In this document: positions 1 through 64,000 of the stretch, one piece after another
How the letters are laid out: the number at the start of each line of letters is the position of its first letter
Numbering within the stretch: position 1 is the first letter of the stretch
Assembly: GCA_903873805.1 (NCBI GenBank)
Contig: CAIQQB010000145.1
Location: forward strand, 1 to 64,000
Source: an uncultured Opitutia bacterium
Lineage (GTDB): Bacteria; Verrucomicrobiota; Verrucomicrobiia; Opitutales; Opitutaceae
Direction: 5' to 3'
Length of the DNA stretch: 64,000 bases
The notes under the pieces: generated by a model
Told to the model about the DNA's origin: nothing
What the model saw: the letters and a program-made list of their open reading frames with translations, nothing else
Database searches by the model: none
Translations under genes and position numbers: made by a program

Positions 1-1
1 C

Positions 2-688
2 ACCCTCAACGCCAGCCTGACCAACAACGCCGGCGGCAGCGTCGGGCTGACCAAGGCCGGCCCGGGCAACCTCACCATCGCCGGCACCACCGCCAACACC
101 TTCACCGGCAACACCAGCATCAACAGCGGCACGGTCACCCTGGCCAAGACCGACGGGATCACCGCCCTGGGCGGCAATATCTCGGTCGGCGACAACAGCG
201 GCCTGACCACCCTGCAGATGGGGGCCAACCAGCAGTTCGCCACCACCGCCAACGTCACCCTCACCGGCGCCGACTCGAACAACCAGGCGACCCTCGCCCT
301 CCAGGGCTACACCGAGACGTTCAACAACCTGACGATCACCGGCACCGCGGTGTTGGACTTCGGCAATTCCAGCACCTGCACGCCGGCCTACCTGTACCTC
401 AACGACCTGAACATCGCGCCCGGCGGCACCCTGTTGATCACCAACTGGCTCCAGTACAGCGACTTCATCCTGGTGAACAACACCGCGACCAACGCGCCAA
501 ACATCCTCGGGCAGATCGTCTTCCAGGGCTACGGCAGCGCCGCTGGCTGGACCCCCTACGACTCGAACTACAACCAGATCACGCCCATCCCCGAGCCGGC
601 CACCTACGGCGCCATTTTCCTCGGCGCCGGCCTCGCCCTCGTCGCCTTCCGCCGCTCCCGGAAGGCGCAGCCCGCCTCTGCCAGCTGA
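2..688 (+). CDS. Autotransporter-repeat protein with PEP-CTERM tail (5' truncated)
   Basis: The reading frame is already open at the window start, so only the last 228 residues are seen. They are Gly/Thr/Asn-rich and carry the passenger-type beta-strand repeat (GPGNLTIAG...NTFTGNTSINSGTVTL) typical of autotransporter-associated repeats. The end is a PEP-CTERM sorting signal: PIPEPATYG, a hydrophobic helix, then RRSRK. In this family the tail directs a secreted protein to the envelope through exosortase processing. The domain and tail calls are firm. The ligand or surface role cannot be told from this fragment. A CTGAAGG/CCTTCAG hairpin at 769-790 may end the transcript, although it has no T-run. 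Confidence 0.85.
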   Translation, partial: TLNASLTNNAGGSVGLTKAGPGNLTIAGTTANTFTGNTSINSGTVTLAKTDGITALGGNISVGDNSGLTTLQMGANQQFATTANVTLTGADSNNQATLALQGYTETFNNLTITGTAVLDFGNSSTCTPAYLYLNDLNIAPGGTLLITNWLQYSDFILVNNTATNAPNILGQIVFQGYGSAAGWTPYDSNYNQITPIPEPATYGAIFLGAGLALVAFRRSRKAQPASAS

Positions 689-894
689 GCTGGCTCGGCT
701 AAGTTTCTAGAAAAGGTCGGGAGGTTGGACCTGGAGGCGGGGTGCCCTCACCAGAGAGGGTAATGCGCCTGAAGGTTGGGGCGCCTTCAGACGCCGCCAT
801 GTGATCGGCGACTCAGCACACTGCGGGAGGCGACTTCGTCGCCGCTGACGTCAGTTTCTGATTTGCGAAACGGGTAATTTGTGCCCAACGTGGC

Positions 895-911
895 GCTCAT
901 TTCTTATGAGC
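895..911 (+). promoter_or_regulatory. Hairpin covering the purE start codon
   Basis: GCTCAT, a 5-nt loop TTCTT, and ATGAGC form a perfect 6-bp stem whose 3' arm contains the ATG of purE. It could hide the start codon in mRNA. A 6-bp palindrome can also occur by chance, so any role is inference. Confidence 0.25.
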
Positions 912-1391
912 AAACCACTGGTTGGAATCATCATGGGCAGCACCTCGGACTGGGAGACGATGCAGCATACCGCGCAGACGCTCGAATCCCTCGGCATTCC
1001 CTTCGAGAAGCGCGTCATCAGTGCGCACCGGACTCCGCATCTGATGTATGAATGGACCACGAGCGCGGAGACGCGCGGGCTGCGCATCATCATTGCCGGC
1101 GCCGGTGGCGCGGCCCACCTTGCGGGAGTGGCAGCGGCGCTGACCGCGCTGCCGGTCCTCGGCGTGCCGATGGAGTCGGCCTCCCTCAAGGGCCTCGATT
1201 CACTTCTCTCGATGGTGCAGATGCCCGGTGGTGTGCCGGTCGCGACGTTTGCCATCGGCAAGCCGGGCGCGATCAACGCCGCGCTCTTTTCCGCCGCCAT
1301 CCTTGCGGGTGACAATGTGCGGATCAAGAAGGCGCTCGACGCCTATCGCGCCGCCCAGTCCAAAAAGGTCGCCGAAGCCCAGTTGCCTTGA
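906..1391 (+). CDS. purE: N5-carboxyaminoimidazole ribonucleotide mutase PurE
   Basis: This 161-residue class I PurE moves the carboxylate of N5-CAIR to C4 in cytoplasmic purine synthesis. Family signatures in order are GSTSDWETM near the N-terminus (phosphate and active-site loop), SAHRTP, GAGGAAHLAG and GVPVATFAIG. I start at the ATG of MSKPLVG. The frame opens nine codons earlier, but those residues do not fit the family. It stands alone without purK in view and converges on the mocA/xdhC pair. Confidence 0.95.
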   Translation: MSKPLVGIIMGSTSDWETMQHTAQTLESLGIPFEKRVISAHRTPHLMYEWTTSAETRGLRIIIAGAGGAAHLAGVAAALTALPVLGVPMESASLKGLDSLLSMVQMPGGVPVATFAIGKPGAINAALFSAAILAGDNVRIKKALDAYRAAQSKKVAEAQLP

Positions 1392-1408
1392 TCGGGCCCG
1401 GGCGGCGG

Positions 1409-2023
1409 TCAGCCGCCGCCCGACTCCAGGCCGGGTTGCCAGCGGGCGAAGTCGGCCGGTGTGTCCAGATCGAGCGCCAGCTCGGGCAGGTCGACCGGCG
1501 TTACGTCGACCGCGCACCGGCTGAGCAGCGTCCGGGCTCCCGCGTCGCCTTCGAGCGCGGCCAGCGTGGCGAAATGCCGGCGCAAAAAAAGCGCCGGGAC
1601 GCCGGCATGGCCGTCATAACGGGCGGCGGCGATGGAGCGGCCCGAAGACCGTTGGGCCGCGACCAGCTGCCCAATTACCCCGGCGGAAAAGGCGGGCTGA
1701 TCCACCAGCGCCACCAACACTGCGTCGAGCGCGCGGGAAAAACTCTGCAGCGTCTGCAGCCCGGTGCGCAGCGACGACGCCATGCCTTCGGTCCAGGTCG
1801 GGTTTTCCGCGATGAACACGGGTAGCCGGGCCAGCAGCGGGCGGATCTTCTCCGCGTTCGCGCCGAGCACCACGACCACCGGCCACGCCGCTGACGCCAG
1901 CGCGACCTTCACCGCGCGCACGACGAGCGGCTGACCACCGACCTCGATCAACTGCTTCGGCCTTCCCATCCGCACCGACGCACCGGCGGCGAGCAGCACC
2001 AAGCCGAAACGGAATGGCTGCAT
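1409..2023 (-). CDS. MocA/MobA-like nucleotidyltransferase
   Basis: A 204-residue NTP-transferase fold protein. The N-terminus has the nucleotide-binding signature LLAAGASVRMGRPKQL, and the middle carries the metal-site region VALVDQP. Relatives transfer CMP or GMP to molybdopterin to make a dinucleotide cofactor for molybdenum hydroxylases. It lies just downstream of xdhC on the same strand, the usual pairing for that job. The start is ambiguous: MQPFRFG at 2023 matches the family, while an upstream in-frame ATG at 2071 would add residues encoded by a heptanucleotide repeat. Confidence 0.8.
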   Translation of the reverse strand: MQPFRFGLVLLAAGASVRMGRPKQLIEVGGQPLVVRAVKVALASAAWPVVVVLGANAEKIRPLLARLPVFIAENPTWTEGMASSLRTGLQTLQSFSRALDAVLVALVDQPAFSAGVIGQLVAAQRSSGRSIAAARYDGHAGVPALFLRRHFATLAALEGDAGARTLLSRCAVDVTPVDLPELALDLDTPADFARWQPGLESGGG

Positions 2024-2030
2024 TCCGCCT

Positions 2031-2065
2031 CCTGACTCCTGACTTCTGACTCCTGTCTCCTTAGT
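2031..2065. repeat. Heptanucleotide array at the xdhC/mocA junction
   Basis: Five 7-base units read on the plus strand as CCTGACT, CCTGACT, TCTGACT, CCTGTCT, CCTTAGT. The array runs across the xdhC stop codon and fills the leader of the downstream nucleotidyltransferase gene. It belongs to the same kind of imperfect heptamer arrays as those in the urease cluster. Confidence 0.7.
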
Positions 2066-3152
2066 CTCCATGGATCGTCCCGCTCCTTTCCCGGAGCGGA
2101 CGGCCGTCGCGGCCCGAGCGCACGGCGGTGATTTCGGCGAGGATGGCCAGCGCGACGGATTCGGGGCTGGTCGCGCCCAGATCGAGCCCCACCGGGGCGT
2201 GCAGCCGCGCCCGCATCTCGGGCGTGGCTGTGAACCCGTCGGCGGCGAGGTCGGCGAGGATCTTCCCGGCGCGCTGTCGCGGACCCAGCAGCCCGAGGTA
2301 GGCCAGCGGCAGCGGCAGGAGGGCGCGCAGCAGCGGCCGGTCATGCACGTAGTGATGGGTCATCACCACGGCCGCCGTGCGCTCGTCGGCGGCGAAGCGG
2401 GCGGCCAGCTCGGCCGGAGCCCCGGCTGTCACGGAGGCTGCGGCGGGAAACCTTTCCGGCGTGGCGTAGGCCGGACGCGGGTCGAGCACCTCCACCAAAT
2501 ACCCGAGGCCGGCGGCCAGCTCACAGAGCGGCTGGGCGTCGTTGCCGGCTCCGAAGATCAGCAGCCGCTCGGGGCGGGGCATGTATTCAAAAAAGACCCA
2601 AGGCTGTCCCGGCAGGCCGTCCACCTGCGCTTGCTGGGAACACTTCCCGGCCAGGGCGGCGCGCAGTCCGGCGGCCAAGGCCGAACCGTCGCCGTGCGCC
2701 CAGGTCCGTCCGTCCGCGGTCAGCGCGGCGCGCGTGCCGAGCGCGGCCGGGCTACCGGCCTGAAACACGACCGCCGTGGCGGCGTCCACGCGGCGTTCGA
2801 ACGCGCCTTGCAGGCACTCCGCCCAGCCTGCTCCGTCCGTCAGCCGCTCAATGACGAGGTCGACGACGCCGTGGCAGCCCAGGCCGACGCCCCAGACCAG
2901 ATCGTTTTCCGCCGTGGTGTCATAGGTGACGGCCTGGGCCAAGCCGGATCGGACAACCTTTTCGCCGCGCAGCAAGACATCATCCTCGAGGCAGCCGCCG
3001 CTGATGGAACCGGTCCGGGTTCCGCCGCCCAGCAGCAGCCGCGCTCCGGGCCGGCGGTAGGAGGAGCCGCCCACCCGGCAGAGGGTGGCGAGTCCCGCCG
3101 GGGCCGGATCGGGGCGGGAGAGGCGCGCGAGAATGGAGTGGAGTTCCTTCAT
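2061..3152 (-). CDS. xdhC: XdhC/CoxI family molybdenum-enzyme maturation factor
   Basis: A 363-residue protein with both parts of the XdhC family. The N-terminal domain has GGSSYRRPGARLLL and GSISGGCLEDDV. The C-terminal Rossmann-like domain begins RLLIFGAGNDAQPL and includes YLGLLGPRQRAGKIL. Members bind the molybdenum cofactor and add the terminal sulfur before insertion into xanthine dehydrogenase-type enzymes. The start is the ATG of MKELHSIL; the frame runs open upstream but is unlike the family. A mocA-like gene follows. No molybdenum hydroxylase is in this window, so the client enzyme must lie elsewhere. Confidence 0.9.
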   Translation of the reverse strand: MKELHSILARLSRPDPAPAGLATLCRVGGSSYRRPGARLLLGGGTRTGSISGGCLEDDVLLRGEKVVRSGLAQAVTYDTTAENDLVWGVGLGCHGVVDLVIERLTDGAGWAECLQGAFERRVDAATAVVFQAGSPAALGTRAALTADGRTWAHGDGSALAAGLRAALAGKCSQQAQVDGLPGQPWVFFEYMPRPERLLIFGAGNDAQPLCELAAGLGYLVEVLDPRPAYATPERFPAAASVTAGAPAELAARFAADERTAAVVMTHHYVHDRPLLRALLPLPLAYLGLLGPRQRAGKILADLAADGFTATPEMRARLHAPVGLDLGATSPESVALAILAEITAVRSGRDGRPLRERSGTIHGD

Positions 3153-3296
3153 GCTGTCTGCACGGACGTGGAGTGCCGGAGCGGTGGCATCACAAGGCAG
3201 CAAGGAGGAAATGGGCCGGGACCGCAAGCAGGGGCCGGCGCGGGCTGATCCGTTGGCTGTAAAAGTGGGTTGCGCATTCGCCGAAAAGACGAGGAG

Positions 3297-4121
3297 ATGC
3301 CGGAACTCACCTACATGTCCTGGCTGAAGAAAATCGAACGCGCCCTGGGCTGGCTGGCCATTCCCGACCTTACGCTCTATCTGGTCGTGGGCCAGGCCGC
3401 CGTCTTTCTTGCCATCCTGATGGGGGTGGTGCAGTCGGACGTCTTTGTCCTGGTGCCCCAATGGGTGCTGCAGGGCGAACCGTGGCGGCTGGTGACCTTT
3501 CTCCTATGTCCGCCCCCGACGAGTGTCCTCTTCATCGTCTTTGCCTGGTGGATGTTCTACCTCATGGGCACCTCCCTGGAAAAATATTGGGGCACGTTCC
3601 GCTACAATCTCTTTCTGCTCGTCGGATACCTGCTGACCGTGGGGGTTGGTTTTTTCCACCCGGAACTGCCGGTCACCAACACCTTTTTGGCTGGCACGGT
3701 GTTTCTGGCCTTCGCCCATCTCAACCCCGACTTTGAACTGGCGATTTTTTTCATCCTGCCGGTGCGGATCAAGTGGCTGGCGCTGCTCACCTGGATCGGT
3801 TATGGGTATGCTCTCGTGCGGTACGGCTGGCCGACCCGGCTGGCAGTGCTGGCCGCGACCGGCAATTTTCTGTTGTTTTTCAGCCGTGACCTTGTGCTCA
3901 CGGCACGGATGCGGGGGCGGCGCATGAAGGAACAGGCGGAAACTTTTGCCCGTGCGGGGGAGCCGCGCCATCGCTGCCGGGTCTGCGGGAAGACTGATCT
4001 GACCCATCCGGAGCTTGATTTTCGCTACTGTTCCAAATGCGCCGGCGACGAGTGCTACTGCCCTGAGCACATTTTTCAACACGAACACGTGCTGAGCGCC
4101 GATGCCGACCCGAAAAAGTAA
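3297..4121 (+). CDS. Rhomboid-like membrane protein with C-terminal zinc ribbon
   Basis: A 274-residue protein with about six hydrophobic segments spread over roughly residues 20-210, arranged as in the rhomboid superfamily (PWRLVTFLL, then WWMFYLMGTSLEKYWG). The position where active rhomboids carry GxSG reads FLAGTVF, so no catalytic serine is visible. A soluble tail follows with CRVCGK, YCSKC and CYCPEH, a likely zinc ribbon. The start is uncertain: ATG at 3297 directly follows GAGGAG, while a TTG at 3270 adds nine residues. The 3' end overlaps prmB by 20 bases, implying coupled expression. I infer a non-proteolytic rhomboid relative. Confidence 0.7.
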   Translation: MPELTYMSWLKKIERALGWLAIPDLTLYLVVGQAAVFLAILMGVVQSDVFVLVPQWVLQGEPWRLVTFLLCPPPTSVLFIVFAWWMFYLMGTSLEKYWGTFRYNLFLLVGYLLTVGVGFFHPELPVTNTFLAGTVFLAFAHLNPDFELAIFFILPVRIKWLALLTWIGYGYALVRYGWPTRLAVLAATGNFLLFFSRDLVLTARMRGRRMKEQAETFARAGEPRHRCRVCGKTDLTHPELDFRYCSKCAGDECYCPEHIFQHEHVLSADADPKK

Positions 4122-5031
4122 ACGGGTTGTCCAGGCCGCCCCTCCCGACTCCGCCCAGCTGGCCACGCTGGGTGCATGGTTGGAGTGGGCCGAGGCGGCT
4201 TATGACCGGGCCGGAATTGCGCTCGGCCAGGTGGCGGCGACGGCGCACGACGAGGCGCTGTACCTGCTGCTGCATGCACTCGGACTGCCGCTCGACAGCG
4301 ACGCACGGGTGCTTGATCGGAAGCTGACAGCCGCCGAGCGCATCGCCGTCAGTGAGATGTTGCACCGGCGAATCCATGATCGCGTGCCGGCCGCCTACCT
4401 CACGCGCGAGGCGTGGCTGGATGGCGAGCGGTTTTACGTCGACGAACGCGTGCTCATCCCGCGCAGCTATTTTGTGGAGATCATCCCGACCCTCGACGCC
4501 CTGTTGCCCGACGGGGTGAAGGTGCGGCGCGCGGCGGACGTCTGCACCGGCTCCGGCTGCCTGGCCATCCTGCTTGCGCGGCAGTTTCCGGCGGCGAAGG
4601 TGGACGCGATCGACCTCTCAGCCGACGCCCTCGCGGTGGCGCGGATCAATGTGCGCGCGCACCGGCTCGGCCGCCACGTCGTCCTGCACCGGGGCGACGT
4701 GTTCGCCGGCGTGCCGGTGGCGGCGTATGATCTCATCATCAGCAACCCGCCCTATGAGCCGAGCGGACATTGCGACCAGCTCGCACCGGAATTCAAGCAG
4801 GAGCCGCGGCTGGCGCTCGACGGCGGCGCGGACGGCCTCGGCATCATCCGCCGGCTGTTCGATCAGGCGCGGGACCGGCTCGCTCCGCACGGGCTGCTGC
4901 TCATCGAGGCAGGCGGATTGCGCCGCGCGATGGAACGCGAGTTCAAATCGCTCCGGTTGCAGTGGCTCCCGACCGCCGATGGCACCGACTGCGTGTGCCT
5001 CGTCCGCGCTGAGCAGCTGAGGGGAATGTAG
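4102..5031 (+). CDS. prmB: Ribosomal protein L3 glutamine methyltransferase (PrmB/HemK family)
   Basis: A 309-residue class I methyltransferase. The N-terminal helical half contains ...YLTREAWLDGERFYVDERVLIPRSY, which resembles PrmB more than PrmC. Then come the SAM-binding loop DVCTGSGCLAI and the glutamine-binding NPPY motif in ISNPPYEPSGH. It N5-methylates a glutamine, in PrmB that of ribosomal protein L3, in the cytoplasm. It starts inside the preceding rhomboid-like gene. PrmC is the main alternative. Confidence 0.88.
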   Translation: MPTRKSKRVVQAAPPDSAQLATLGAWLEWAEAAYDRAGIALGQVAATAHDEALYLLLHALGLPLDSDARVLDRKLTAAERIAVSEMLHRRIHDRVPAAYLTREAWLDGERFYVDERVLIPRSYFVEIIPTLDALLPDGVKVRRAADVCTGSGCLAILLARQFPAAKVDAIDLSADALAVARINVRAHRLGRHVVLHRGDVFAGVPVAAYDLIISNPPYEPSGHCDQLAPEFKQEPRLALDGGADGLGIIRRLFDQARDRLAPHGLLLIEAGGLRRAMEREFKSLRLQWLPTADGTDCVCLVRAEQLRGM

Positions 5032-5069
5032 GCGGGGTGCCCACACCCCACTGGCCTGCCTCCGAAGAA

Positions 5070-5158
5070 TCTTTCTCGTTCTCTTAATCTTTCTCATTCT
5101 CCGGATTGAAGGTCCGATAAAACATTCACCGGGAGAAAGATTAAGAGAACGAGAAAGA
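5070..5158. repeat. 26-bp perfect inverted repeat between convergent genes
   Basis: Arms at 5070-5095 and 5133-5158 are perfect reverse complements over 26 bases, separated by 37 bases. The arms are pyrimidine-rich (TCTTTCTCGTTCTC...) on the left and purine-rich on the right, and each is itself made of short iterated units. The element sits between the convergent ends of prmB and the DUF45 peptidase gene, where a transcript from either side would form a long stem. Confidence 0.85.
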
Positions 5159-5218
5159 GTAAGATTGTCAGGGTGGATCGGCTGGCGTCTCTCGCGGATT
5201 GAGGACACCCCGCCCAGT

Positions 5219-5971
5219 TCACAATCCCACCAGGCTGCCGTGCCGCTTGAGCCAGCGTTCGGATTCGCGCCAGGTTGGGCACACCTCCCCGACGCGGGCC
5301 CAGAAGCGGTCCGAGTGGTTCATTTCCCGCAGGTGCATCAGCTCATGGTAAATGATGTAATCGCGCACCGTGTCCGGGGTCTGCACGAGTCGCCAGTTGA
5401 GCGAAATCGTGCCGGTAGCCGAGCAGGAGCCCCAGCGCGAACGCTGGTTGCGAACGGTGATTTGTTTCACGTCCGCGCCGGTTTCGGCCGCCAGCTCCCA
5501 CGTGCGGGCGGGCAGCTCGACCCGAGCCCGGCGCGCAAAATGGGCCTCGAGGGTGGGCCGCAGGTCGCCGTCGAGGCGGGATACGCGAAACACATCCGCC
5601 GCCAGGCTCACGAACGGCGGACCGGCTTGGGTCGCCACGCGGATCTCCGCGAGCTCGCCGCGCCAGAGGACGCGGGTGCCGGGCGCCCACACCTCGGCGG
5701 CGCGCGGTCGGCGGCGCTGCCGTTCGCGGGCGCGCTCCAGCCAGTCGTGGTTCTGCGCGACAAACGCCTCCGCCTCGCGCACCGAGCCGCGCGCCGGCAC
5801 CGTGGCCACCGCGACGCCGTCGCGCCGCAGCGTGAGCCGGTAGCGCCGGGCCTTGGCGCTGCGTTCGAACACGACGGCGGGCCGGACCGGGGCGGGCGCG
5901 AGCGGTCCGGCGGCCGTCCCGCCGGGTCCGGCCATGGTCCCGAAAAAATCCTGCTGTTCGACGCCGCTCAT
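5219..5971 (-). CDS. YgjP-like (DUF45) zinc metallopeptidase
   Basis: A 250-residue cytoplasmic protein with the DUF45 layout. A long N-terminal beta-rich part contains RNQRSRWGSCSATGTISLNWRL, which in this family precedes the zinc site. The metal motif is HELMH at residues 209-213, followed by MNHSDRFW with a third histidine at 219. Substrates are unknown for most members. The phosphoesterase gene lies ten bases upstream on the same strand and is probably cotranscribed. Confidence 0.88.
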   Translation of the reverse strand: MSGVEQQDFFGTMAGPGGTAAGPLAPAPVRPAVVFERSAKARRYRLTLRRDGVAVATVPARGSVREAEAFVAQNHDWLERARERQRRRPRAAEVWAPGTRVLWRGELAEIRVATQAGPPFVSLAADVFRVSRLDGDLRPTLEAHFARRARVELPARTWELAAETGADVKQITVRNQRSRWGSCSATGTISLNWRLVQTPDTVRDYIIYHELMHLREMNHSDRFWARVGEVCPTWRESERWLKRHGSLVGL

Positions 5972-5980
5972 CGTTGGCGG

Positions 5981-6415
5981 CTAAATTCGCACAAGATCCC
6001 AGTCCGTCAACTTTCCATCGGCGACCGTCAGCCAGGCGTAGCTGGGCGGCTGGCCGCGCGGCCGGGAGATGCAGCCAGGGTTAAGCCAGCGCACGCCACC
6101 GACGACCTCGTCGCGCGGCACGTGGGTGTGACCGTGCAGCACCACGGGAAAGCCCTTCGGCGGCACGCGCGGCGGGATGTGGGTCAGATAGAACTTTACC
6201 CCGGCCCGCTCGAGCTCCAGCGCGAGGGGCCAGCCGGAGTGCGAGTCGCAGTTGCCGATCACCGCCTGCACCGGCACCCCGAGCTGCTCAAACGCCCAGA
6301 GGGTCTCCGGTGTGCCGACGTCGCCCAGGTGCCAGATTTCGTCGGCCCCGCGCAGGCGTTCCGGCAGGGCCGGCGGATAACGGTCGTGCGTGTCGGAAAT
6401 CACGGCGATGCGCAT
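5981..6415 (-). CDS. YfcE/MJ0936-type metallophosphoesterase
   Basis: A compact 144-residue calcineurin-like phosphoesterase. Metal-binding motifs appear in order: DTH at residues 8-10, GDVG, GNCDSH and HGHTH. The length fits the YfcE family of broad phosphodiesterases. The start is the ATG of MRIAVISDTH. It is divergent from the lactonase gene and lies just ahead of the DUF45 peptidase gene. The physiological substrate is unknown. Confidence 0.9.
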   Translation of the reverse strand: MRIAVISDTHDRYPPALPERLRGADEIWHLGDVGTPETLWAFEQLGVPVQAVIGNCDSHSGWPLALELERAGVKFYLTHIPPRVPPKGFPVVLHGHTHVPRDEVVGGVRWLNPGCISRPRGQPPSYAWLTVADGKLTDWDLVRI

Positions 6416-6502
6416 GGGTGGGTTTGAGCTAGAGCCGTGCCGCGGATTCTGGCAACGTCTGACTGCCCGCTCCGCCCTGCCGGGCATCCACCCCGCCGAA
6501 CC

Positions 6503-7933
6503 ATGAAGCTGCCCCGTTTTTCCCTGCTTGTTCTGTTCGCCGCCGCCGCGGCCTCCGCCCTCGCCGCCGATATGCCCGCCCCCGTCACGCCGGCCACGGT
6601 CACTCCCGTGAATGACTTTTACGTCTATTTCGGGACGCACCGCGCCGGCGCCGGACTGGGCCTCTCGCTGGCGCATTTCAACTCCGACACCGGCGTGCTC
6701 ACCGTGCCGAAGTTTGAGGTCCAGTCCTCCGCGCCCGCCTATTTCGTCATCGGGCCGGACGGAAAACACCTCTACACCTGCAATTCCGGCGACACCTTTC
6801 TGGGGCAGCCGGGCGGCGGGGTGAGCGCGTTCGGGATCGACTCCGCCACCGGCCACCTCACGGCGCTCAACACGCGGCCGGCCGGCGGGGAGGACACCAG
6901 TTACATCAGCCTCGACCGCACCGGCCGGTTTGCCCTTGTCGCCAACTACAAGGGCGGAAATGTGGCCGTGTTTGCGCTCCAGACCGACGGCTCGCTGGGC
7001 GAGCGGACCGCCTTCGTGCAGCACACCGGCAGCAGCGTGGACCCCGTGCGCCAGACGCACGCCTTCGCGCACTCGATCATCACCGATCCGACCAACCGGT
7101 TCGCGATCGTCGCCGACCTCGGTCTCGACAAGGTCTTCGTTTACCATTTCGACGAGAAGACGGGCGCACTGACGCCCAACCAGCCCGCTTTTGTCAGCGT
7201 CAAACCCGGCTCCGGCCCGCGGCATCCGGTGTTTCATCCCAATGGGAGAATCGTCTATGTCATCAGCGAAATCGCGAGCACGGTGACGGCCTTCCATTGG
7301 GATTCCGCCCAAGGCTCGCTCGACGAATTTCAGGTCATTTCTGCTTTGCCAGCCGACTTCAAGGGCACGAGCGCCTGCGCCGAGATCGCCATCCATCCCA
7401 ACGGGAAGTTTCTTTATGCCTCGAACCGCGGCCACGACAGCCTTGCGGTTTTCGCGATTGGCGCCCGGGATGGTCGCCTCAGTCTGGTGCAGCACGCACC
7501 CAGTGGCGGACAGACCCCGCGCAACTTCGCCTTCGACCCGACGGGCCAATGGATCGTCGCCACCAACCACGGCAGCAACAATGCCGTCGTTTTTCGGGTG
7601 GACGCCACCACCGGCAAACTCACCCAGCTGGGTGAGCCGGTCAGCGTGCCTTATCCTTTCTGCGAACGGTTTTTGCCGGAGGGAGATACCATCTCAGTAT
7701 CTGGCCAAGTTCTGCACCCAGGACTGTTCAGATATATACCGAACTTGACGCTCGGTGACGCGATTAAGGCAGCAGGTGGCTTTATCCAATATCCCTTCTC
7801 CAAAAGAATCCGGATCAGGCGAATCAACAATAAAGGAGGAATGGATATACTGACGGTAAATATCCTTGATGCAAAGGGAGCAGAATTCCCATTGAAAATC
7901 GGCGACGTGATTTCCATCCCAGAGGAGGCCTAA
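6503..7933 (+). CDS. Secreted lactonase-family beta-propeller fused to an SLBB domain
   Basis: A 476-residue protein in two dissimilar parts. Residues 1-24 are a signal peptide (LLVLFAAAAASALAA). Residues about 35-390 are a seven-bladed propeller of the 6-phosphogluconolactonase-like family (YVYFGTHRAGAGLGLS, GPRHPVFHPNGRIVYV, PNGKFLYASNRG). From residue 394 (7682) the text becomes a single SLBB domain: VSGQVLHPGLFRY, LTLGDAIKAAGGF, PLKIGDVISIPEEA. SLBB domains normally occur in polysaccharide export proteins. The fused segment is clearly richer in A+T and uses AGA, AGG and ATA codons rare in neighbouring genes. I infer a recombination that replaced the natural C-terminus. Start chosen at MKLPRF with its signal peptide; a GTG lies 22 codons earlier. 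Confidence 0.8.
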   Translation: MKLPRFSLLVLFAAAAASALAADMPAPVTPATVTPVNDFYVYFGTHRAGAGLGLSLAHFNSDTGVLTVPKFEVQSSAPAYFVIGPDGKHLYTCNSGDTFLGQPGGGVSAFGIDSATGHLTALNTRPAGGEDTSYISLDRTGRFALVANYKGGNVAVFALQTDGSLGERTAFVQHTGSSVDPVRQTHAFAHSIITDPTNRFAIVADLGLDKVFVYHFDEKTGALTPNQPAFVSVKPGSGPRHPVFHPNGRIVYVISEIASTVTAFHWDSAQGSLDEFQVISALPADFKGTSACAEIAIHPNGKFLYASNRGHDSLAVFAIGARDGRLSLVQHAPSGGQTPRNFAFDPTGQWIVATNHGSNNAVVFRVDATTGKLTQLGEPVSVPYPFCERFLPEGDTISVSGQVLHPGLFRYIPNLTLGDAIKAAGGFIQYPFSKRIRIRRINNKGGMDILTVNILDAKGAEFPLKIGDVISIPEEA

Positions 7934-8042
7934 GCTCGGCCCGGGCTGGCAACACTGCAAAGGTCGTCGTCGTCACTTCCCGCTGGGCGCCCCGTCGCTC
8001 GCGCTTGACCACCGAGCAGCCCGTCAGAATCCGCGCTTGCCC

Positions 8043-8069
8043 CACGAACATGTCAACTATTGGTTGACA
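8043..8069. repeat. 27-bp repeat, left copy, with palindrome
   Basis: This copy is identical at 26 of 27 positions to 8449-8475. Its last 19 bases, TGTCAACTATTGGTTGACA, form a perfect palindrome with 7-base arms and a 5-base centre. It ends six bases before the ATG of the HTH gene, so a protein bound here would block expression of that gene. Confidence 0.85.
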
Positions 8070-8074
8070 GGACT

Positions 8075-8434
8075 ATGTACCCTAAAATTGACGGTCGGAT
8101 AGAACTTCCCCTCGAGCTGGCGGCGGTGTTGGCCCGGGCGGCGCAGACCCTGGTGGCCGACCAGCAGCGCGCGTTTCGCATCGCCCGGCGACCACGCAAG
8201 GGCGTGACGTTGCGTCCGGGAACGGACACGCCGCTCTGGAATGCCCTCGTGGTCGAGGTGCGTCCGCATCTGCGCAAATACGGCGCGCAGGCGAATCTCG
8301 GACGCGTGCTGGGTTTGGATCGGCAGACGATCAACGCCTACTTCATCACCCGCACCCGCATGCCGGACGCCGAGCGGACCCTGCAACTGCTGACTTGGCT
8401 GATCGCGACGCGCGCCGGCCAGACCCCGGGCTGA
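8075..8434 (+). CDS. Small HTH DNA-binding protein between direct repeats
   Basis: A 119-residue basic protein. Its C-terminal half, RKYGAQANLGRVLGLDRQTINAYF...MPDAERTLQLLTWL, reads as a lambda-repressor-like helix-turn-helix with a terminal helix. The N-terminal half (LAAVLARAAQTLVADQQRAF) is helical with no recognised domain. The start is the ATG of MYPKIDG; a TTG five codons earlier lies inside the palindrome. Near-identical 27-bp repeats flank the gene on both sides, which suggests autoregulation or a small mobile unit. No named family is assigned. Confidence 0.65.
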   Translation: MYPKIDGRIELPLELAAVLARAAQTLVADQQRAFRIARRPRKGVTLRPGTDTPLWNALVVEVRPHLRKYGAQANLGRVLGLDRQTINAYFITRTRMPDAERTLQLLTWLIATRAGQTPG

Positions 8435-8448
8435 GGCGAAGGGGGTAG

Positions 8449-8475
8449 CACGAACACGTCAACTATTGGTTGACA
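8449..8475. repeat. 27-bp repeat, right copy, with palindrome
   Basis: The second copy begins 15 bases after the HTH gene's stop codon. The one difference from the left copy (C for T) shortens the palindrome arms to 6 bases, GTCAAC/GTTGAC. The two copies are in direct orientation, 406 bases apart start to start. The 310-base stretch between the HTH gene and the next gene holds this copy and a REP-like pair, and otherwise nothing I recognise. Confidence 0.85.
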
Positions 8476-8576
8476 TGTTGGTGGGGACGGGGCGCGTTTA
8501 TTTTTCACGTAGGGATGGAGGGGAACGTCCGGGTAGGCGTTTCTGGAGGGACTGAAGCAACGGGCCTTGGATCGGT

Positions 8577-8649
8577 TGTAGCCGGGGTCGCCGACCCCGG
8601 GGGTTGCCGTTGGATGTTCAAGGCACCGGGGTCAGCGACCCCGGCTACA
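8577..8649. repeat. REP-like inverted pair, family A copy 1
   Basis: Left arm 8577-8600 starts TGTAGCCGGGGTCGCCGACC. The right arm 8626-8649 is its reverse complement at 23 of 24 positions. Each arm can fold alone (CCGGGGTC/GACCCCGG), and each carries GTAG at its foot. The layout matches paired REP elements. Two more copies lie at 9039 and 26914. Confidence 0.8.
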
Positions 8650-8744
8650 GTTTTCAGAAATACCTTCGGAGGATCTTTCGCTGGTTCATTCTGCGATTGT
8701 GCCCGGGCACGGGATGGCGCAAAAACTGCTCAATCCTCTCTGCC

Positions 8745-8996
8745 ATGAAACAACTTTGCCGTCTCACCGGAATCGCCGGCCTCGTTTTCCTGCTGCCCTC
8801 GCTCGCCCAAGCCCATCCGGGGCACGACGGGCATGAGCTCACTTGGGACATGCTCGTGACGTGGAACGTCGGCCATCTGGCGTCCCATCCATGCGCAACT
8901 GCCGGCTGCGCGGTGGCGTTGACGGCCGGGGTGTGGGTGGCGGTGCGGCTGACGATCTCCTCCCGACGCAAGCGAGCGAAGCGGAGTGCGGTTTGA
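8745..8996 (+). CDS. Small His-rich membrane protein
   Basis: An 83-residue protein: signal peptide (GLVFLLPSLAQA), then AHPGHDGHE, a short segment, one transmembrane helix (AVALTAGVWVAVRLTI) and a basic tail. HupE/UreJ nickel permeases also begin their mature part with a His-rich AHPGH-type motif, but they have several helices. This protein has one, so it may be a reduced relative or unrelated. It reads away from the adjacent urease cluster. A metal-related role is inference from the histidines and location only. Confidence 0.55.
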   Translation: MKQLCRLTGIAGLVFLLPSLAQAHPGHDGHELTWDMLVTWNVGHLASHPCATAGCAVALTAGVWVAVRLTISSRRKRAKRSAV

Positions 8997-9038
8997 TTCG
9001 CGTTGGGTCTGATACCCCGAAGCTTGCTTCGGCTTGGT

Positions 9039-9135
9039 TGTAGCCGGGGTCGCTGACTCCGGGGATTGAAGTTCGGAATTCCAATGCACCGGGGTCAGCC
9101 GCCGAGGCTGCCGCACTCGTCGCGACCCCGGCTAC
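9039..9135. repeat. REP-like inverted pair, family A copy 2, with 24-base insertion
   Basis: Left arm 9039-9062 matches the family. The right arm starts at 9089 as CCGGGGTCAG but is interrupted at 9099-9122 by 24 bases containing CGAG/CTCG. It resumes at 9123 as CGACCCCGGCTACA. The other copies lack this interruption, so the 24 bases were gained within one arm. Confidence 0.75.
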
Positions 9136-9265
9136 AGCGGGTCGTCAATGCCCCGGGGATACTTACTGATCGTAAGGGGTTGGGCGAAGGCCTACGGGAG
9201 CCGATTTTCCGGCCAAGTCTCGACGCGAGGTCGAGCCCGACGGGGAATTCAAATTCAGAAGTTGC

Positions 9266-10090
9266 TCACAGCTTGCGCGGATCGCAGGCGAGGTGCCGGA
9301 AGGCTCCGGCCAGAATGGTCCGCACGTCGCGTAGGCCCTTCCGTAGCCTGACTCCGTCGGGTGCGATCAGTTTCAGGCTCCAGCCGCCCCGGCGCAGCTG
9401 GCTCAGTCCCAGCCAGAGGCCCTGGCCATGCAACGCCGCCAAGGGGGCCTGCCAGCCGGCCTCGGCCGTGGTCTCGGGGGCGAGCAGCACGGCGTTGGCG
9501 AAGCAGGCGTTTGGCCCCGGGCCGGCGAACGCTGCCATCGCGCGCAGTTCGGCGCCGGTTTGGTCGAGCCGCTCCCGCAGCACGAGTTCGCCCCCGAGCC
9601 GCACGTCGATTTCGAGGCACAGCCGTTCCCAGACCCACGCCTCGTCATGCGCGACGCGGCCGGGCACGAGCTGATCGGCGAAGAATAGGGCGCCGCCCGG
9701 GGTCACCTCGATGGTCGTGAACTGACGGTAACGGCAGCCGCGGTGCGGCACGAGCGGCTCGGGCATCACCTCGAGCCAGCCGCCGTCGGCCACGGTGAAA
9801 TGCTGCCGGCATTCGGCCGTGCCGTCGCGCATTTTAAAAATACGGCTCGCGCTCGGGGTGGTCACGAGCAGCGCGGCTCCGGTGTCCACAGCGATGGCGG
9901 ATTCCAGGCGGTCGCCGGCGAGGATGCCGGCGGTGGGATTGACTACCTGCACCAGCAACGTGCGCGTATCGGCGTCCCAGTAGGGTTTGCTAAGATGATA
10001 GGGCGCGCGAAACGATTGCGTGGCGAGCACGGTGCGGCCGCCGGCGCGGGCCGCCGCACGGAGGGAGAGATGACCGGAGAATTCAGGCAT
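9266..10090 (-). CDS. ureD: Urease accessory protein UreD/UreH
   Basis: A 274-residue protein. UreD scaffolds the apo-urease-UreF-UreG complex and helps deliver nickel. Family features are RAPYHLSKPYWD, VQVVNPTAGILAGDRLE, TTPSASRIFKM, EVMPEPLVPHRGCRY and FFADQLVPGRVAH. The start is the ATG of MPEFSGHL; the frame is open upstream through an unrelated repeat region. It is the last gene of the urease cluster, placed after ureG across a 237-base gap full of short repeats. Confidence 0.93.
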   Translation of the reverse strand: MPEFSGHLSLRAAARAGGRTVLATQSFRAPYHLSKPYWDADTRTLLVQVVNPTAGILAGDRLESAIAVDTGAALLVTTPSASRIFKMRDGTAECRQHFTVADGGWLEVMPEPLVPHRGCRYRQFTTIEVTPGGALFFADQLVPGRVAHDEAWVWERLCLEIDVRLGGELVLRERLDQTGAELRAMAAFAGPGPNACFANAVLLAPETTAEAGWQAPLAALHGQGLWLGLSQLRRGGWSLKLIAPDGVRLRKGLRDVRTILAGAFRHLACDPRKL

Positions 10091-10108
10091 GGGAACGCGG
10101 ATCAATTG

Positions 10109-10138
10109 CCACGAAAAGCACAAGAAGGCACAAAAAGT
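10109..10138. repeat. CACAAAAAG-type short array, left arm
   Basis: Three imperfect 10-base units (CCACGAAAAG, CACAAGAAGG, CACAAAAAGT) lie in the ureG-ureD gap. An inverted counterpart lies at 10296-10325, so together they bracket the gap's palindromes. Confidence 0.6.
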
Positions 10139-10176
10139 TCGGAATGGTATGCGCGCGGTTAAGGGCACAATTCCCT

Positions 10177-10233
10177 CCCGGCGCTCCCGAGCCGGGCCAC
10201 TCTCTGCTCGTAGCCCGCTTCGGGAGAAGCGGG
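10177..10233. repeat. Two REP-like hairpins in the ureG-ureD gap
   Basis: The first hairpin (10177-10196) has stem CCCGGC/GCCGGG and loop GCTCCCGA. The second (10214-10233) has stem CCCGCTTC/GAAGCGGG, loop GGGA, and GTAG just before it. The first reappears at 14279-14298 with the same loop and a compensated stem. Confidence 0.7.
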
Positions 10234-10295
10234 ATGTTGGGGTAATGGGTCATCCGATTATGCAAGGCTCAATCCCAACAGGTTTCAGTGGATCG

Positions 10296-10325
10296 TTTTT
10301 GAGCCTTTTCGTGCTTTTTGTGGCC
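10296..10325. repeat. CACAAAAAG-type short array, right arm
   Basis: On the minus strand the units read CACAAAAAG, CACGAAAAGG, CTCAAAAA, the inverted partner of 10109-10138. It ends three bases before the ureG stop codon. Confidence 0.6.
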
Positions 10326-10327
10326 AA

Positions 10328-10948
10328 TCAGGTTTGGGCCTTCTGGGCGAACAGCACCTCGCGTTCGACCCAGGCAATGACGGCGTCGAGGTTGTGTTCC
10401 CGCTTCAGATCGCAGAAGAGGTAAGGTCGGGCCCCGCGCTGCATCTTGGCGTCGCGTTCCATCACACCGAGGTCGGCGCCGACGAGCGGGGCCAGGTCAA
10501 TTTTATTGATGATGAGGAGATCGCTGAAGCGGATGGCCGGACCGCCTTTGCGGGGGATCTTGTCGCCCTCGGCCACATCGATGACGTAGATGAAGGCGTC
10601 CACGAGTTCGGGGGAGAACGTCGCGGTGAGGTTGTCGCCACCGCTCTCCACCAGGAGCAGCTGGAGGTCGGGAAACTTGGCCTCCAGCGCGCGGCAGGCC
10701 TGCTCGTTCATGGTGGTGTCGTCGCGGATGGCGGTGTGCGGGCAGCCGCCGGTCTCGACACCGGCGATGCGCTCCGCCGGCAGCGCGCTCTGGCGGATGA
10801 GGAACTGGGCGTCCTCCGAGCAGTAGATGTCGTTGGTGACGACGGCCAGCGACCAGCGGGCGCGGAGGCGCTGGCAGAGCTTGAGGCAGAGCATGGTCTT
10901 GCCGGAACCAACCGGACCGCCGATGCCGATGCGAGGGGGACGGGGCAT
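10328..10948 (-). CDS. ureG: Urease accessory GTPase UreG
   Basis: A 206-residue SIMIBI-class GTPase that drives nickel insertion into urease. It has the P-loop GPVGSGKT at residues 11-18, [13 protein letters not shown], the metal-binding CPH motif in [18 protein letters not shown] and the guanine motif INKIDLA. The start is the ATG of [11 protein letters not shown]. The codons before it come from a heptanucleotide array that abuts the ATG, leaving no Shine-Dalgarno sequence. Confidence 0.96.
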
Positions 10949-10990
10949 ATTTTCGATTTTGGATTTTCGATTTCGGATTCTGGATTCAGG
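10949..10990. repeat. Heptanucleotide array at the ureF/ureG junction
   Basis: Six plus-strand units: ATTTTCG, ATTTTGG, ATTTTCG, ATTTCGG, ATTCTGG, ATTCAGG. The array touches the ureG ATG on one side and contains the ureF stop codon on the other. The same unit family occurs at 14173-14200. Confidence 0.85.
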
Positions 10991-11777
10991 AAATGAACAT
11001 TCTTGAGTCAGCGGATTCGTGGCGGGCGGCGGCGATGTCGAGCCACGGGTTGAACCAGCCAATCTCGTCCAGCGGGGTGGCGGCGGCGGCGATGAGCGCG
11101 GGTGCCCGACTCAGTGCCTCGGTGAGCAGGGCCTGGCTGGCGTTCTGACCGAGGCGGAGGAGCTTCATTGCGGCGGAAAGCAGCGCGGCAAGGGCGGCAT
11201 AGGTGATGCCGGCGAGCACGGCGGGAAGCGGGGCGCCGAGCACGCGCCCTTCGAGGGCGGCGGAGACGGCGGGGGAGAACGGCCAGGCAGCAGCGGCGGC
11301 GCGGGTGAGATATTCCTGGGCGAGCGGATGGCCGTGCAACGCCGCCATCAGCTCGGCGCGCTGGCGGCCGATATTCTCGGCGGCGGCGCGCGATTCGCGG
11401 GCGGTCTTGAGCGCGGAGGCGAGCACGGAGATCTCGCCGACGCGCTCCCAGTCAGGCGTTTCCAGTGCGCGCCAGACGTAGGCGGCCAGCGGCAGATCAG
11501 TGTGGCGGAGGGCGGGCAAAGCCGACTGGAGTACGAACTCCCGCAGGGTCGCCCGGTCGCGGACCACGCCTTGCTGCACGAGTCCTTCGAGTCCGAAGGA
11601 GTGGGCGTAGCTGCCGGTGGGATAAAACGAGTCGCCCGCCTGCAGCAGGCCGAGGAGCCAGTCGGTTTCGGGTCCGCCAGTCGGTAGATCGGCTTGCCTC
11701 CGGGACGCTGCGGGAGTGTCAGCCGCGTTAGGGGCAACGCGCTTCACCTTAATGCCGGTGGCTCGGGCCGAGGTCAT
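10986..11777 (-). CDS. ureF: Urease accessory protein UreF
   Basis: A 263-residue helical chaperone that acts on UreG in the urease activation complex. The N-terminal core has [24 protein letters not shown], the most conserved UreF stretch. The C-terminus has [15 protein letters not shown] and a short acidic end. The first 50 or so residues before DWLLGLLQ are low complexity. I start at MTSARATG, which overlaps the end of ureE by 29 bases; later starts are possible. The stop lies inside the heptamer array. Confidence 0.9.
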
Positions 11778-12213
11778 GGGTGGGTTGGTTGCCCCGGACG
11801 AAACGGCCGGGACGGAAGACCGCCGTGGTTTGCACGAACGGCACCTTGAGCCGGTCGAGCAGTTGCCGCACCGCGGGCTCGTCAGGTGCGAGCAGGCGGG
11901 TGGGCTCGGCGGCAAGTTCGAGGTGAAGGTTGCCAATGGCCCAGCCGATGCCGGCGGCAGCCGAGGCGGCGATGGCGAGGGAAATCTCGACCACTGGTTC
12001 GGGCGGCTGCTGGATGACGTATCGGGCAGTGGGCGTTTGCCAGAACGTGTCTCCGTCCTTCAGCGGGGCGGTGAGTTCGAAGCCGAACTCGGTGCCGTCC
12101 TCCGCCGTTCCTCGCCAGAGCCGCTTCGCCAGCGTGAGGCGTTCGACCCGGAGCGTGATGACGGGAAGGGTGGGCTCTGGCGGCGCGAGCGGCGCGTGGA
12201 TCAGGGGCAGCAT
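11749..12213 (-). CDS. ureE: Urease nickel metallochaperone UreE
   Basis: A 154-residue protein with the UreE layout: N-terminal peptide-binding-like domain (TLRVERLTLAKRLWRGTAEDGTEFGFEL) and C-terminal metal-binding domain (AIGNLHLELA..LLAPDEPAVRQLLDRLKVP). UreE carries nickel to UreG. The tail ends in SHRH, a very short version of the His-rich tail of other UreE proteins. The start is the ATG of MLPLIHAP. It lies between ureC and ureF, as usual. Confidence 0.88.
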   Translation of the reverse strand: MLPLIHAPLAPPEPTLPVITLRVERLTLAKRLWRGTAEDGTEFGFELTAPLKDGDTFWQTPTARYVIQQPPEPVVEISLAIAASAAAGIGWAIGNLHLELAAEPTRLLAPDEPAVRQLLDRLKVPFVQTTAVFRPGRFVRGNQPTHDLGPSHRH

Positions 12214-12404
12214 GGGGGCGGCGGGGCGGAGCAAGGAGGTAAGGCCGACATGGACGGATAGAGCAATGGCTTTTGAGGATGTGGGCGGGGTGCGCTCAAC
12301 CCGCTTCACCGAAACCGGGGCGAGGGCGCCCCGGCTCGATTTTATAGCGGGGTGGGGTCACCTCGCCTACATCGGGAAGCAGGAGCTGGTATGCGCCCGG
12401 AAAA

Positions 12405-14170
<1,766 letters not shown>

Positions 14171-14174
<4 letters not shown>

Positions 14175-14620
14175 TTTCGATTTTGGATTTTCGATTTTGG
14201 ATTGGCCCGGGCGGACCGGCGCTGGCGTAGCACGGGCGTCTTGCCCGTGAGTTTGGAACCACGGGCCGGCTGGTTTTTCCCGCCGCTCCCGAGGCGGGCC
14301 ATGGGGCGGGCATCCAGCGGACCGTTGACGCGGGCATTGAGGCCGAAGACCTGGCGGGTGCCGGCGAGGGCGACCAGCTCAATCTCCTTGGAGTCGCCGG
14401 CCTCGAACCGGACGGCGGTGCCGGCGGGGATATTGAGGCGGAAGCCGCGGGCGGCGGCGCGGTCGAAGCGGAGTGCGACGTTGGTCTCGTAGAAATGGTA
14501 GTGGGATCCGACCTGGACCGGGCGGTCGCCGGTGTTGGCAACCGTCAGGGTGAGCGTGGCGGGGCCGACGTTGGCCGCGAGCGGCGGGCCGTCGGCGGGG
14601 ATGATTTCACCGGGGATCAT
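14171..14620 (-). CDS. ureB: Urease beta subunit UreB with repeat-encoded tail
   Basis: Residues 1-100 are a normal Ure[31 protein letters not shown], and [10 protein letters not shown] at the usual C-terminus. About 49 more basic residues follow ([20 protein letters not shown]... to KSKIQNRK). They are encoded by two REP-like hairpins and then a heptanucleotide array. The stop overlaps the ureC ATG as ATGA. The tail is probably a by-product of repeat insertion kept in frame, preserving translational coupling to ureC. Confidence 0.92.
14173..14200. repeat. Heptanucleotide array at the ureB/ureC junction
   Basis: Four clean plus-strand units, ATTTTCG, ATTTTGG, ATTTTCG, ATTTTGG, abut the ureC ATG and encode the end of the UreB tail. 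The unit family is the same as at 10949-10990. Confidence 0.85.
14231..14298. repeat. REP-like hairpins inside the ureB coding tail
   Basis: CACGGGC/GCCCGTG with loop GTCTT (14231-14249) is preceded by GTAG. CCCGCC/GGCGGG with loop GCTCCCGA (14279-14298) is the compensated twin of the hairpin at 10177-10196. Both are translated as part of UreB. Confidence 0.75.
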
Positions 14621-14632
14621 GGGAGGAAAAGG

Positions 14633-14742
14633 GAACGTCCAACATCCAACATTGAACTTTCAACATTCAAGGGAAAGTTGCCGTGAATGGTCTGAATAAC
14701 TGAAGGTTGAGCGTTGGATGTTGAAGGTTGGATGTTCAGGGC
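14633..14742. repeat. Paired heptanucleotide arrays between ureA and ureB
   Basis: 14633-14674 reads GAACGTC, CAACATC, CAACATT, GAACTTT, CAACATT, CAAGGGA. 14701-14742 reads the opposite orientation: TGAAGGT, TGAGCGT, TGGATGT, TGAAGGT, TGGATGT, TCAGGGC. The two arms can pair imperfectly around a 26-base spacer. They fill the whole ureA-ureB gap. Confidence 0.85.
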
Positions 14743-15045
14743 TCAACGGATCGGGTGGTGGACGGTGACGAGCTTGGTGCCGTCGGGAAAGGTGGCCTCG
14801 ACCTGGACTTCGTGGATCATCTCGGCGACACCTTCCATGACATCGGAGGCTTTCAGGATCGTAGTGCCATAGCTCATGAGGTCGGCAACCCGCCGGCCGT
14901 CGCGGGCGCCCTCGATGATCTCGTAGGTGATGATCGCGATGGCCTCGGGGTAGTTGAGCTTGAGGCCGCGGGCCTGGCGGCGCCGGGCGAGGTCGGCAGC
15001 GGTGACGATGAGCAGTTTTTCGCGTTCGCGTGGGGTGAGGTGCAT
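14743..15045 (-). CDS. ureA: Urease gamma subunit UreA
   Basis: A 100-residue structural subunit with family signatures throughout: [76 protein letters not shown]. It assembles with UreB and UreC as (UreABC)3. It leads the structural genes, downstream of urtE across a repeat-filled gap. Confidence 0.97.
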
Positions 15046-15064
15046 GGGCGGAGGAGCCGGGAAA

Positions 15065-15162
15065 AGTAGCGAGGAGTGAGTAGCGGGTAGCGAGTAGAAA
15101 AGAGTGCCGGAGGAAACAAGTCTGAGATGCTCGCTACTCGCTACTCGATGCTCGCTACTGGT
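15065..15162. repeat. Inverted heptanucleotide arrays between urtE and ureA
   Basis: The left array 15065-15099 uses units such as AGTAGCG, AGGAGTG, AGTAGCG, GGTAGCG. The right array 15128-15162 uses TGCTCGC, TACTCGC, TACTCGA, TGCTCGC. They are complementary in sense and could form a long imperfect stem in the urtE-ureA transcript. Confidence 0.85.
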
Positions 15163-15163
15163 T

Positions 15164-15994
15164 TCATACCTGCAGGTGTTCCTTCACCACCTCATCGGTC
15201 AGGGTGGCGATGGGGCCGGAGATGACAACGGTGCCGCGGTCCATGGCGTAGAAGCGGTCGGCGACATCGCGGCAGAAATCGACATACTGCTCGACGAGCA
15301 GGATGGCGAGCGAGCCCTCCTGCTTGAGCACCTTGACGGCGTGGGCGATTTCCTCGGTGTAGTCATGGCCGAGGCCCTCGGTCTTGAGTTTTTTCAGGGT
15401 GTCGCCGATGTGCTCGATGATGGAAGGCTGGATGCCCTCGGTGGGCTCGTCGAGGATGAGGAGCTTGGGATTGGTGAGCAGGGCGCGGCCGATGGCGAGC
15501 TGCTGCTGCTGGCCGCCGGACAGCACGCCGCCCTTGCGTGAGATCATCTCCTTGAGGACGGGAAACAGGGAGAAGACACGCTCGAGCGCCGCCTTGGCCG
15601 CGGGTCCCTTGCGGCCATGGACCACGAGGCCGACCTGGAGGTTCTCGCCGATGGTGAGATGGGGAAAGATGTCGCGGCCCTGCGGGACGTAGCCGATGCC
15701 GGCCCGGGCGCGGACGTCGGACGGCAGCTGGTCGATGCGCTGGCCGTTGAAGGTGATGGTGCCGGAGCGGACGGGCAGGACGCCGGTGATGGAGCGAAGC
15801 GTGGTGGTTTTGCCGACGCCGTTGCGGCCCATGAGGGCGACGACCTCACCGGGTGCGATCTCCAGATCGACCCCGCGGAGGATGTGGGAGCCGCCGATGT
15901 AGGTCTCGACCCCGGCGAGCCGCAGCAGCGGCTCGGAACGTTCAACACTCAACGTTGAACGCTCAACCTTCAAGGTGTCGGTGGTCGCAGTCAT
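15164..15994 (-). CDS. urtE: Urea ABC transporter ATPase UrtE
   Basis: A 276-residue LivF-type ATPase. Walker A is GRNGVGKTT, the Q-loop is [14 protein letters not shown], the signature is [15 protein letters not shown], Walker B is [14 protein letters not shown] and the H/Q region is LLVEQY. Compared with usual UrtE there are extra residues before the switch ([25 protein letters not shown]). The N-terminal [14 protein letters not shown] repeat is encoded by a heptanucleotide array. It powers urea import with UrtD. Confidence 0.93.
15936..15977. repeat. Heptanucleotide array inside the urtE coding region
   Basis: Six plus-strand units: GAACGTT, CAACACT, CAACGTT, GAACGCT, CAACCTT, CAAGGTG, the same unit family as at 14633. 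Three units span seven codons, so the encoded N-terminus repeats every seven residues. Confidence 0.8.
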
Positions 15995-16031
15995 TGCTGA
16001 ATTGGGGGTTGAAAATTGAACGTGGCACGCG

Positions 16032-16808
16032 TCAGCGCGTCCCGTGTTTGCCGCGGCCGAGGTAGACCTCGCGGACCATGGGGTTGGCCTGGACCTCGTC
16101 GAACTTGCCTTCGCAGAGCACGTGGCCCTGGTGCAGCACGGTCACGGGGTTGTCGCGGGCGATCTGCCGGACGAAGGTCATGTCGTGCTCGATGACCACC
16201 AGGCTGTGTTTGCCGGCGAGGGACAGGAGCAGCTCGCCGGTGCGGTGCGTCTCCTCGTCGGACATGCCGGCGGCGGGTTCGTCGACCAGCAGCACCTTGG
16301 GGTCCTGGGCGAGGAGCATGCCGATCTCCAGCCACTGTTTTTCGCCGTGGGCGAGGAGCCCGGCCTTCCAGTCGCGTTTCCCGTCGAGCCGGATGAGCTT
16401 GAGCAGCTCGTCAATCCGGTCCCGTTCGGTGGAGGACAGCCGGTGGAACAACGAGGCGAAGACCCCGCGCGAACCCTTGAGGGACAAGACGAGGTTGTGC
16501 CAGACGGAGTGCTCGACAAAGACGCTGGGCGTCTGGAATTTCCGGCCGATGCCGAGGCGGTTGATCTCGTATTCGTTGAGCTTGGTGAGGTCTTGGGACG
16601 GCGCGGTGGAGGCGCCGAACTCGATCTTGCCCTTGTCGGGCCGGGCGCGGCCGGTGATGAGGTCGAAGAACGTGGATTTGCCCGCGCCGTTGGGGCCGAT
16701 GACGGTGCGCAGCTCGCCGGGGAAGAGATAGAACGTGAGGTCGGTGATGGCCTTGAAGCCATCATAGGTCTTGGAGACGTCCTCGACGGAGAGAATGGGA
16801 TGGCTCAT
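16032..16808 (-). CDS. urtD: Urea ABC transporter ATPase UrtD
   Basis: A 258-residue LivG-type ATPase: Walker [11 protein letters not shown]-loop region [12 protein letters not shown], the UrtD-type signature [16 protein letters not shown] in place of LSGGQ, Walker [16 protein letters not shown] and H-loop VVIEHDM. The start ATG overlaps the urtC stop by four bases (ATGA), so the two are translationally coupled. Confidence 0.94.
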
Positions 16809-17983
16809 GCGCGGTCGGGGGCGGGTTTGGTCACGGCGACAGCCGGGGCGGAGGGGGCGGGCGAGCGGCGGCGCCAGAGGGAGGTGAGCTTGGCGGGCAG
16901 GCTGACCACGCCGCCGGGGAGGAACAGCACCACGACCAGAAAGATGGCGCCGAGAATGATCAGCCAGGAGTCGGGATAGGCATGGGTCGCCCAGCTCCGG
17001 AGCGCGTTGATACCGATGGCGCCGATGATCGGGCCGATGATCGTGCCGCGGCCACCGACAGCGACCCAGACGACGGCCTCGATGGATTTGGCGGGGCTCA
17101 TCTGATCCGGATTGATGATGCCCGCCTGCGGCACGAAGAGCGCGCCACCGATGGCCGCGATCATCGCGGCGACGACGAAGATGAAAAGCTTGTAGTGGGC
17201 GGTGGCATAACCGCTGAAGAGCACGCGGTTCTCGCCATCGCGGATGGCCTGGCGGACGAGGCCGAACTTGGTGCCGTTCAGCCAGTGGCAGAAGAGGCAG
17301 ACCAGCAGCAGGACGACGGAGGAAACGACGAACAGGCCGCGCATCGTGGCGGGGCCGGTGATTTTATCATCGAGGGAGTGGCCGAGAATGAACTTGAAGT
17401 CGGTGAACCCATTGTTGCCCCCCATGGTCAGGTCGTTGCGGAAGAAGAGAATCATCGACGCATACGTCAGCGCCTGGGTGAGGATGGAGAAATAGACCCC
17501 CTTGATGCGCGAGCGGAAGGCCAGAAACCCGAAGATGAGCGCCAGCAGGCCCGGCAGAACGAACACCATGACCGCGGCAAACCCGAACGAGTTGAAGGGC
17601 CGCCAGAACGGCGGGAGAAAGGTGTGCCCGAGAAAGACCATGAAATCCGGCAGGCCGGCGGGATTCTGGCCGGCCTTGGCGTAGCTGCCGAGCGGACCGA
17701 TCAACAGCATCAGATGCATGCCGAGCATGTAGCCGCCCAGGCTGAAGAACAAAGCCTGGCCGAGGCTGAGCAGGCCGGTATAGCCCCACAGCAGGTCCAC
17801 CGACAGCCCCAGCAGCGCATAGCAGAGATACTTGCCCCAGAGGGTGAGCGTGAAGTTGCTGATCACCCCGTAGGCGTTCAGCACCGGGAAGACGACCGTG
17901 AGGAGCGCCAGGAGGACGCCGACCACAAGGAATTCCCGGTGGCGGGCGCCAAAGGAAGCATGGCTGGACGTGGGTGAACTCAT
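16805..17983 (-). CDS. urtC: Urea ABC transporter permease UrtC
   Basis: A 392-residue LivM-type permease with about ten hydrophobic segments. Conserved parts include [43 protein letters not shown] and [26 protein letters not shown]. It forms the urea channel with UrtB in the inner membrane. It lies 24 bases after urtB and overlaps urtD. Confidence 0.94.
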
Positions 17984-18007
17984 ACGGTTGGTGGAACGGG
18001 GCAGCGT

Positions 18008-19762
18008 TCAGTCCAGGCTGCGGCTCTTGGCTGCGAACAGGCCCGTGGGGCGCCATTGCAGGAACAGGATGATGGCGACGAGCACGAGGATCTTTCCCAT
18101 CACGGGATTGAGGAGAATCTGCTGGAGCGACTGGTCCGCCATGCCGATGCCCAGCGCACTCACCACCGTGCCGAAGATGCTGCCGACCCCGCCGACGACA
18201 ACGGTCATGAAACTGTCGACGATATATTCCTGCCCCATCGACGGCCCGACGGTACCAAGCTGGGTGACAAACACGCCCGCCAGCCCGGCCAGGCCGCTCC
18301 CGAGTCCGAAGGTGAGCATGTTGACGCGCTCGGTGCGCACGCCCATGCACGAAGCCATAGTGCGGTTTTGCATGACACAGCGGATGAGCAGGCCGAGGGG
18401 AGTCTTCGTCAGCGCCAGCCAAACGCCGAACACGATCACCACCGCGAAGCCGATCACGAAAACACGGTTCCAGTCGAAGGTGACGTCGTACACCGTCCAG
18501 TTGCTGCTGAGGTAGACAGGACTGTCCACGTTCACATTGTTGGAGCCGAAGGTGAGCTTGAACAGCTGCTGGAGGATCAGCGAAACGCCCCAGGTCGCCA
18601 GCAGGCTCTCAAGCGGGCGGCGGTAGAGAAACCGGATGACGCTGCGCTCCAGGGCAATCCCGACCAGTGCGGCGGACAAAAACCCAATGGGGATCGCGGC
18701 CACGAAGTAAAGCTGGTAGGCCCAGCCGGTCAGGTGCAGGCCGGGCAGATGGACCGCGATTTTGACGAACGGCAGAGTGAACTGCATGCCTTCGCCAAAG
18801 ACTTTCTGGGTGATGTAGGTGGCATAGGCACCGACGGTAATCATCTCGCCGTGGGCCATGTTGATGACGCCCATCAGTCCAAACGTGATCGCGAGGCCCA
18901 GGGCCACGACGAGCAGAATGCTGCCGGCGCTGAGACCGCGGAAGAGGGTGCCGAAGAAATTGACGACCGACTTGTGCTGGTCGATGGCGGCCAGGGCCGT
19001 GTCGGCGGCCTTCACGATGGCCGGTTTGGCATCGGCCTCGCCCTTGGCCCGGGCGGTCTTGATCAGGTCGTAGCTGGCGGAGGCATGGAGGTCGCGCAGT
19101 TCGGTGAGGCCCTTGAGCTTCACGTCGTCGCTCGGGTCGGCCAGTTCGATCACGGCGATCGCCTCCCGCAGGGCCGCCTTGGCCTTGGAGTCGGTCTCCA
19201 GCGCGCTGCGCGCCAGCAGCGCGGGCAGTTTGTCGGGTTTCTGGGCGGCGCCGATGGTCTGGATGGCGCGCAGGCGTTTGGCGAGCAGCGGGGAGCCGAG
19301 GTCGAGCAGATCCACCACGTTTTTCATGGCGAGCCGGAGCCGGGCATCGTGTTCCACAGCGGCCTGCTTGGCGGCGACGAGGTGGAGGGGCTGGCCGGCG
19401 GCATCCTTCAGCGGCTCGCCAGTATCGACACGGGTGGCGGTCAGGGCGCCGGATGCATCCTTGTCCCCGGAGAGCTCGACCGGGATTTTCGTGCCGTCGG
19501 GCGCGGTGTAGACATAGAGATTATCCTGCCGCCAGGCGGTAAACAGCTCCCGGATGGCTTCGTCCCCCTGGCCGACCAGCGAGGTGATCAGTTCGCGTTT
19601 CTGGTTGTCATCAGCGGTCAGGATCGCCTTGACGATCGTCTGGCGCGGCGTGTCGGCGGCATGGAGCACAGGCACGGGCAGCAGCACCGCCAGCAGGAGC
19701 GATCGGAGGAGCTTGGGCAGACGCGACAGGAGAAGCACGGGTGGGAGATGGGTGGGCCACAA
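18008..19762 (-). CDS. urtB: Urea ABC transporter permease UrtB with periplasmic N-terminal domain
   Basis: A 584-residue protein. After a signal-like segment (LLLAVLLPVPVLHAAD) comes a roughly 250-residue helical, HEAT-like region (LLARSALETDSKAKAALREAI). A LivH-type permease follows (LGLAITFGLMGVINMAHGEMI, RPLESLLATWGVSLILQQL, TVVVGGVGSIFGTVVSALGIG). An extra N-terminal region is usual for UrtB. The start is uncertain: TTG at 19762 opens the frame, while GTG at 19738 gives a tighter signal peptide. Confidence 0.92.
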   Translation of the reverse strand: MWPTHLPPVLLLSRLPKLLRSLLLAVLLPVPVLHAADTPRQTIVKAILTADDNQKRELITSLVGQGDEAIRELFTAWRQDNLYVYTAPDGTKIPVELSGDKDASGALTATRVDTGEPLKDAAGQPLHLVAAKQAAVEHDARLRLAMKNVVDLLDLGSPLLAKRLRAIQTIGAAQKPDKLPALLARSALETDSKAKAALREAIAVIELADPSDDVKLKGLTELRDLHASASYDLIKTARAKGEADAKPAIVKAADTALAAIDQHKSVVNFFGTLFRGLSAGSILLVVALGLAITFGLMGVINMAHGEMITVGAYATYITQKVFGEGMQFTLPFVKIAVHLPGLHLTGWAYQLYFVAAIPIGFLSAALVGIALERSVIRFLYRRPLESLLATWGVSLILQQLFKLTFGSNNVNVDSPVYLSSNWTVYDVTFDWNRVFVIGFAVVIVFGVWLALTKTPLGLLIRCVMQNRTMASCMGVRTERVNMLTFGLGSGLAGLAGVFVTQLGTVGPSMGQEYIVDSFMTVVVGGVGSIFGTVVSALGIGMADQSLQQILLNPVMGKILVLVAIILFLQWRPTGLFAAKSRSLD

Positions 19763-19834
19763 CGGGTGGCTAGCTTCAGTTAGCAGGGCGGATGCCGGAA
19801 TGGCCCTGGAGATGCGACAAGGGCGCTTTTCCGG

Positions 19835-19871
19835 AAAACAAAAGGGGCGGGTTCCGTGTGGAACCCGCCCC
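19835..19871 (-). terminator. Intrinsic terminator after urtA
   Basis: On the minus strand a perfect 12-bp stem GGGGCGGGTTCC/GGAACCCGCCCC with a 4-base loop is followed by TTTTGTTTT. It lies between urtA and urtB, so it would cap most urtA mRNA and let only some polymerase continue into urtB. Confidence 0.88.
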
Positions 19872-19919
19872 CGGGCAATCGGAAGGGGAGTGCGACAGGC
19901 GCGGTGGCGCCGGATCGGA

Positions 19920-21188
19920 TTACTCCTTGGGCTTGAAGGTGCCCTTCAGATGGGGCTCGCCGTAGACGTCGGGGAAGGTCTTGAGGATCTTGAACTGGCC
20001 GTCCGCCTTGCTCTCGCCAATGTAGACCGTCTTGGTGAGGTGCATGTTGGGCTGGGTGGTGACCTTGCCGCCGGGACCGTCGAAGGAGATGCCGCTCTTC
20101 CAGACCTTGCGGACCGCGTCCACATCGAAGGTGCCGGCCTTTTCGACGCAGGCTTTCCAGAGGTACACGCCGTCGTAGCTGAGCACCATCGGGGAGTCGA
20201 CGACGCGGCCTTCCTTGACGACGCCCTCGGCCTTGGTGTCCTTCAGCCAGGCTTGGAAGTTGGCGAGGAAGGTCTTGTTGGCATCGCTGTCGATGGACTG
20301 GAAGTAGGTCCAGCAGCCGATCTGGCCAACCAGATCCTTGGCGGGAAGACTGCGGAACTCGTCCTCGGCGATCGAGTAGGAGACGACCGGGCAGGTGTCG
20401 GCGGTGAGGCCTGCGGCCGCGTATTCCTTGAAGAACGGCGGGTTGGTGTCACCGTTCAGGGTGCTGATGACGCAGGCGTCGCCGCTGGCGGCGAAGTCCT
20501 TGATTTCAGCGATGATCTGCTGGTAGTCTTTGTGGCCGAAGGGCGTGTATTTGCCGGCGGAGATGATTTTGCCGGCGCTGTCCTTCTTGTAGCCGCCACC
20601 AATGTTGGCGAGCGGGACACCCTTGCTGAGGAGATATTCCAGCAGCACGAGGTTGGTCGTCTGCGGATAGACGTAATCGGTGCCGATCAGGTAGAATTTC
20701 TTTTTGCCCTGGGCGATGAAGTAGTCGACCGCCGGGATGGCCTGCTGGTTGACCGCTTCGGCGGTGTAGCAGACGTTCTGGCTCTCTTCTTCGCCCTCAT
20801 ATTGCACGGGGTAGAAGAGAAGGCCGTTGTCCTTTTCGAACACGGGGAGGCAGGATTTGCGGCTTACGGACGTCCAGCAGCCGAAAACGACGGCAACCTT
20901 GTCCTGTTCGAGCAGCACCTTGGATTTTTCGGCGAAGGTGGGCCAGTCCGAGCCGGGGTCCTGGATGTCGGGGACGATTTTCTTGCCGAGCACGCCGCCC
21001 TTGGCGTTGATCTCGTCAAAGGTGAAAAGGAGGACATCGCGCAGCGAGGTTTCGCTGATGGCCATGGTGCCGGAGAGATCGTGGAGAATGCCGACTTTGA
21101 CGGTGTCGTCGGCGGCGCGGGCGAGGCCGGCCATCACACCGAGCGATAGAACGCCTGCGGTGATCGTTTTGCGGAGTGCGGAGGTCAT
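19920..21188 (-). CDS. urtA: Urea-binding periplasmic protein UrtA
   Basis: A 422-residue solute-binding protein of the urea/amide type. It has the signal peptide [20 protein letters not shown], then [50 protein letters not shown], and TYFQSIDS with SYDGVYLWK. It captures urea for UrtBCDE. It leads the cluster. A sigma-54 element lies 80 bases upstream and a terminator follows the gene. The leader before the ATG is made of C and A with AAACC repeats and no Shine-Dalgarno sequence. Confidence 0.96.
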
Positions 21189-21267
21189 GTTTGGTTTGGT
21201 TTTTGGTTTGATTGCGGGACGATGCCGGCCTCGGCGGTGGTGGAGCCGTGGCCGACGCGTGGGATTT

Positions 21268-21283
21268 AGCAGGTTGCTTGCCA
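21268..21283 (-). promoter_or_regulatory. Sigma-54 (-24/-12) promoter of urtA
   Basis: The minus strand reads TGGCAAGCAACCTGCT. GG and GC are exactly ten bases apart and it differs from TGGCACGNNNNTTGCW at two positions. It would give a leader of about 68 bases. Sigma-54 control through NtrC is the classic mode for nitrogen-scavenging genes. Confidence 0.75.
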
Positions 21284-21377
21284 CGCAAAAAATGCGGAGC
21301 CGAAAACTGCCATGATAGTTTCTCATGATGTGCGGGTTGCGTCGGCGGGTGACGGGAGGGCGGTTGCAGCGGGGCAC

Positions 21378-21409
21378 AAAAAAGCCGGGCGCTGCGAACA
21401 GCGCCCGGC
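21378..21409 (-). terminator. Intrinsic terminator of porin 1
   Basis: Minus strand: GCCGGGCGCTG, loop TTCG, CAGCGCCCGGC, then six T. It is 35 bases past the porin stop codon. The stem is identical to that of the terminator at 22564. Confidence 0.92.
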
Positions 21410-21443
21410 CGATAATGGCCAAGTCAGAGGAGACCGGACTGGA

Positions 21444-22409
21444 TCAGAACTTGAAGACGCCCTGCACGCCCCAGAAGGTCGTGTTGGCGGTCGGGCCGGC
21501 GGTCACGATGTAGCTGATCTCGCCGCGGACGCTGAAGTGCGAGTTGATCGTGTAGGTGGGCGCGAAGGTGTACTTCGTGTCATCGGGGGTCGGCTTTTTG
21601 TTCAGGTCGCCGCCGATGCGGAAGGCCGCCGAGACCTGGTCGCTGAACGTATAGTCGAGCAGTGCCAGATAGCTGGTGGCATTGCCGACCGCCGTGCCCG
21701 TGCCGCCCTCATGGTAGGCGACTTCACCGGCCACGTAGGTGTTCTTGTCGATCTGGTACTGGTCCCAGAGGTCATAGGTCTCCTGCTCTTTCACCGCGCC
21801 ATTCTTGGAGTCATAGGAAATGCCCAGGAAGAGGCTGTTGTCCTTGATGCCGCCGTAGGAGAAGTAGGTTTCGAGACCGTAGCTTTTCTTCAGCTCGCCA
21901 TCGCCCTTGAAGGCGGTCGGGCTGTTGAGGGCGGAGTCGACGACGGCCACACCGGCGTTCCAGTCTTTGTCGGTGTAGACCACGCGGGCGCCGTCTTCAT
22001 AGCCGGCAATGATGCCGTTGAGGTAGCCAAACGAAATTTCCGGGTTGTTAACGGTGAAGAAGGACTCGAAGCCCATCCAGCTGAGGAAACGGCCGCCGGT
22101 GACCGACCAGCCGCCGCCCGCATCATAAGTGGCGTAGGCATCCAGCAGCAGCAGGTTGTTGGTGCCAACCGGGGGAGTCGGCACATAGTAAAGGCTGATC
22201 ACGCCCTGCACCGGTTTGTAGTCGCCGGTGAATTTCAGCATGGCGCTGTCGATGTCGAGATGGTCGGTCCCGGTCCCGCTCGTCTTCTGGTAGGAGCCGA
22301 GCACGAAACCGCTGGTCGTGATGTTGCCGAACGTCTGGGCGTGAGCCGTCACGGCAAGCGCCAGAACGGACGCAGCAGCGACAGCCAGCTTGGTTTTGAG
22401 TGTAGTCAT
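21444..22409 (-). CDS. Outer-membrane beta-barrel porin 1
   Basis: A 321-residue protein: signal peptide (AVAAASVLALAVTAHAQ), alternating beta-strand text across the whole length, and a C-terminal phenylalanine (GVQGVFKF) as expected for barrel insertion. It belongs with OmpL/porin-2-like single-chain barrels and is paralogous to the gene at 22633. It lies just upstream of urtA on the same strand and has its own sigma-54 element and terminator. I infer it lets urea or small nitrogen compounds cross the outer membrane; the sequence alone does not show the substrate. Confidence 0.85.
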   Translation of the reverse strand: MTTLKTKLAVAAASVLALAVTAHAQTFGNITTSGFVLGSYQKTSGTGTDHLDIDSAMLKFTGDYKPVQGVISLYYVPTPPVGTNNLLLLDAYATYDAGGGWSVTGGRFLSWMGFESFFTVNNPEISFGYLNGIIAGYEDGARVVYTDKDWNAGVAVVDSALNSPTAFKGDGELKKSYGLETYFSYGGIKDNSLFLGISYDSKNGAVKEQETYDLWDQYQIDKNTYVAGEVAYHEGGTGTAVGNATSYLALLDYTFSDQVSAAFRIGGDLNKKPTPDDTKYTFAPTYTINSHFSVRGEISYIVTAGPTANTTFWGVQGVFKF

Positions 22410-22473
22410 GGTTATTTAGTTTGTTTGGTTTGGATGGCCGCCCCGCTTGGAGAGGGGAAACCGCCGCCAAATC

Positions 22474-22489
22474 AGCAGGATGTCTGCCA
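22474..22489 (-). promoter_or_regulatory. Sigma-54 (-24/-12) promoter of porin 1
   Basis: The minus strand reads TGGCAGACATCCTGCT with GG and GC ten bases apart. It shares CA-CCTGCT in the downstream half with the urtA site and lies 65 bases before the porin ATG. This suggests joint nitrogen control of porin 1 and urtA. Confidence 0.68.
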
Positions 22490-22563
22490 AACTTGTATTA
22501 AATATATTAATACAAAGTCCGTTTCCGGGGCAGCGGCCCCCGCAGCCGGGGCCGTCCGGGCAC

Positions 22564-22595
22564 AAAAAAGCCGGGCGCTGTTGCCAGCGCCCGGC
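22564..22595 (-). terminator. Intrinsic terminator of porin 2
   Basis: Minus strand: GCCGGGCGCTG, loop GCAA, CAGCGCCCGGC, then six T. The stem is the same as in the porin 1 terminator, but the tetraloop differs (GCAA instead of TTCG). Confidence 0.92.
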
Positions 22596-22632
22596 CGAGA
22601 TTTGTCAGGTTCGAAAGCGGCGGGAAGCCGGA

Positions 22633-23673
22633 TCAGAACGTGAACACACCCTGCAGGCCGAAGTAGTTGGCGCTGGGCTGGCCGTTGGCGGACAGGTGCG
22701 AGTACTCAGCACGGACGCTGAAGTGATCGTTGACCTTGTAGGCCGGGGCGATGGTGTACTGGGTGGCGTTGTTGACCGAGCCGGCGACATGCTGGTCGCG
22801 GCCGACACGGAGGGCGGCGGACCACTGCTTGTCGAGGGCGTAGGTCACGGTGCCCAGCCACTGGGAGCCGGACTTGCCCGTGTCAGCGGCGTTGGAGGAA
22901 TAGACGTATTCCAGCGCGGCGGTCAGGGACGAGTTGATGTTGTAGCTGCCCCAGAGGTCATAGAGAGCGATCGACTTCTTGGTGGAGTCGGTCGCGGCCA
23001 CGGTGCCCTTGTCCTGGTAGCCGACGGCGGCGAACAGGGTGACGTCCTTGATGGCGGTGTAGGTGAACGAGGCATCGATGGCCTTCGTATCCTTCAGCTC
23101 GGCATCCTTGTCGGCGATGGCGAAGCCATTGCCGGCGGTGTTGTAGAGGGAGTCGAGCAGACCGACGGTGGCGGCCCAGCCGTTGTCCTTGTAGTTGGCC
23201 TGCACGCCGACGTTGTCGTTGGAGGGGATCAGGGTGGCGACCGCATTGCCATAGGTGATGGCGTTCATGCTGGGCGAGTCAAAAGCCTCGTAGCCGAACG
23301 GACCGTAGAACTTGCCGCCCTGGATGGACCAGCCGCTGCCGGCGTCCCAAGTGACATAGGCGTCCAGGAGGCCGAATTCGCTCACGGCCAGATTCGGGAC
23401 GTAGAAGAGGCTGACGTTGCCGGTGACGGCGCCGTACTTGGAGGAGAAGTTCAGACGGGCCTCATCACCGCTGCTGAGGAAGTTGCCGAGGTTGGCACCA
23501 CCGGTGTTGAAGAGGGAGTCATTCGACTTGGCATTCTGCGTCTTCTCATACTGGTATGAGGCGACGACATAGCCGCTGATTTGAACGCTGCTGACATCAG
23601 CAGCGGAGGCGGTGACAGCCAGCGCCAGCAGGGAAGCTGCCGTGGCGGTCAACGTGGTTTTGAGTGTAGTCAT
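22633..23673 (-). CDS. Outer-membrane beta-barrel porin 2
   Basis: A 346-residue barrel with signal peptide (ATAASLLALAVTASAAD) and C-terminal LQGVFTF. It shares with porin 1 the start MTTLK, the middle segments LLDAY.TWDAG.GWS.QGG and YDLWG.Y, and the end HFSVR.EYS. The pair clearly arose by duplication. Start at MTTLKT, where the signal peptide begins; the frame is open for 19 further codons. Unlike porin 1 it has no sigma-54 element that I can find, so the copies are probably regulated differently. Confidence 0.86.
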   Translation of the reverse strand: MTTLKTTLTATAASLLALAVTASAADVSSVQISGYVVASYQYEKTQNAKSNDSLFNTGGANLGNFLSSGDEARLNFSSKYGAVTGNVSLFYVPNLAVSEFGLLDAYVTWDAGSGWSIQGGKFYGPFGYEAFDSPSMNAITYGNAVATLIPSNDNVGVQANYKDNGWAATVGLLDSLYNTAGNGFAIADKDAELKDTKAIDASFTYTAIKDVTLFAAVGYQDKGTVAATDSTKKSIALYDLWGSYNINSSLTAALEYVYSSNAADTGKSGSQWLGTVTYALDKQWSAALRVGRDQHVAGSVNNATQYTIAPAYKVNDHFSVRAEYSHLSANGQPSANYFGLQGVFTF

Positions 23674-24014
23674 GGTTTGGTTTGGTTTGTGTTGTTGTCT
23701 TCCTTTTCTAAGTAGGGGAAGGAAAACCACCCCATGAATCTTGAGAATTCGGGGGGTAAGGCAAGGAAACTTTTAGAGATAAAGCAACCTTTATGCAATA
23801 ATGCATTATGTTAATTAATGCCTCTTATCACTGTACAGTAGGTGCATATAATTGTTTTAGAAAACGACTGCTGATTCCTTTCAGGTAAGTTACAGGAAAA
23901 GTGGCGCTTTTTTTGAACGAAATTGAAGCTGTTCAATTAGCTGATTCCGGGCTGAAGAGCTCCAGTCATGGCAGGGTGGCAGCAGTCCCATTCATGGCCG
24001 TTTTGACGGTCAAA
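23674..24014. other. AT-rich regulatory gap upstream of porin 2
   Basis: This 341-base stretch has no convincing gene. The part from 23750 to 23900 is much richer in A+T than the window and includes ATGCAATAATGCAT and TTAATTAA. It carries the porin 2 leader and promoter. A 76-codon open frame on the plus strand starts at 23901 but runs antisense into mutT and lacks coding character. Confidence 0.6.
23770..23798 (-). promoter_or_regulatory. Possible sigma-70 promoter of porin 2
   Basis: On the minus strand TTGCAT and TAAAAG are 17 bases apart in the AT-rich zone, about 97 bases before the porin 2 ATG. The match to TTGACA/TATAAT is only partial. Confidence 0.35.
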
Positions 24015-24437
24015 TCACCGGGATTGCCAGGCCATGTAGTGCCGAAGGACGCTTTGATCAGCCGCCGCGAGATCCAGAGTGAGGAGTTGATCTGGTCTCA
24101 GCCAGACGACAGCGGGATGTTCGGCCGGTGAAGGACCCGGACTATCTGGAGTGAGCCGGGCCACGAAGGGAATCAGCTCAATCAGCACGGTGCCGTAATC
24201 ATGCCGACAATGCGGCAATGGGTGGAGGGGCAGGATGTGGCAGCCCAATTCCTCATGGATTTCGCGGATCAACGCGTTTTCGGGGGTTTCGCCGACTTCG
24301 ATCTTGCCGCCGGGAAACTCCCAGCGCAGGCCAAGGTGCTTGTGCTCCGGACGTTGGGCAACCAGAATACGTCCGGCATCATCCACGATCAGCGCGCAAA
24401 CCACCGGCACGGCGGATGGCGGAGCGGGGGCGGCCAT
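24015..24437 (-). CDS. mutT: MutT-type Nudix hydrolase
   Basis: A 140-residue protein with a complete Nudix box, GGKIEVGETPENALIREIHEELG. It is preceded by VAQRPEHKHLGLRWEFPG, which fits the MutT branch that removes 8-oxo-dGTP from the nucleotide pool. The start ATG is one base after the stop of the FKBP gene, so the two form a tight operon. The exact substrate is inferred from the family. Confidence 0.9.
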   Translation of the reverse strand: MAAPAPPSAVPVVCALIVDDAGRILVAQRPEHKHLGLRWEFPGGKIEVGETPENALIREIHEELGCHILPLHPLPHCRHDYGTVLIELIPFVARLTPDSPGPSPAEHPAVVWLRPDQLLTLDLAAADQSVLRHYMAWQSR

Positions 24438-24438
24438 G

Positions 24439-24984
24439 TTACTTGATGTCGAGCAGCTCGATTTCAAACACCAGAATGGCGCGGGGAGGAATCGTCGGAG
24501 CCCGCCCATAGATCCCATAGCCAAGCCATTGCGGGATAATCAGGGTGCGTTGTTCCCCTTTCCGCATGGTCAGCAGCGCCTCATCCCAACCCGGGATGAC
24601 CTTGCCGGTGCCGACGGGGAAGCTGAGCGGTCCGCCATGGTCGGCCGAGGCGTCGAACTTGGTGCCGTCCAGGAGGCGACCTTCGTAGTTGCTGGTGACG
24701 GTCTGGCCAAACTGGGGCGGGGCGCCGGTGCCGGGACGGCGGACGAAGTAGCGCAGTCCGGACGCGGTGATCTTCGCACCGGGAAACTTGGTCGCAAGGA
24801 TGTGCTCCTCCTCGGCCGTCAACTGGTAGGCCTCTGGCTCGACCGCCTCGCGCATCGCCGCATTGATCGGCTCGCCGGGATTGCGCCGGGAGATGATTCC
24901 CGACCGGACGACCAGTGCAAGCGTCGCCAGCATGGCGGCAAGCAGCAGCAGGACGAAGAAACTGCGAAGGTCGGGTTTGGCCAT
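24439..24984 (-). CDS. Membrane-anchored FKBP-type peptidyl-prolyl isomerase
   Basis: A 181-residue protein. An N-terminal hydrophobic anchor (FFVLLLLAAMLATLALVV) is followed by a linker and a C-terminal FKBP domain: VTSNYEGRLLDGTKFDAS, FPVGTGKVIPGWDEALLTM, GYGIYG, and ILVFEIELLDIK at the very end. It probably helps fold proteins outside the cytoplasm. I start at MAKPDLR; the longer open frame upstream is antisense to the ABC gene and unlike the family. Confidence 0.9.
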   Translation of the reverse strand: MAKPDLRSFFVLLLLAAMLATLALVVRSGIISRRNPGEPINAAMREAVEPEAYQLTAEEEHILATKFPGAKITASGLRYFVRRPGTGAPPQFGQTVTSNYEGRLLDGTKFDASADHGGPLSFPVGTGKVIPGWDEALLTMRKGEQRTLIIPQWLGYGIYGRAPTIPPRAILVFEIELLDIK

Positions 24985-25093
24985 GGCGGGCAGCAACACA
25001 GGCAGGAAATCCGCCGCAACGCAACCGCGCCGGTGCCGCCGGCGCCGAAGTAAATTGCCAACCGGCTCGGGGAGCTGTTTGCCTGTGCGCCCG

Positions 25094-26098
25094 ATGACCG
25101 CCATCGCGCCAGACCCTGCCGTGTTCGCCCCCGCCGTCGCGGTGGCCGGACTCGTCAAGCGCTACGGCGAGGTGGAGGCGCTGCGCGGCATCGATCTGAC
25201 GGTGCAGCCCGGCGAGCGGTTTGCGCTGCTCGGCCCGAACGGCGCGGGCAAGACCACGCTGTTTTCCATCCTCGCCACGCTGCGTACGCCGACCGCCGGC
25301 ACGGCCCGGGTGCTCGGCCGGGATGTGGTGACGGAACGCGACGCGGTCCGCCGGGCGATGGGCATCGTTTTCCAGGAACCGGCCATCGAGCAGCGGCTGA
25401 GCGGGCGGGACAACCTGCTGCTGATGGGCCTCCTCTACGGGCTGCCGTCCGCGGCGGCGCGGAAGCGGGCGGATGAAATCCTCGGTTCGCTCGGGCTGGC
25501 CGAGGCGGCCGGGCGGCCGGCGAAAAACCTGTCCGGCGGTCAGCGGCGCAAGCTGGAGCTGGCCCGTGCGCTGGTGACCGATCCGCAGATCCTGTTTCTC
25601 GACGAGGCGACGCTCGGGCTCGACGTGGATGCGCGCCGCGGGTTCTGGACGCATGTGCGCACCCTGGCGGCGGCGGGGCGGACGGTGTTTTTCACCACGC
25701 ACTATATGGAGGAGGCGGAGGTCGCGGACCGGATTGCGCTGATTGACGCGGGCCGGATAGTCGCGCTCGACACGCCGCGGGCGCTCAAGGCGCGGCTGGG
25801 TGGCGGTGTGATCCGGCTGCAGACCGACGATGACGCGCTGGCGCGCACCTGGCTGGCGGAGCGCGGCTGGGCGGCGGAGGCCGGCGGGACGGAGCTGATG
25901 CTGGTGCATGCGGATCCGGCGGCGGTACTGCCGGAGCTGCTGCGGCACCTGCCGGTGAAAGTGCGGCGGGCCGAGGTGCACGAGCCGAGTCTGGACGACG
26001 TGTTTCTCAAGCTGACCGGCCGCGGGTTTGCCAGCGAAGGGGCGGCGGCGCCCGCGGGCGGCGGGCGGGGCGGCCCGAACGGGAGGGGACGGCCATGA
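25094..26098 (+). CDS. ABC-2 exporter ATPase (DrrA/NodI type)
   Basis: A 334-residue ATPase: Walker A GPNGAGKTT, Q-loop GIVFQEPAIEQRLSGRDNL, signature LSGGQRRKLELARAL, Walker B ILFLDEATLGLDVDAR and H-loop FTTHYMEEAE. The C-terminal domain ends in HEPSLDDVFLKLTGR, usual for DrrA/CcmA-like subunits, then a Gly/Arg-rich tail. The start is the ATG of MTAIAPD. Its end overlaps the permease gene by four bases. The cargo is unknown. Confidence 0.92.
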   Translation: MTAIAPDPAVFAPAVAVAGLVKRYGEVEALRGIDLTVQPGERFALLGPNGAGKTTLFSILATLRTPTAGTARVLGRDVVTERDAVRRAMGIVFQEPAIEQRLSGRDNLLLMGLLYGLPSAAARKRADEILGSLGLAEAAGRPAKNLSGGQRRKLELARALVTDPQILFLDEATLGLDVDARRGFWTHVRTLAAAGRTVFFTTHYMEEAEVADRIALIDAGRIVALDTPRALKARLGGGVIRLQTDDDALARTWLAERGWAAEAGGTELMLVHADPAAVLPELLRHLPVKVRRAEVHEPSLDDVFLKLTGRGFASEGAAAPAGGGRGGPNGRGRP

Positions 26099-26898
26099 TG
26101 CTCCGCGGGATTTACGCGATCGTGGTGCTCGACATGAAGCGGTTCTGGCTCGACCGGGCGCGGCTGGTGGCCGGGCTGGCGCAGCCGCTGCTCTACCTCT
26201 TTGTGCTCGGCGCCGGCATCGGCTCGAGCATGGGCGGAAGCATGGGCGGAGGCGCGTACAAGCCGTTCATTTTTCCGGGTGTGCTCGGGTTGTCGCAGCT
26301 CTTCACGGCAACCTTTGCGGCGATCACGATCGTGTTCGACCGGCAGATCGGCTTCTTCAAGGCGGTGCTGGTCTCGCCCGTGCCGCGGCCGGCCATTGCG
26401 CTCGGCAAGATCGCGGCCGGGGCTTTGCAGGCCTATTTGCAGGGCCTGGTGGTGCTCCCGTTCGCTTGGCTCGCGGGGGTGCCATTCAGCTTTGTCAGCA
26501 CCGTGGCCCTGCTCGGGGCGATGGCGCTGGCCTCGGTGACGTTTTCCGCGCTGGGCGTGGCCGTGGCGGCGCGCTTCACCTCGACGACCGTGTTTCCGAT
26601 CGTGAGCAACGCGGTGCTGCTGCCGATGTTCTTCCTCTCCGGCGCGCTGTATCCGCTGAAATCTCCGACCACGCCGCACTGGATGCAGGTGGCGGCGCAC
26701 CTTGACCCGGTGGCCTATGCGGTAGACCTGATGCGCGGCGCGCTGCTGGGTCCGAATTATCTGTTCTTTTCGCCCTGGCTTTCGCTGCCGGTGCTGGCGG
26801 GCATGATCACGCTGCTGACGTGGCTGGCGGTGCGGGTTTTCAACCGCGGCGAGGACGACTCCAGTCTCGGCGCGACGAATTTCAACTGGCGGCGGTGA
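26095..26898 (+). CDS. ABC-2 type permease
   Basis: A 267-residue membrane protein with about six helices and the ABC-2 signature around PMFFLSGALYPL and HLDPVAYAVDLMRGALLG. It pairs with the preceding ATPase; the overlap is ATGATG. GGGAGGGGA upstream is one of the few Shine-Dalgarno-like sequences in this window. It probably exports a drug, lipid or polysaccharide. Confidence 0.92.
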   Translation: MMLRGIYAIVVLDMKRFWLDRARLVAGLAQPLLYLFVLGAGIGSSMGGSMGGGAYKPFIFPGVLGLSQLFTATFAAITIVFDRQIGFFKAVLVSPVPRPAIALGKIAAGALQAYLQGLVVLPFAWLAGVPFSFVSTVALLGAMALASVTFSALGVAVAARFTSTTVFPIVSNAVLLPMFFLSGALYPLKSPTTPHWMQVAAHLDPVAYAVDLMRGALLGPNYLFFSPWLSLPVLAGMITLLTWLAVRVFNRGEDDSSLGATNFNWRR

Positions 26899-26913
26899 GC
26901 GGGCGATCTGAAC

Positions 26914-26987
26914 TGTAGCCGGGGTCGCTGACCCCGGGGATTGAGGATCGGCTAACCCAATCCCCGGGGTCAGCGACCCCGGCTACA
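26914..26987. repeat. REP-like inverted pair, family A copy 3 (perfect)
   Basis: Arms 26914-26942 and 26959-26987 are perfect reverse complements over 29 bases with a 16-base spacer. Each arm begins at GTAG and folds on its own as CCGGGGTC-GCT-GACCCCGG. It follows the permease gene. Confidence 0.88.
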
Positions 26988-27044
26988 ACCAAACCGACGT
27001 CGACGGCGGAGCGTGGTCACGGGGGGGAATTAGTTTGCGGGCGA

Positions 27045-27710
27045 TCAGTGCGCCGGCGGGACGTATTCGCCGATCCGGGTGCCGGGCGGGAGGGCTTCGA
27101 GAATGTTGGAGGTCGGTTCGTGGGTGCCCCATTTCACGAATGGGCCGGCGGTCTTCGCGCATTGCTGAACGTTGCCGGCGGCAAAAACGACAGCACCGTC
27201 ATCGCCGCCATAGGGGCTGTCCTTCCGCCAAGTGCCGTCGGGCTGGAGGCCACGCGTCCACGCGATCGGCGTGGTGGGTGGCAGGTCGCTTACCTTTGGC
27301 AGGAGCGCGACGGCGAAAGCGAGCGGCGCACCTTGGAACTTCGGGTTGATGAGTTTGGTCGCGGGATTGATGATGGAGTGGAGATCTTCAAAATCGATCG
27401 TTCTCATTGCGGGATCGATGCGGGAGAACCAAAACTGCGGTGACGACAAGACACCGCTGCGGGCCAATTCAGCGGCGTAGGCGTAGACGTCGGTCAAGGC
27501 CTCCGGGGGCATGCCGTTGGAGTGCTCGGTTTCGTAAGAAATCCTCTTGTTTCCGATCGAGAAGAGGTTGGAGCGGTCAACTGCGCGGGGTGCAGAACTG
27601 ATATTACGGTCACTGACTGTGGGAACCACCACTACCCATGCAATGAAACCCAAGGCTCCACCGACGACCAAGGTCCGTATAAAATGTTCGCTTCGCCGGG
27701 GGAAACTCAT
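27045..27710 (-). CDS. Pseudopilin-like single-span secreted protein
   Basis: A 221-residue protein with one N-terminal helix after a basic start (TLVVGGALGFIAWVVVVPTV). Then come NLFSIGNKRISYETEHSNGMPPEAL and a mixed extracytoplasmic domain with QFWFSRIDPAM. The segment NL.SIG.....Y..E..NG.PP resembles the post-helix region of planctomycete/verrucomicrobial prepilin-like proteins, but no clear prepilin cleavage site is present. Start at MSFPRRSEH. The role is unknown; the proposed relation is inference. Confidence 0.55.
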   Translation of the reverse strand: MSFPRRSEHFIRTLVVGGALGFIAWVVVVPTVSDRNISSAPRAVDRSNLFSIGNKRISYETEHSNGMPPEALTDVYAYAAELARSGVLSSPQFWFSRIDPAMRTIDFEDLHSIINPATKLINPKFQGAPLAFAVALLPKVSDLPPTTPIAWTRGLQPDGTWRKDSPYGGDDGAVVFAAGNVQQCAKTAGPFVKWGTHEPTSNILEALPPGTRIGEYVPPAH

Positions 27711-27735
27711 GGGCGGAGTGAATTTATTCGCAACC

Positions 27736-27756
27736 GGGCGCAGCAAGTCTGCGCCC
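27736..27756. repeat. REP-like hairpin after the cyclophilin gene
   Basis: GGGCGCAG, loop CAAGT, CTGCGCCC, followed on the plus strand by CTAC. It lies directly against the stop codon of the minus-strand cyclophilin gene and may protect or end its mRNA. Confidence 0.6.
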
Positions 27757-28851
27757 CTACTTGGGCTCCAGCGCGCCGAAGACCGCCTCGAGCGCGGCGT
27801 CGCAGGCGAGTTTGAGCTGGATGGCAGCGGGCTGGGTGGCGTCGGCGGTGAGTTTGTTGGCTTCGGCCAGCAGCGTTTCTGCGCGCACGGGCGGGGGCGC
27901 GTCGCCCAGCCAGAGGCTCCAGATGTGGCGGTCGGCGGCATACACCAGGAGCACGGCGTCCGGGGCGAGGCCGAGTCGGGCGGCGAGCATTTTGGCAAGA
28001 GCGCCGGGTGGGTTGCCGGTGATGTCGGACGGGGTGCGGGTAAGCAGGTGGAGATAGACGCGGCGGCCGGTGGTGCGGGCGAAGTTGGCCAACTGAATAT
28101 TCAGCGTCGCCGCCCAGGGCGGGTTCACCGGGAGCTGGCCGGCGGGGTCAGAACAGAAGGCGGACGGTCCCGGCTCGACCGGACTGGAGAATTTCTTGGC
28201 GGCGGCGGCGAGGCGCTGGAATGTCGCGGAATCGTCCGCAAACGCCACCGCGGCCGGGCCGAGGCGGAGGATCTTGACCTTCATCTGGTCCTTTTCCTTG
28301 AGTTTGGGCAGCAGGTCGAGTCCCCGCACGACGCGGCCGAAGACGCTGTGCAGGTAGTGGAGATGTTCCGCCGGCGCGAGGGTGATGATGAACTGTGAGC
28401 CGTTGGTGTCGGGGCCGCCGTTGGCCATCGCGAGGATGCCGGCGGCATCGGGGCGCAGCCCGGGCGCGAACTCGTCGGGAAAGAAATAGCCCGGGCCGTC
28501 GGTGCCGTTGCCGAGGGGATCGCCGCCCTGGACGGCGAAGCCGGGCACGACACGGTGGAACGTAAGGCCGTCGTAAAACGGCTTGCCCGGCTTCGGGCCG
28601 AGGCGGCCCTCGGCGAGGCCGGCGAAATTGGTGACGGTGAGCGGCGCGGCGGCGGCGAACAGCTCGGCGATCAGGGTGCCGGGCGGGACCGTGAACTGGG
28701 CGTAGAGCCCGGGGGGCAGGCCGTCGGCGGCGTGATCGTCGGCGGGCGGAGGCGGCACGGCGGCGGCCGGCTTGAGGGCGCCGGCGGTCGCACCGAGGGC
28801 GGGCAGGGCGGACAGCAGGGCGACGAGCAGCAGGGCGGGCAGGCGAAGCAT
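27757..28851 (-). CDS. Periplasmic cyclophilin with an extra C-terminal domain
   Basis: A 364-residue protein. After a signal peptide (LLLVALLSALPALGATA) and a Pro-rich linker comes a cyclophilin domain at about residues 50-200: YDGLTFHRVVPGFAVQGGDP, GILAMANGGPDTNGSQFIIT, LHSVFGRVV. Residues about 210-364 are a second domain (RRVYLHLLTRTPS, DAVLLVYAADRHIWSLWLGD) that resembles a TPM-like fold in its closing strand-loop. That second call is weak. The start is the ATG of MLRLPALLL. Confidence 0.85.
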   Translation of the reverse strand: MLRLPALLLVALLSALPALGATAGALKPAAAVPPPPADDHAADGLPPGLYAQFTVPPGTLIAELFAAAAPLTVTNFAGLAEGRLGPKPGKPFYDGLTFHRVVPGFAVQGGDPLGNGTDGPGYFFPDEFAPGLRPDAAGILAMANGGPDTNGSQFIITLAPAEHLHYLHSVFGRVVRGLDLLPKLKEKDQMKVKILRLGPAAVAFADDSATFQRLAAAAKKFSSPVEPGPSAFCSDPAGQLPVNPPWAATLNIQLANFARTTGRRVYLHLLTRTPSDITGNPPGALAKMLAARLGLAPDAVLLVYAADRHIWSLWLGDAPPPVRAETLLAEANKLTADATQPAAIQLKLACDAALEAVFGALEPK

Positions 28852-28921
28852 CGGAATGACGCTGCGGGGACGGCGACGGAGTCGCAACGAAGTTTTCGCG
28901 GGCGCGGGCGGTGAGTCGGGA

Positions 28922-28994
28922 GGTGGAGCGCGTTGACTGCAACGCGCTTTGGCGTAGTGGCACCCTTCAGCGCATGGGGTCAATGCGCTCCACC
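28922..28994. repeat. REP-like inverted pair, family B copy 1
   Basis: GGTGGAGCGCGTTGAC at the left and its near-complement GTCAATGCGCTCCACC at the right flank about 40 bases. The left part also folds with CAACGCGC. The compact form of this family is at 41555. Confidence 0.7.
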
Positions 28995-29056
28995 TTGCAG
29001 ATGCCCCTTCGCGATGGTCGAGGCAGGAGTCAGCACGAGAAAACCCGCCAAGGCCG

Positions 29057-29076
29057 ACGGGACGAGGGCGTCCCGT
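29057..29076. repeat. REP-like hairpin
   Basis: ACGGGACG, loop AGGG, CGTCCCGT: a perfect 8-bp stem in the gap between the cyclophilin gene and ppnP. Confidence 0.55.
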
Positions 29077-29124
29077 CCCCAGGTTGCAGGCAGCGGGATG
29101 CGGACACCCCGCCCGCCAGGAAGC

Positions 29125-29454
29125 TCAGGCCAGGAACGAACAGATGTATTCGCAAATCCCCGACGGCACGGCGATGGTGAAGCCGCTCTGGCCGGGAACG
29201 TCGAAGCTCTGGCCGGCGGCGTAGTCGGCGGTGGCGGCCGAGCCGTCGAGGGTGACGCGGCAGGTGCCGGCGACGATCTCCATGCGCTCGGGTGCGCCGG
29301 TGCCGAAATGGTAGGAGCCGGGATAGATGAGGCCGAGGGTCTTTTTGGAGCCGTCGGCGAACAGGACGGTGTGGCTGACGACCTTGCCGTCGAAGTAGAT
29401 GTTGGCCTTGGTCACGACGGTGACGCTGCCGAACTGGGCGGGGAGGTTGGACAT
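29125..29454 (-). CDS. ppnP: Pyrimidine/purine nucleoside phosphorylase PpnP
   Basis: A 109-residue single cupin-like domain (DUF1255/YaiE). Signatures are NIYFDGKVVSHTVLF, TLGLIYPGSYHFGTGAPERME, and AGQSFDVPG..F to the C-terminus. The family cleaves nucleosides with phosphate to base plus ribose-1-phosphate. It is full length and stands alone. Confidence 0.93.
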   Translation of the reverse strand: MSNLPAQFGSVTVVTKANIYFDGKVVSHTVLFADGSKKTLGLIYPGSYHFGTGAPERMEIVAGTCRVTLDGSAATADYAAGQSFDVPGQSGFTIAVPSGICEYICSFLA

Positions 29455-29554
29455 GGGAGGCGGAGGCTGGGGGACGGCGGAGCCCGGTGCAAGCCGGCGT
29501 TGGTCGGGTAGTGGTACAGATAGCGAATTGTCGGTCGCGGTTTATCCCCGACAC

Positions 29555-29573
29555 GTCGGGCGTGAAGCCCGAC
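29555..29573. repeat. REP-like hairpin
   Basis: GTCGGGC, loop GTGAA, GCCCGAC, followed by CTAC: a perfect 7-bp stem just upstream of ppnP. Confidence 0.5.
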
Positions 29574-29620
29574 CTACGGCGGCAAACAGCAAATGGCACC
29601 GCTACCTTGACCCGGGCGGC

Positions 29621-30400
29621 CTACGGCAGGGGAATTTTGCTGTAGGGCCGGGAGGCTTCGACGATTTGGGGCCACCAGGGCGACGGGACTGCCGCCGGGC
29701 CCCGGAGGCGGCGGCGCAGCCGGCGGGCGAACCGGAGCAGCCGGTCCTCTTGTCTCGAGTATTCGGATACACCGAGGGCGGCGACAAACCCGCCGGCGCG
29801 CTCGCGGCACTCCGGGCCGCGGATGATCCGGTGGTCGAGCCGCCCGGACCAGGCGTGGAACACGAGGTCGGCGCCGGGGGTCCGCGCGACAGCCCGGTCG
29901 GTATGGACCAGCGGCACGAGGCCGGCCTCGTCCTCCAGGCCGCTGTCAGCCTTGGCGTAGAGCAGCAGTGCGCCGCCGACCGACTCGACGATCCAGTGAT
30001 GGTGGGGATGGCCGGGGCGCGCGGACTCGCGGTCGCGGATGCCCTTGGTCTGCTCGACGAGGCGGGAGGGGCATTCAATGAGGCCGCGGCGGCCGACGCG
30101 GGCCATCTCCCCCAGCAGCCGGCCGGGATCGGCCAGATCCTCGAGGGTGTGCCCGCAGGTGACGAGATCGAAGCTCGCGTCCGCGAAGGGCAGCGAAAAG
30201 TCCGGCTGGAGAAAATCGGCCTGAAACCAGGTGTCGCGCGTGAACCGTTCGCCGGGCTGCGGCGCCAGGGTCAGCCGGGCCCCGCGGGTTTCCCAGGGCA
30301 TGAGATCGACCACGTGGGTGGCGCGCGGTTCGGGGCTGAACCAGCCGCCGACATCGAGAATGGTGTTCGCGCCGGCAAAGGCGGAGTCGGGGAGTCGCAC
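29621..30400 (-). CDS. Class I SAM-dependent methyltransferase
   Basis: A 259-residue protein with the Methyltransf_11 order: SAM loop ILDVGGWFSPEP, acidic strand end HVVDLM, then LPFADASFDLVTCGHTLEDLADP and ARVGRRGLIECPS. The end is Arg-rich. The start is GTG at 30400; no better in-frame start fits. Substrate unknown. The position-specific text EDLADPGRLLGEM is typical of small-molecule methyltransferases. Confidence 0.75.
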   Translation of the reverse strand: MRLPDSAFAGANTILDVGGWFSPEPRATHVVDLMPWETRGARLTLAPQPGERFTRDTWFQADFLQPDFSLPFADASFDLVTCGHTLEDLADPGRLLGEMARVGRRGLIECPSRLVEQTKGIRDRESARPGHPHHHWIVESVGGALLLYAKADSGLEDEAGLVPLVHTDRAVARTPGADLVFHAWSGRLDHRIIRGPECRERAGGFVAALGVSEYSRQEDRLLRFARRLRRRLRGPAAVPSPWWPQIVEASRPYSKIPLP

Positions 30401-30455
30401 GGATGGGGAGCCACAGACGACGGGGGGCCGATCCGGGCGGGCGGCCGCGGTCCGC

Positions 30456-32027
30456 TCAGGGAATGGTCAGCTTGGTACCCGGAATGAGCAGGTTGGGATT
30501 CTTGATCGCGCCCTTGTTGGCGGCGAGAATGTCATTCCAGCGGTTGGCGGAACCGTAGTACCGGCGGGCAATCTTCGTCAGGCTATCCCCGGCCGCGACG
30601 ACATGGATGCGGGCCTCGGCTGCGGGCGGAGCCGGCGTTTCGGCGGGAGTGGCGGCCGGCGTTTCGGCAGGCGGCAGTGCGAGGGGGGCGGGTTCGGCCG
30701 GAACCGCGGGGGCCGGTCGTTCGGGGGCGACAAAGGCGACGGCGGGAGGAGCGCCGGCGAGGGCGAGGCGGGTCCGGAAGGACTGGTTTTCGGCCCCGAC
30801 TGCGGCCGCCATGTCCTGCGTCTGGCGGAGCTGTTCCCGGAGGGTGGCGAGGGTGCCGTCGGTGGCGGCGGAGGTGCTGCGGACGGCCGCGAGATCCTGT
30901 TCCAGCTGGGCGACCCGGACGTCACGTTCGCCGGTGGACTTGCCGGCGTCGGCGAGTTGGCTGGCGAGGGCGTCGGCCCGGGCGGCGGCAGCGGCACGTT
31001 CGGCGTCGACGCTGACCAGCGATTTTTGCAACCGGTCGAGCTCGGCGAGCTGGACGGTGTAGGCGCGCAGGGCGGCCGCGAGCTTTTCGTCGGAGAGGTC
31101 AAGTTTCTGTTTCAGGTCGTCCGTTCCGGCGGCGGCGGGGGCGGCCGCCGGAGCGGTCTGGGCCTTGAGCGCGTCGCGTTCGGCGGCGAGCTGATCGCGT
31201 TCGGCCTTGAGGGCGGCGAAGGCCTCGGGCGACGGGCCGCCGAGCGACCGCTGGCGGAGGGAGTCAAGCTCCTGCCGGGCGGTGGCGAGGCTGGTTTCGG
31301 TGGCGGCGAGCTGTTCCTTCAGCTGGGTGGTGCCGGGGGCATCGGGGCCGGGGGCCGGTGACGGGGTGGCGGCGGGCGGGGCCGCCTTGCCGCTGGCGAG
31401 CTTTTCCCGGAGCTCGGCGGTGGCGAGCTGGACCTTCAAGTCGTCGCGTTCCTTCTCGAGCGCCTGGGTGTTGCGGGCGAGCTGGTCGCGTTCGGCCTGG
31501 AGCGTGGCGACGTCCGCCGCCGGAGCGGCGGGGGTGTTTTTGCGCAGGTCGGCCAGTTCGGCGCGCAGGCGGTCGCGTTCGGCGGCGGCCTGGCCGGCCG
31601 CGTCGAGGCTGGCCTTGAGTTGGGCGTTGTCCTGCTGGGCGGCGGTGAGGTCGGCGGTCAGCCGCAGCCGGTCCTGCGCGAGCTGGACAGCCGAGGGCAC
31701 GGGAGTGAAGCCGTGGTCGGCGAGGCGCTGCTGGGCGGCGGCGAGCTGCGCGGGGGTGAGGCTGGAGCGGAGCGAATCGAGCTGCTGGCTGGCGGCGCCG
31801 CTGGAGGTGGCGAGGGAGAGCCAGACGTAGGCTTCGGCCGGATCATGGGCGGCCTCGGTGGGGTCGGCACAGACGAGGCCGAGGATATACTGGGCGACGG
31901 GGTTGCCCTTTTCGGCATTGGCGCGCAGGGCGGCGACGTCGTTGGGTCCGGTGGCGGCGGACGCGGCGCTGGCGGCGGCGGCGAACAGGGCGCAGAGGAG
32001 GAGCGGGCGGAAGGACATATTTTTCAT
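30456..32027 (-). CDS. Secreted SEL1/coiled-coil/LysM protein
   Basis: A 523-residue exported protein. It has a signal peptide (LLLCALFAAAASAASAA), one SEL1-like repeat (NAEKGNPVAQYILGLVCADP...AYVWLSLATS), a long Ala/Gln/Glu-rich coiled coil from about residue 110 to 400, a Pro/Ala linker, and a C-terminal LysM domain (HVVAAGDSLTKIARRYYGSANRW..ILAAN). LysM binds peptidoglycan, so this probably tethers the coiled coil to the wall. The start could be the first or fourth codon. Confidence 0.83.
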   Translation of the reverse strand: MKNMSFRPLLLCALFAAAASAASAATGPNDVAALRANAEKGNPVAQYILGLVCADPTEAAHDPAEAYVWLSLATSSGAASQQLDSLRSSLTPAQLAAAQQRLADHGFTPVPSAVQLAQDRLRLTADLTAAQQDNAQLKASLDAAGQAAAERDRLRAELADLRKNTPAAPAADVATLQAERDQLARNTQALEKERDDLKVQLATAELREKLASGKAAPPAATPSPAPGPDAPGTTQLKEQLAATETSLATARQELDSLRQRSLGGPSPEAFAALKAERDQLAAERDALKAQTAPAAAPAAAGTDDLKQKLDLSDEKLAAALRAYTVQLAELDRLQKSLVSVDAERAAAAARADALASQLADAGKSTGERDVRVAQLEQDLAAVRSTSAATDGTLATLREQLRQTQDMAAAVGAENQSFRTRLALAGAPPAVAFVAPERPAPAVPAEPAPLALPPAETPAATPAETPAPPAAEARIHVVAAGDSLTKIARRYYGSANRWNDILAANKGAIKNPNLLIPGTKLTIP

Positions 32028-32134
32028 GGGCGGGCGGTGACGGGCGGCAGCAGTATGGCGGGGTCGGGGCGTTTGGGAAGCGGGGAATTGCGGCGGCGGG
32101 CGGGCGGCCGGTTTTTTCAGGATCGGACTTGCCA

Positions 32135-32160
32135 GAATTCATAAGCCAGCTTACTAATTC
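32135..32160. promoter_or_regulatory. Candidate MarR operator
   Basis: GAATTCATAAG and CTTACTAATTC are inverted, matching at 9 of 11 positions around CCAG. The site ends 16 bases before the marR-type ATG. Size and position fit an autorepressor site controlling the whole efflux operon. Confidence 0.55.
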
Positions 32161-32175
32161 ACCTTTTCGCCCGCC

Positions 32176-32688
32176 ATGTCCCAGCTCAAACCAGACCCCG
32201 AACGCCGTTTTGGCGCGCTACTGAACGAGCTCAGCTACCTGCTGCGGCGGGAGTTCGAGCGGCGGCTGCGGCGTCGGGCGATCGCGCTGACCCGGGCGCA
32301 GTGGCGCATTCTGCGGCGCATTGCGGACCGGGAGGGCTGCACGCAGTGCGAACTGGCGGCGGTCATGCATTTGAAGCCCACCACGATCGGCCGGCACATC
32401 GAGCGGCTGGAGGCGGGGGGCTGGATCGGCCGCACGCGCGACCCGCGGGATGCCCGGGCATACCGGCTTTCGGTCCGGCGCAAGGCCTGGGACACGCTGG
32501 AACAGATGCGGCTGGTGGCGGAGGGCTTGCGTGAGGAGTACTTCGCCGGACTGCCGCCGGCCCGGCGCGACGGTTTGATCGACGATTTGCTGCGGATCCA
32601 GGACAACTTGCTCGCTCTCGACGGGCATAAGCGCAGCATAACCGCCCCCCTCCCCACCGAACATGCAAGCTTCACGGAAGTCACCTAA
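32176..32688 (+). CDS. MarR family transcriptional regulator
   Basis: A 170-residue winged-helix protein: ALTRAQWRILRRIADREGCTQCELAAVM (first helices), LKPTTIGRHIERLEAGGWIGRTRDPRDARAYRLSV (recognition helix and wing). It overlaps the next gene by 26 bases and so is cotranscribed with the RND pump, which it probably represses until a ligand binds. A candidate operator lies just upstream. Confidence 0.92.
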   Translation: MSQLKPDPERRFGALLNELSYLLRREFERRLRRRAIALTRAQWRILRRIADREGCTQCELAAVMHLKPTTIGRHIERLEAGGWIGRTRDPRDARAYRLSVRRKAWDTLEQMRLVAEGLREEYFAGLPPARRDGLIDDLLRIQDNLLALDGHKRSITAPLPTEHASFTEVT

Positions 32689-33856
32689 CTCCCCCCTCCG
32701 ACGGGCCTGCGGCCTGATCCTGCCGGTGCTGCTGCTGGCCGGCGCCGGCTGCCGTCCGTCTGCTCCGGCCGGGTCCGGGGCGATGCCGCCCGTGCCCGTG
32801 CAGGTTGCAGTCGTGTTAAAGCAGGATGTGCCGCGGGTCATCGAGTCCATCGGGGCGGTGCAGGCGCTGCGGAGCGTAAGCGTGAAATCGCAGGTGGACG
32901 GCGTGATCGCCTCGGTGCATTTTGCGGAAGGCGACGAGGTGAAGGCCGGCGATCTGCTAGTGACGCTCGATCGGCGCCCGTTTGAAAACGCGCTGAATGT
33001 GGCCCGGGCCGACTTGGTCAACGCGCGCGCCGAGGCCGTGCAGGCTGCGGCGGACGCGCAGCGCTACGAGCATCTCGACCAGCAATCGGTGGTGTCGAAG
33101 GAAGAGTATGCCCAGTATGTCACCAAGGCCGCCACCACGCAGGCCCAAGTGCAATCCCGGGAGGCGGCGGTGGCCAACGCCGAGCTGCAGCTCAGCTACT
33201 CGGAGATCCGCGCGCCGATCGCCGGGCGCACCGGGCAGCTCCTGTTGCACGAAGGCGCGCTGGTGAAGGCCAACGACAACACCTTTCCGATCGTGACCAT
33301 CAACCAGCTCGCGCCCATCGCGGTGGCGTTTTCCGTCCCCGAGGGCTCCCTTGAGGACATCCAGGCCGCGCTCGCCGCCCAGCGCGCCGCGGTGACCGTG
33401 AGCGAGCGCACCTCGGGCCTGGTGCGCGACGGGGGCCGGCTCGGCTTCGTGGACAACACCGTGGACGCCTCGACCGGGATGATCACGCTGAAGGCCCTCT
33501 TTGGCAACGAAGACCACGCGCTCTGGCCGGGCCGGTTCATGAGTGTGCGCACCCGGGTGGGCCAGGACCAGGATGCCCTGGTGGTACCGTCCTCGGCGGT
33601 GCAGACCGGCCAGACGGGCGCCACGGTCTACGTGGTTAAGCCTGATCAGACCGTTGAATTGCGGCCGGTCCGGATCGCGCGCGTCGCCGGCGAACAGACG
33701 CTGCTGGCCGAGGGCGTCAGCGCGGGTGAGACGGTGGTGACCGACGGCCAGCTCCGCCTGCTGCCGGGGGCCACGGCCGAGGTGCGGACCGCGGCCGGCC
33801 AGCCGGTGGTGAAGGCCGCCGCGCCGGCGGACGAAAAGAAAACCGAGCGCCCATGA
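32663..33856 (+). CDS. RND efflux periplasmic adaptor (membrane fusion lipoprotein)
   Basis: A 397-residue MexA/MdtA-type adaptor. The lipobox LAGAGC puts the lipid cysteine at residue 30. Next come the lipoyl half-motif IGAVQALRSVSVKSQVDGVI, a helical hairpin (RADLVNARAEAVQAAADAQR), the second lipoyl half ELQLSYSEIRAPIAGRTGQL, and barrel and membrane-proximal parts (VVPSSAVQTGQTG). It links the inner-membrane pump to an outer-membrane channel. Its stop overlaps the pump ATG as ATGA. Confidence 0.94.
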   Translation: MQASRKSPNSPLRRACGLILPVLLLAGAGCRPSAPAGSGAMPPVPVQVAVVLKQDVPRVIESIGAVQALRSVSVKSQVDGVIASVHFAEGDEVKAGDLLVTLDRRPFENALNVARADLVNARAEAVQAAADAQRYEHLDQQSVVSKEEYAQYVTKAATTQAQVQSREAAVANAELQLSYSEIRAPIAGRTGQLLLHEGALVKANDNTFPIVTINQLAPIAVAFSVPEGSLEDIQAALAAQRAAVTVSERTSGLVRDGGRLGFVDNTVDASTGMITLKALFGNEDHALWPGRFMSVRTRVGQDQDALVVPSSAVQTGQTGATVYVVKPDQTVELRPVRIARVAGEQTLLAEGVSAGETVVTDGQLRLLPGATAEVRTAAGQPVVKAAAPADEKKTERP

Positions 33857-36800
33857 ACCTTCCGGAACTCTGCATCCGCCGGCCGGTAATGACGACGCTG
33901 CTGACGGCGGCGCTGTGCGTGTTTGGCCTCATGGCCTACCGGCTGCTGCCGGTGAGCGACTTGCCCAACGTCGATTTTCCGACGATTGTCGTCAACGCCT
34001 CGCTGCCCGGCGCCACCCCCGAGACGATGGCGAGCGCGGTCGCGACCGTGCTGGAGCAGCAGTTCTCCACCATCTCCGGCATCGACTCGATGACCTCGAC
34101 GAGCGGGCAGGGGAGCACGTCGATCACGCTCCAGTTCGCCCTCGACCGCAACATCGACGCCGCGGCCCAGGACGTGCAGGCCGCGATCGCCGCCGTGCAG
34201 CGGCGCCTGCCGACCGAGATGCCGGCGCCGCCCTCGTTCCGCAAGACCAACCCCGCCGACCAGCCGGTGCTCTACCTCACCCTCGGATCGCCGACGCTGC
34301 CGCTCTCGGTGGTGGACGAATACGCCGAGACCATGATGGCGCAGAGCATCTCGACCGTGAGCGGGGTGTCGCAGGTGCAGGTGTTCGGCTCGCAGAAATA
34401 CGCCCTGCGGGTGCGGTTTGACCCGCATCTGCTCGCCAGCCGCGGCATCGGGCTCGACGAGCTGAACGCTGCGCTGGCCGCCCACAACGTGGACCTGCCG
34501 ACCGGCCAGCTCGACGGCGCGCACCAGTCGCTGCAGATCCTTGCCACCGGCCAGCTCACCAACGTGGCCGACTTCCGTGACATCGTCGTCGCCTACCGCA
34601 ACGGTTCGCCCGTCCGTGTGGGCGAGCTCGCCACGGTGATCGACAGCGTGCAGGACACCCGTGTGGCCAGCTGGTTCCGCGGCGCACCGGGCGAGCCCAT
34701 GTCCCGCGCCATCATCCTTGCGATCCAGAAGCAGCCCGGCACCAACACGGTCGAGGTCGTCCGCGAAGTGCGCAAGCTGCTGCCAGTTTTCCAACAGCAG
34801 CTGCCCCAGGCGATCAAGCTCGACGTGCTCCGCGACCAGTCGCTGGCCGTGCGCGACTCCGTGCATGACGTGCAGACCACCCTCGGCCTGGCGATTGCGC
34901 TGGTCGTGCTGGTGATCTTTCTGTTCCTGCGCACCCTGATGGCGACGGTGATCCCGGCGATGGCGATTCCGATGGCGCTGCTGGGCACGTTTGTGGCGAT
35001 GTATTTCTGTGGCTACACGGTGGACAACCTGTCGCTGCTCGCGCTCACGCTTTCAGTCGGCTTCGTCGTGGACGACGCGATCGTGATGCTGGAAAACATT
35101 GTGCGGCACATCGAGCTGGGCCAACCGGTGCTCGAGGCCTCGCTCAAGGGCTCGCGCGAGATCGGGTTCACGATCATGTCGATGACAATCTCGCTCGTGG
35201 CGGTGTTCATCCCGCTCATGTTCATGGGCGGGATCATGGGTCGGCTGCTGCACGAGTTTGCCGTCACGATCACGGCCGCGATTCTCGTCTCGGGGGTGGT
35301 GTCGCTCACGCTCACCCCGATGCTGTGCAGCCGGTTTCTGAAGCCCCATGCCGGGCACGGGGCGGCGGACCACGGCCCGCTCTACCGGTGGAGCGAGGGC
35401 CTGTTCCAGCGCGCCCTGGGCTTCTATGAGCGCACCCTCCGGATCGGCATGCGGCGCCGGGGCGTCGTCCTGCTGGCTGCGGTGGTGATGGCTGGGCTCA
35501 CCGTCGCCCTCGTCCGCGTCCTGCCGCAGGGTTTCATCCCCACGGACGACACCGGCATGGCGCTGGTGTTCACCGAGGCGGCGCAGGACGTTTCATTCGA
35601 CGAGATGGTGCGCCACCAGCAGCAGGCGGCGCAGATCGTGGCGGCCAACCCCTACGTCGAGGCGGCCATGTCGTCCATCGGCGGCGGGGGCACGGTCGTG
35701 GCCACGGTCAACCAGGGCCGCATCTTCATGCGCCTGAAGCCGCGCGACCAGCGGCCGCCGGTCGGAGTGATCATTGCGCAGCTGCGCGAGGCGCTGGCCG
35801 TCATCCCCGGGTTGCGGGCCTATCCGCAGGTGCCGCCGAGCATCCGCATCGGCGGCACCCTGACCAAGGCGCTGTACCAGTTCACCCTGTTCGGCAGCAA
35901 CCTAAGCGAGCTCTACACCGTCTCCCAGAGCGTCGAAAAACAGTTCCGCGGCATGCCGCAGCTCGCCGACGTCAACACCGACCTCCAGATCACCAGCCCG
36001 CAGCTGCGGGTGGACATCAACCGCGACAAGGCCGCGACGCTGGGGATCACGCCGCAGCAGATCGAGGACGCCCTCTACAGCGCCTTCGGCACCCGGCAGG
36101 TCTCGACCATCTACACGCCGACCAACCAGTATTATGTCATCATGGAGGCCGCGCCCGAGTTCCAGCGCGACGCCTCGGCGCTCTCGCTCATCTACGTGCG
36201 GGCGCAGGGCGGCAAGCTGGTGCCGCTCGACGCCGTGGCCTCGCTCCGGCGCGATGTCGGCCCGCTCACCGTCGCCCACCTCGGGCAGCTCCCGGCGGTG
36301 ACACTCTCCTTCAACCTCGCGGCGGGCGTGTCACTCGGCGACGCCACCGCCGCGATCCAGAAGATCGTGGGCCACGAGCTGCCCCCGACGATCAGCTACA
36401 GCTTCGTCGGCTCAGCCCAGGCGTTCGCCTCGTCGCTCCAGGGCATGGGTCTGCTCCTCATCCTCGCGGTGGTAGTCATCTACATCGTCCTTGGCATCCT
36501 CTATGAGAACTTCATCCACCCGCTGACAATCCTTTCCGGCCTGCCGGCGGCGAGCTTCGGCGCGCTGTTCACGCTCTGGGCCTTCGGACAGGAGTTGAAC
36601 ATCATGGGCTACGTCGGGGTGATCCTGCTCATCGGCATTGTGAAGAAGAACGCGATCATGATGGTGGACTTTGCCGTCGCCCGGCAGCAGGAGGGCGCCG
36701 GATCGGTCACGCCCGAACAGGCGATCTTCGAGGCCTGCCTCGTGCGCTTCCGTCCGATCATGATGACCACCTGCGCCGCGCTGGCCGGCGCCGTGCCCAT

Positions 36801-36993
36801 TGCGCTGGGCTTGGGCGCCGGGGCGGAGTCCCGCCGCCCGCTCGGCCTGGCCGTGGTCGGCGGCCTGATGGTTTCGCAGATGCTCACGCTCTATCTGACG
36901 CCGGTGATCTACGTCTTCTTCAGCCATTTGACCGCCGCCCGGGCGCCATTGGCCGCCGGTCTGCCGGCGGTGCCGCAGCCACTGGCCAAGTGA
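33853..36993 (+). CDS. RND multidrug efflux pump, MdtB/MdtC type
   Basis: A 1046-residue pump with full RND layout: two sets of transmembrane helices and two large periplasmic loops. The proton relay aspartates are at D407 and D408 (VGFVVDDAIVMLEN). Other signatures are RPVMTTLLTAALCVFGL at the N-terminus, the porter text LPNVDFPTIVV, and GIVKKNAIMMVDFA. It exports drugs or bile-like compounds against proton influx. No TolC-type channel gene is next to it. Confidence 0.95.
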   Translation: MNLPELCIRRPVMTTLLTAALCVFGLMAYRLLPVSDLPNVDFPTIVVNASLPGATPETMASAVATVLEQQFSTISGIDSMTSTSGQGSTSITLQFALDRNIDAAAQDVQAAIAAVQRRLPTEMPAPPSFRKTNPADQPVLYLTLGSPTLPLSVVDEYAETMMAQSISTVSGVSQVQVFGSQKYALRVRFDPHLLASRGIGLDELNAALAAHNVDLPTGQLDGAHQSLQILATGQLTNVADFRDIVVAYRNGSPVRVGELATVIDSVQDTRVASWFRGAPGEPMSRAIILAIQKQPGTNTVEVVREVRKLLPVFQQQLPQAIKLDVLRDQSLAVRDSVHDVQTTLGLAIALVVLVIFLFLRTLMATVIPAMAIPMALLGTFVAMYFCGYTVDNLSLLALTLSVGFVVDDAIVMLENIVRHIELGQPVLEASLKGSREIGFTIMSMTISLVAVFIPLMFMGGIMGRLLHEFAVTITAAILVSGVVSLTLTPMLCSRFLKPHAGHGAADHGPLYRWSEGLFQRALGFYERTLRIGMRRRGVVLLAAVVMAGLTVALVRVLPQGFIPTDDTGMALVFTEAAQDVSFDEMVRHQQQAAQIVAANPYVEAAMSSIGGGGTVVATVNQGRIFMRLKPRDQRPPVGVIIAQLREALAVIPGLRAYPQVPPSIRIGGTLTKALYQFTLFGSNLSELYTVSQSVEKQFRGMPQLADVNTDLQITSPQLRVDINRDKAATLGITPQQIEDALYSAFGTRQVSTIYTPTNQYYVIMEAAPEFQRDASALSLIYVRAQGGKLVPLDAVASLRRDVGPLTVAHLGQLPAVTLSFNLAAGVSLGDATAAIQKIVGHELPPTISYSFVGSAQAFASSLQGMGLLLILAVVVIYIVLGILYENFIHPLTILSGLPAASFGALFTLWAFGQELNIMGYVGVILLIGIVKKNAIMMVDFAVARQQEGAGSVTPEQAIFEACLVRFRPIMMTTCAALAGAVPIALGLGAGAESRRPLGLAVVGGLMVSQMLTLYLTPVIYVFFSHLTAARAPLAAGLPAVPQPLAK

Positions 36994-37030
36994 CGGACGG
37001 CCAACTTTGTTGAAACACTTGGGCGGAAGG

Positions 37031-37052
37031 GTTGTCCCACGAGACGGACAAC
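37031..37052. other. Palindrome between the RND pump and the glycine-zipper gene
   Basis: GTTGTCC, 8-base centre, GGACAAC: a perfect 7-base inverted repeat 38 bases after the pump's stop codon and 14 bases before the next ATG. It may be an operator or an mRNA hairpin. Confidence 0.4.
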
Positions 37053-37065
37053 TCCCTTTCCGACC

Positions 37066-37629
37066 ATGAAAACCGCCGCCACTCTCCTCCTGCTGGCCCT
37101 GGCCGCGCTGCCCGCGCAGGCGCAGATCTTCCGTCCCGCCGCCGTCAACGGGGCCGTACTGGGCGGGCTGGCCGGTGCGATCATCGGGAACAATAGCGGC
37201 GGCCACAACGGCGCACGCGGCGCGCTGATCGGGGCGCTTGCCGGCGGGTTGCTCGGCTCGGCGGCGGACGAGCCCCACGGGTATGCGCCGGGCGCGGTTT
37301 GGTCCGGTTACCCCTCCGCGCCGGTCGCGCGGTTCGATGGCTTCGCCGGGCCGGTGGTCTTCGGTGGCGTGGCGGGTGCAATCATTGGCCACAACAACGG
37401 GCGCCGCAATGGGTGGCGAGGCGCCGCGATCGGCGCGGAGGCCGGCTGGCTGCTGAGCTGGCTGGCCGAGGACCGGGTGGTCCGGGAAACCAGCCTTGCC
37501 CCGGCGGTCGTTTATGCGTCCGCTCCTTTCGTCTCCGTTCCGGCCCCCGCTCCGGTGACCATTATCAACAACTACTATTCCGGCCCGGCCACGCCCATGG
37601 GCCCGGCCAACGCCCTCTTTGGCCGCTGA
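37066..37629 (+). CDS. Exported glycine-zipper protein
   Basis: A 187-residue protein with a signal peptide (LLLLALAALPAQAQ) and two glycine-zipper repeats: GGLAGAIIGNNSGG..ARGALIGALAGGLLG and GGVAGAIIGHNNG..WRGAAIGAEAGWLL. Such repeats let helices pack in membranes, and related envelope proteins occur in stress and osmotic responses. The rest is low complexity. It begins an envelope gene group that continues with lpoB. Confidence 0.75.
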   Translation: MKTAATLLLLALAALPAQAQIFRPAAVNGAVLGGLAGAIIGNNSGGHNGARGALIGALAGGLLGSAADEPHGYAPGAVWSGYPSAPVARFDGFAGPVVFGGVAGAIIGHNNGRRNGWRGAAIGAEAGWLLSWLAEDRVVRETSLAPAVVYASAPFVSVPAPAPVTIINNYYSGPATPMGPANALFGR

Positions 37630-37654
37630 CCTCGCCCACCGCCCCGCCCCGTCC

Positions 37655-38293
37655 ATGAACACCCGACCCCACTCCTACCGCAACTACGTGCTCTTCGCCG
37701 CGACGGCCGCCGCCTCGCTTTCCGGCTGTGCCAGCCAGGGAGTGCAGGACCCGGCGGGGGTGGCCGTCACGGAGATGAAGCCCGACGAGCGCGGCTTTGT
37801 CGCCGGCACCGGGGTCGAGTCGCAGGACCTGGTGGCCGTGGCCGACCAGATGGCCCGGAAAATCCTCGCCACCCCGGTGATCGCCCGCGCCGCCGACGCG
37901 CCGCACATCGTGCTGGAACCGGTGGTCAACAACACCCGCTTTCCCATCAACAAGGACATTTTCCTGACCCGGATCCGCGCGCAGCTCAACGAGCAGGCCG
38001 CCGGCCGGGTGAGCTTCCTCGACCGCGCGATGATGGCGACGCTCGAGCGGGAGCAGCAGCTCAAGCAGCAGGGTCTCGTCACCGCCGGCTCCAACCCGAA
38101 CATCGTCGAATTCCGCGGCGCGGATTTCTTCCTCACCGGCACGCTGGACGGCCTGTCCACCCGCACGAGCCAGGGCGTGAGCGACTACATTCTCTACACG
38201 TTCCGCCTCACCAGCGCCCGTACGAGCGAGATCGTCTGGGAAGCCTCGGCGGAAATCAAGAAGCAGGGGCTCGAGGACGCCGCCTACCGCTGA
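37655..38293 (+). CDS. lpoB: Penicillin-binding protein activator LpoB-like lipoprotein
   Basis: A 212-residue lipoprotein (SLSGC, lipid Cys at residue 25). The body matches LpoB: VAVADQMARKILATPVI, PHIVLEPVVNNTRFPINKDIFLTRIRAQLNEQ, GRVSFLDR, ADFFLTGTLDGLSTR, YTFRLTSARTSEIVWE. LpoB reaches through the periplasm to stimulate peptidoglycan synthase PBP1b. It is followed by a YcfL-like gene, its usual neighbour in gammaproteobacteria. Start at MNTRPHS. Confidence 0.88.
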   Translation: MNTRPHSYRNYVLFAATAAASLSGCASQGVQDPAGVAVTEMKPDERGFVAGTGVESQDLVAVADQMARKILATPVIARAADAPHIVLEPVVNNTRFPINKDIFLTRIRAQLNEQAAGRVSFLDRAMMATLEREQQLKQQGLVTAGSNPNIVEFRGADFFLTGTLDGLSTRTSQGVSDYILYTFRLTSARTSEIVWEASAEIKKQGLEDAAYR

Positions 38294-38310
38294 CCGCGGC
38301 CGCTTCCGCC

Positions 38311-38724
38311 ATGAAACGCTCCGTCTCCGCCCTCCTCCTCGCCGCCGCGCTGCTGCCCGGTGCCGGGTGCTTGAGCGGCCCCTATGCCTCCTTGGGCGAG
38401 GCCCGGCCCGGTGTGCCCGAGGCCCAGGCCACTGTCGTGCTGATGGATGAGCCCATGCAGGTTTCCGTCACCAACGTCGGCGACCGGGGCGAGCTGCTGC
38501 CCGACGGCCGCCTGCGCGCGACTGCCCGCCTCAAGAACCGCGAGGGCCGCCGCCTCCAGGTGCAGGTGCAGGGTGTGTTCAAGGACGAACAGGGCTTTTC
38601 CACGGGCGACGAAACCCCCTGGCAGACGCTCATTCTCACCGAATACGCCACCGAGGCGGTGTCCTTCGACTCGGTCAACACCCGGGCCCGCACCTATGTC
38701 ATCCGGGTGCGCGAGGCCCGCTGA
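38311..38724 (+). CDS. YcfL-like (DUF1425) lipoprotein
   Basis: A 137-residue lipoprotein (LPGAGC, Cys at residue 20) with a single beta-rich domain. Family marks are VTNVGDRGELLPDGRLRATARLKNREGRRLQVQVQGVFKDEQGF and PWQTLILTEYATEAV. The function is unknown, but ycfL and lpoB sit together in other bacteria, and the same order here supports both calls. Confidence 0.75.
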   Translation: MKRSVSALLLAAALLPGAGCLSGPYASLGEARPGVPEAQATVVLMDEPMQVSVTNVGDRGELLPDGRLRATARLKNREGRRLQVQVQGVFKDEQGFSTGDETPWQTLILTEYATEAVSFDSVNTRARTYVIRVREAR

Positions 38725-38755
38725 TGTCTGGCGGATCCTCCCAGTTCTCACCATC

Positions 38756-39733
38756 ATGAACCTGCGCTCCCTGCTCTTCGCCGCCGGCCCTCTCTTTCTC
38801 GCGGGCGCGTCCGCGCAGACCGGCCCCGCCCTGACATCGGGTGGTGCGCCCGCGGCTGCCGCCGCTCCGGCCGGGACGACCAGCTACCAGCAGCAGCTCT
38901 ATGCGCCCGCCTCGGCTCTCGTGGCGCCCGACAAGGCCCGGGAGATTGTCGAGGCTTTCCGCACCGCCTACACCCGGCTCGGCCAGCCCCGCCTGCTGCT
39001 GTATGTGAACCGTGATTTGGTGGACCAGCAGACCGGACTGCACCTGACGTCCCGGCTGGAACACACCGAGGGCACGCAGGGCGAGACCACCTCGTCCGGG
39101 CCGGCGGCGCCGGCCGCCAACACCGCCCCGGTCCAGAATGCCGGCATCGTCGGGCCGACCGCCAACGCCTCCGGCAACACCAGCCGACAGACGCGGGAGG
39201 TCAAAGTCACGGCCGACAACACCTATCTGGCGTCGCCGCCAACCCCGACCACACTGGCTGACCGCCAGACCATCCGCGATGTCGAGCGGCTCTTCGGGCG
39301 CCCCCTTCGTGCCGGCGGTGCCCAGCTGGCCGACCAGCGCATCGCCGCCGCGCTCATCGCCGACCAGCCGCTCGACCATTTCACCACCGCGACGGGCGAA
39401 GCGGCCCGCCGCGACCGTGCCGCCCTCGCCCAGATCGCCGATGTCGTGATTGAGGTACTCGTCTCCAGCCGCACCGTCACGGTGCCCGGCATCGCATCCA
39501 ACCAGACGGTCATCGTACCCGACATTCAGGTCACTGCCATCCGGCTCCACGATTCCGCCATCATCGGCCAGGCTAGCGCCACCGACATTCTGGGCAAGGA
39601 CCGTCAGGCCGGCAAGGCCATGCGTCAGGATGACGTGAACGACGTCGCCGAGGCCACGGCGCTCGCGCTGATGGAGGACATGGCCGCCACCCCGGCGCGC
39701 GTCATTCCCGCGGATGTTCCGGCCGCGCGCTGA
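38756..39733 (+). CDS. Exported protein of the lpoB locus, unknown function
   Basis: A 325-residue protein with a signal peptide (LLFAAGPLFLAGASAQ). Residues about 55-85 (DKAREIVEAFRTAYTRLGQPRLLLYVNRDL) and 190-310 (VIEVLVSSRTVTVPG..VPDIQVTAIRLHDSAIIGQASATDIL) look folded. They are separated by an Ala/Thr-rich linker. The strand pattern of the second half is like LpoB/CsgG-type domains, but I do not recognise the family. It lies between ycfL and a COG3014-like gene, pointing to a cell-envelope role. Confidence 0.55.
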   Translation: MNLRSLLFAAGPLFLAGASAQTGPALTSGGAPAAAAAPAGTTSYQQQLYAPASALVAPDKAREIVEAFRTAYTRLGQPRLLLYVNRDLVDQQTGLHLTSRLEHTEGTQGETTSSGPAAPAANTAPVQNAGIVGPTANASGNTSRQTREVKVTADNTYLASPPTPTTLADRQTIRDVERLFGRPLRAGGAQLADQRIAAALIADQPLDHFTTATGEAARRDRAALAQIADVVIEVLVSSRTVTVPGIASNQTVIVPDIQVTAIRLHDSAIIGQASATDILGKDRQAGKAMRQDDVNDVAEATALALMEDMAATPARVIPADVPAAR

Positions 39734-39792
39734 GGGGACCGGTTCACCCCGGAGCAACGGAGCCGCCCGAGTCATCCCGCCCGCTTCCCCTG

Positions 39793-41076
39793 ATGCGCCG
39801 CCTGTCCGCCCGCTCCGCCCCCCGACTGCTGACCGCGTTGTCCATCCTTGTCCTCGCCGGCTGCGTCACCCGGCTGCCGCCCCCCCCGGTCGTGCGCACC
39901 GGGGATGCGGTGGTCGACGACCGCGCCGAGCTGGCGGCGGCGTTGCCGCGTGATCGCGTGCTTTGGGAATACCGACTCGGCGCCGCGACGCTGCGCCGCG
40001 GCCAGGACGACGAGGCCCGCGCCCGGCTCGACGATGCGCTGGCCCAGGCCGCCAGCACGCTGGCGGCCGCCGGTTCGGCCGAGGCTGCCAACGCGCGAAA
40101 GCTGTTTTCCCGCGAGTCCGAGAAGCCCTTTGTCGGCGAGCCCTACGAGTGCATCATGGCCGGCTTCTACCGCGGCATTCTCTACTGGCGCGACGGCGAG
40201 CCCGACAACGCGCGGGCGCTCTTCCGCAGCGGCGAGTTCACCGACAGCGACACGGTGGACAATAAGTACGCCGGCGACTGGGTGTTACTGGACTATCTCG
40301 ACGGGCTGGCCACCGCGAAACTCCACGGCGACGGCACCGACGCGCTCGCGCGCGCGCGCAAGAGTTCCGCGCACCCGCTGCCGGACTACGATCTTCAGGC
40401 CAACGTGCTCCTCTTCGTCGAATACGGCCGCGGTCCGCAAAAGTACGCCGCCGGCCAGTATGGCGAGCAGCTGCATTTCCGCACCACGCCGTCCCAAGCC
40501 GTTTCCGCGCGCCTCGAAGTGGCGGGCCGGACCGTCGGGCTCGCCCCGTGGGATGATCTCAATTATCAGGCGACCACGCGCGGCGGTCGGGTGATGGACC
40601 ACATCCTCGGCAACAAGGCCGTGTTCAAGCAGGGGGCCAACGCCGCCGGCGACGTGGCGCTGACCGCTGCGGCCGTCGCGGCGGAAAATGCCCGACGGGA
40701 AACGAGCCATGTGGTCACCGACCCCAACGGCCGCCAGCATGTGGTCACGGAGACCAAGACCAGCGAGGGGGCGGAAAACACCGCCCTGGCCCTCGGAGCG
40801 TTCGGCCTCGTCGCCAAGCTGGCCGGCGCCGCCACCCAGCCGGTCGCCGACACGCGCACCTGGGACAACCTGCCGCAATACCTGAGCTTCGCCGCCCTCC
40901 GCCTGACGCCCGGCGAATACCCCGCAACCCTCACGTTCTATGACACCGCCGGTCAGTTGCTGCGCGCGCGCACGCAGACGTTCACGATCAGCGTGCCGGC
41001 CGCCCCTGCCGCCCTGACGGTCGCCGCTCCGGCTCCGCGCGATCTCGTGGTTTTCCGCAGCGAGGTTCCGAACTGA
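39793..41076 (+). CDS. COG3014-like lipoprotein
   Basis: A 427-residue lipoprotein (LVLAGC, Cys at residue 24). An N-terminal helical, TPR-like region (RLGAATLRRGQDDEARARLDDAL..KPFVGEPYECIMAGFYRGILYW) is followed by LLFVEYGRGPQKYAAGQYG and a beta-rich C-terminal part. The FVGEPYE..M.....GI.YW core is the mark of the uncharacterised COG3014 lipoproteins found near lpoB and ycfL elsewhere. The function is unknown. It is the last gene of this plus-strand group. Confidence 0.7.
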   Translation: MRRLSARSAPRLLTALSILVLAGCVTRLPPPPVVRTGDAVVDDRAELAAALPRDRVLWEYRLGAATLRRGQDDEARARLDDALAQAASTLAAAGSAEAANARKLFSRESEKPFVGEPYECIMAGFYRGILYWRDGEPDNARALFRSGEFTDSDTVDNKYAGDWVLLDYLDGLATAKLHGDGTDALARARKSSAHPLPDYDLQANVLLFVEYGRGPQKYAAGQYGEQLHFRTTPSQAVSARLEVAGRTVGLAPWDDLNYQATTRGGRVMDHILGNKAVFKQGANAAGDVALTAAAVAAENARRETSHVVTDPNGRQHVVTETKTSEGAENTALALGAFGLVAKLAGAATQPVADTRTWDNLPQYLSFAALRLTPGEYPATLTFYDTAGQLLRARTQTFTISVPAAPAALTVAAPAPRDLVVFRSEVPN

Positions 41077-41089
41077 ACACCCTCCGCCA

Positions 41090-41500
41090 TTAGGGCGGGG
41101 GAGGTGGCGTGGCCGGCGCGGCGGGAAAGGTCACATTTTTCGTGGCTTCGTCCATCTCCTTGAGCGCGGCGTCGAGCGCCGCCTGGTCCGCGGCCGTGTC
41201 GCTCTGTCGCACGATGCCCGAGGAAAAATCGAGTGTGACATGGTCCTGAATGGCCACCGGTGGAAGCGCCTGGGCGGGCGGGGAGAAGCCGGCCGCCGGC
41301 GGCGGTGATGGCGGAGTTGATGGCAGCTCGGGCCTGGGCTGCGGGTTGGATTTCAACGCGGCCTCGCCGGCCGACGATTGGGTCGGTCGGACACGGGCGC
41401 GGGGCGGGGCGGCGGCCGGTGGGGCCGGCCGGGTCGCGAGGTAGACGGCGCCCGCCGTGAGGGCGGTTGCAAGCAGCCAAAGCCAGGTGCGCCTTTGCAT
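41090..41500 (-). CDS. Small Pro-rich membrane-anchored protein
   Basis: A 136-residue protein with an N-terminal helix (TWLWLLATALTAGAVYLA), a long Pro/Ala linker, and a short acidic, possibly helical end (DQAALDAALKEMDEATKNV). No family is recognised. Start at the ATG of MQRRTWLW; a TTG lies two codons earlier. It converges on the COG3014-like gene. Confidence 0.5.
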   Translation of the reverse strand: MQRRTWLWLLATALTAGAVYLATRPAPPAAAPPRARVRPTQSSAGEAALKSNPQPRPELPSTPPSPPPAAGFSPPAQALPPVAIQDHVTLDFSSGIVRQSDTAADQAALDAALKEMDEATKNVTFPAAPATPPPPP

Positions 41501-41554
41501 GGGCAAAGGCTAGAGCGATTTTTACCCCCGCTGCAATCCCGCGTCCGGCCTCCG

Positions 41555-41585
41555 GGTGGAGCGCGTTGACCCAACGCGCTCCACC
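41555..41585. repeat. REP-like palindrome, family B copy 2
   Basis: GGTGGAGCGCGTTG, loop ACC, CAACGCGCTCCACC: a perfect 14-bp stem. It is the compact form of the pair at 28922-28994. Confidence 0.8.
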
Positions 41586-41663
41586 TTGCCGGTCTGCGAC
41601 GAACCGTAAAACGACCGCAAGAATCGGGTGGGTGAAACCGCCGGCTTCTGGCACACTGCCGCC

Positions 41664-42527
41664 ATGCGTCCGAAATCGCCGCTCCCGACCCCCGCCCGCC
41701 GCGCGGCCGACGACTATGCGCGCATCGCCCGCGTCATTGAGTTCTTGCGGACCGGCGCCCCGGCGCAGCCGGATCTCGCCACCATTGCGGCGGCCGCGGG
41801 CCTGAGCCCGTTTCATCTCCAGCGGCTCTTTACGCGCTGGGCCGGCCTCAGTCCGAAACAGTTCCTGCAGACGCTGGCGGTCGGTCACGCGAAAACGCGG
41901 CTGCGGGCCTCGGCCGACGTGCTCTCGGCCTCGTGGGACGCGGGACTGTCGGGACCGGGCCGGCTGCACGATCTGTTTGTGACGCTGGAGGCGGTGACGC
42001 CGGGCGAGTTCAAGCGGCAGGGCGCGGGAGTGCGCATGGGCTATGGATTCCATCCAACGCCGTTTGGCGAATGCTTCATTGCTACGACCGTGCGCGGGGT
42101 TTGCGGCCTGGAGTTTGTCGCCGGCCGGGCGCGTGGCGAAATGCTGGACCGATTCCGGGCGCAGTGGCCGGGCGCGGAGCTGGCGGAGACGGCCCCCGCG
42201 ACCGCGGGTGTGGTGCGGCGGATTTTCGGTGGACGTGCCATCCGGGGCGAACTGTTGCGCGTGCTGGTGCGCGGCACCAATTTCCAGGTGCAAGTGTGGC
42301 GGGCGTTGCTCCGGGTCCCGCCGGGGGCGGTGACCTCGTATGGCGCCGTGGCGCGGGCGGTCGGCCGGCCCAAGGCGGTGCGCGCGGTGGGCACGGCGGT
42401 GGGGGCGAACCCGGTGGCTTTTCTCATCCCCTGCCACCGCGTGCTGCGCGGCGACGGCGCGCTCGGCGGCTACCGCTGGGGCGAAACCCGCAAGGCTGCC
42501 TGCCTGCTCTGGGAGGAACCCCGCTGA
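41664..42527 (+). CDS. Ada-type protein: AraC HTH plus O6-methylguanine methyltransferase
   Basis: A 287-residue protein. An AraC-type HTH at about residues 20-115 (LATIAAAAGLSPFHLQRLFTRWAGLSPKQFL) is joined to an alkyltransferase domain whose acceptor cysteine is C257 in FLIPCHRVL, with GGYRWG after it. It lacks the N-terminal zinc domain that repairs phosphotriesters in E. coli Ada, so it matches the shorter Ada form. It repairs O6-alkylguanine by self-alkylation and may regulate repair genes. Confidence 0.92.
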   Translation: MRPKSPLPTPARRAADDYARIARVIEFLRTGAPAQPDLATIAAAAGLSPFHLQRLFTRWAGLSPKQFLQTLAVGHAKTRLRASADVLSASWDAGLSGPGRLHDLFVTLEAVTPGEFKRQGAGVRMGYGFHPTPFGECFIATTVRGVCGLEFVAGRARGEMLDRFRAQWPGAELAETAPATAGVVRRIFGGRAIRGELLRVLVRGTNFQVQVWRALLRVPPGAVTSYGAVARAVGRPKAVRAVGTAVGANPVAFLIPCHRVLRGDGALGGYRWGETRKAACLLWEEPR

Positions 42528-42542
42528 ACCCCGGCCGCCTGC

Positions 42543-44144
42543 TCACGGCTTGAGCCGGCGCTCGTAAGGCTGGAGGTTGCCATCCAGGTCCTTGAACGCC
42601 TGCACCAGCTGCGCGCGAAACTTGGCCTGCTGGGGGACGCTGGTGCGGAAATACACGTTGGTGCGGAAGTAGTCGTAGTAGTCGGCTTCGGTGAAATCCT
42701 TCAACCCCTCCTCGCTGTAGGCGCGCGCCGACCGGAGCAGATCGCGGACCTGCGAGGTGGCGGATTCGGACGGGTTGGCCGGGATGGCCTTCAGTTCCGA
42801 CGGACTCAATCTGGAGGTGAAACGCTCGATCAACGCGCGCAGCCGGGAATTTTTTCCGGCTTCGACGAGGTCGCCCCGGTATAACGCCAGCAGGGCGAGC
42901 GACGTGTCGTAAAAATCACTCACCTGCTGGATCTGCCCGCGCCACTTGGTCCAGTCCAGGGTCTCCCATTTGGTCACGGAATCGAGCCGGTACCCAAACC
43001 AGCGGGTTTTGCTCTGCATGCCGGGATCATTCTTGGTTGCGGCGGTGGCGGGGGTGCCGTTGATGTCCACCGTCATCGTTTGGACGAAGGTGCACACCCC
43101 GACGACCTGCTTGCTGGCCACATCGTAGATCGGGCTGCCGCTGTTGCCGGGCTGAAACGCCGCGTTCACCTCGATGCGATCGGGGCCGACGCCCATGATC
43201 GTACCGCTGATCTGCGTGGCCACGCCGCCGCCCAGCATGTTGCCAACCACCACCACCTTGTCCCCGATTTTGGCGGACTGCAGCACATCGTCCGCCATGT
43301 CCAAGGCGGAGACAGTGCCGGACTGGTCGGCGATCCGCAGCAACGCAATGTCAGCCCCGACGGCACCGATGACGCCCTGGACCACCACCATCTTGCCATC
43401 CAGTTTCTTGATGGTGACCTTTTCGTTGCTCACCAGCACATGCAGGTTGGTGACGACACATACCGTGTCGTGGATCCGGGCGATGAACCCCGTCGCCACG
43501 CCCTTGTCGCCCTCGATGAGCACGATGCCATCCATCTGCTCCTCATGCAGGACCTGTGGTTCCGCCGCGGCTGGAGCCCGGGCGGCGGGCGCCCCGGTCG
43601 GACTCCGCGCGGCGGCCGCCTTGTTGGACGCTTCAAGACCGGCGATGATATCATCGACCGCCTGCCCAAGGTCGGCGATGACCCGGTCGCGGGCTCCGCC
43701 TTCACTGCCCCCCGGAATCTGCTGCAGGTCCGTGAAGGCCGTCTGTAACGATTGGAGCGCCCGCTGATAGTTGCGGGAGCGGCCCAGGGTGGGGACCAGC
43801 TTGGTCAGGGCCGCATTCTCCCTCGCCATGAGGTCGAGGCTGGCCGGCGAAAGGGCGGCGGGCTGCTGGCTGATGTCGGGATGCGCGTCGGTGTAGGCGC
43901 GGCATTCCGTCAGGTCGGTGCTGGCCTGGGCCAAGTCGGCCCGGGCCTTTTTGACATAGTTGCCCGTGCCGGCGGTATTCGCAATCCGGAGGGAACCGTC
44001 GGCCGCCGTGACCGCCCGCTGCACGGAATCAAGGGTGGCGGGCGGAGCCGGCTCGGCCGCACCGGCCGAGAGGGCTCCGCACAGCAGCAACCACCCGGCG
44101 GCAAATGGCGATCGGCGAATGGGCCGAGTGAAGGGGCAAGGCAT
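42543..44144 (-). CDS. Exported trypsin-like serine protease with helical N-terminal region
   Basis: A 533-residue protein: signal peptide (WLLLCGALSAGAAE), a helical region (about 40-190), then a trypsin-like domain with triad motifs VVTNLHVL (His), ADIALLRIA (Asp) and FQPGNSGSPIYD (Ser). No PDZ domain is visible. The C-terminal 150 residues are helical. Start at MPCPFTRP, which begins the signal peptide. It may be a periplasmic quality-control protease; the substrate is unknown. Confidence 0.85.
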   Translation of the reverse strand: MPCPFTRPIRRSPFAAGWLLLCGALSAGAAEPAPPATLDSVQRAVTAADGSLRIANTAGTGNYVKKARADLAQASTDLTECRAYTDAHPDISQQPAALSPASLDLMARENAALTKLVPTLGRSRNYQRALQSLQTAFTDLQQIPGGSEGGARDRVIADLGQAVDDIIAGLEASNKAAAARSPTGAPAARAPAAAEPQVLHEEQMDGIVLIEGDKGVATGFIARIHDTVCVVTNLHVLVSNEKVTIKKLDGKMVVVQGVIGAVGADIALLRIADQSGTVSALDMADDVLQSAKIGDKVVVVGNMLGGGVATQISGTIMGVGPDRIEVNAAFQPGNSGSPIYDVASKQVVGVCTFVQTMTVDINGTPATAATKNDPGMQSKTRWFGYRLDSVTKWETLDWTKWRGQIQQVSDFYDTSLALLALYRGDLVEAGKNSRLRALIERFTSRLSPSELKAIPANPSESATSQVRDLLRSARAYSEEGLKDFTEADYYDYFRTNVYFRTSVPQQAKFRAQLVQAFKDLDGNLQPYERRLKP

Positions 44145-44318
44145 GGAAAGCGGCCGGGGAGAAAGGTGCGGGCGGGTGGACCGGAAGCGGAAGGTTGCGG
44201 CCGCAGACTGTGCGGAAGACCGGCCGGAGACAAGCCCGCGTCCCCGTCCTGACCGTATCACCACAGCTGGCTGGACTTCCCTCATCCCGGCGACCCGGCC
44301 CGGGTGGGTCGCCGGGCC

Positions 44319-44591
44319 TCAGGCGGCGGGCAGCCGCATCCGCACTTCGACGGCGGTGAGGCCGGCGATGGCCACGAGCTTCTGGCGGGACTTGTCGCCG
44401 TGGGCGAGGGTCACGGCGCGGCGGGGCACGCCGAGCGTTTCGGCAAGGAAGGCGCAGAGCGCGTCGTTGGCGCGGCCGTCGAGCGCGGGGGCGTGCACCT
44501 TCACCTTCAGCGCGTCGCCCAGCCAGCCGGCGACCGCATTGCGCGGGGCGTTTGGGACGGCCTTGACGGCGAGCGTGCAGGATTTTTCCAC
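44319..44591 (-). CDS. YggU-like DUF167 protein
   Basis: A 90-residue protein with the DUF167 layout: LAVKAVPNAPRNAVAGWLGDALKVKVHAPALDGRANDALCAFLAETLGV, then VTLAHGDKSRQKLVAI. The GRAN motif is diagnostic. The start is GTG (VEKSCTL); the frame is open upstream, but no ATG precedes a family-like sequence. The function is unknown. Confidence 0.82.
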   Translation of the reverse strand: MEKSCTLAVKAVPNAPRNAVAGWLGDALKVKVHAPALDGRANDALCAFLAETLGVPRRAVTLAHGDKSRQKLVAIAGLTAVEVRMRLPAA

Positions 44592-44605
44592 AGCGGCAGT
44601 CTTAC

Positions 44606-44664
44606 CACGGATGGCACGGATTAACACGGATGATCGGAGCGTGGTCACAAAGGACACGGAGCCC
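44606..44664. repeat. CACGGATGG-type short tandem array
   Basis: CACGGATGG, CACGGATTAA, CACGGATGAT, a short gap, then CACAAAGGA and CACGGAGCC. These are imperfect 9-10-base units in the gap between the divergent DUF167 and RNase genes, similar in build to the CACAAAAAG arrays near ureD. Confidence 0.6.
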
Positions 44665-44795
44665 ACCACCACCGGCGGCACCGAGAGGATCCGCGGTGAA
44701 ATCGGACCGGGCCGCGGGGCGCTTTGGGTCCCAACGGCTTTCTTCGCCCTTCGGCTTGCGTCGCGGCGCGGGTCCGCGTTCAGTTTTGCCACCCC

Positions 44796-46262
44796 ATGAC
44801 GAACCCGATTGGCAGTCCGCCCCGCACCGTGTTGCAGCGCATCGCCCGGCGGGTGATGGTGGAGCGGGGGCTCGAGCCCGACTACTCTCCCGCAGCCCTC
44901 GCGGAGCTCGCCGCCATCCACGGGCCGGCCCCGGCCGGGTCGGCGCGCGATCTGCGGCACCTGCGGTGGTGTTCGATCGACAACGACGATTCACGCGACC
45001 TCGACCAGCTTTCGGTGGCCGAGGCCCTCCCCGACAACAAGACCCGCCTGCTGGTCGCCATCGCCGATGTGGCCGCCGTCGTCCGGCCGGGCTCGGCCCT
45101 CGACGGCCATGCGCGGCACAACACCACTTCGGTCTACACGGCGGCGGAGATTTACCCGATGCTGCCGGAGAAGCTCTCGACCGACCTCACCTCGCTCAAC
45201 CCGGACCGCGACCGCCGCGCCGTGGTGGTGGACATGGTGTTTGACGCGGCAGGCGGGCTTGCGTCGTCGGATCTCTATGAAGCGCTCGTCCGGAACCGTG
45301 CCAAGCTCGCCTACAACAGCGTCGCCGCCTGGTTCACCGGCGAAGGTCCGATGCCGCCGGCGATCGGGGCGGTTCCGGGGCTCGACGAGAACCTCCGGCT
45401 CCAACTCAAGGTGACGCAGCAGCTGCGGTTGCAGCGGCACGCGCAGGGGGCGCTGACGCTCGAGACCATTCACGCGCGTCCGGTCTTTGCCGGCGCGGAG
45501 CTGACGGGCCTGGAGGCGGACACGAAGAACGCGGCCAAGGAGCTGATCGAGGACCTGATGGTGGCGGCCAACGGCGTGACGGCGCGGTTTCTCGCCGCCC
45601 ACCGGTTTCCCTCCGTGCGGCGGATTGTGCGCACGCCCGAGCATTGGGACCGCATTGTCGAGCTGGCCGCCACGCGGGGCGCGGCGCTGCCGGCGGAACC
45701 CGACGGGGTGGCGCTGGAAAAGTTTCTCGTCGCGGCGCGCGCCGCCGATCCGGTGCGTTTTCCCGACCTTTCGCTGAGCGTCATCAAGCTGCTGGGCGCG
45801 GGCGAATACGTTGTCGAGCAGCCGGGCGGCCACGCCCCCGGACATTTCGGCCTGGCGGTGCGGCACTATTCCCACTCGACCGCGCCCAACCGCCGTTATC
45901 CCGACGTCATTACCCAGCGGCTCCTGCAGGCGGCGCTGGCGGGACAGCCTCCGCCGTTCCGCCACGAGGAGCTCACGGCGCTGGCGTTGCATTGCACCGA
46001 GCAGGAGGACGCCGCCAAGAAGGTCGAGCGCCAGGTTGGCAAGTCGGCTGCGGCCATGCTGCTCGCCCGCCGCGTGGGCGTGGTCTTCGACGCGATGGTC
46101 ACTGGCGCCGCCGACAAAGGCACCTGGGTGCGGCTGATGCATCCGCCCGTCGAGGGCAAGCTGGTCGGGGGCTTTGCCGGCCTGCGGGTGGGTGACCACC
46201 TGCGCGTCCGGCTGGTCCGCACGGACATTGAGCGGGGTTTCATCGATCTGGCGGCAGTCTGA
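44796..46262 (+). CDS. RNase II/R family exoribonuclease
   Basis: A 488-residue RNB-domain protein. The active-site text is CSIDNDDSRDLDQLS; the last position, usually Asp (DxDD), is Gln here. Then come ADVAAVVRPGSALDGHA, YPMLPEKLSTDLTSLN, VMVAANGVTARFL, and HYSHSTAPNRRYPDVITQRLL. A short S1-like end closes it (GTWVRLMHPPVEGKLV). The N-terminal cold-shock domains of full RNase II/R are missing. It is probably a reduced 3'-5' RNase. Start at MTNPIGSP. Confidence 0.86.
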   Translation: MTNPIGSPPRTVLQRIARRVMVERGLEPDYSPAALAELAAIHGPAPAGSARDLRHLRWCSIDNDDSRDLDQLSVAEALPDNKTRLLVAIADVAAVVRPGSALDGHARHNTTSVYTAAEIYPMLPEKLSTDLTSLNPDRDRRAVVVDMVFDAAGGLASSDLYEALVRNRAKLAYNSVAAWFTGEGPMPPAIGAVPGLDENLRLQLKVTQQLRLQRHAQGALTLETIHARPVFAGAELTGLEADTKNAAKELIEDLMVAANGVTARFLAAHRFPSVRRIVRTPEHWDRIVELAATRGAALPAEPDGVALEKFLVAARAADPVRFPDLSLSVIKLLGAGEYVVEQPGGHAPGHFGLAVRHYSHSTAPNRRYPDVITQRLLQAALAGQPPPFRHEELTALALHCTEQEDAAKKVERQVGKSAAAMLLARRVGVVFDAMVTGAADKGTWVRLMHPPVEGKLVGGFAGLRVGDHLRVRLVRTDIERGFIDLAAV

Positions 46263-46318
46263 ACCCTGGGGCCGCGATGGTGTTCGCTATTTCGGGCCAG
46301 CCGGCTTATCCATGTCCC

Positions 46319-46525
46319 ATGACGGACCCCGGCCTTATCGGAATGGAGCAGCAACTGCTGGCGGCAAATGCGACCGTGGCGCGGCTCACCCTGACCAATG
46401 CCGAACTCACCGGCGAACTGGCTCAGGTGCAACGGGTGAACAAAAAGCTGAAGCGGAACGCCCGCCGCGAGGCCAGCAGCTTCAAGGAGCAGCTGGCGGT
46501 GGCGCTGCGCGGCGGCCGGTTCTAG
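46319..46525 (+). CDS. Small coiled-coil protein, uncharacterised
   Basis: A 68-residue frame just after the RNase gene. The text MEQQLLAANATVARLTLTNAELTGELAQVQRVNKKLKRNARREA is strongly helical and coiled-coil-like, with a basic end. No family is recognised. The small size makes it uncertain, although the helical pattern and codon use look real. Confidence 0.45.
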   Translation: MTDPGLIGMEQQLLAANATVARLTLTNAELTGELAQVQRVNKKLKRNARREASSFKEQLAVALRGGRF

Positions 46526-46537
46526 TCGCCCGTCCGC

Positions 46538-46921
46538 TCATTCGCCCGTGAAGGGATCGAGCCAGGGCTCGGCGATGGGCTCGTTGGGAGTCGAGGCGCC
46601 GGAGTCGACCCCGAGGTCGGCGGTCTCAAGCTGGAGCGTGAAATGGCGGTTGGTGCCGATGCCGACCAGTTCCAGCGTGTCGGGGGTGCTGAAACCGGAA
46701 CTGGCATCAACCTTACCGGGGTGAAATGCGAGCACGGTGTAGCCCGCGAAGGTGTGGCCGATCCCAATCCAGGAGGTGCTGCCGGTGGTGAGGTCGAGCA
46801 GGGCCACTTCGGTGACTCCGTTGGCGATGATGACACCGTTGAATTCGAGCCGGTCCGTCTGGGCGGCCAGGGGGGTGGCGGCGAGGAGCAGTCCGAGGAG
46901 GAGGGCGGGATGGAGTTTCAT
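46538..46921 (-). CDS. Small exported protein, uncharacterised
   Basis: A 127-residue protein with a signal peptide (LLLGLLLAATPLAAQ) and a beta-rich domain (RLEFNGVIIANGVTEVALLDLTTGSTSWIGIGHTFAGYTVLAFHPG). The pattern of a value held with regenerated strands is like small GspC/PilP-type periplasmic domains, but this is a weak resemblance. No function is assigned. Confidence 0.6.
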   Translation of the reverse strand: MKLHPALLLGLLLAATPLAAQTDRLEFNGVIIANGVTEVALLDLTTGSTSWIGIGHTFAGYTVLAFHPGKVDASSGFSTPDTLELVGIGTNRHFTLQLETADLGVDSGASTPNEPIAEPWLDPFTGE

Positions 46922-46946
46922 GGGAGGAGACGGGCGGAGTGGGGAA

Positions 46947-47030
46947 TCAGCGGAGCACGAGGACGACGGCGAGGACGGCCAGCAACTGGGTGGCGGCGAG
47001 GGCGAGGAAGGTGTAGAGTTTGGCGTTCAT
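46947..47030 (-). CDS. 27-residue transmembrane microprotein (candidate)
   Basis: ATG at 47030 to TGA at 46947 encodes 27 residues: MNAKLYT, then a run of Leu/Ala/Val (FLALAATQLLAVLAVVLVL) and a final Arg. This is a single hydrophobic helix, as in many bacterial membrane microproteins. It lies upstream of and in line with the exported protein gene at 46538. There is no Shine-Dalgarno sequence, but most genes here also lack one. Confidence 0.4.
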   Translation of the reverse strand: MNAKLYTFLALAATQLLAVLAVVLVLR

Positions 47031-47217
47031 GATGGATGCAGGTTCATTTCTTGAGACGCCCGGTGTGTTAGCCTCCGGTGTGCAGGGAGGGGAATTTCGT
47101 TAAGCCTGTGTAAAGATCCCTATTTTGGCCCCGGGCCCTTTCGGCTGGTTTTTGCCGGGCAGGATGATTAGCTCCCCAGCGGCCCAAAACTCCGTCCGTC
47201 CCAAGGCCTTTGCCCCC

Positions 47218-48327
47218 ATGACATCATTCACTTTTCCGCGACCCTCCGTGGCCTGCGCGTTGGGCCTGTTCAACGCACTCCCGGCTCCGGCTGCCGTCAC
47301 CGCCCCGCCGGCCACCGCCGCGCTCGCCCGCCCCGCGACCGATCCCGGCGCGCCGCTTAACCTCGAGACCTATTCGCCCGTTATGCTGCCGGGCCGCGGA
47401 CTGGACCAACACCCGTTCTTCTACACCGGCCAGTACGATTTTCGCCAAGAGCTCCAGCGGATGGTCATCGTCCGTGGCGGCCGGATCGTCTGGTCGTATG
47501 AAATCCCCGCCCACGCCGCGGATGCGGACAAAACCCTCCAGGAGCTGAGCGACGCCACGCTGCTGTCAAACGGTGACGTCGTGTTTGCCCGCAAGACCGG
47601 CGCGGGCCGGGTGAACGCAGACAAAAAACTGCTCTGGAATTACGATGCGCCGAAGGGCTGTGAGGTCCATGTCTGCCAGCCCGTCGGCCGCGACCGCGTG
47701 ATGATCATCCAGAACGGGCTCCCCGCCCGGCTGATGATCATCAACACCGTCACCGGCAAAACTGAAAAGGCATTCGAGCTTCCGACCAACGGCGATCCCA
47801 AGACCGTGCACACCCAGTTCCGCCGGGCCCATCTCACCCCGGCCGGCACGTATCTCGTCGCCCACCATGACCAGGACAAGGTGGTGGAATATGACGCCGC
47901 CGGCAAACCGCTCTGGTCGGTCGCCGCGCGGATTCCATGGGATGCCGTGCGGCTGCACAACGGAAACACCCTGATCAGCAGCCATGACGGCTACGTCCGC
48001 GAGGTCAGCCCGCAGGGCGCGACCGTGTGGGAGTTCACGCAGAAGGATGTGCCCGGCATCGCGCTGTGGTGTCTGCAGGAGGCGAACCGGCTCGCCAACG
48101 GCAACACCGTCATCAGCAACTGGTGCCCGGTCGGCGTGGTCGATGCCGCGGGGGCGAAGGCCCCGGCGAAATGGCCGACCACCGTGCAGGTGCTCGAGGT
48201 GACGCCGGCCAAGCAGGTGGTCTGGGCGCTGCGGTCGTGGACGCCGCCCGCGGACCTCGGCCCGGCCACGGTCATCCAGCTGCTCGACGAGCCGGGCGTG
48301 CCCGAAAACCAGGAGCAGCAGCGATAG
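47218..48327 (+). CDS. Exported PQQ-type beta-propeller protein
   Basis: A 369-residue protein with an N-terminal signal-like stretch and repeated propeller blades: GGRIVWSYEIPA, NADKKLLWNYDAPKGCEVH, YDAAGKPLWSVAARIPWDAV, SPQGATVWEFTQKDVPG, TPAKQVVWALRSW. NGDVVFA, NGNTLIS and NGNTVISN mark the inner strands. Catalytic residues are not evident. Start at MTSFTFPRP; the frame opens earlier but without a signal peptide. Confidence 0.7.
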   Translation: MTSFTFPRPSVACALGLFNALPAPAAVTAPPATAALARPATDPGAPLNLETYSPVMLPGRGLDQHPFFYTGQYDFRQELQRMVIVRGGRIVWSYEIPAHAADADKTLQELSDATLLSNGDVVFARKTGAGRVNADKKLLWNYDAPKGCEVHVCQPVGRDRVMIIQNGLPARLMIINTVTGKTEKAFELPTNGDPKTVHTQFRRAHLTPAGTYLVAHHDQDKVVEYDAAGKPLWSVAARIPWDAVRLHNGNTLISSHDGYVREVSPQGATVWEFTQKDVPGIALWCLQEANRLANGNTVISNWCPVGVVDAAGAKAPAKWPTTVQVLEVTPAKQVVWALRSWTPPADLGPATVIQLLDEPGVPENQEQQR

Positions 48328-48342
48328 GGCAGCCGCGGTCGC

Positions 48343-49851
48343 TCAACCCAGCGCTTCGGCGAGGGCGGCGATGATTTCGTCGGGTGGTTCGGTGCCGACG
48401 CAGAGGCGCAGCAGGTCGGGGTCGAGCTTGCTCGCGGCCAACTCGGCCAGGCCGGCGGGGGTGGTCACCAGGTCATAGTGCGCGAGGTACATGAACGGGC
48501 AGATCAGCGTGGTCGTCATGCCGAAGCTCGGGCCCTTGGGCAGGCGCAGGCGGTCGTAAAATTTTTCCAGCCCGCCGATTTCCCGCAGCGTGAAAGTGAT
48601 CATGCCGCCGGTCGCGTCGGGCGCGCGCGCGAGGCGGAGGTAGTTTTCCCGCGAGGCGGGCGAGAGCGCCCAGTGCACCTCCCCGACCGCCGGATGCGCC
48701 ACGAGAAACTTCACGACTCGGGCGGTGCCGGCGTGAATCTGCGCGAGCACGGCGCCGGTGCGCCCGATCTGCCAAGCAAGGCGGGCGAGGTCGCGGTGAT
48801 ACAGCGGCTCCGTCTCGGCGGCGATCCGTTCCCGGAGCGCCGCCGCGTCGGGTCCGGCGGGATTGACCACGGCGAGACCGGCGGTGAGATCGCCCTCGCT
48901 GGCGGTGTATTTGGTGAGGCTGGTCACCACCACGTCGGCGTGGGGCAGCACGTCGAGGTTCCAGGCGGAGGAAATGGACGGGTCCACCAGCAGTCGCGCG
49001 TCATGGCGGCGGCAGAGCGCGGCCAAGGCGGGCAGGTCGGGCGTCTGGATCAGCGGATTGGTCGGCACCTCGGCGATGACGCCGGCGATGCGCGTGCCGT
49101 GCGCGGCGAAGATGCGCTTCAGCGCGCGGAGGTCGAACACGTCGCGAATGTAAACGTAGTCGGCGGCGGGAACGGCGGTGAACTTCTGCAGGATGGCGAT
49201 GGTGTCGAGATAGAGCCAGCCAAGTTGGAGCCAGACGGTGCGGCCGCGTTCCGCCTGGAGCCCGGCGACCGCCCGGAAGGCCGCGTAAATCGCGCTCATC
49301 CCGCAGTCCGCGAGCAGCAGGTCGCGGTCGCCCGTGCCCGGCAGGGCGGCACGCAGGTGCCGGCGCACCTCGGCCCCGGCGTCACCCGGAAAGGTTTCCT
49401 CGGTGTAGGCGGCCGGGATCAGGCCGAGGCGGACCAGGTGATCCTCGGCCTCGCGGGAGGCGAGGAAGCCGCCGAGATTTTGCAGAAAGGTCTTGGCGCG
49501 TGCCGCATCCGCGGGCGCGGCCGGGTGGGAGGCCCCGTGAAGGCCGTCACGGTCCAGGACCTGTGCGGCTGGCCCGAGGTGGCCGGCGAGGGCGCGGGCC
49601 ATCTTCCCGGACGAGGTGAGCCAGAGAGTGCGGCCAGCGAGCGCGGGGGTGAGTGAAGTGATATGCTCCGCGAGTTGGCGGGCGAACGGATGCACCACGA
49701 AGCGGGGGTAGCCCGAGGTCAGGTGGCGGGTGATCTCCGGGTCCTTCTCCTCGTAGCCGCGGACGTCACGCATCGTCGGCAGGCTGCACGAAACGGCGTG
49801 CGGACTGTCCGGGATGCGCTGACCAAGCGGGATGGGCGGGAAGGCGGGCAT
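48343..49851 (-). CDS. PLP-dependent Cys/Met metabolism enzyme (cystathionine gamma-synthase-like)
   Basis: A 502-residue fold-type I enzyme, about 100 residues longer at the N-terminus than usual members. Motifs: ADCGMSAIYAAFRAV (PLP phosphate region), VIAEVPTNPLIQTPDLPAL, LLVDPSISSAWNLDVLPHADVVVTSLTKYTASEGDL (PLP lysine in SLTKY), and the end DLLRLCVGTEPPDEIIAAL, diagnostic for this family. It probably acts in cystathionine synthesis or a related gamma-replacement. The start is the ATG of MPAFPPIP; the much longer open frame upstream is antisense to xth. Confidence 0.85.
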   Translation of the reverse strand: MPAFPPIPLGQRIPDSPHAVSCSLPTMRDVRGYEEKDPEITRHLTSGYPRFVVHPFARQLAEHITSLTPALAGRTLWLTSSGKMARALAGHLGPAAQVLDRDGLHGASHPAAPADAARAKTFLQNLGGFLASREAEDHLVRLGLIPAAYTEETFPGDAGAEVRRHLRAALPGTGDRDLLLADCGMSAIYAAFRAVAGLQAERGRTVWLQLGWLYLDTIAILQKFTAVPAADYVYIRDVFDLRALKRIFAAHGTRIAGVIAEVPTNPLIQTPDLPALAALCRRHDARLLVDPSISSAWNLDVLPHADVVVTSLTKYTASEGDLTAGLAVVNPAGPDAAALRERIAAETEPLYHRDLARLAWQIGRTGAVLAQIHAGTARVVKFLVAHPAVGEVHWALSPASRENYLRLARAPDATGGMITFTLREIGGLEKFYDRLRLPKGPSFGMTTTLICPFMYLAHYDLVTTPAGLAELAASKLDPDLLRLCVGTEPPDEIIAALAEALG

Positions 49852-49864
49852 GGCGGCATTAAAA

Positions 49865-49896
49865 GCGGAAAAGCGGAAAGGCTGAAAGGCTGAAAG
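49865..49896. repeat. Octanucleotide array before the PLP-enzyme gene
   Basis: Four plus-strand units: GCGGAAAA, GCGGAAAG, GCTGAAAG, GCTGAAAG. It lies 14 bases upstream of the ATG of the minus-strand PLP-enzyme gene. Confidence 0.75.
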
Positions 49897-49977
49897 CAGG
49901 GGCGGATGATGAAAGGAAGTGTGGGGCGGTGCGAATCGGTTTGCGCCAGGCCGCCCGGCGGCGTTGAACGGGCGCGC

Positions 49978-50748
49978 ATGAAACTCGTGTCCTGGAACGT
50001 CAACGGCCTCCGCGCCGCCCTGAAGAAGGGCGCGATGGAGTATTTCACGGCGGACCAGGCCGACGTGATCTGCCTCCAGGAGACCAAGGCGCATCCGGGC
50101 GACGTGCAGCATGTGGCGTGGCCGCCCGGCTACACGGTGTTCTGGAACAGCGCCGAGAAGAAGGGCTACAGCGGCACCGCGATCATCACCCGCGTGCCGC
50201 CGCTCGGGGTGACGAACGGCCTCGGGGAGCCGGAGCACGACCGCGAGGGCCGCGTCATGACGGCCGAGTTCGCCGGCTTTATTCTGGTCAATGTCTACCA
50301 GCCCAACTCGCAGCGTGGGCTGACGCGGCTCGATTACCGGGTGCGGGAATGGGATGGCGCCTTTCTGGCCTATTTGCGGAAGCTCGGGAAGAAGGGGAAG
50401 CCAATCGTGTTTTGCGGTGACCTCAACGTGGCGCACACGGAGCTCGACCTGGCGAACCCGAAGACCAACCGCCGCAACGCGGGCTTCACGGACGAGGAGC
50501 GCGCGAATTTTTCGGCCGTGCTCGCGGCCGGCTTTGTGGACACGTTTCGCGAGTTTGAAAGAGGCCCCGGCCACTATTCGTGGTGGAGCCAGATGATGAA
50601 CTGCCGGGCGCGGAACATCGGGTGGCGCGTCGACTACTTCGTGGCCTCGGCCGCGCTGCGCCCGGCCCTGCGAAGCGCCTGGATCAGCCCCGGGGTCATG
50701 GGCAGCGACCACTGTCCGGTCGGGCTTGAGCTCGCGGCCGGCATCTGA
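49978..50748 (+). CDS. xth: Exodeoxyribonuclease III
   Basis: A 256-residue AP endonuclease of the Xth/ExoA group. Motifs: MKLVSWNVNGLRAALKKG, ICLQETKAHPGDV (metal Glu), NVYQPNSQRGLTRLDYR, VFCGDLNVAHTELDLANPKTNRRNAGF, FVDTFREF, YSWWSQMMNCRARNIGWRVDYF, and MGSDHCPVG. It cuts at abasic sites and trims 3' ends in base excision repair. Start at MKLVSWN. Confidence 0.95.
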   Translation: MKLVSWNVNGLRAALKKGAMEYFTADQADVICLQETKAHPGDVQHVAWPPGYTVFWNSAEKKGYSGTAIITRVPPLGVTNGLGEPEHDREGRVMTAEFAGFILVNVYQPNSQRGLTRLDYRVREWDGAFLAYLRKLGKKGKPIVFCGDLNVAHTELDLANPKTNRRNAGFTDEERANFSAVLAAGFVDTFREFERGPGHYSWWSQMMNCRARNIGWRVDYFVASAALRPALRSAWISPGVMGSDHCPVGLELAAGI

Positions 50749-50760
50749 CCATTTTTCCCC

Positions 50761-51249
50761 ATGGCCGATCTGCGTGAACTTCTGCTCCGGACGCCGCGAC
50801 TCACCCTCGCGGTGGCGGAGAGCGTGACCTGCGGGCGCGTGCAGGCGCGGATCGGGGAGGTCCCCGGCGCGTCGGATTATTTTCTCGGCGGGCTGACCGC
50901 CTACACGCTGGACCAGAAGGTGCGGCACCTCGGGGTGGAGCGGGCGCTGGCGGCGGCGGTGGACGGGGTCTCCGCCGAGGTCGCGGTGCAGATGGCCCGG
51001 GGCGTCGCGGCGCTGTTTGGCGCGGATGTGGGCCTGGCGACGACCGGCTATGCGGAGCCGCTGCCGGGGCGCGGAGTGACGCAGGCCCATGCGTTCTGGG
51101 CGCTGGCGATGCGCGGGGTGGACAACACCTGGACGGTGCGGACCGGACGCGTGGCGTGTCCCGGATTAGGGCGGGTGGCGGCGCAGGAGGCGATCGCCAC
51201 GGCGGCGCTCGCGGAGTTGCTGGCGCTCTTGCGCGCGACCCGGGGCTGA
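50761..51249 (+). CDS. CinA C-terminal-type amidohydrolase (PncC-like)
   Basis: A 162-residue stand-alone CinA C-terminal domain. It has AESVTCGRVQARIGEVPGASDYFLGGLTAYTLDQKVRHLGV; the Ser of AES is the family nucleophile. The usual second motif GIAGPGG is replaced by TTGYAEPLPGRG, so activity on nicotinamide mononucleotide is not certain. It starts 12 bases after xth and is probably cotranscribed. Confidence 0.82.
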   Translation: MADLRELLLRTPRLTLAVAESVTCGRVQARIGEVPGASDYFLGGLTAYTLDQKVRHLGVERALAAAVDGVSAEVAVQMARGVAALFGADVGLATTGYAEPLPGRGVTQAHAFWALAMRGVDNTWTVRTGRVACPGLGRVAAQEAIATAALAELLALLRATRG

Positions 51250-51277
51250 GGTGGAGGCCGGCTGGGCCGGCGCCGGC

Positions 51278-51964
51278 TCAGGGCGCGATCTTCTTCACGT
51301 AATCGATGAAGGGCTTCACCTCGTCGACCGGCGCCACCCAGTCGCTGTAAAGCAGCTCGGGCAGGTTGTAGGACGTGTGGTAAAGGGCTTGGTTGGACTC
51401 GTCATCCCGCGACAGGAAGCCGGCCTTCACCGTGGCGCCGGCGTAGAGGCCGCGGCTCTTGGTGTAGACCAGGACCGGGGTGGCGAGAATGGTTTCGCGG
51501 TTCCATTTCTCCGTCTCGGCGGCGCGCGGGCCCGCGACGGCCTTGGCGTCGACGCCGACGTTCACCTTGCCCTTGAACAGTAGCCGGGGTGTCTGGTCGT
51601 CGGTGATGACGTAGATGATCTCCACGGCTTTGCCGCCGATCTGGAGTCCGAGGCTGGCTTCGCCGGCCTTGATGAGCGCCGGCAGGCTCCAGTGACCATC
51701 GGCTTTCTTGACAAGAATGGTGCCATAGCCGCCCTGCACCCCGATGATAAAGCCCGCTTTAAACTGGTTCACGATCACGAGGGCGCGGGCGTGGGCCAGC
51801 ACTTCGGCCGGAATGGCCGTGGCGGGATCCGCCATGAATTCGCGCAGAATCGCCTCGCACGTCTCCACATGCTGCACCAACTGGGGACGGTTGCTGTCGG
51901 TGGCGGCGCGGGCGACGGCGGTCGCGGCGAGCAGACCGACCAGGAGGCGGAAAAGTTTTTTCAT
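51278..51964 (-). CDS. Exported SYLF-domain (Ysc84-like) lipid-binding protein
   Basis: A 228-residue protein with a signal peptide (LLVGLLAATAVARAA) and a full SYLF domain: PAEVLAHARALVIVNQFKAGFIIGVQGGYGTILVKK, WSLPALIKAGEASLGLQIGGKAVEIIYVI, VNVGVDAKAVAGPRA, YTKSRGLYAGATVKAG. SYLF proteins bind phosphoinositide-like lipids in eukaryotes. Bacterial roles are poorly known and probably envelope-related. Confidence 0.9.
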   Translation of the reverse strand: MKKLFRLLVGLLAATAVARAATDSNRPQLVQHVETCEAILREFMADPATAIPAEVLAHARALVIVNQFKAGFIIGVQGGYGTILVKKADGHWSLPALIKAGEASLGLQIGGKAVEIIYVITDDQTPRLLFKGKVNVGVDAKAVAGPRAAETEKWNRETILATPVLVYTKSRGLYAGATVKAGFLSRDDESNQALYHTSYNLPELLYSDWVAPVDEVKPFIDYVKKIAP

Positions 51965-52033
51965 GACGAAGGCGTCCCACCATGGCGGGGGAAGTTGGAA
52001 TTGAAAAGCACAGACTTCGCCGGATCGGTCCCG

Positions 52034-52405
52034 TCAGTCCAATCCCCGGGCGGTGAGCTCATCCTCATCCCAGCCGAAATAGTGGCCCAGCTCATGGAGA
52101 TAGGTTTGGCGCACCTCCCGGCGGTAACTGGTCAGGTTTCCATCGGAATAATCCCAAATATTTTCCAAATAAAGTATAATTTGCGGGGGCATGGGCTGAT
52201 CCTGATCCAACTCCGTCCCATGGGAGGGACCGGTGAACAGCCCGAGGATATCGGAATCGAATCTACCATCTATAACATCATCCGAAGGAATTGGTTGAAA
52301 TAGAACCGGGACCGCGTTGGCTGGCTCCCGGATGGCGGCCGGGAGCTGTTGCCGCGTCGCGGAAACGACCTGGTCGGCGACAACGGAGAGTTGACTGAGG
52401 TTCAT
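52034..52405 (-). CDS. Zincin-like metallopeptidase (MMP_TTHA0227 family)
   Basis: A 123-residue protein. Signature: QIILYLENIWDY...LTSYRREVRQTYLHELGHYFGWDEDELTARGL, with zinc motif HELGH and the trailing Asp/Glu pair. The length is normal for the family. Its middle (52120-52320) is richer in A+T than the surroundings, perhaps a sign of transfer. The substrate is unknown. Confidence 0.85.
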   Translation of the reverse strand: MNLSQLSVVADQVVSATRQQLPAAIREPANAVPVLFQPIPSDDVIDGRFDSDILGLFTGPSHGTELDQDQPMPPQIILYLENIWDYSDGNLTSYRREVRQTYLHELGHYFGWDEDELTARGLD

Positions 52406-52487
52406 GGAAAATGCTGACGTGTAACCGTTGCCGGCCGGGCACGTCTCATGTCAGGCTAACAACAACCTTCAACCCCATAAATCAACC

Positions 52488-53000
52488 ATGATTAAGTCTA
52501 CACTGAAACTTATTGTCGCCATGAGCGTTCTCGCTCTTGGCATGGCTACCGTGACTGCCAATGCCCAAGGTGGCGGCGGCGGTAACGGCGGCGGCGGCGG
52601 TCGCGGCGGCGCTGGCGGTCGTGGCGGCGGCGGCGGCTTTGGCGCCCCGGCTCCTCTTCCCACCATCGATGCGCTCAAGACGGCCCTCACCCTCACGGAT
52701 GATCAGGTCAAGGCGATCACGCCGATTCTGGCGGAAATCACCAAGTCCCAGGCCGACCTCGTCGCGGCGCAGACCGCGAATACCACGCTGCGTGCGGCGG
52801 ATATCGCCAAGATCAGCGCTCTGTTGACCGACACCCAGAAGCCCCTGCTTGATGCCCAGCTGCCCGCTCGTGGCATGGGTGGTCGTGGCGGCGCTGGCGG
52901 CGGTGGCGCTGGCGGCGGCGGTGGTCGTCGTGGTGCGGGTGGCGGTGGCGGCGGCGGCGGTGCCACTCCTCCCCCGGCTCCTCCGGCTCCTTCGGCCTGA
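52488..53000 (+). CDS. Exported Gly-rich protein with an LTxxQ-like core
   Basis: A 170-residue protein: signal peptide (LIVAMSVLALGMATVTANA), a poly-Gly/Arg stretch, a helical core (LKTALTLTDDQVKAITPILAEITKSQADLVAA..ALLTDTQKPLLDAQ), then a second Gly-rich part and a Pro-rich end. The core resembles the LTxxQ repeat of Spy/CpxP-type periplasmic chaperones. The C/A-rich leader and strong terminator suggest high expression. The role is inference. Confidence 0.72.
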   Translation: MIKSTLKLIVAMSVLALGMATVTANAQGGGGGNGGGGGRGGAGGRGGGGGFGAPAPLPTIDALKTALTLTDDQVKAITPILAEITKSQADLVAAQTANTTLRAADIAKISALLTDTQKPLLDAQLPARGMGGRGGAGGGGAGGGGGRRGAGGGGGGGGATPPPAPPAPSA

Positions 53001-53035
53001 TTCAGACCACAGGACCAAACGTTCCTTGTTTCTAC

Positions 53036-53066
53036 TGCCGGAGCCTTCGGGCTCCGGCATTTTTTG
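53036..53066 (+). terminator. Intrinsic terminator of the Gly-rich protein gene
   Basis: TGCCGGAGCC, loop TTCG, GGCTCCGGCA, then six T: a perfect 10-bp stem with a stable tetraloop, 36 bases after the stop codon. Confidence 0.93.
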
Positions 53067-53085
53067 TCCGTCTTCCATGCGCCGT

Positions 53086-54567
53086 TCAGACGGCCGGGGC
53101 CGTGCTGCGGGCGGCGACCGCCCAACGGTAGACTTCGAGGTACTTTTCCGCGCTCGGTTGCCAGCTGAAATCGCGGGCCATGCCGTTGCGACGCAACGCC
53201 AGCAGGGCGGCCGGGCGGTCGTAGTAGGTCGCACAGGCCCAGCCAATGGTGTTGTAAAGCGCCGGCGCGGTTGCGTCGTTGAACAGGAATCCCGTGCCCC
53301 GGCTGGTGGCTTCGTCAAACTGGCCGATGGTGTCGATCAGCCCGCCGGTGGCGCGCGCGACGGGCGGCGTGCCGTAGCGCATCGCATACATCTGGGTCAG
53401 GCCGCACGGCTCGGCGCGGCTGGGCATGACAAAGAAATCGCTCCCGGCCTGGATGAGGTGCGCGAGGCTGTTGTCAAAGCCGACGCTGACGCCGACGCGG
53501 CCCGGATAATGGCCGGCCGCCCAGCGAAAAATCTGCTCGAGTCCGGGGTCGCCGGAGCCGAGCAGGGCGAACTGCACATGCATCCGGTCGAGCACGTGGG
53601 GCAGCGCTTCGGCCAGCAGGTCGAGACCCTTTTGCGCGGCGAAACGCGACACCACGCCGAACACGGCGATATGCGGGTCGCGGGCGAGTCCGAGCCGGGT
53701 CTGCAGCGCCGTCTTGCACGCGGCTTTGCCGGCGAGATCGCGGGCCGTGTAGCCGGCGAGCAGATGCCGGTCCGCCCCCGGATTCCACGCCGTGGTGTCG
53801 ATGCCGTTGAGGATGCCCACGAGGTCGGCCCCGCGGAAGTTCAGCACGCCGTCCAGGCCCCAGCCGCCGGCCGGGGTGCGGATCTCGCGGGCATAGGTCG
53901 GGCTGACGGTGGTGAGCTTGGTTGCGTGGTAGAGGCCGGCCTTCATCAGGTTCACGGCGCCCACCGACTCGACGCTGTCGGGCCGGAACTCGCTCGCCGG
54001 CACGCGGGCGAATTCCACGGCGCGGCGGTCGGCGTAGCCCTGATGCTCGAGGTTGTGGATGGTGAAGACCGTCGCGGCGCGCCCGAGCGGCGTGTCGCGC
54101 AGGGTGGTGTTGAGCAGCACCGGCACAAAGCCGGTCGTCCAGTCGTGGCAATGGATCACGTCCGGAATCCAGTCGAGCTGCGCGCAGAGTGTGAGCGCCG
54201 CGCGTGAGAAGAAGATGAAGCGCAGGTCGTTGTCCGCATGGGCTCCCCACGGGCCGCTGTACACCTCAGTGCGCCCGAAAAAACCGTCGTGCTCGATGAA
54301 ATATGCCGGGACCGCGCCGCCGGGCAGTACGGTCTGCCAGGTGCGCGCCCAGTGGGTCTCCGCGCCGACCTCCACGCCGAGCGGCTCGGCCCGCGCCTCC
54401 CAGTCGGCCCCCCGGCGCAGCGAGCCGTAGGCGGGGCACACCAGCCGCACATCGTGGCCGAGCGCGGCGAGGGCCGGGGGCAGTGCGCCCGCCATGTCGG
54501 CGAGGCCGCCGACCTTCACGAAGGGCTCGACTTCCGGGGTGACGAAAAGGATTTTGAGCGGTGCCAC
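53086..54567 (-). CDS. glgA: Glycogen synthase GlgA
   Basis: A 493-residue GT5 enzyme that adds glucose from ADP-glucose to glycogen. ILFVTPEVEPFVKVGGLADMAGALP contains the ADP-glucose-binding KVGGL at residues 18-22. Other marks are DVIHCHDWTTGFVPVLL, TIHNLEHQGYADRR, TTVSPTYAREIRTP, GILNGIDTTAWNP, FAAQKGLDLL and the C-terminal catalytic site PSRAEPCGLTQMYAMRYGTPPVARATGGLIDTI. The start codon is GTG. The gene stands alone, convergent with the Gly-rich protein gene. Confidence 0.95.
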   Translation of the reverse strand: MAPLKILFVTPEVEPFVKVGGLADMAGALPPALAALGHDVRLVCPAYGSLRRGADWEARAEPLGVEVGAETHWARTWQTVLPGGAVPAYFIEHDGFFGRTEVYSGPWGAHADNDLRFIFFSRAALTLCAQLDWIPDVIHCHDWTTGFVPVLLNTTLRDTPLGRAATVFTIHNLEHQGYADRRAVEFARVPASEFRPDSVESVGAVNLMKAGLYHATKLTTVSPTYAREIRTPAGGWGLDGVLNFRGADLVGILNGIDTTAWNPGADRHLLAGYTARDLAGKAACKTALQTRLGLARDPHIAVFGVVSRFAAQKGLDLLAEALPHVLDRMHVQFALLGSGDPGLEQIFRWAAGHYPGRVGVSVGFDNSLAHLIQAGSDFFVMPSRAEPCGLTQMYAMRYGTPPVARATGGLIDTIGQFDEATSRGTGFLFNDATAPALYNTIGWACATYYDRPAALLALRRNGMARDFSWQPSAEKYLEVYRWAVAARSTAPAV

Positions 54568-54627
54568 ACTCCGAGGGAAACGCGGCTGGGGCCGCTGGCG
54601 AGGGTAAATTGGCGGCGCGCGCGGGGC

Positions 54628-55425
54628 TCACTGCCGGTATTCCAGCCGCGCCCGTTTCCGGTAGGCCGCTGGGGCCAGGCCGACTTCGCGGCTGAAGACC
54701 GTGGTGAAGTAGCTGCGGTCACAGAAGCCGCAGCGCTCGGCGATCAGCTCGACGGGTTCGTCGCCGTGCTGCAGCGCCAGCCGGGCGGCTTCCAGCCGCC
54801 GCTGCAGCAGGAAGCGCCGCGGGGTCACCCCAAGCTGCTGGCGGAACAGACGGGCGAAACCCCCTCCGCTCAGACTGGCGGTGCGGGCCAGGGCGGCGTT
54901 GCTCCACGCCTGCCCGGGATCCCGCTCGATCTCCGCCATGCTGCGCCGCAGGCGGCCATCCGGCACCGGCCGCGGCCGCGCCGCGGGTCCGGCCGCCGCC
55001 AGCACCGTGGCGATCAGCGCAATTGTCAGCCACGGCTCCGTCACCCCGGGCCCCGACTCGTCGGGCAGCCGGTCCTGCAGGGTGGCCAGCAGCGGCCGGG
55101 CCTCCGTGGGCAGCGGCACGGCCCAGACGGCGTCGTGCATCCGCCGCCACTCGCCGCCGAGCACGAAGTGCGCATAGAGATGGCAGCCGATGCGGTTCCG
55201 CAGCCGCGCCTCAAAGTGCGTGTGCGGGGCCACCACGACGCAGTGGCACGGCCCGAGGGCGATCTCCTGTCCTTTCCAGACGACCGTGGCCCCCTCGCGG
55301 TCGTTCCACCACAGCCGCCAGTAGGGCATCGAGGCTCGGGGCACCGTCCAGCGCCGCAGCGCCGGGGCCAGGCTGCACAACAGGTCGATCTGCAGCGGAA
55401 AGGTGAGCGCGTGGCGCGGGTCCAT
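54628..55425 (-). CDS. AraC family regulator of the fucose locus
   Basis: A 265-residue protein with an N-terminal sugar-sensing-type cupin region (YWRLWWNDREGATVVWKGQEIALGP, VVVAPHTHFEA) and a C-terminal double HTH (NAALARTASLSGGGFARLFRQQLGVTPRRFLLQRRLEAARLAL, IAERCGFCDRSYFTTVFSREVGLAPAAYRKRAR). It is divergent from the fucosidase genes across about 140 bases, the usual place for the activator of such a locus. Confidence 0.88.
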   Translation of the reverse strand: MDPRHALTFPLQIDLLCSLAPALRRWTVPRASMPYWRLWWNDREGATVVWKGQEIALGPCHCVVVAPHTHFEARLRNRIGCHLYAHFVLGGEWRRMHDAVWAVPLPTEARPLLATLQDRLPDESGPGVTEPWLTIALIATVLAAAGPAARPRPVPDGRLRRSMAEIERDPGQAWSNAALARTASLSGGGFARLFRQQLGVTPRRFLLQRRLEAARLALQHGDEPVELIAERCGFCDRSYFTTVFSREVGLAPAAYRKRARLEYRQ

Positions 55426-55568
55426 GTTCAGAAATCTAACATTCCGGTGAGTCGGGTCGATAGCTTTCTTGCCGCCGTCCGCTATGATACCGCGCCGTCC
55501 CCACCGCCTCCGGTTCTGACGGCCGATTGTTTCTTCCTCAAATAGATTCAGCCCACCCCCGGATCCCC

Positions 55569-57197
55569 ATGACCCATCGCCGTTCCACCCCCTTCGGGCG
55601 CACCGTCTTCCGCGCCGCCGCCTTGGCGCTGACCGCCGCCGTTCCCGCCGCCGTTTTTGCCGCCGCCCCGCTGAAGCCCGACCGCGGCGGCGTCACCGCC
55701 GCCATGGCCGGTCCCTACGATTACGGCGTCATGGGTCCGCCGGCGACGCCCGCCATCGTCGCCGCGGCCGACCAAGCGGTCACCACGCCGATGCCCGCCG
55801 GCCCGTTTGCACCGACGTGGGATTCGGTCCAGAAAAACTACCAGGCGCCGTCGTGGCTCAGCGACGCCAAGTTCGGCATCTTCATGCACTGGGGGATCTA
55901 TTCCGTGCCGGCCAAGGGCCCCAGCGCCGCCGAGTGGTACGAAAAGCACATGTATGCCGGCGCCGATGCCCAGTGGCACGCGCAGACCTTTGGCCCGCAG
56001 GAAAAATTCGGCTACAAGGACCTCATCCCGCTCTTCACCGCGGCGAAATGGGATCCCACGGCCTGGGCCGTGTTGTTCAAGAAAGCCGGCGCCCGCCTCG
56101 TCATGCCCTGTGCCGAACACCACGACAACTTCGCTCTCTGGGATAGCGCGGTGACGCCGTTCAACGCCGTGAAGATGGGGCCCAAGCGCGACCTGATCGG
56201 CGAGCTCGGCGCCGCCGTCCGAAAGCAGGGGCTCAAGTTCGGCGTCTCCAACCACGGCATGGAAAATTTCACCTTTGTCGTCCCGACCGACGCGCTCGAC
56301 GCCCGGCTGCGCGCCGCCAAGGCCGACCTCTACGATCCGGCATGGGCCTCGTTCTACAACGTGGCCGACCGCAGCGACGCCGCGATGACCCGGTTCCTCA
56401 CCGACTGGGTCAACCGCAACCTCGAGCTCATCGACAAGTATCAGGTCGACATCCTCTGGTTCGACAACGGGGTCAATCTGCGCGTGCTTGACCCGCTCAA
56501 GCTCCGCGTCGCCGCCTATTATTACAACCGGGCGAAGGAGTGGGGAAAGGGTGTCACCATCGGCACCAAGTATGTCGCCTACGCCCCCAGCAACGACGAC
56601 ACCAAGCAGATCGGCGCTGTCATCGACTTTGAGAAGGTCGGCGGCCGCTCCCCGGCCGGCATCCGCCCCGGTCCCTGGATGGTCGACGACCCCATCGGCA
56701 GCACCTGGGGCTACAGCACCGGCATGTCGGTTTCCAACCCCGGCACGGTTCTGGGCAAGATCATCGACACCGTGAGCAAGGGCGGCTTTTACATGCTCAA
56801 CATCTCGCCCATGGCCGACGGCACGATCCCTGAGGCGCAGCAGACCACGCTGCTCGGAATCGGCGCGTGGCTCGACGTCAACGGCGACGCCATCTACGGC
56901 ACCCACCCGTGGACAAAGTTCAGCGAGGGCGGCGCCGGGCGCGGAGCCGCCAGCTGGCATTTTACCGTCAAGGCTGGCGCCCTCTACGCCATCGGGGCCG
57001 CCACGCCCGGTGCGGAGACGAGCCTCGCATCCGTCGGAGCCGCCGCTGGCAAGGTGGCGAAAGTCGAGCTGCTGGGCAGCCCGGCCCCGCTCGCGTTTTC
57101 CCAGGATGCCTCCGGCCTCCGCATCACGCTTCCCTCGCAGCTGGCCTCCGGTCGCTTGCCGGTCGCCCTCAAGATCACCGGGCTGAACCTCCCCTGA
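55569..57197 (+). CDS. Exported alpha-L-fucosidase 1 (GH29)
   Basis: A 542-residue enzyme with a signal peptide (AAALALTAAVPAAVFAAA). GH29 marks: DAKFGIFMHWGIYSVPA, EWYEKHMYA, MPCAEHHDNFALWDSAVTPFN, KQGLKFGVSNHGMENF, and QVDILWFDNGVN, whose Asp near 56463 is the expected nucleophile. GGFYMLNISPMADGTIPEAQ is followed by a beta-rich C-terminal domain ending LKITGLNLP. It releases terminal L-fucose from glycans outside the cytoplasm. Confidence 0.94.
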   Translation: MTHRRSTPFGRTVFRAAALALTAAVPAAVFAAAPLKPDRGGVTAAMAGPYDYGVMGPPATPAIVAAADQAVTTPMPAGPFAPTWDSVQKNYQAPSWLSDAKFGIFMHWGIYSVPAKGPSAAEWYEKHMYAGADAQWHAQTFGPQEKFGYKDLIPLFTAAKWDPTAWAVLFKKAGARLVMPCAEHHDNFALWDSAVTPFNAVKMGPKRDLIGELGAAVRKQGLKFGVSNHGMENFTFVVPTDALDARLRAAKADLYDPAWASFYNVADRSDAAMTRFLTDWVNRNLELIDKYQVDILWFDNGVNLRVLDPLKLRVAAYYYNRAKEWGKGVTIGTKYVAYAPSNDDTKQIGAVIDFEKVGGRSPAGIRPGPWMVDDPIGSTWGYSTGMSVSNPGTVLGKIIDTVSKGGFYMLNISPMADGTIPEAQQTTLLGIGAWLDVNGDAIYGTHPWTKFSEGGAGRGAASWHFTVKAGALYAIGAATPGAETSLASVGAAAGKVAKVELLGSPAPLAFSQDASGLRITLPSQLASGRLPVALKITGLNLP

Positions 57198-57237
57198 GCC
57201 GCGCAGCTTCGGCAGCCCTTGGTTGCTGAAGCCACCC

Positions 57238-57354
57238 ATGACAACATTCCTTTCCTTCACCCCGGATGCCGCCGGGCTGCATGTGACTTTTCCTCACGAA
57301 AAATCCGGCGACCTCGCGTACGCCCTCAAGATCACCGGCTACCGGCTCAGGTGA
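57238..57354 (+). pseudogene. C-terminal stub of a third GH29 fucosidase
   Basis: ATG to TGA encodes 38 residues: FLSFTPDAAGLHVTFP then DLAYALKITGYRLR. This aligns with the ends of both fucosidases around it (FSQDASGLRITLP and LKITGLNLP in copy 1; FIQDETGLKVALP and LKITGLNLK in copy 2). The catalytic part is gone. It reads as a deletion relic of a former third tandem copy. Confidence 0.75.
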
Positions 57355-57386
57355 GCCCCGCACCCAATTCGCCATCCCCCGCCGTC

Positions 57387-58886
57387 ATGAAATTCTCCGC
57401 CGTCCGCCAGCGTCCCCGCTCCTTCCCGCTGTTCGCCCTGGCCTGCGCCGCCCTTCTGCCCCGGCCGTCCTTCGCCCAATCGGGGCCGCGCGCCACTCCT
57501 GATCAGGTGGCGGCCGCGCTTGCGGACACGCCGACAATCCCCGCCGGACCCTTTGCGGCCAACTGGGATTCCATCCGCGCGAACTACCAGACGCCGGAGT
57601 GGTTTCTCGACGCCAAGTTCGGCATCTTCATGCATTTTGGCCTCTACTCCGTCGCGGCGCACGGCAGCGAATGGTATGAGAAATACATCTACGGCGGCAA
57701 CGCGGCGATTGAGCAGTGGCATGTGCAGAAGTTCGGCCCGCTCGACACCCATGGCTACATCAAGCTCGCCGACCAGTATGCGAAGAATTTCGACCCGGAG
57801 AAATGGGCGGAGCTCTTCAAAAAAGCCGGGGCGAAATACATCGTGCCGACCGCCCAGCATCACGATGGTTTTGCCAATTGGGACAGCGCCTTCACGCCGT
57901 TCAACTCGATGCACTACGGACCCAAGCGGGATATCGTCGGCGATTTGGGAGCTGCCGTGCGCAAGCAGGGGCTCAAGTTCGGCGTCTCGAACCACGGGAT
58001 GGAGCACTTCAGCTTCATCGCCACGCCCAAGGCGGATCTGAAAAGCGATCTCATGGATCCGGCCTACGCCGATTTCTACCAGGTGGCCGACCGCAGTCCG
58101 GCCGCGCTGGTGAAGTTTCTCTCGGTCTGGGTGAAGCAAAATGACGAGCTCATCGACAAGTACCAGCCTGACCTGCTCTGGTTCGACAACGGCGTGAACG
58201 GCCGGGTCTTCGATCCGCTCAAGCTCGCCGTGGCGGCCTATTACTACAATCGCGCCGCGGGGTGGGGCAAACAGGTTACCCTCAGCACCAAGAGCGACGC
58301 CTATCTTGCCGGCAGTGTGTTGGACTACGAGCGCCAGGGCCGCGCTCCCAAGCTGCTGGTGCCAACGCCCAATGTCTGGGAGGTCGACGATCCGATCGGC
58401 GAGAAATTCGGCTACGTCGAGGGCATGAAGCTCACGACATCGGCGGGGGTGGTTCGCACCCTCATCGAGGATGTGTGCCGCGGTGGCGCCCTCATGCTCA
58501 ACATCTCGCCCAAGGGCGACGGCACCATTCCGGAGGAACAGCAGCAGATCCTCCTCGGGGTCGGCGTCTGGCTCGCGGTCAACGGTGACGCCATCTACGG
58601 CTCCCGCACCTGGACGACCGCCGGGGAGGGTGACATTCGCTACACGAAAAAGGGCGACACCCTCTACGCCATCGTGGAACGCCCGGTTGCCGGGAAGGAA
58701 GTGGTCCTGCCCGCGCTCGCCACCGGCAAAGCCCCCGCCGGCAAAATCAATAAAGTCGAGTGGCTCGGCTCCCCGGCCGCCGTCACTTTCATTCAGGACG
58801 AGACCGGCCTCAAGGTGGCGCTGCCCGCGACACTTCCGAGCGATTTTGCCGCCGCGCTCAAGATTACCGGGCTGAATTTGAAGTAA
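57387..58886 (+). CDS. Exported alpha-L-fucosidase 2 (GH29)
   Basis: A 499-residue tandem paralogue of the preceding enzyme. It has a signal peptide (LFALACAALLPRPSFAQ), DAKFGIFMHFGLYSVAA, EWYEKYIYGG, VPTAQHHDGFANWDSAFTPFN, KQGLKFGVSNHGMEHF, QPDLLWFDNGVNG (likely nucleophile Asp), GGALMLNISPKGDGTIPEEQ and LKITGLNLK. The catalytic pocket text differs slightly from copy 1 (HHDGF against HHDNF), which may mean a different linkage preference. Start at MKFSAVRQ. Confidence 0.94.
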   Translation: MKFSAVRQRPRSFPLFALACAALLPRPSFAQSGPRATPDQVAAALADTPTIPAGPFAANWDSIRANYQTPEWFLDAKFGIFMHFGLYSVAAHGSEWYEKYIYGGNAAIEQWHVQKFGPLDTHGYIKLADQYAKNFDPEKWAELFKKAGAKYIVPTAQHHDGFANWDSAFTPFNSMHYGPKRDIVGDLGAAVRKQGLKFGVSNHGMEHFSFIATPKADLKSDLMDPAYADFYQVADRSPAALVKFLSVWVKQNDELIDKYQPDLLWFDNGVNGRVFDPLKLAVAAYYYNRAAGWGKQVTLSTKSDAYLAGSVLDYERQGRAPKLLVPTPNVWEVDDPIGEKFGYVEGMKLTTSAGVVRTLIEDVCRGGALMLNISPKGDGTIPEEQQQILLGVGVWLAVNGDAIYGSRTWTTAGEGDIRYTKKGDTLYAIVERPVAGKEVVLPALATGKAPAGKINKVEWLGSPAAVTFIQDETGLKVALPATLPSDFAAALKITGLNLK

Positions 58887-58910
58887 ACGTACGTCCGCCC
58901 CGTTCGCCTG

Positions 58911-59876
58911 ATGAAATTTCTCCGTCTCACCCTCTGGCTCGGCGTTGCGCTCGCCCTGCTCGGCGGCTGCCGGACGGCGGCCGCGCCGGTCGCGAAGACC
59001 GGGGGCCGGATCAAGGTTCTCATCGTCGACGGCTTCAGCAATCACGACTGGCAGAAGACCACCGCCCTGATTCAGACCGTCCTCGGGCCCACCGCTCTGT
59101 TTGACGTCTCGGTCTCGACCTGTCCGCCGACCGCAACTTCGCCCGGCTACGCCGCCTGGCGTCCGGCTTTCCGGGACTTCGACGTCGTGATCCAGAATTG
59201 CAATGACATCAGTCGCAGTGGTCCGGCCTGGCCCGAACCGGTGCGGAAGGACTTCGAGGACTACGTCCGCGGCGGCGGCGGAGTTTACATTTTCCATTCC
59301 GCGCAAAACGCCTTTGCCGGCTGGCCGGCCTACAACGAGATCATTGGCCTCGGCTGGCGTCCCGTCACTTACGGCACCGCCATTCAAATCGGGGACGACG
59401 GAAAACTTTTCCGCCTGCCACCGGGGCAGGGCCGCGCCACCAGCCACGCGCCCAACGGCGACGTCGTGGTCCATCTGCTCGGCGAACACCCGATCCACGC
59501 CGGTCTGCCCCCGGCCTGGAAGACCCCCCATCTCGAGGTTTACTACGACGCCCGCGGACCGGCGGAAAACGTCGAGGTCCTCTCCTACGCCCGTGATCCG
59601 CGCTTCGGTGACAACTGGCCGGTCGAGTGGACGGTCAAATATGGCGAGGGTCGCGTTTACGTCGCAACCTTCGGCCATGTCTGGCGTCCGGGGCCCAATG
59701 ACAACGATCCGGATTCCGAGGCGATGCGTTGCGCCGGCGTCCAGACGATGCTGGTCCGCGCCCTGCAATGGCTCGCCCGACGCCCGGTCACTTTCCCGGT
59801 GCCGCCGGATTTTCCAACCGCCGACCACACCTCGATCCGCGCGAAAATTCCGCTCCCGGCCGCCGCCGCCCCGTGA
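58911..59876 (+). CDS. ThuA-like lipoprotein
   Basis: A 321-residue lipoprotein (ALLGGC, Cys at residue 20) with a ThuA/glutamine-amidotransferase-like fold. Marks: KVLIVDGFSNHDWQKTT, FDVVIQNCNDIS, YVRGGGGVYIFHSAQNAF, NGDVVVHLLGEHPIHAGLP, and YGEGRVYVATFGHVW. Members sit in many sugar-use loci of this phylum, but their reaction is not settled. It follows fucosidase 2 by 24 bases. Confidence 0.85.
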   Translation: MKFLRLTLWLGVALALLGGCRTAAAPVAKTGGRIKVLIVDGFSNHDWQKTTALIQTVLGPTALFDVSVSTCPPTATSPGYAAWRPAFRDFDVVIQNCNDISRSGPAWPEPVRKDFEDYVRGGGGVYIFHSAQNAFAGWPAYNEIIGLGWRPVTYGTAIQIGDDGKLFRLPPGQGRATSHAPNGDVVVHLLGEHPIHAGLPPAWKTPHLEVYYDARGPAENVEVLSYARDPRFGDNWPVEWTVKYGEGRVYVATFGHVWRPGPNDNDPDSEAMRCAGVQTMLVRALQWLARRPVTFPVPPDFPTADHTSIRAKIPLPAAAAP

Positions 59877-59927
59877 CCCGGCGCGACCACCTCGACAATC
59901 TTTACCTTCTCCCCTGTCATCCCTTCC

Positions 59928-60863
59928 ATGGAATATCGCACGCTCGGCCGCACCGGCCTCAAAGTTTCCGCCCTCGCCTTCGGCGGGTCCTCGCTCGGCT
60001 CCGCCTTCCGGGCGATTGACGAGAACGAGGGTATCCGTGCCGTCCATACGGCCATCGACCAGGGCATCAATCTGATCGACACCGCCCCCTACTACGGGGC
60101 GACGACGGCCGAGACCGTCCTCGGCCGGGCCCTGCGCACCGTCCCGCGCGACCGCTATTATCTGGCGACGAAGGTCGCCCGGTACGGCCCGGAACCCAAG
60201 GACTTTGATTTCTCCGCCCGTCGCGTCACGGCGAGCGTGGACGAGAGCCTGGCCCGGCTGGGGGTCGACTACGTCGATTTCATCCAGGTGCACGACATGG
60301 AATTTGGGGACCTGGAGCAGATCATCACCGAGACCATCCCGGCGCTGCAGGCGCTGAAGGCCCGGGGCAAGGTCCGCTTCGTCGGTATCTCTTGCCTGCC
60401 GGTGCGCCTGTTCCGGCAGGTACTCGACCGGGTGGCGGTCGACCAGATCCAATCCTATTGTCACTATTGTCTCAACGACACCGCGCTCGCCGAGCTCCTG
60501 CCCTACCTGCGGGCCAAGGGCGTGGCCATCTTCAATTCGGCCCCGCTCGCGATGCGCCTGCTGAGCAACGAGGGCCCGCCCGCCTGGCATCCCGCCCCGG
60601 CCGCGCTCCGCGCCCAATGCGCCGAGGCCGCCGCCCACTGCCGGGCCCGCGGTTCCGACCTCGGCAAGCTCGCCCTCCAGTTCTCGGCCGCGAATCCGGA
60701 AATCCCGACACACATCGTCGGCACCGCCGATCCCAAACGGGTGTTGCAGAATCTCCGCGAGATGCACGAGCCGATCGACCACACCCTCCTGGCCGAGGTG
60801 CAGGCCATCCTGGCGCCGGTCCACAACCTGACCTGGCCTTCCGGCCGGCCGGAGAACAACTAG
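59928..60863 (+). CDS. Aldo/keto reductase, probable L-fucose (or L-galactose) dehydrogenase
   Basis: A 311-residue AKR. It has [31 protein letters not shown] (catalytic Tyr), the conserved Lys in [35 protein letters not shown] and [12 protein letters not shown]. This branch (D-threo-aldose/L-galactose dehydrogenase-like) oxidises L-fucose to the lactone with NAD(P). The position before a dehydrogenase and a fuconolactonase supports that role. Confidence 0.85.
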
Positions 60864-60886
60864 ACCGCTTCCGCTATTTTCCATCC

Positions 60887-61906
60887 ATGAAAACCTTTGT
60901 CATCGACGCCCCCGGGAAATCCTCCTTCGGCGAAAAAGCCCAGCCGGTGCCCGCGCCCGGCGAGGTCCTGCTCGAAATCCGCCGGCTCGGATTTTGCGGC
61001 ACCGACCTGAACACGTTCCGCGGCGGCAACCCGCTGGTCACCTATCCGCGCATTCCCGGCCACGAAATCGCCGCCATCATCGCCGCGGTGACCCCGGGGG
61101 TGCCCGCGAGCCTGGCCGTCGGCCAGGCCGTCACAGTCATGCCATACACAACCTGTGGCCGGTGCACCTCCTGCCGCAGCGGCCGCGTCAACGCCTGCCG
61201 GCACAACCAGACCCTCGGCGTCCAGCAGGAGGGCGCGTTCACCAGCTTTATCACCGTGCCGTGGGAAAAGGTCGTCACCGCCCGGCTCGGGCTCCGCGAA
61301 CTCGCGCTGGTCGAGCCCCTCGCCGTCGGCTTCCACGCCGCCGCCCGCGGCCGCGTCACGAGCGAGGACACCGTGCTCGTCTTCGGCTGCGGCATGATCG
61401 GGCTCGGCGCCATCGCCGCCGCCGGCCTCCACCGCGGCGCGACCGTCATCGCCGTGGACATCGAGGACGCCAAGCTCGCCCTCGCCCGCAAGGCCGGCGC
61501 GACCCACACCGTCAACTCGCGGACGGAGAACCTTCACGAGCGCCTGCAGGCGCTGACTCACGGCGACGGCCCGAACGTCGTCATCGAGGCGGTCGGCACA
61601 CCCGCGACCTTTGTGGCCGCGGTGGACGAGGTCTGCTTCGCCGGCCGCGTCGTTTACATCGGCTACGCCAAGGCGCCTGTTTCCTACGAGACGAAGTATT
61701 TTGTGATGAAGGAGCTCGACATCCTCGGCTCGCGGAATTCCACCGCGGATGATTTCCGGGCCGTCATCACGATGCTCGAAAGCGGCCGTTATCCGGTGGA
61801 GGAGACCGTCACCCGCACCGTGCCGTTTGCCGAGGCGGGCGCGGCGCTGCAGCAATGGTCCGATCAACCCGGAGCCGTCACCAAGATTCACGTGGAGCTG
61901 ACCTGA
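60887..61906 (+). CDS. Zinc-dependent medium-chain dehydrogenase of the fucose pathway
   Basis: A 339-residue MDR enzyme. Catalytic zinc ligands lie in [10 protein letters not shown] and GHEIAAI. The structural zinc loop is [17 protein letters not shown]. The NAD-binding loop is [15 protein letters not shown]. In non-phosphorylated L-fucose breakdown a dehydrogenase oxidises 2-keto-3-deoxy-L-fuconate, and this is the best local candidate. L-galactonate oxidoreductase is an alternative. The real start is MKTFVIDAP. Confidence 0.82.
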
Positions 61907-61934
61907 CCCGATCGTCCCCGCCGCCCTTTCGCCC

Positions 61935-62765
61935 ATGCCCCGGATCGACGCCCACCACCACTTCTGGCATTACACGCCGACGGAATACGGTTGGATCGAC
62001 GATTCGATGGCCGTGCTCCGGCGCGACTTCGGCCCGGCCGAGCTGGCGGAGGAGTTGCGCGCCACCGGCATCGAGGGCGTGGTCACCGTCCAGGCCCGGC
62101 AGACGCTCGCCGAGACGCGGTGGCTGCTCGAGCTGGCGGCGGTCCACCCGTTCATCCGCGGCGTGGTCGGTTGGGTGCCGCTCACCGATACCGGCGTGCG
62201 GGCGCTGCTCGCCGAGTTGGTGGCCCGGCCCGGGCTCCGTGGTGTGCGCCATGTGCTCCAGGGCGAACCCGACGACAGCTACATGCTGCGCGCCGACTTC
62301 AACCGCGGTCTCGGCCAGTTGCGCCGTTTTGGTCTGGTCTACGATCTCCTGATCTTTGAGCGGCACCTGCCGACGGCGGTGGAACTGGTGACTCGCCACC
62401 CCGACCAGGTCTTTGTCCTCGATCACATTGCCAAGCCGCGGATTCGGGACGGCCAGCTGGAGCCGTGGTCGCGGAATCTACGCGAGCTGGCCCGCCGGCC
62501 GAATGTCTTTTGCAAGGTCTCTGGGTTTGTTACCGAGGCCGATCTCCGCGGCTGGACCGAGGAACAGCTGCGCCCCTATTTCGACACCGTCCTGGCAGCC
62601 TTCGGCCCGGACCGTCTGATGTTCGGCTCGGACTGGCCGGTTTGCCTCGCCGCCTGCGGCTATGCCCGCTGGCACGCGCTGGTGCGCAGTTGGGCGGCCG
62701 GCCTCGCCGCCGCCGAGCAGGAAAGCCTGTTCGGCGGCACCGCCGCCAAAACCTACGGTCTATAA
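61935..62765 (+). CDS. L-fuconolactonase (amidohydrolase-2 family)
   Basis: A 276-residue TIM-barrel hydrolase: metal motif RIDAHHHFWHY, VVTVQARQTLAETRWLLELA, GVRHVLQGEPDDSYM, VLDHIAKPRI, VFCKVSGFVTEA and MFGSDWPVC (catalytic Asp). These are marks of L-fucono-/L-rhamnono-lactonases, which open the sugar lactone to the acid. Neighbouring fucosidases and dehydrogenases favour fucose. Confidence 0.88.
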   Translation: MPRIDAHHHFWHYTPTEYGWIDDSMAVLRRDFGPAELAEELRATGIEGVVTVQARQTLAETRWLLELAAVHPFIRGVVGWVPLTDTGVRALLAELVARPGLRGVRHVLQGEPDDSYMLRADFNRGLGQLRRFGLVYDLLIFERHLPTAVELVTRHPDQVFVLDHIAKPRIRDGQLEPWSRNLRELARRPNVFCKVSGFVTEADLRGWTEEQLRPYFDTVLAAFGPDRLMFGSDWPVCLAACGYARWHALVRSWAAGLAAAEQESLFGGTAAKTYGL

Positions 62766-62833
62766 ACCACGTTGACGAACCGACCCCGCCCTGACGTCCT
62801 TTAACCTCCCCCCACCCACAACCCACGCCCGCC

Positions 62834-63808
62834 ATGAAGACCCCCTTGTTCCGCCTCGCCGCCGTGCTTGTCCTCGCCGCCGCCTCCGCCGCGTTCGGCG
62901 CCGAAACCATCCAGATTGCCGCCATTCCGAAGAGCACCGGCAATGAATTCTGGGAAACCGTCGGCCGCGGCGCCAAGCAGGCCGCCAAGGACCTCGGCGT
63001 CAATCTCCGCTGGGAGGGTACGCTCACCGAGACCGAGATCGCCGAGCAGAACAAGATCATCGAGAACATGGTCAACCTCGGCGTGAAGGGCATCGCCCTC
63101 GCCCCGCTCAACCAGAAGGCCATGCGCAAGCAGGTCGAGGCGGCGGTCGCCGCCGGCATCCCGGTCGTCATCTTTGACTCGGCCGTGGACGGCACCGCGC
63201 AGTCCAGTTTCGTCGCCACCGACAACCACCAGGGCGGCATCATGGGCGGCAAGGAGCTGGTCCGCCTGGTCGGCGACAAAAAGGGCGTGAAGGTCATGTG
63301 CATGCGCTTTGTCCAGGGCACCGGCAGCACCGAGGCCCGCTCGCTCGGCTTCATCGAGACGGCCAAGGCGGCCGGCTACACCGTCGCCGCCGATCCGTAT
63401 CCGGATTCCGGTGACGTCGCCGGCTGCAAGACCGCCGCCGCCAACGCGCTCGAGAAGTTCGTCAAGGACGGTGCGCTCGACCTCGATGGCATCTTCGCCG
63501 CCAACCTCGTCTCGACCCTCGGCGTCTCCTCGGCCCTCGACGACCTGCGCAAGAGCGGCATCAAGGTGACCGTGAAATTTGTCGGGTTCGACTCCTCCTC
63601 CAAGCTGGTCGAGGAGGTGCAGGCGGGCCGCATCGACGCGCTGGTCGCGCAGAATCCCGAACGCATGGGCTACCTCGCCGTCGAGACGCTCGTGAAAGTC
63701 ATCCACGGCGCAAAGGTGCCCGCGATGGTCGACACCGGCGCCGTGCTGGTGACCAAGGACGCCCTCACCAAGGATCCCGCCGTCCGCAAGCTCGTCGGTC
63801 TGCCCTGA
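62834..63808 (+). CDS. Sugar ABC transporter substrate-binding protein (RbsB type)
   Basis: A 324-residue periplasmic binding protein with a signal peptide (AVLVLAAASAAFGAE) and a Peripla_BP_4 fold: IAAIPKSTGNEFWETVGRGAKQAAKDLGV, LGVKGIALAPLNQKAMRKQVEAAVAAGIPVVIFDS, FVATDNHQGGIMGGKEL, AGRIDALVAQNPERMGYLAVETL. The operon context suggests L-fucose as ligand; the sequence alone does not prove this. The next gene starts at the base after its stop. Confidence 0.9.
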   Translation: MKTPLFRLAAVLVLAAASAAFGAETIQIAAIPKSTGNEFWETVGRGAKQAAKDLGVNLRWEGTLTETEIAEQNKIIENMVNLGVKGIALAPLNQKAMRKQVEAAVAAGIPVVIFDSAVDGTAQSSFVATDNHQGGIMGGKELVRLVGDKKGVKVMCMRFVQGTGSTEARSLGFIETAKAAGYTVAADPYPDSGDVAGCKTAAANALEKFVKDGALDLDGIFAANLVSTLGVSSALDDLRKSGIKVTVKFVGFDSSSKLVEEVQAGRIDALVAQNPERMGYLAVETLVKVIHGAKVPAMVDTGAVLVTKDALTKDPAVRKLVGLP

Positions 63809-64000
63809 ATGACATCCCGCCTCGAGATGCGCGGCGTGCGCCGCAGCTTTGGCGCCACGCTCGCGCTCCGGGGGGTGGAACTGACGGTTGCGCCCGGCGA
63901 GGTCATGGCGCTCGTCGGCGAAAACGGCGCCGGCAAGAGCACGCTGATGAAGGTCCTCTCGGGCGCCATCGCGCCCGATGGCGGCGAACTGCGGCTAGAT
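63809..64000 (+). CDS. Sugar ABC transporter ATPase, RbsA type (3' truncated)
   Basis: Only the first 64 residues lie in the window: [48 protein letters not shown], with Walker [10 protein letters not shown] and the RbsA/XylG-like MKVLSGA. It directly follows the binding-protein stop and would energise that importer. Confidence 0.9.

Follow-up and report, generated by a model that had tools for sequence, protein, structure and literature searches.

What is a small DNA-binding gene doing between two nearly identical palindromic repeats? The question is raised by a locus in the window, the 64,000-nucleotide stretch of DNA from an uncultured Opitutia bacterium that was analysed here. Two copies of a 27-bp direct repeat, located at 8043-8069 and 8449-8475 and differing at a single base, enclose a gene for a helix-turn-helix (HTH) protein (Table 1). 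The left copy lies 5 bases before the ATG and the right copy 14 bases after the stop codon. About 1.5e-4 such 27-mer pairs are expected by chance for the window size and GC content, and the bracketing reported in the first-pass annotation is real. That annotation also described a palindrome common to both copies. A shared palindrome is present, but the right copy starts with CGTCAAC and not TGTCAAC, so the exact common palindrome is GTCAACTATTGGTTGAC. Both repeats are portions of a longer 39-bp palindrome with the consensus CCCACGAACATGTCAACTATTGGTTGACATGTTCGTGGG. At 6503-7933, the window has an ORF that combines a seven-bladed lactonase domain with an SLBB domain at the C-terminus; this is either a fusion of an uncommon kind or a junction of genes or of the assembly.

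Table 1. Positions of the HTH gene and its flanking repeats in the window.
Feature	Position	Strand	Description
Left palindromic repeat	8041..8069	+	Outer arm CCCACGAACAT; core GTCAACTATTGGTTGAC at 8052-8068; gene-side outer arm absent
HTH gene, 119 aa	8075..8434	+	ATG 8075, TGA 8434
Right palindromic repeat	8447..8485	+	Almost the full 39-bp element; core GTCAACTATTGGTTGAC at 8458-8474

The source genome, a 3.78-Mb draft with a single copy of the HTH gene, contains GTCAAC-N5-GTTGAC 28 times, compared with 0 for the reversed-pattern control. About 11 further sites are gained when one mismatch to a more restricted version of this pattern is allowed. Most of the copies are embedded in the 39-bp palindrome CCCAC[G/T]AACAYGTCAACTATTGGTTGACRTGTT[C/A]GTGGG, and the two repeats of the window are members of this genome-wide family. 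As judged by codon-scored gene calls, 24 of the 26 copies outside the window lie between predicted genes, 1 lies inside a predicted gene and 1 is at a contig edge. The source-genome sites are mostly singlets and show no bias toward 3' ends. Selection for hairpins in this genome was considered and dropped, since pairing covariation between the arms of its copies showed no excess over shuffles. GTAG-type REP palindromes of the RAYT kind (GTAGCCGGGGTC...GACCCCGGCTAC) also occur in the window, at 8578-8648, 9040-9135 and 26915-26986, and are distinct from the HTH-associated palindromes.

Of 150 Opitutaceae genomes sampled, 72 gave a match to the gene, the copy number per genome ranging from 0 to 8, and 54 homologous loci were taken from GTDB genomes titled Opitutaceae, Opitutia/Opitutae or Verrucomicrobia taxa. 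Whether homologues are flanked by the palindrome was a check proposed in the first-pass annotation, and its outcome was clearly positive. Among 65 homologues, an AAT/ATT-centred palindrome was located at most 200 bp upstream in 52, at most 250 bp downstream in 45, on both sides in 41 and on either side in 56; shuffled flanks yielded one in 0.46% per side. The remaining 9 of the 65, nearly one in seven, had no AAT/ATT-centred palindrome by this test. The arms vary among homologues (GTCAAC, GTCACT, GTCACC, GTCACG, GTAACG, GTTCG, GTCCG, TGCCG, TTCATC and others), and at each single gene the upstream and downstream arms match. Paralogues in the same genome have distinct palindromes: the three genes of genome G141 are of the GTCAAC, GTAACG and GTCATC types, and those of G092 have several palindrome types. 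The two ends are frequently in inverted orientation (AAT/ATT). No neighbouring gene was recurrent across 68 loci. One GTCAAC-type homologue (L237, G059:C74) has a broken frame and undetermined bases, and 19 GTCAAC palindromes persist in its genome, G059.

The gene and the palindromes also occur together across genomes, although the p values that follow overstate independence because the genomes are related and the counts are uncorrected for phylogeny: GTCAACTAWTAGTTGAC was found in 15 of the 150 genomes, all 15 of them gene-positive (Fisher p=7e-6), and the 24 genomes with at least 10 copies of GTCACNTAWTANGTGAC were all gene-positive (p=2e-9). At any copy number, GTCACNTAWTANGTGAC was found in 47/72 gene-positive versus 14/78 gene-negative genomes, and the 14 gene-negative genomes carry 1-9 GTCAC-type sites.

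The protein has a predicted XRE/Cro-like HTH in its C-terminal half and a long N-terminal helix. In the AlphaFold2 model (mean pLDDT 80.6), the HTH helices span residues 71-79 and 83-90, and residues 84-85 fall in the second (recognition) helix. The better Foldseek matches were mostly XRE-type proteins, all with E of at least 0.001. No named family in Pfam, NCBIfam or PHROGs scored above the cut-off for this protein, and a Pfam YdaS match falls under it. Pfam searches with the 54 homologues gave weak matches, mostly to HTH families, and the HUH/Y1 domain (Y1_Tnp) was absent from all of them.

We compared protein alignment columns with arm positions by mutual information in a set of 61 proteins below 75% identity. 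Relative to shuffles in which relatedness among the proteins is uncorrected, the z scores were 15.0 for residue 85 with arm position 5, 14.3 and 13.7 for residue 84 with positions 3 and 4, and 13.6 for residue 95 with position 6. These three residues are in or adjoin the recognition helix. Arg95 pairs with C6 in 23/23 cases, Gln84 with A4 in 55/56 and Arg85 with C5 in 50/56. Parsimony counts 15 changes for residue 95 and 17 for arm position 6, so more than one split underlies the link between them. Among independent tip pairs, those that are different at position 6 also differ at residue 95 in 8 of 12 cases, versus 5 of 25 for those alike at position 6. Because the flanking palindromes match, paralogues have their own types, and the arms covary with these residues, the protein very probably binds its own palindromes. 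As read from sequence, there is good support for protein and palindrome as cognate partners, and our confidence in this is high.

The arrangement of the palindromes differs between genomes. In G046, 26 of the 30 sites form 13 adjacent pairs, all inverted and 42-44 bp apart, and several pairs at separate loci have a closely similar 25-bp spacer with differing outer flanks. Doublets were also found in G006, which has both orientations, and in G034. The source genome and the genomes of genus g17 have mostly singlets. Pairs in G135 (L286-L291) are mostly 65-67 bp apart with AT-rich spacers that are not conserved, and the near-constant distance suggests a spacing constraint. In the sister genomes G087 and G150, sites that align keep their position; in two cases, a doublet of one sister corresponds to a single palindrome of the other, so that one member has been lost or gained. 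The sisters also show a single compensatory change and a single loop flip; these are anecdotes, which template-switch repair could explain. In three g17 genomes (G085, G124 and G141), which are about 80% identical, some sites are common and others are missing at the orthologous place, a rough estimate in that regions were picked around sites. At one orthologous intergenic spot (L176 ~2372, L205 ~8350), the palindrome of G124 is of the GTCAAC type, and those of G141 are of the GTAACG type. Of 92 classified sites, 3 fall in predicted coding DNA. The orthologous loci examined showed neither an empty site with clean junctions nor a target duplication, and no insertion boundary could be called there because site-less spots differ by broader indels.

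Taken together, we lean toward the explanation that the palindromes are REP/REPIN-like repeats with a dedicated XRE-like HTH partner encoded between two of them. The target of the protein, which would presumably bind as a dimer, would be the dyad GTCAAC-TATTG-GTTGAC of 17 bp; this dyad flanks the gene on both sides and recurs about 26-37 times elsewhere in the genome. These palindromes would form an intergenic repeat population, and the embedded gene would supply its cognate binding factor. The upstream site, judged solely by its position next to the ATG, makes self-repression plausible. In the least certain step, the protein may help to keep, spread or tame the repeats; as no catalytic domain can be recognised in it, enzymes of host replication or repair would presumably act with it. 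That the protein itself acts in the spread of the repeats is speculation and, in our view, somewhat doubtful. The main evidence counter to the repeat reading is that the g17 copies are alike over a core of just 17-21 bp, that the comparisons caught no insertion event and that arm covariation in the source genome is at shuffle level. The homologues that lack a palindrome, the GTCAC-type sites of 14 gene-negative genomes, and the source-genome sites as singlets free of a 3'-end bias also count against it.

An ordinary autoregulated transcription factor with its regulon, whose palindromes are operators co-evolving as in other repressor families, would likewise account for an HTH protein with strong residue-base covariation. 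It would also fit the upstream palindrome, whose centre is 14-17 bp from the ATG in most of the GTCAAC clade, and some sites that stay in place at about 80% identity. Copies in G085, G124 and G141 are alike over about 17-21 bp only, with unrelated flanks beyond these exact cores, a pattern that would also be explained by selection on binding sites instead of copying of elements. The placement of the sites argues otherwise. Convergent gaps in the three g17 genomes hold 28 sites (10 expected) and divergent gaps 4 (18 expected; p=3e-10); the source genome has no convergent or divergent gap bias. The fixed-spacing inverted doublets with a common spacer, and the 39-bp arms outside the HTH core that are common to source-genome copies, also speak against operators. 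The first-pass annotation had suggested that the second site could control the next promoter. This found no support: the nearest predicted gene to the right of the HTH gene is convergent and the downstream site is a regular component of the unit in many homologues. We consider a plain regulon unlikely, and a REP/REPIN-like repeat population is probably the better fit of the two.

The same annotation had raised a small cassette moving as repeat-gene-repeat, in which the gene travels with both palindromes and solo palindromes are remnants. The often inverted ends and the variable number of gene copies per genome are in its favour, and recombination of the direct repeats of the window would be predicted to yield one complete 39-bp palindrome. 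Several findings speak against this idea: some homologue groups are syntenic between relatives, the orthologous loci examined gave no clean empty site, and the source genome has one gene versus about 28-39 palindromes. No transposase or recombinase was found in the gene-palindrome unit, and none was recurrent beside it. Phage or plasmid origin was rejected, as no relatives were found in the phage and plasmid collections. We regard such a cassette as quite improbable. Ordinary REPs moved by RAYT/IS200-type transposases, with the HTH gene as a bystander, would agree with the GTAG-type REPs of the window and with the Y1 transposase genes of the source genome (8 matches) and of 15 of 17 other genomes tested. 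The two palindrome-bearing genomes G046 (84% complete) and G023, with 30 and 36 exact sites, had no Y1 match. Five source-genome Y1 loci that were examined are not flanked by the palindrome as the HTH gene is, and two of them have a palindrome about 1 kb off. A bystander gene would neither covary with the palindrome nor bear it on both sides, and we regard this alternative as highly improbable. A chromosome organiser with a logic like ParB-parS, Noc or MatP, that is, a site-specific binder with dispersed sites, is very unlikely too. Up to 73 exact short sites are dispersed in a genome, and their positions on two complete chromosomes (G020 and G063) are consistent with a uniform spread. This spread is unlike that of the origin- or terminus-biased parS or matS, some genomes have fixed-spacing doublets, and about half of the family genomes sampled gave no match to the gene, so it is not an essential gene in general.

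REPINs are inverted REP doublets linked to RAYT transposases (PMC3116915), and co-evolution with their own REPs has been described for TnpA-REP proteins (PMC8266576). Like these, the Opitutaceae palindromes are short, multi-copy and mostly intergenic repeats, and the gene lies between copies of the repeat that belongs to it. A genome can have several repeat families that are each paired with a separate protein, and protein-repeat co-evolution is a further likeness (PMC3116915, PMC8266576). Inverted doublets of the REPIN form, with fixed spacing, occur in some genomes (G046, where separate loci have a similar spacer as in REPINs; partly G135, G006 and G034), and singlets prevail in the source genome and in g17. 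The transposase that defines REP/REPIN-RAYT systems is missing: the partner here, an XRE-like HTH protein of 120 aa, lacks the HUH/Y1 domain, and recognition appears to involve a double-stranded dyad read by the recognition helix. The palindromes also have no GTAG or CGTC tag: the source-genome element ends in CCCAC...GTGGG, and the three g17 genomes have no common tag. CGTC-tagged REPs, for which no transposase gene flanked by CGTC units was found (PMC3733652), are likewise families of palindromic repeats for which no dedicated transposase is known, but they have another sequence tag, and in Opitutaceae a dedicated gene sits between the repeats.

Autoregulated XRE/Cro repressors such as phage repressors, C proteins and YdaS-like proteins share with our protein an operator-like dyad by the start codon of their own gene, and their HTH fold is like the one modelled for it. 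In contrast to them, the Opitutaceae sites lie on both sides of the gene, dozens of repeat copies occur elsewhere, and the protein of the window scores under the Pfam cut-offs. Unlike in ParB-parS, the sites in G020 and G063 are not concentrated in one chromosome region. In the open-licence literature we found no description of this pairing of an HTH gene with palindromes. We tentatively propose, as an outcome still less probable than its alternatives together, a new class of repeat system in Opitutaceae, in which a dedicated non-transposase HTH protein maintains or spreads palindromes via host replication or repair, with a readable recognition code diversified into many orthogonal pairs. The many natural pairs offer a ready-made candidate code of residues 84, 85 and 95 versus arm positions 4, 5 and 6. 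The REP/REPIN systems that we found described with a known partner rely on a tyrosine transposase; repeats with a small HTH protein as their only dedicated partner would, if this reading is true, represent another way of keeping or spreading repeats.
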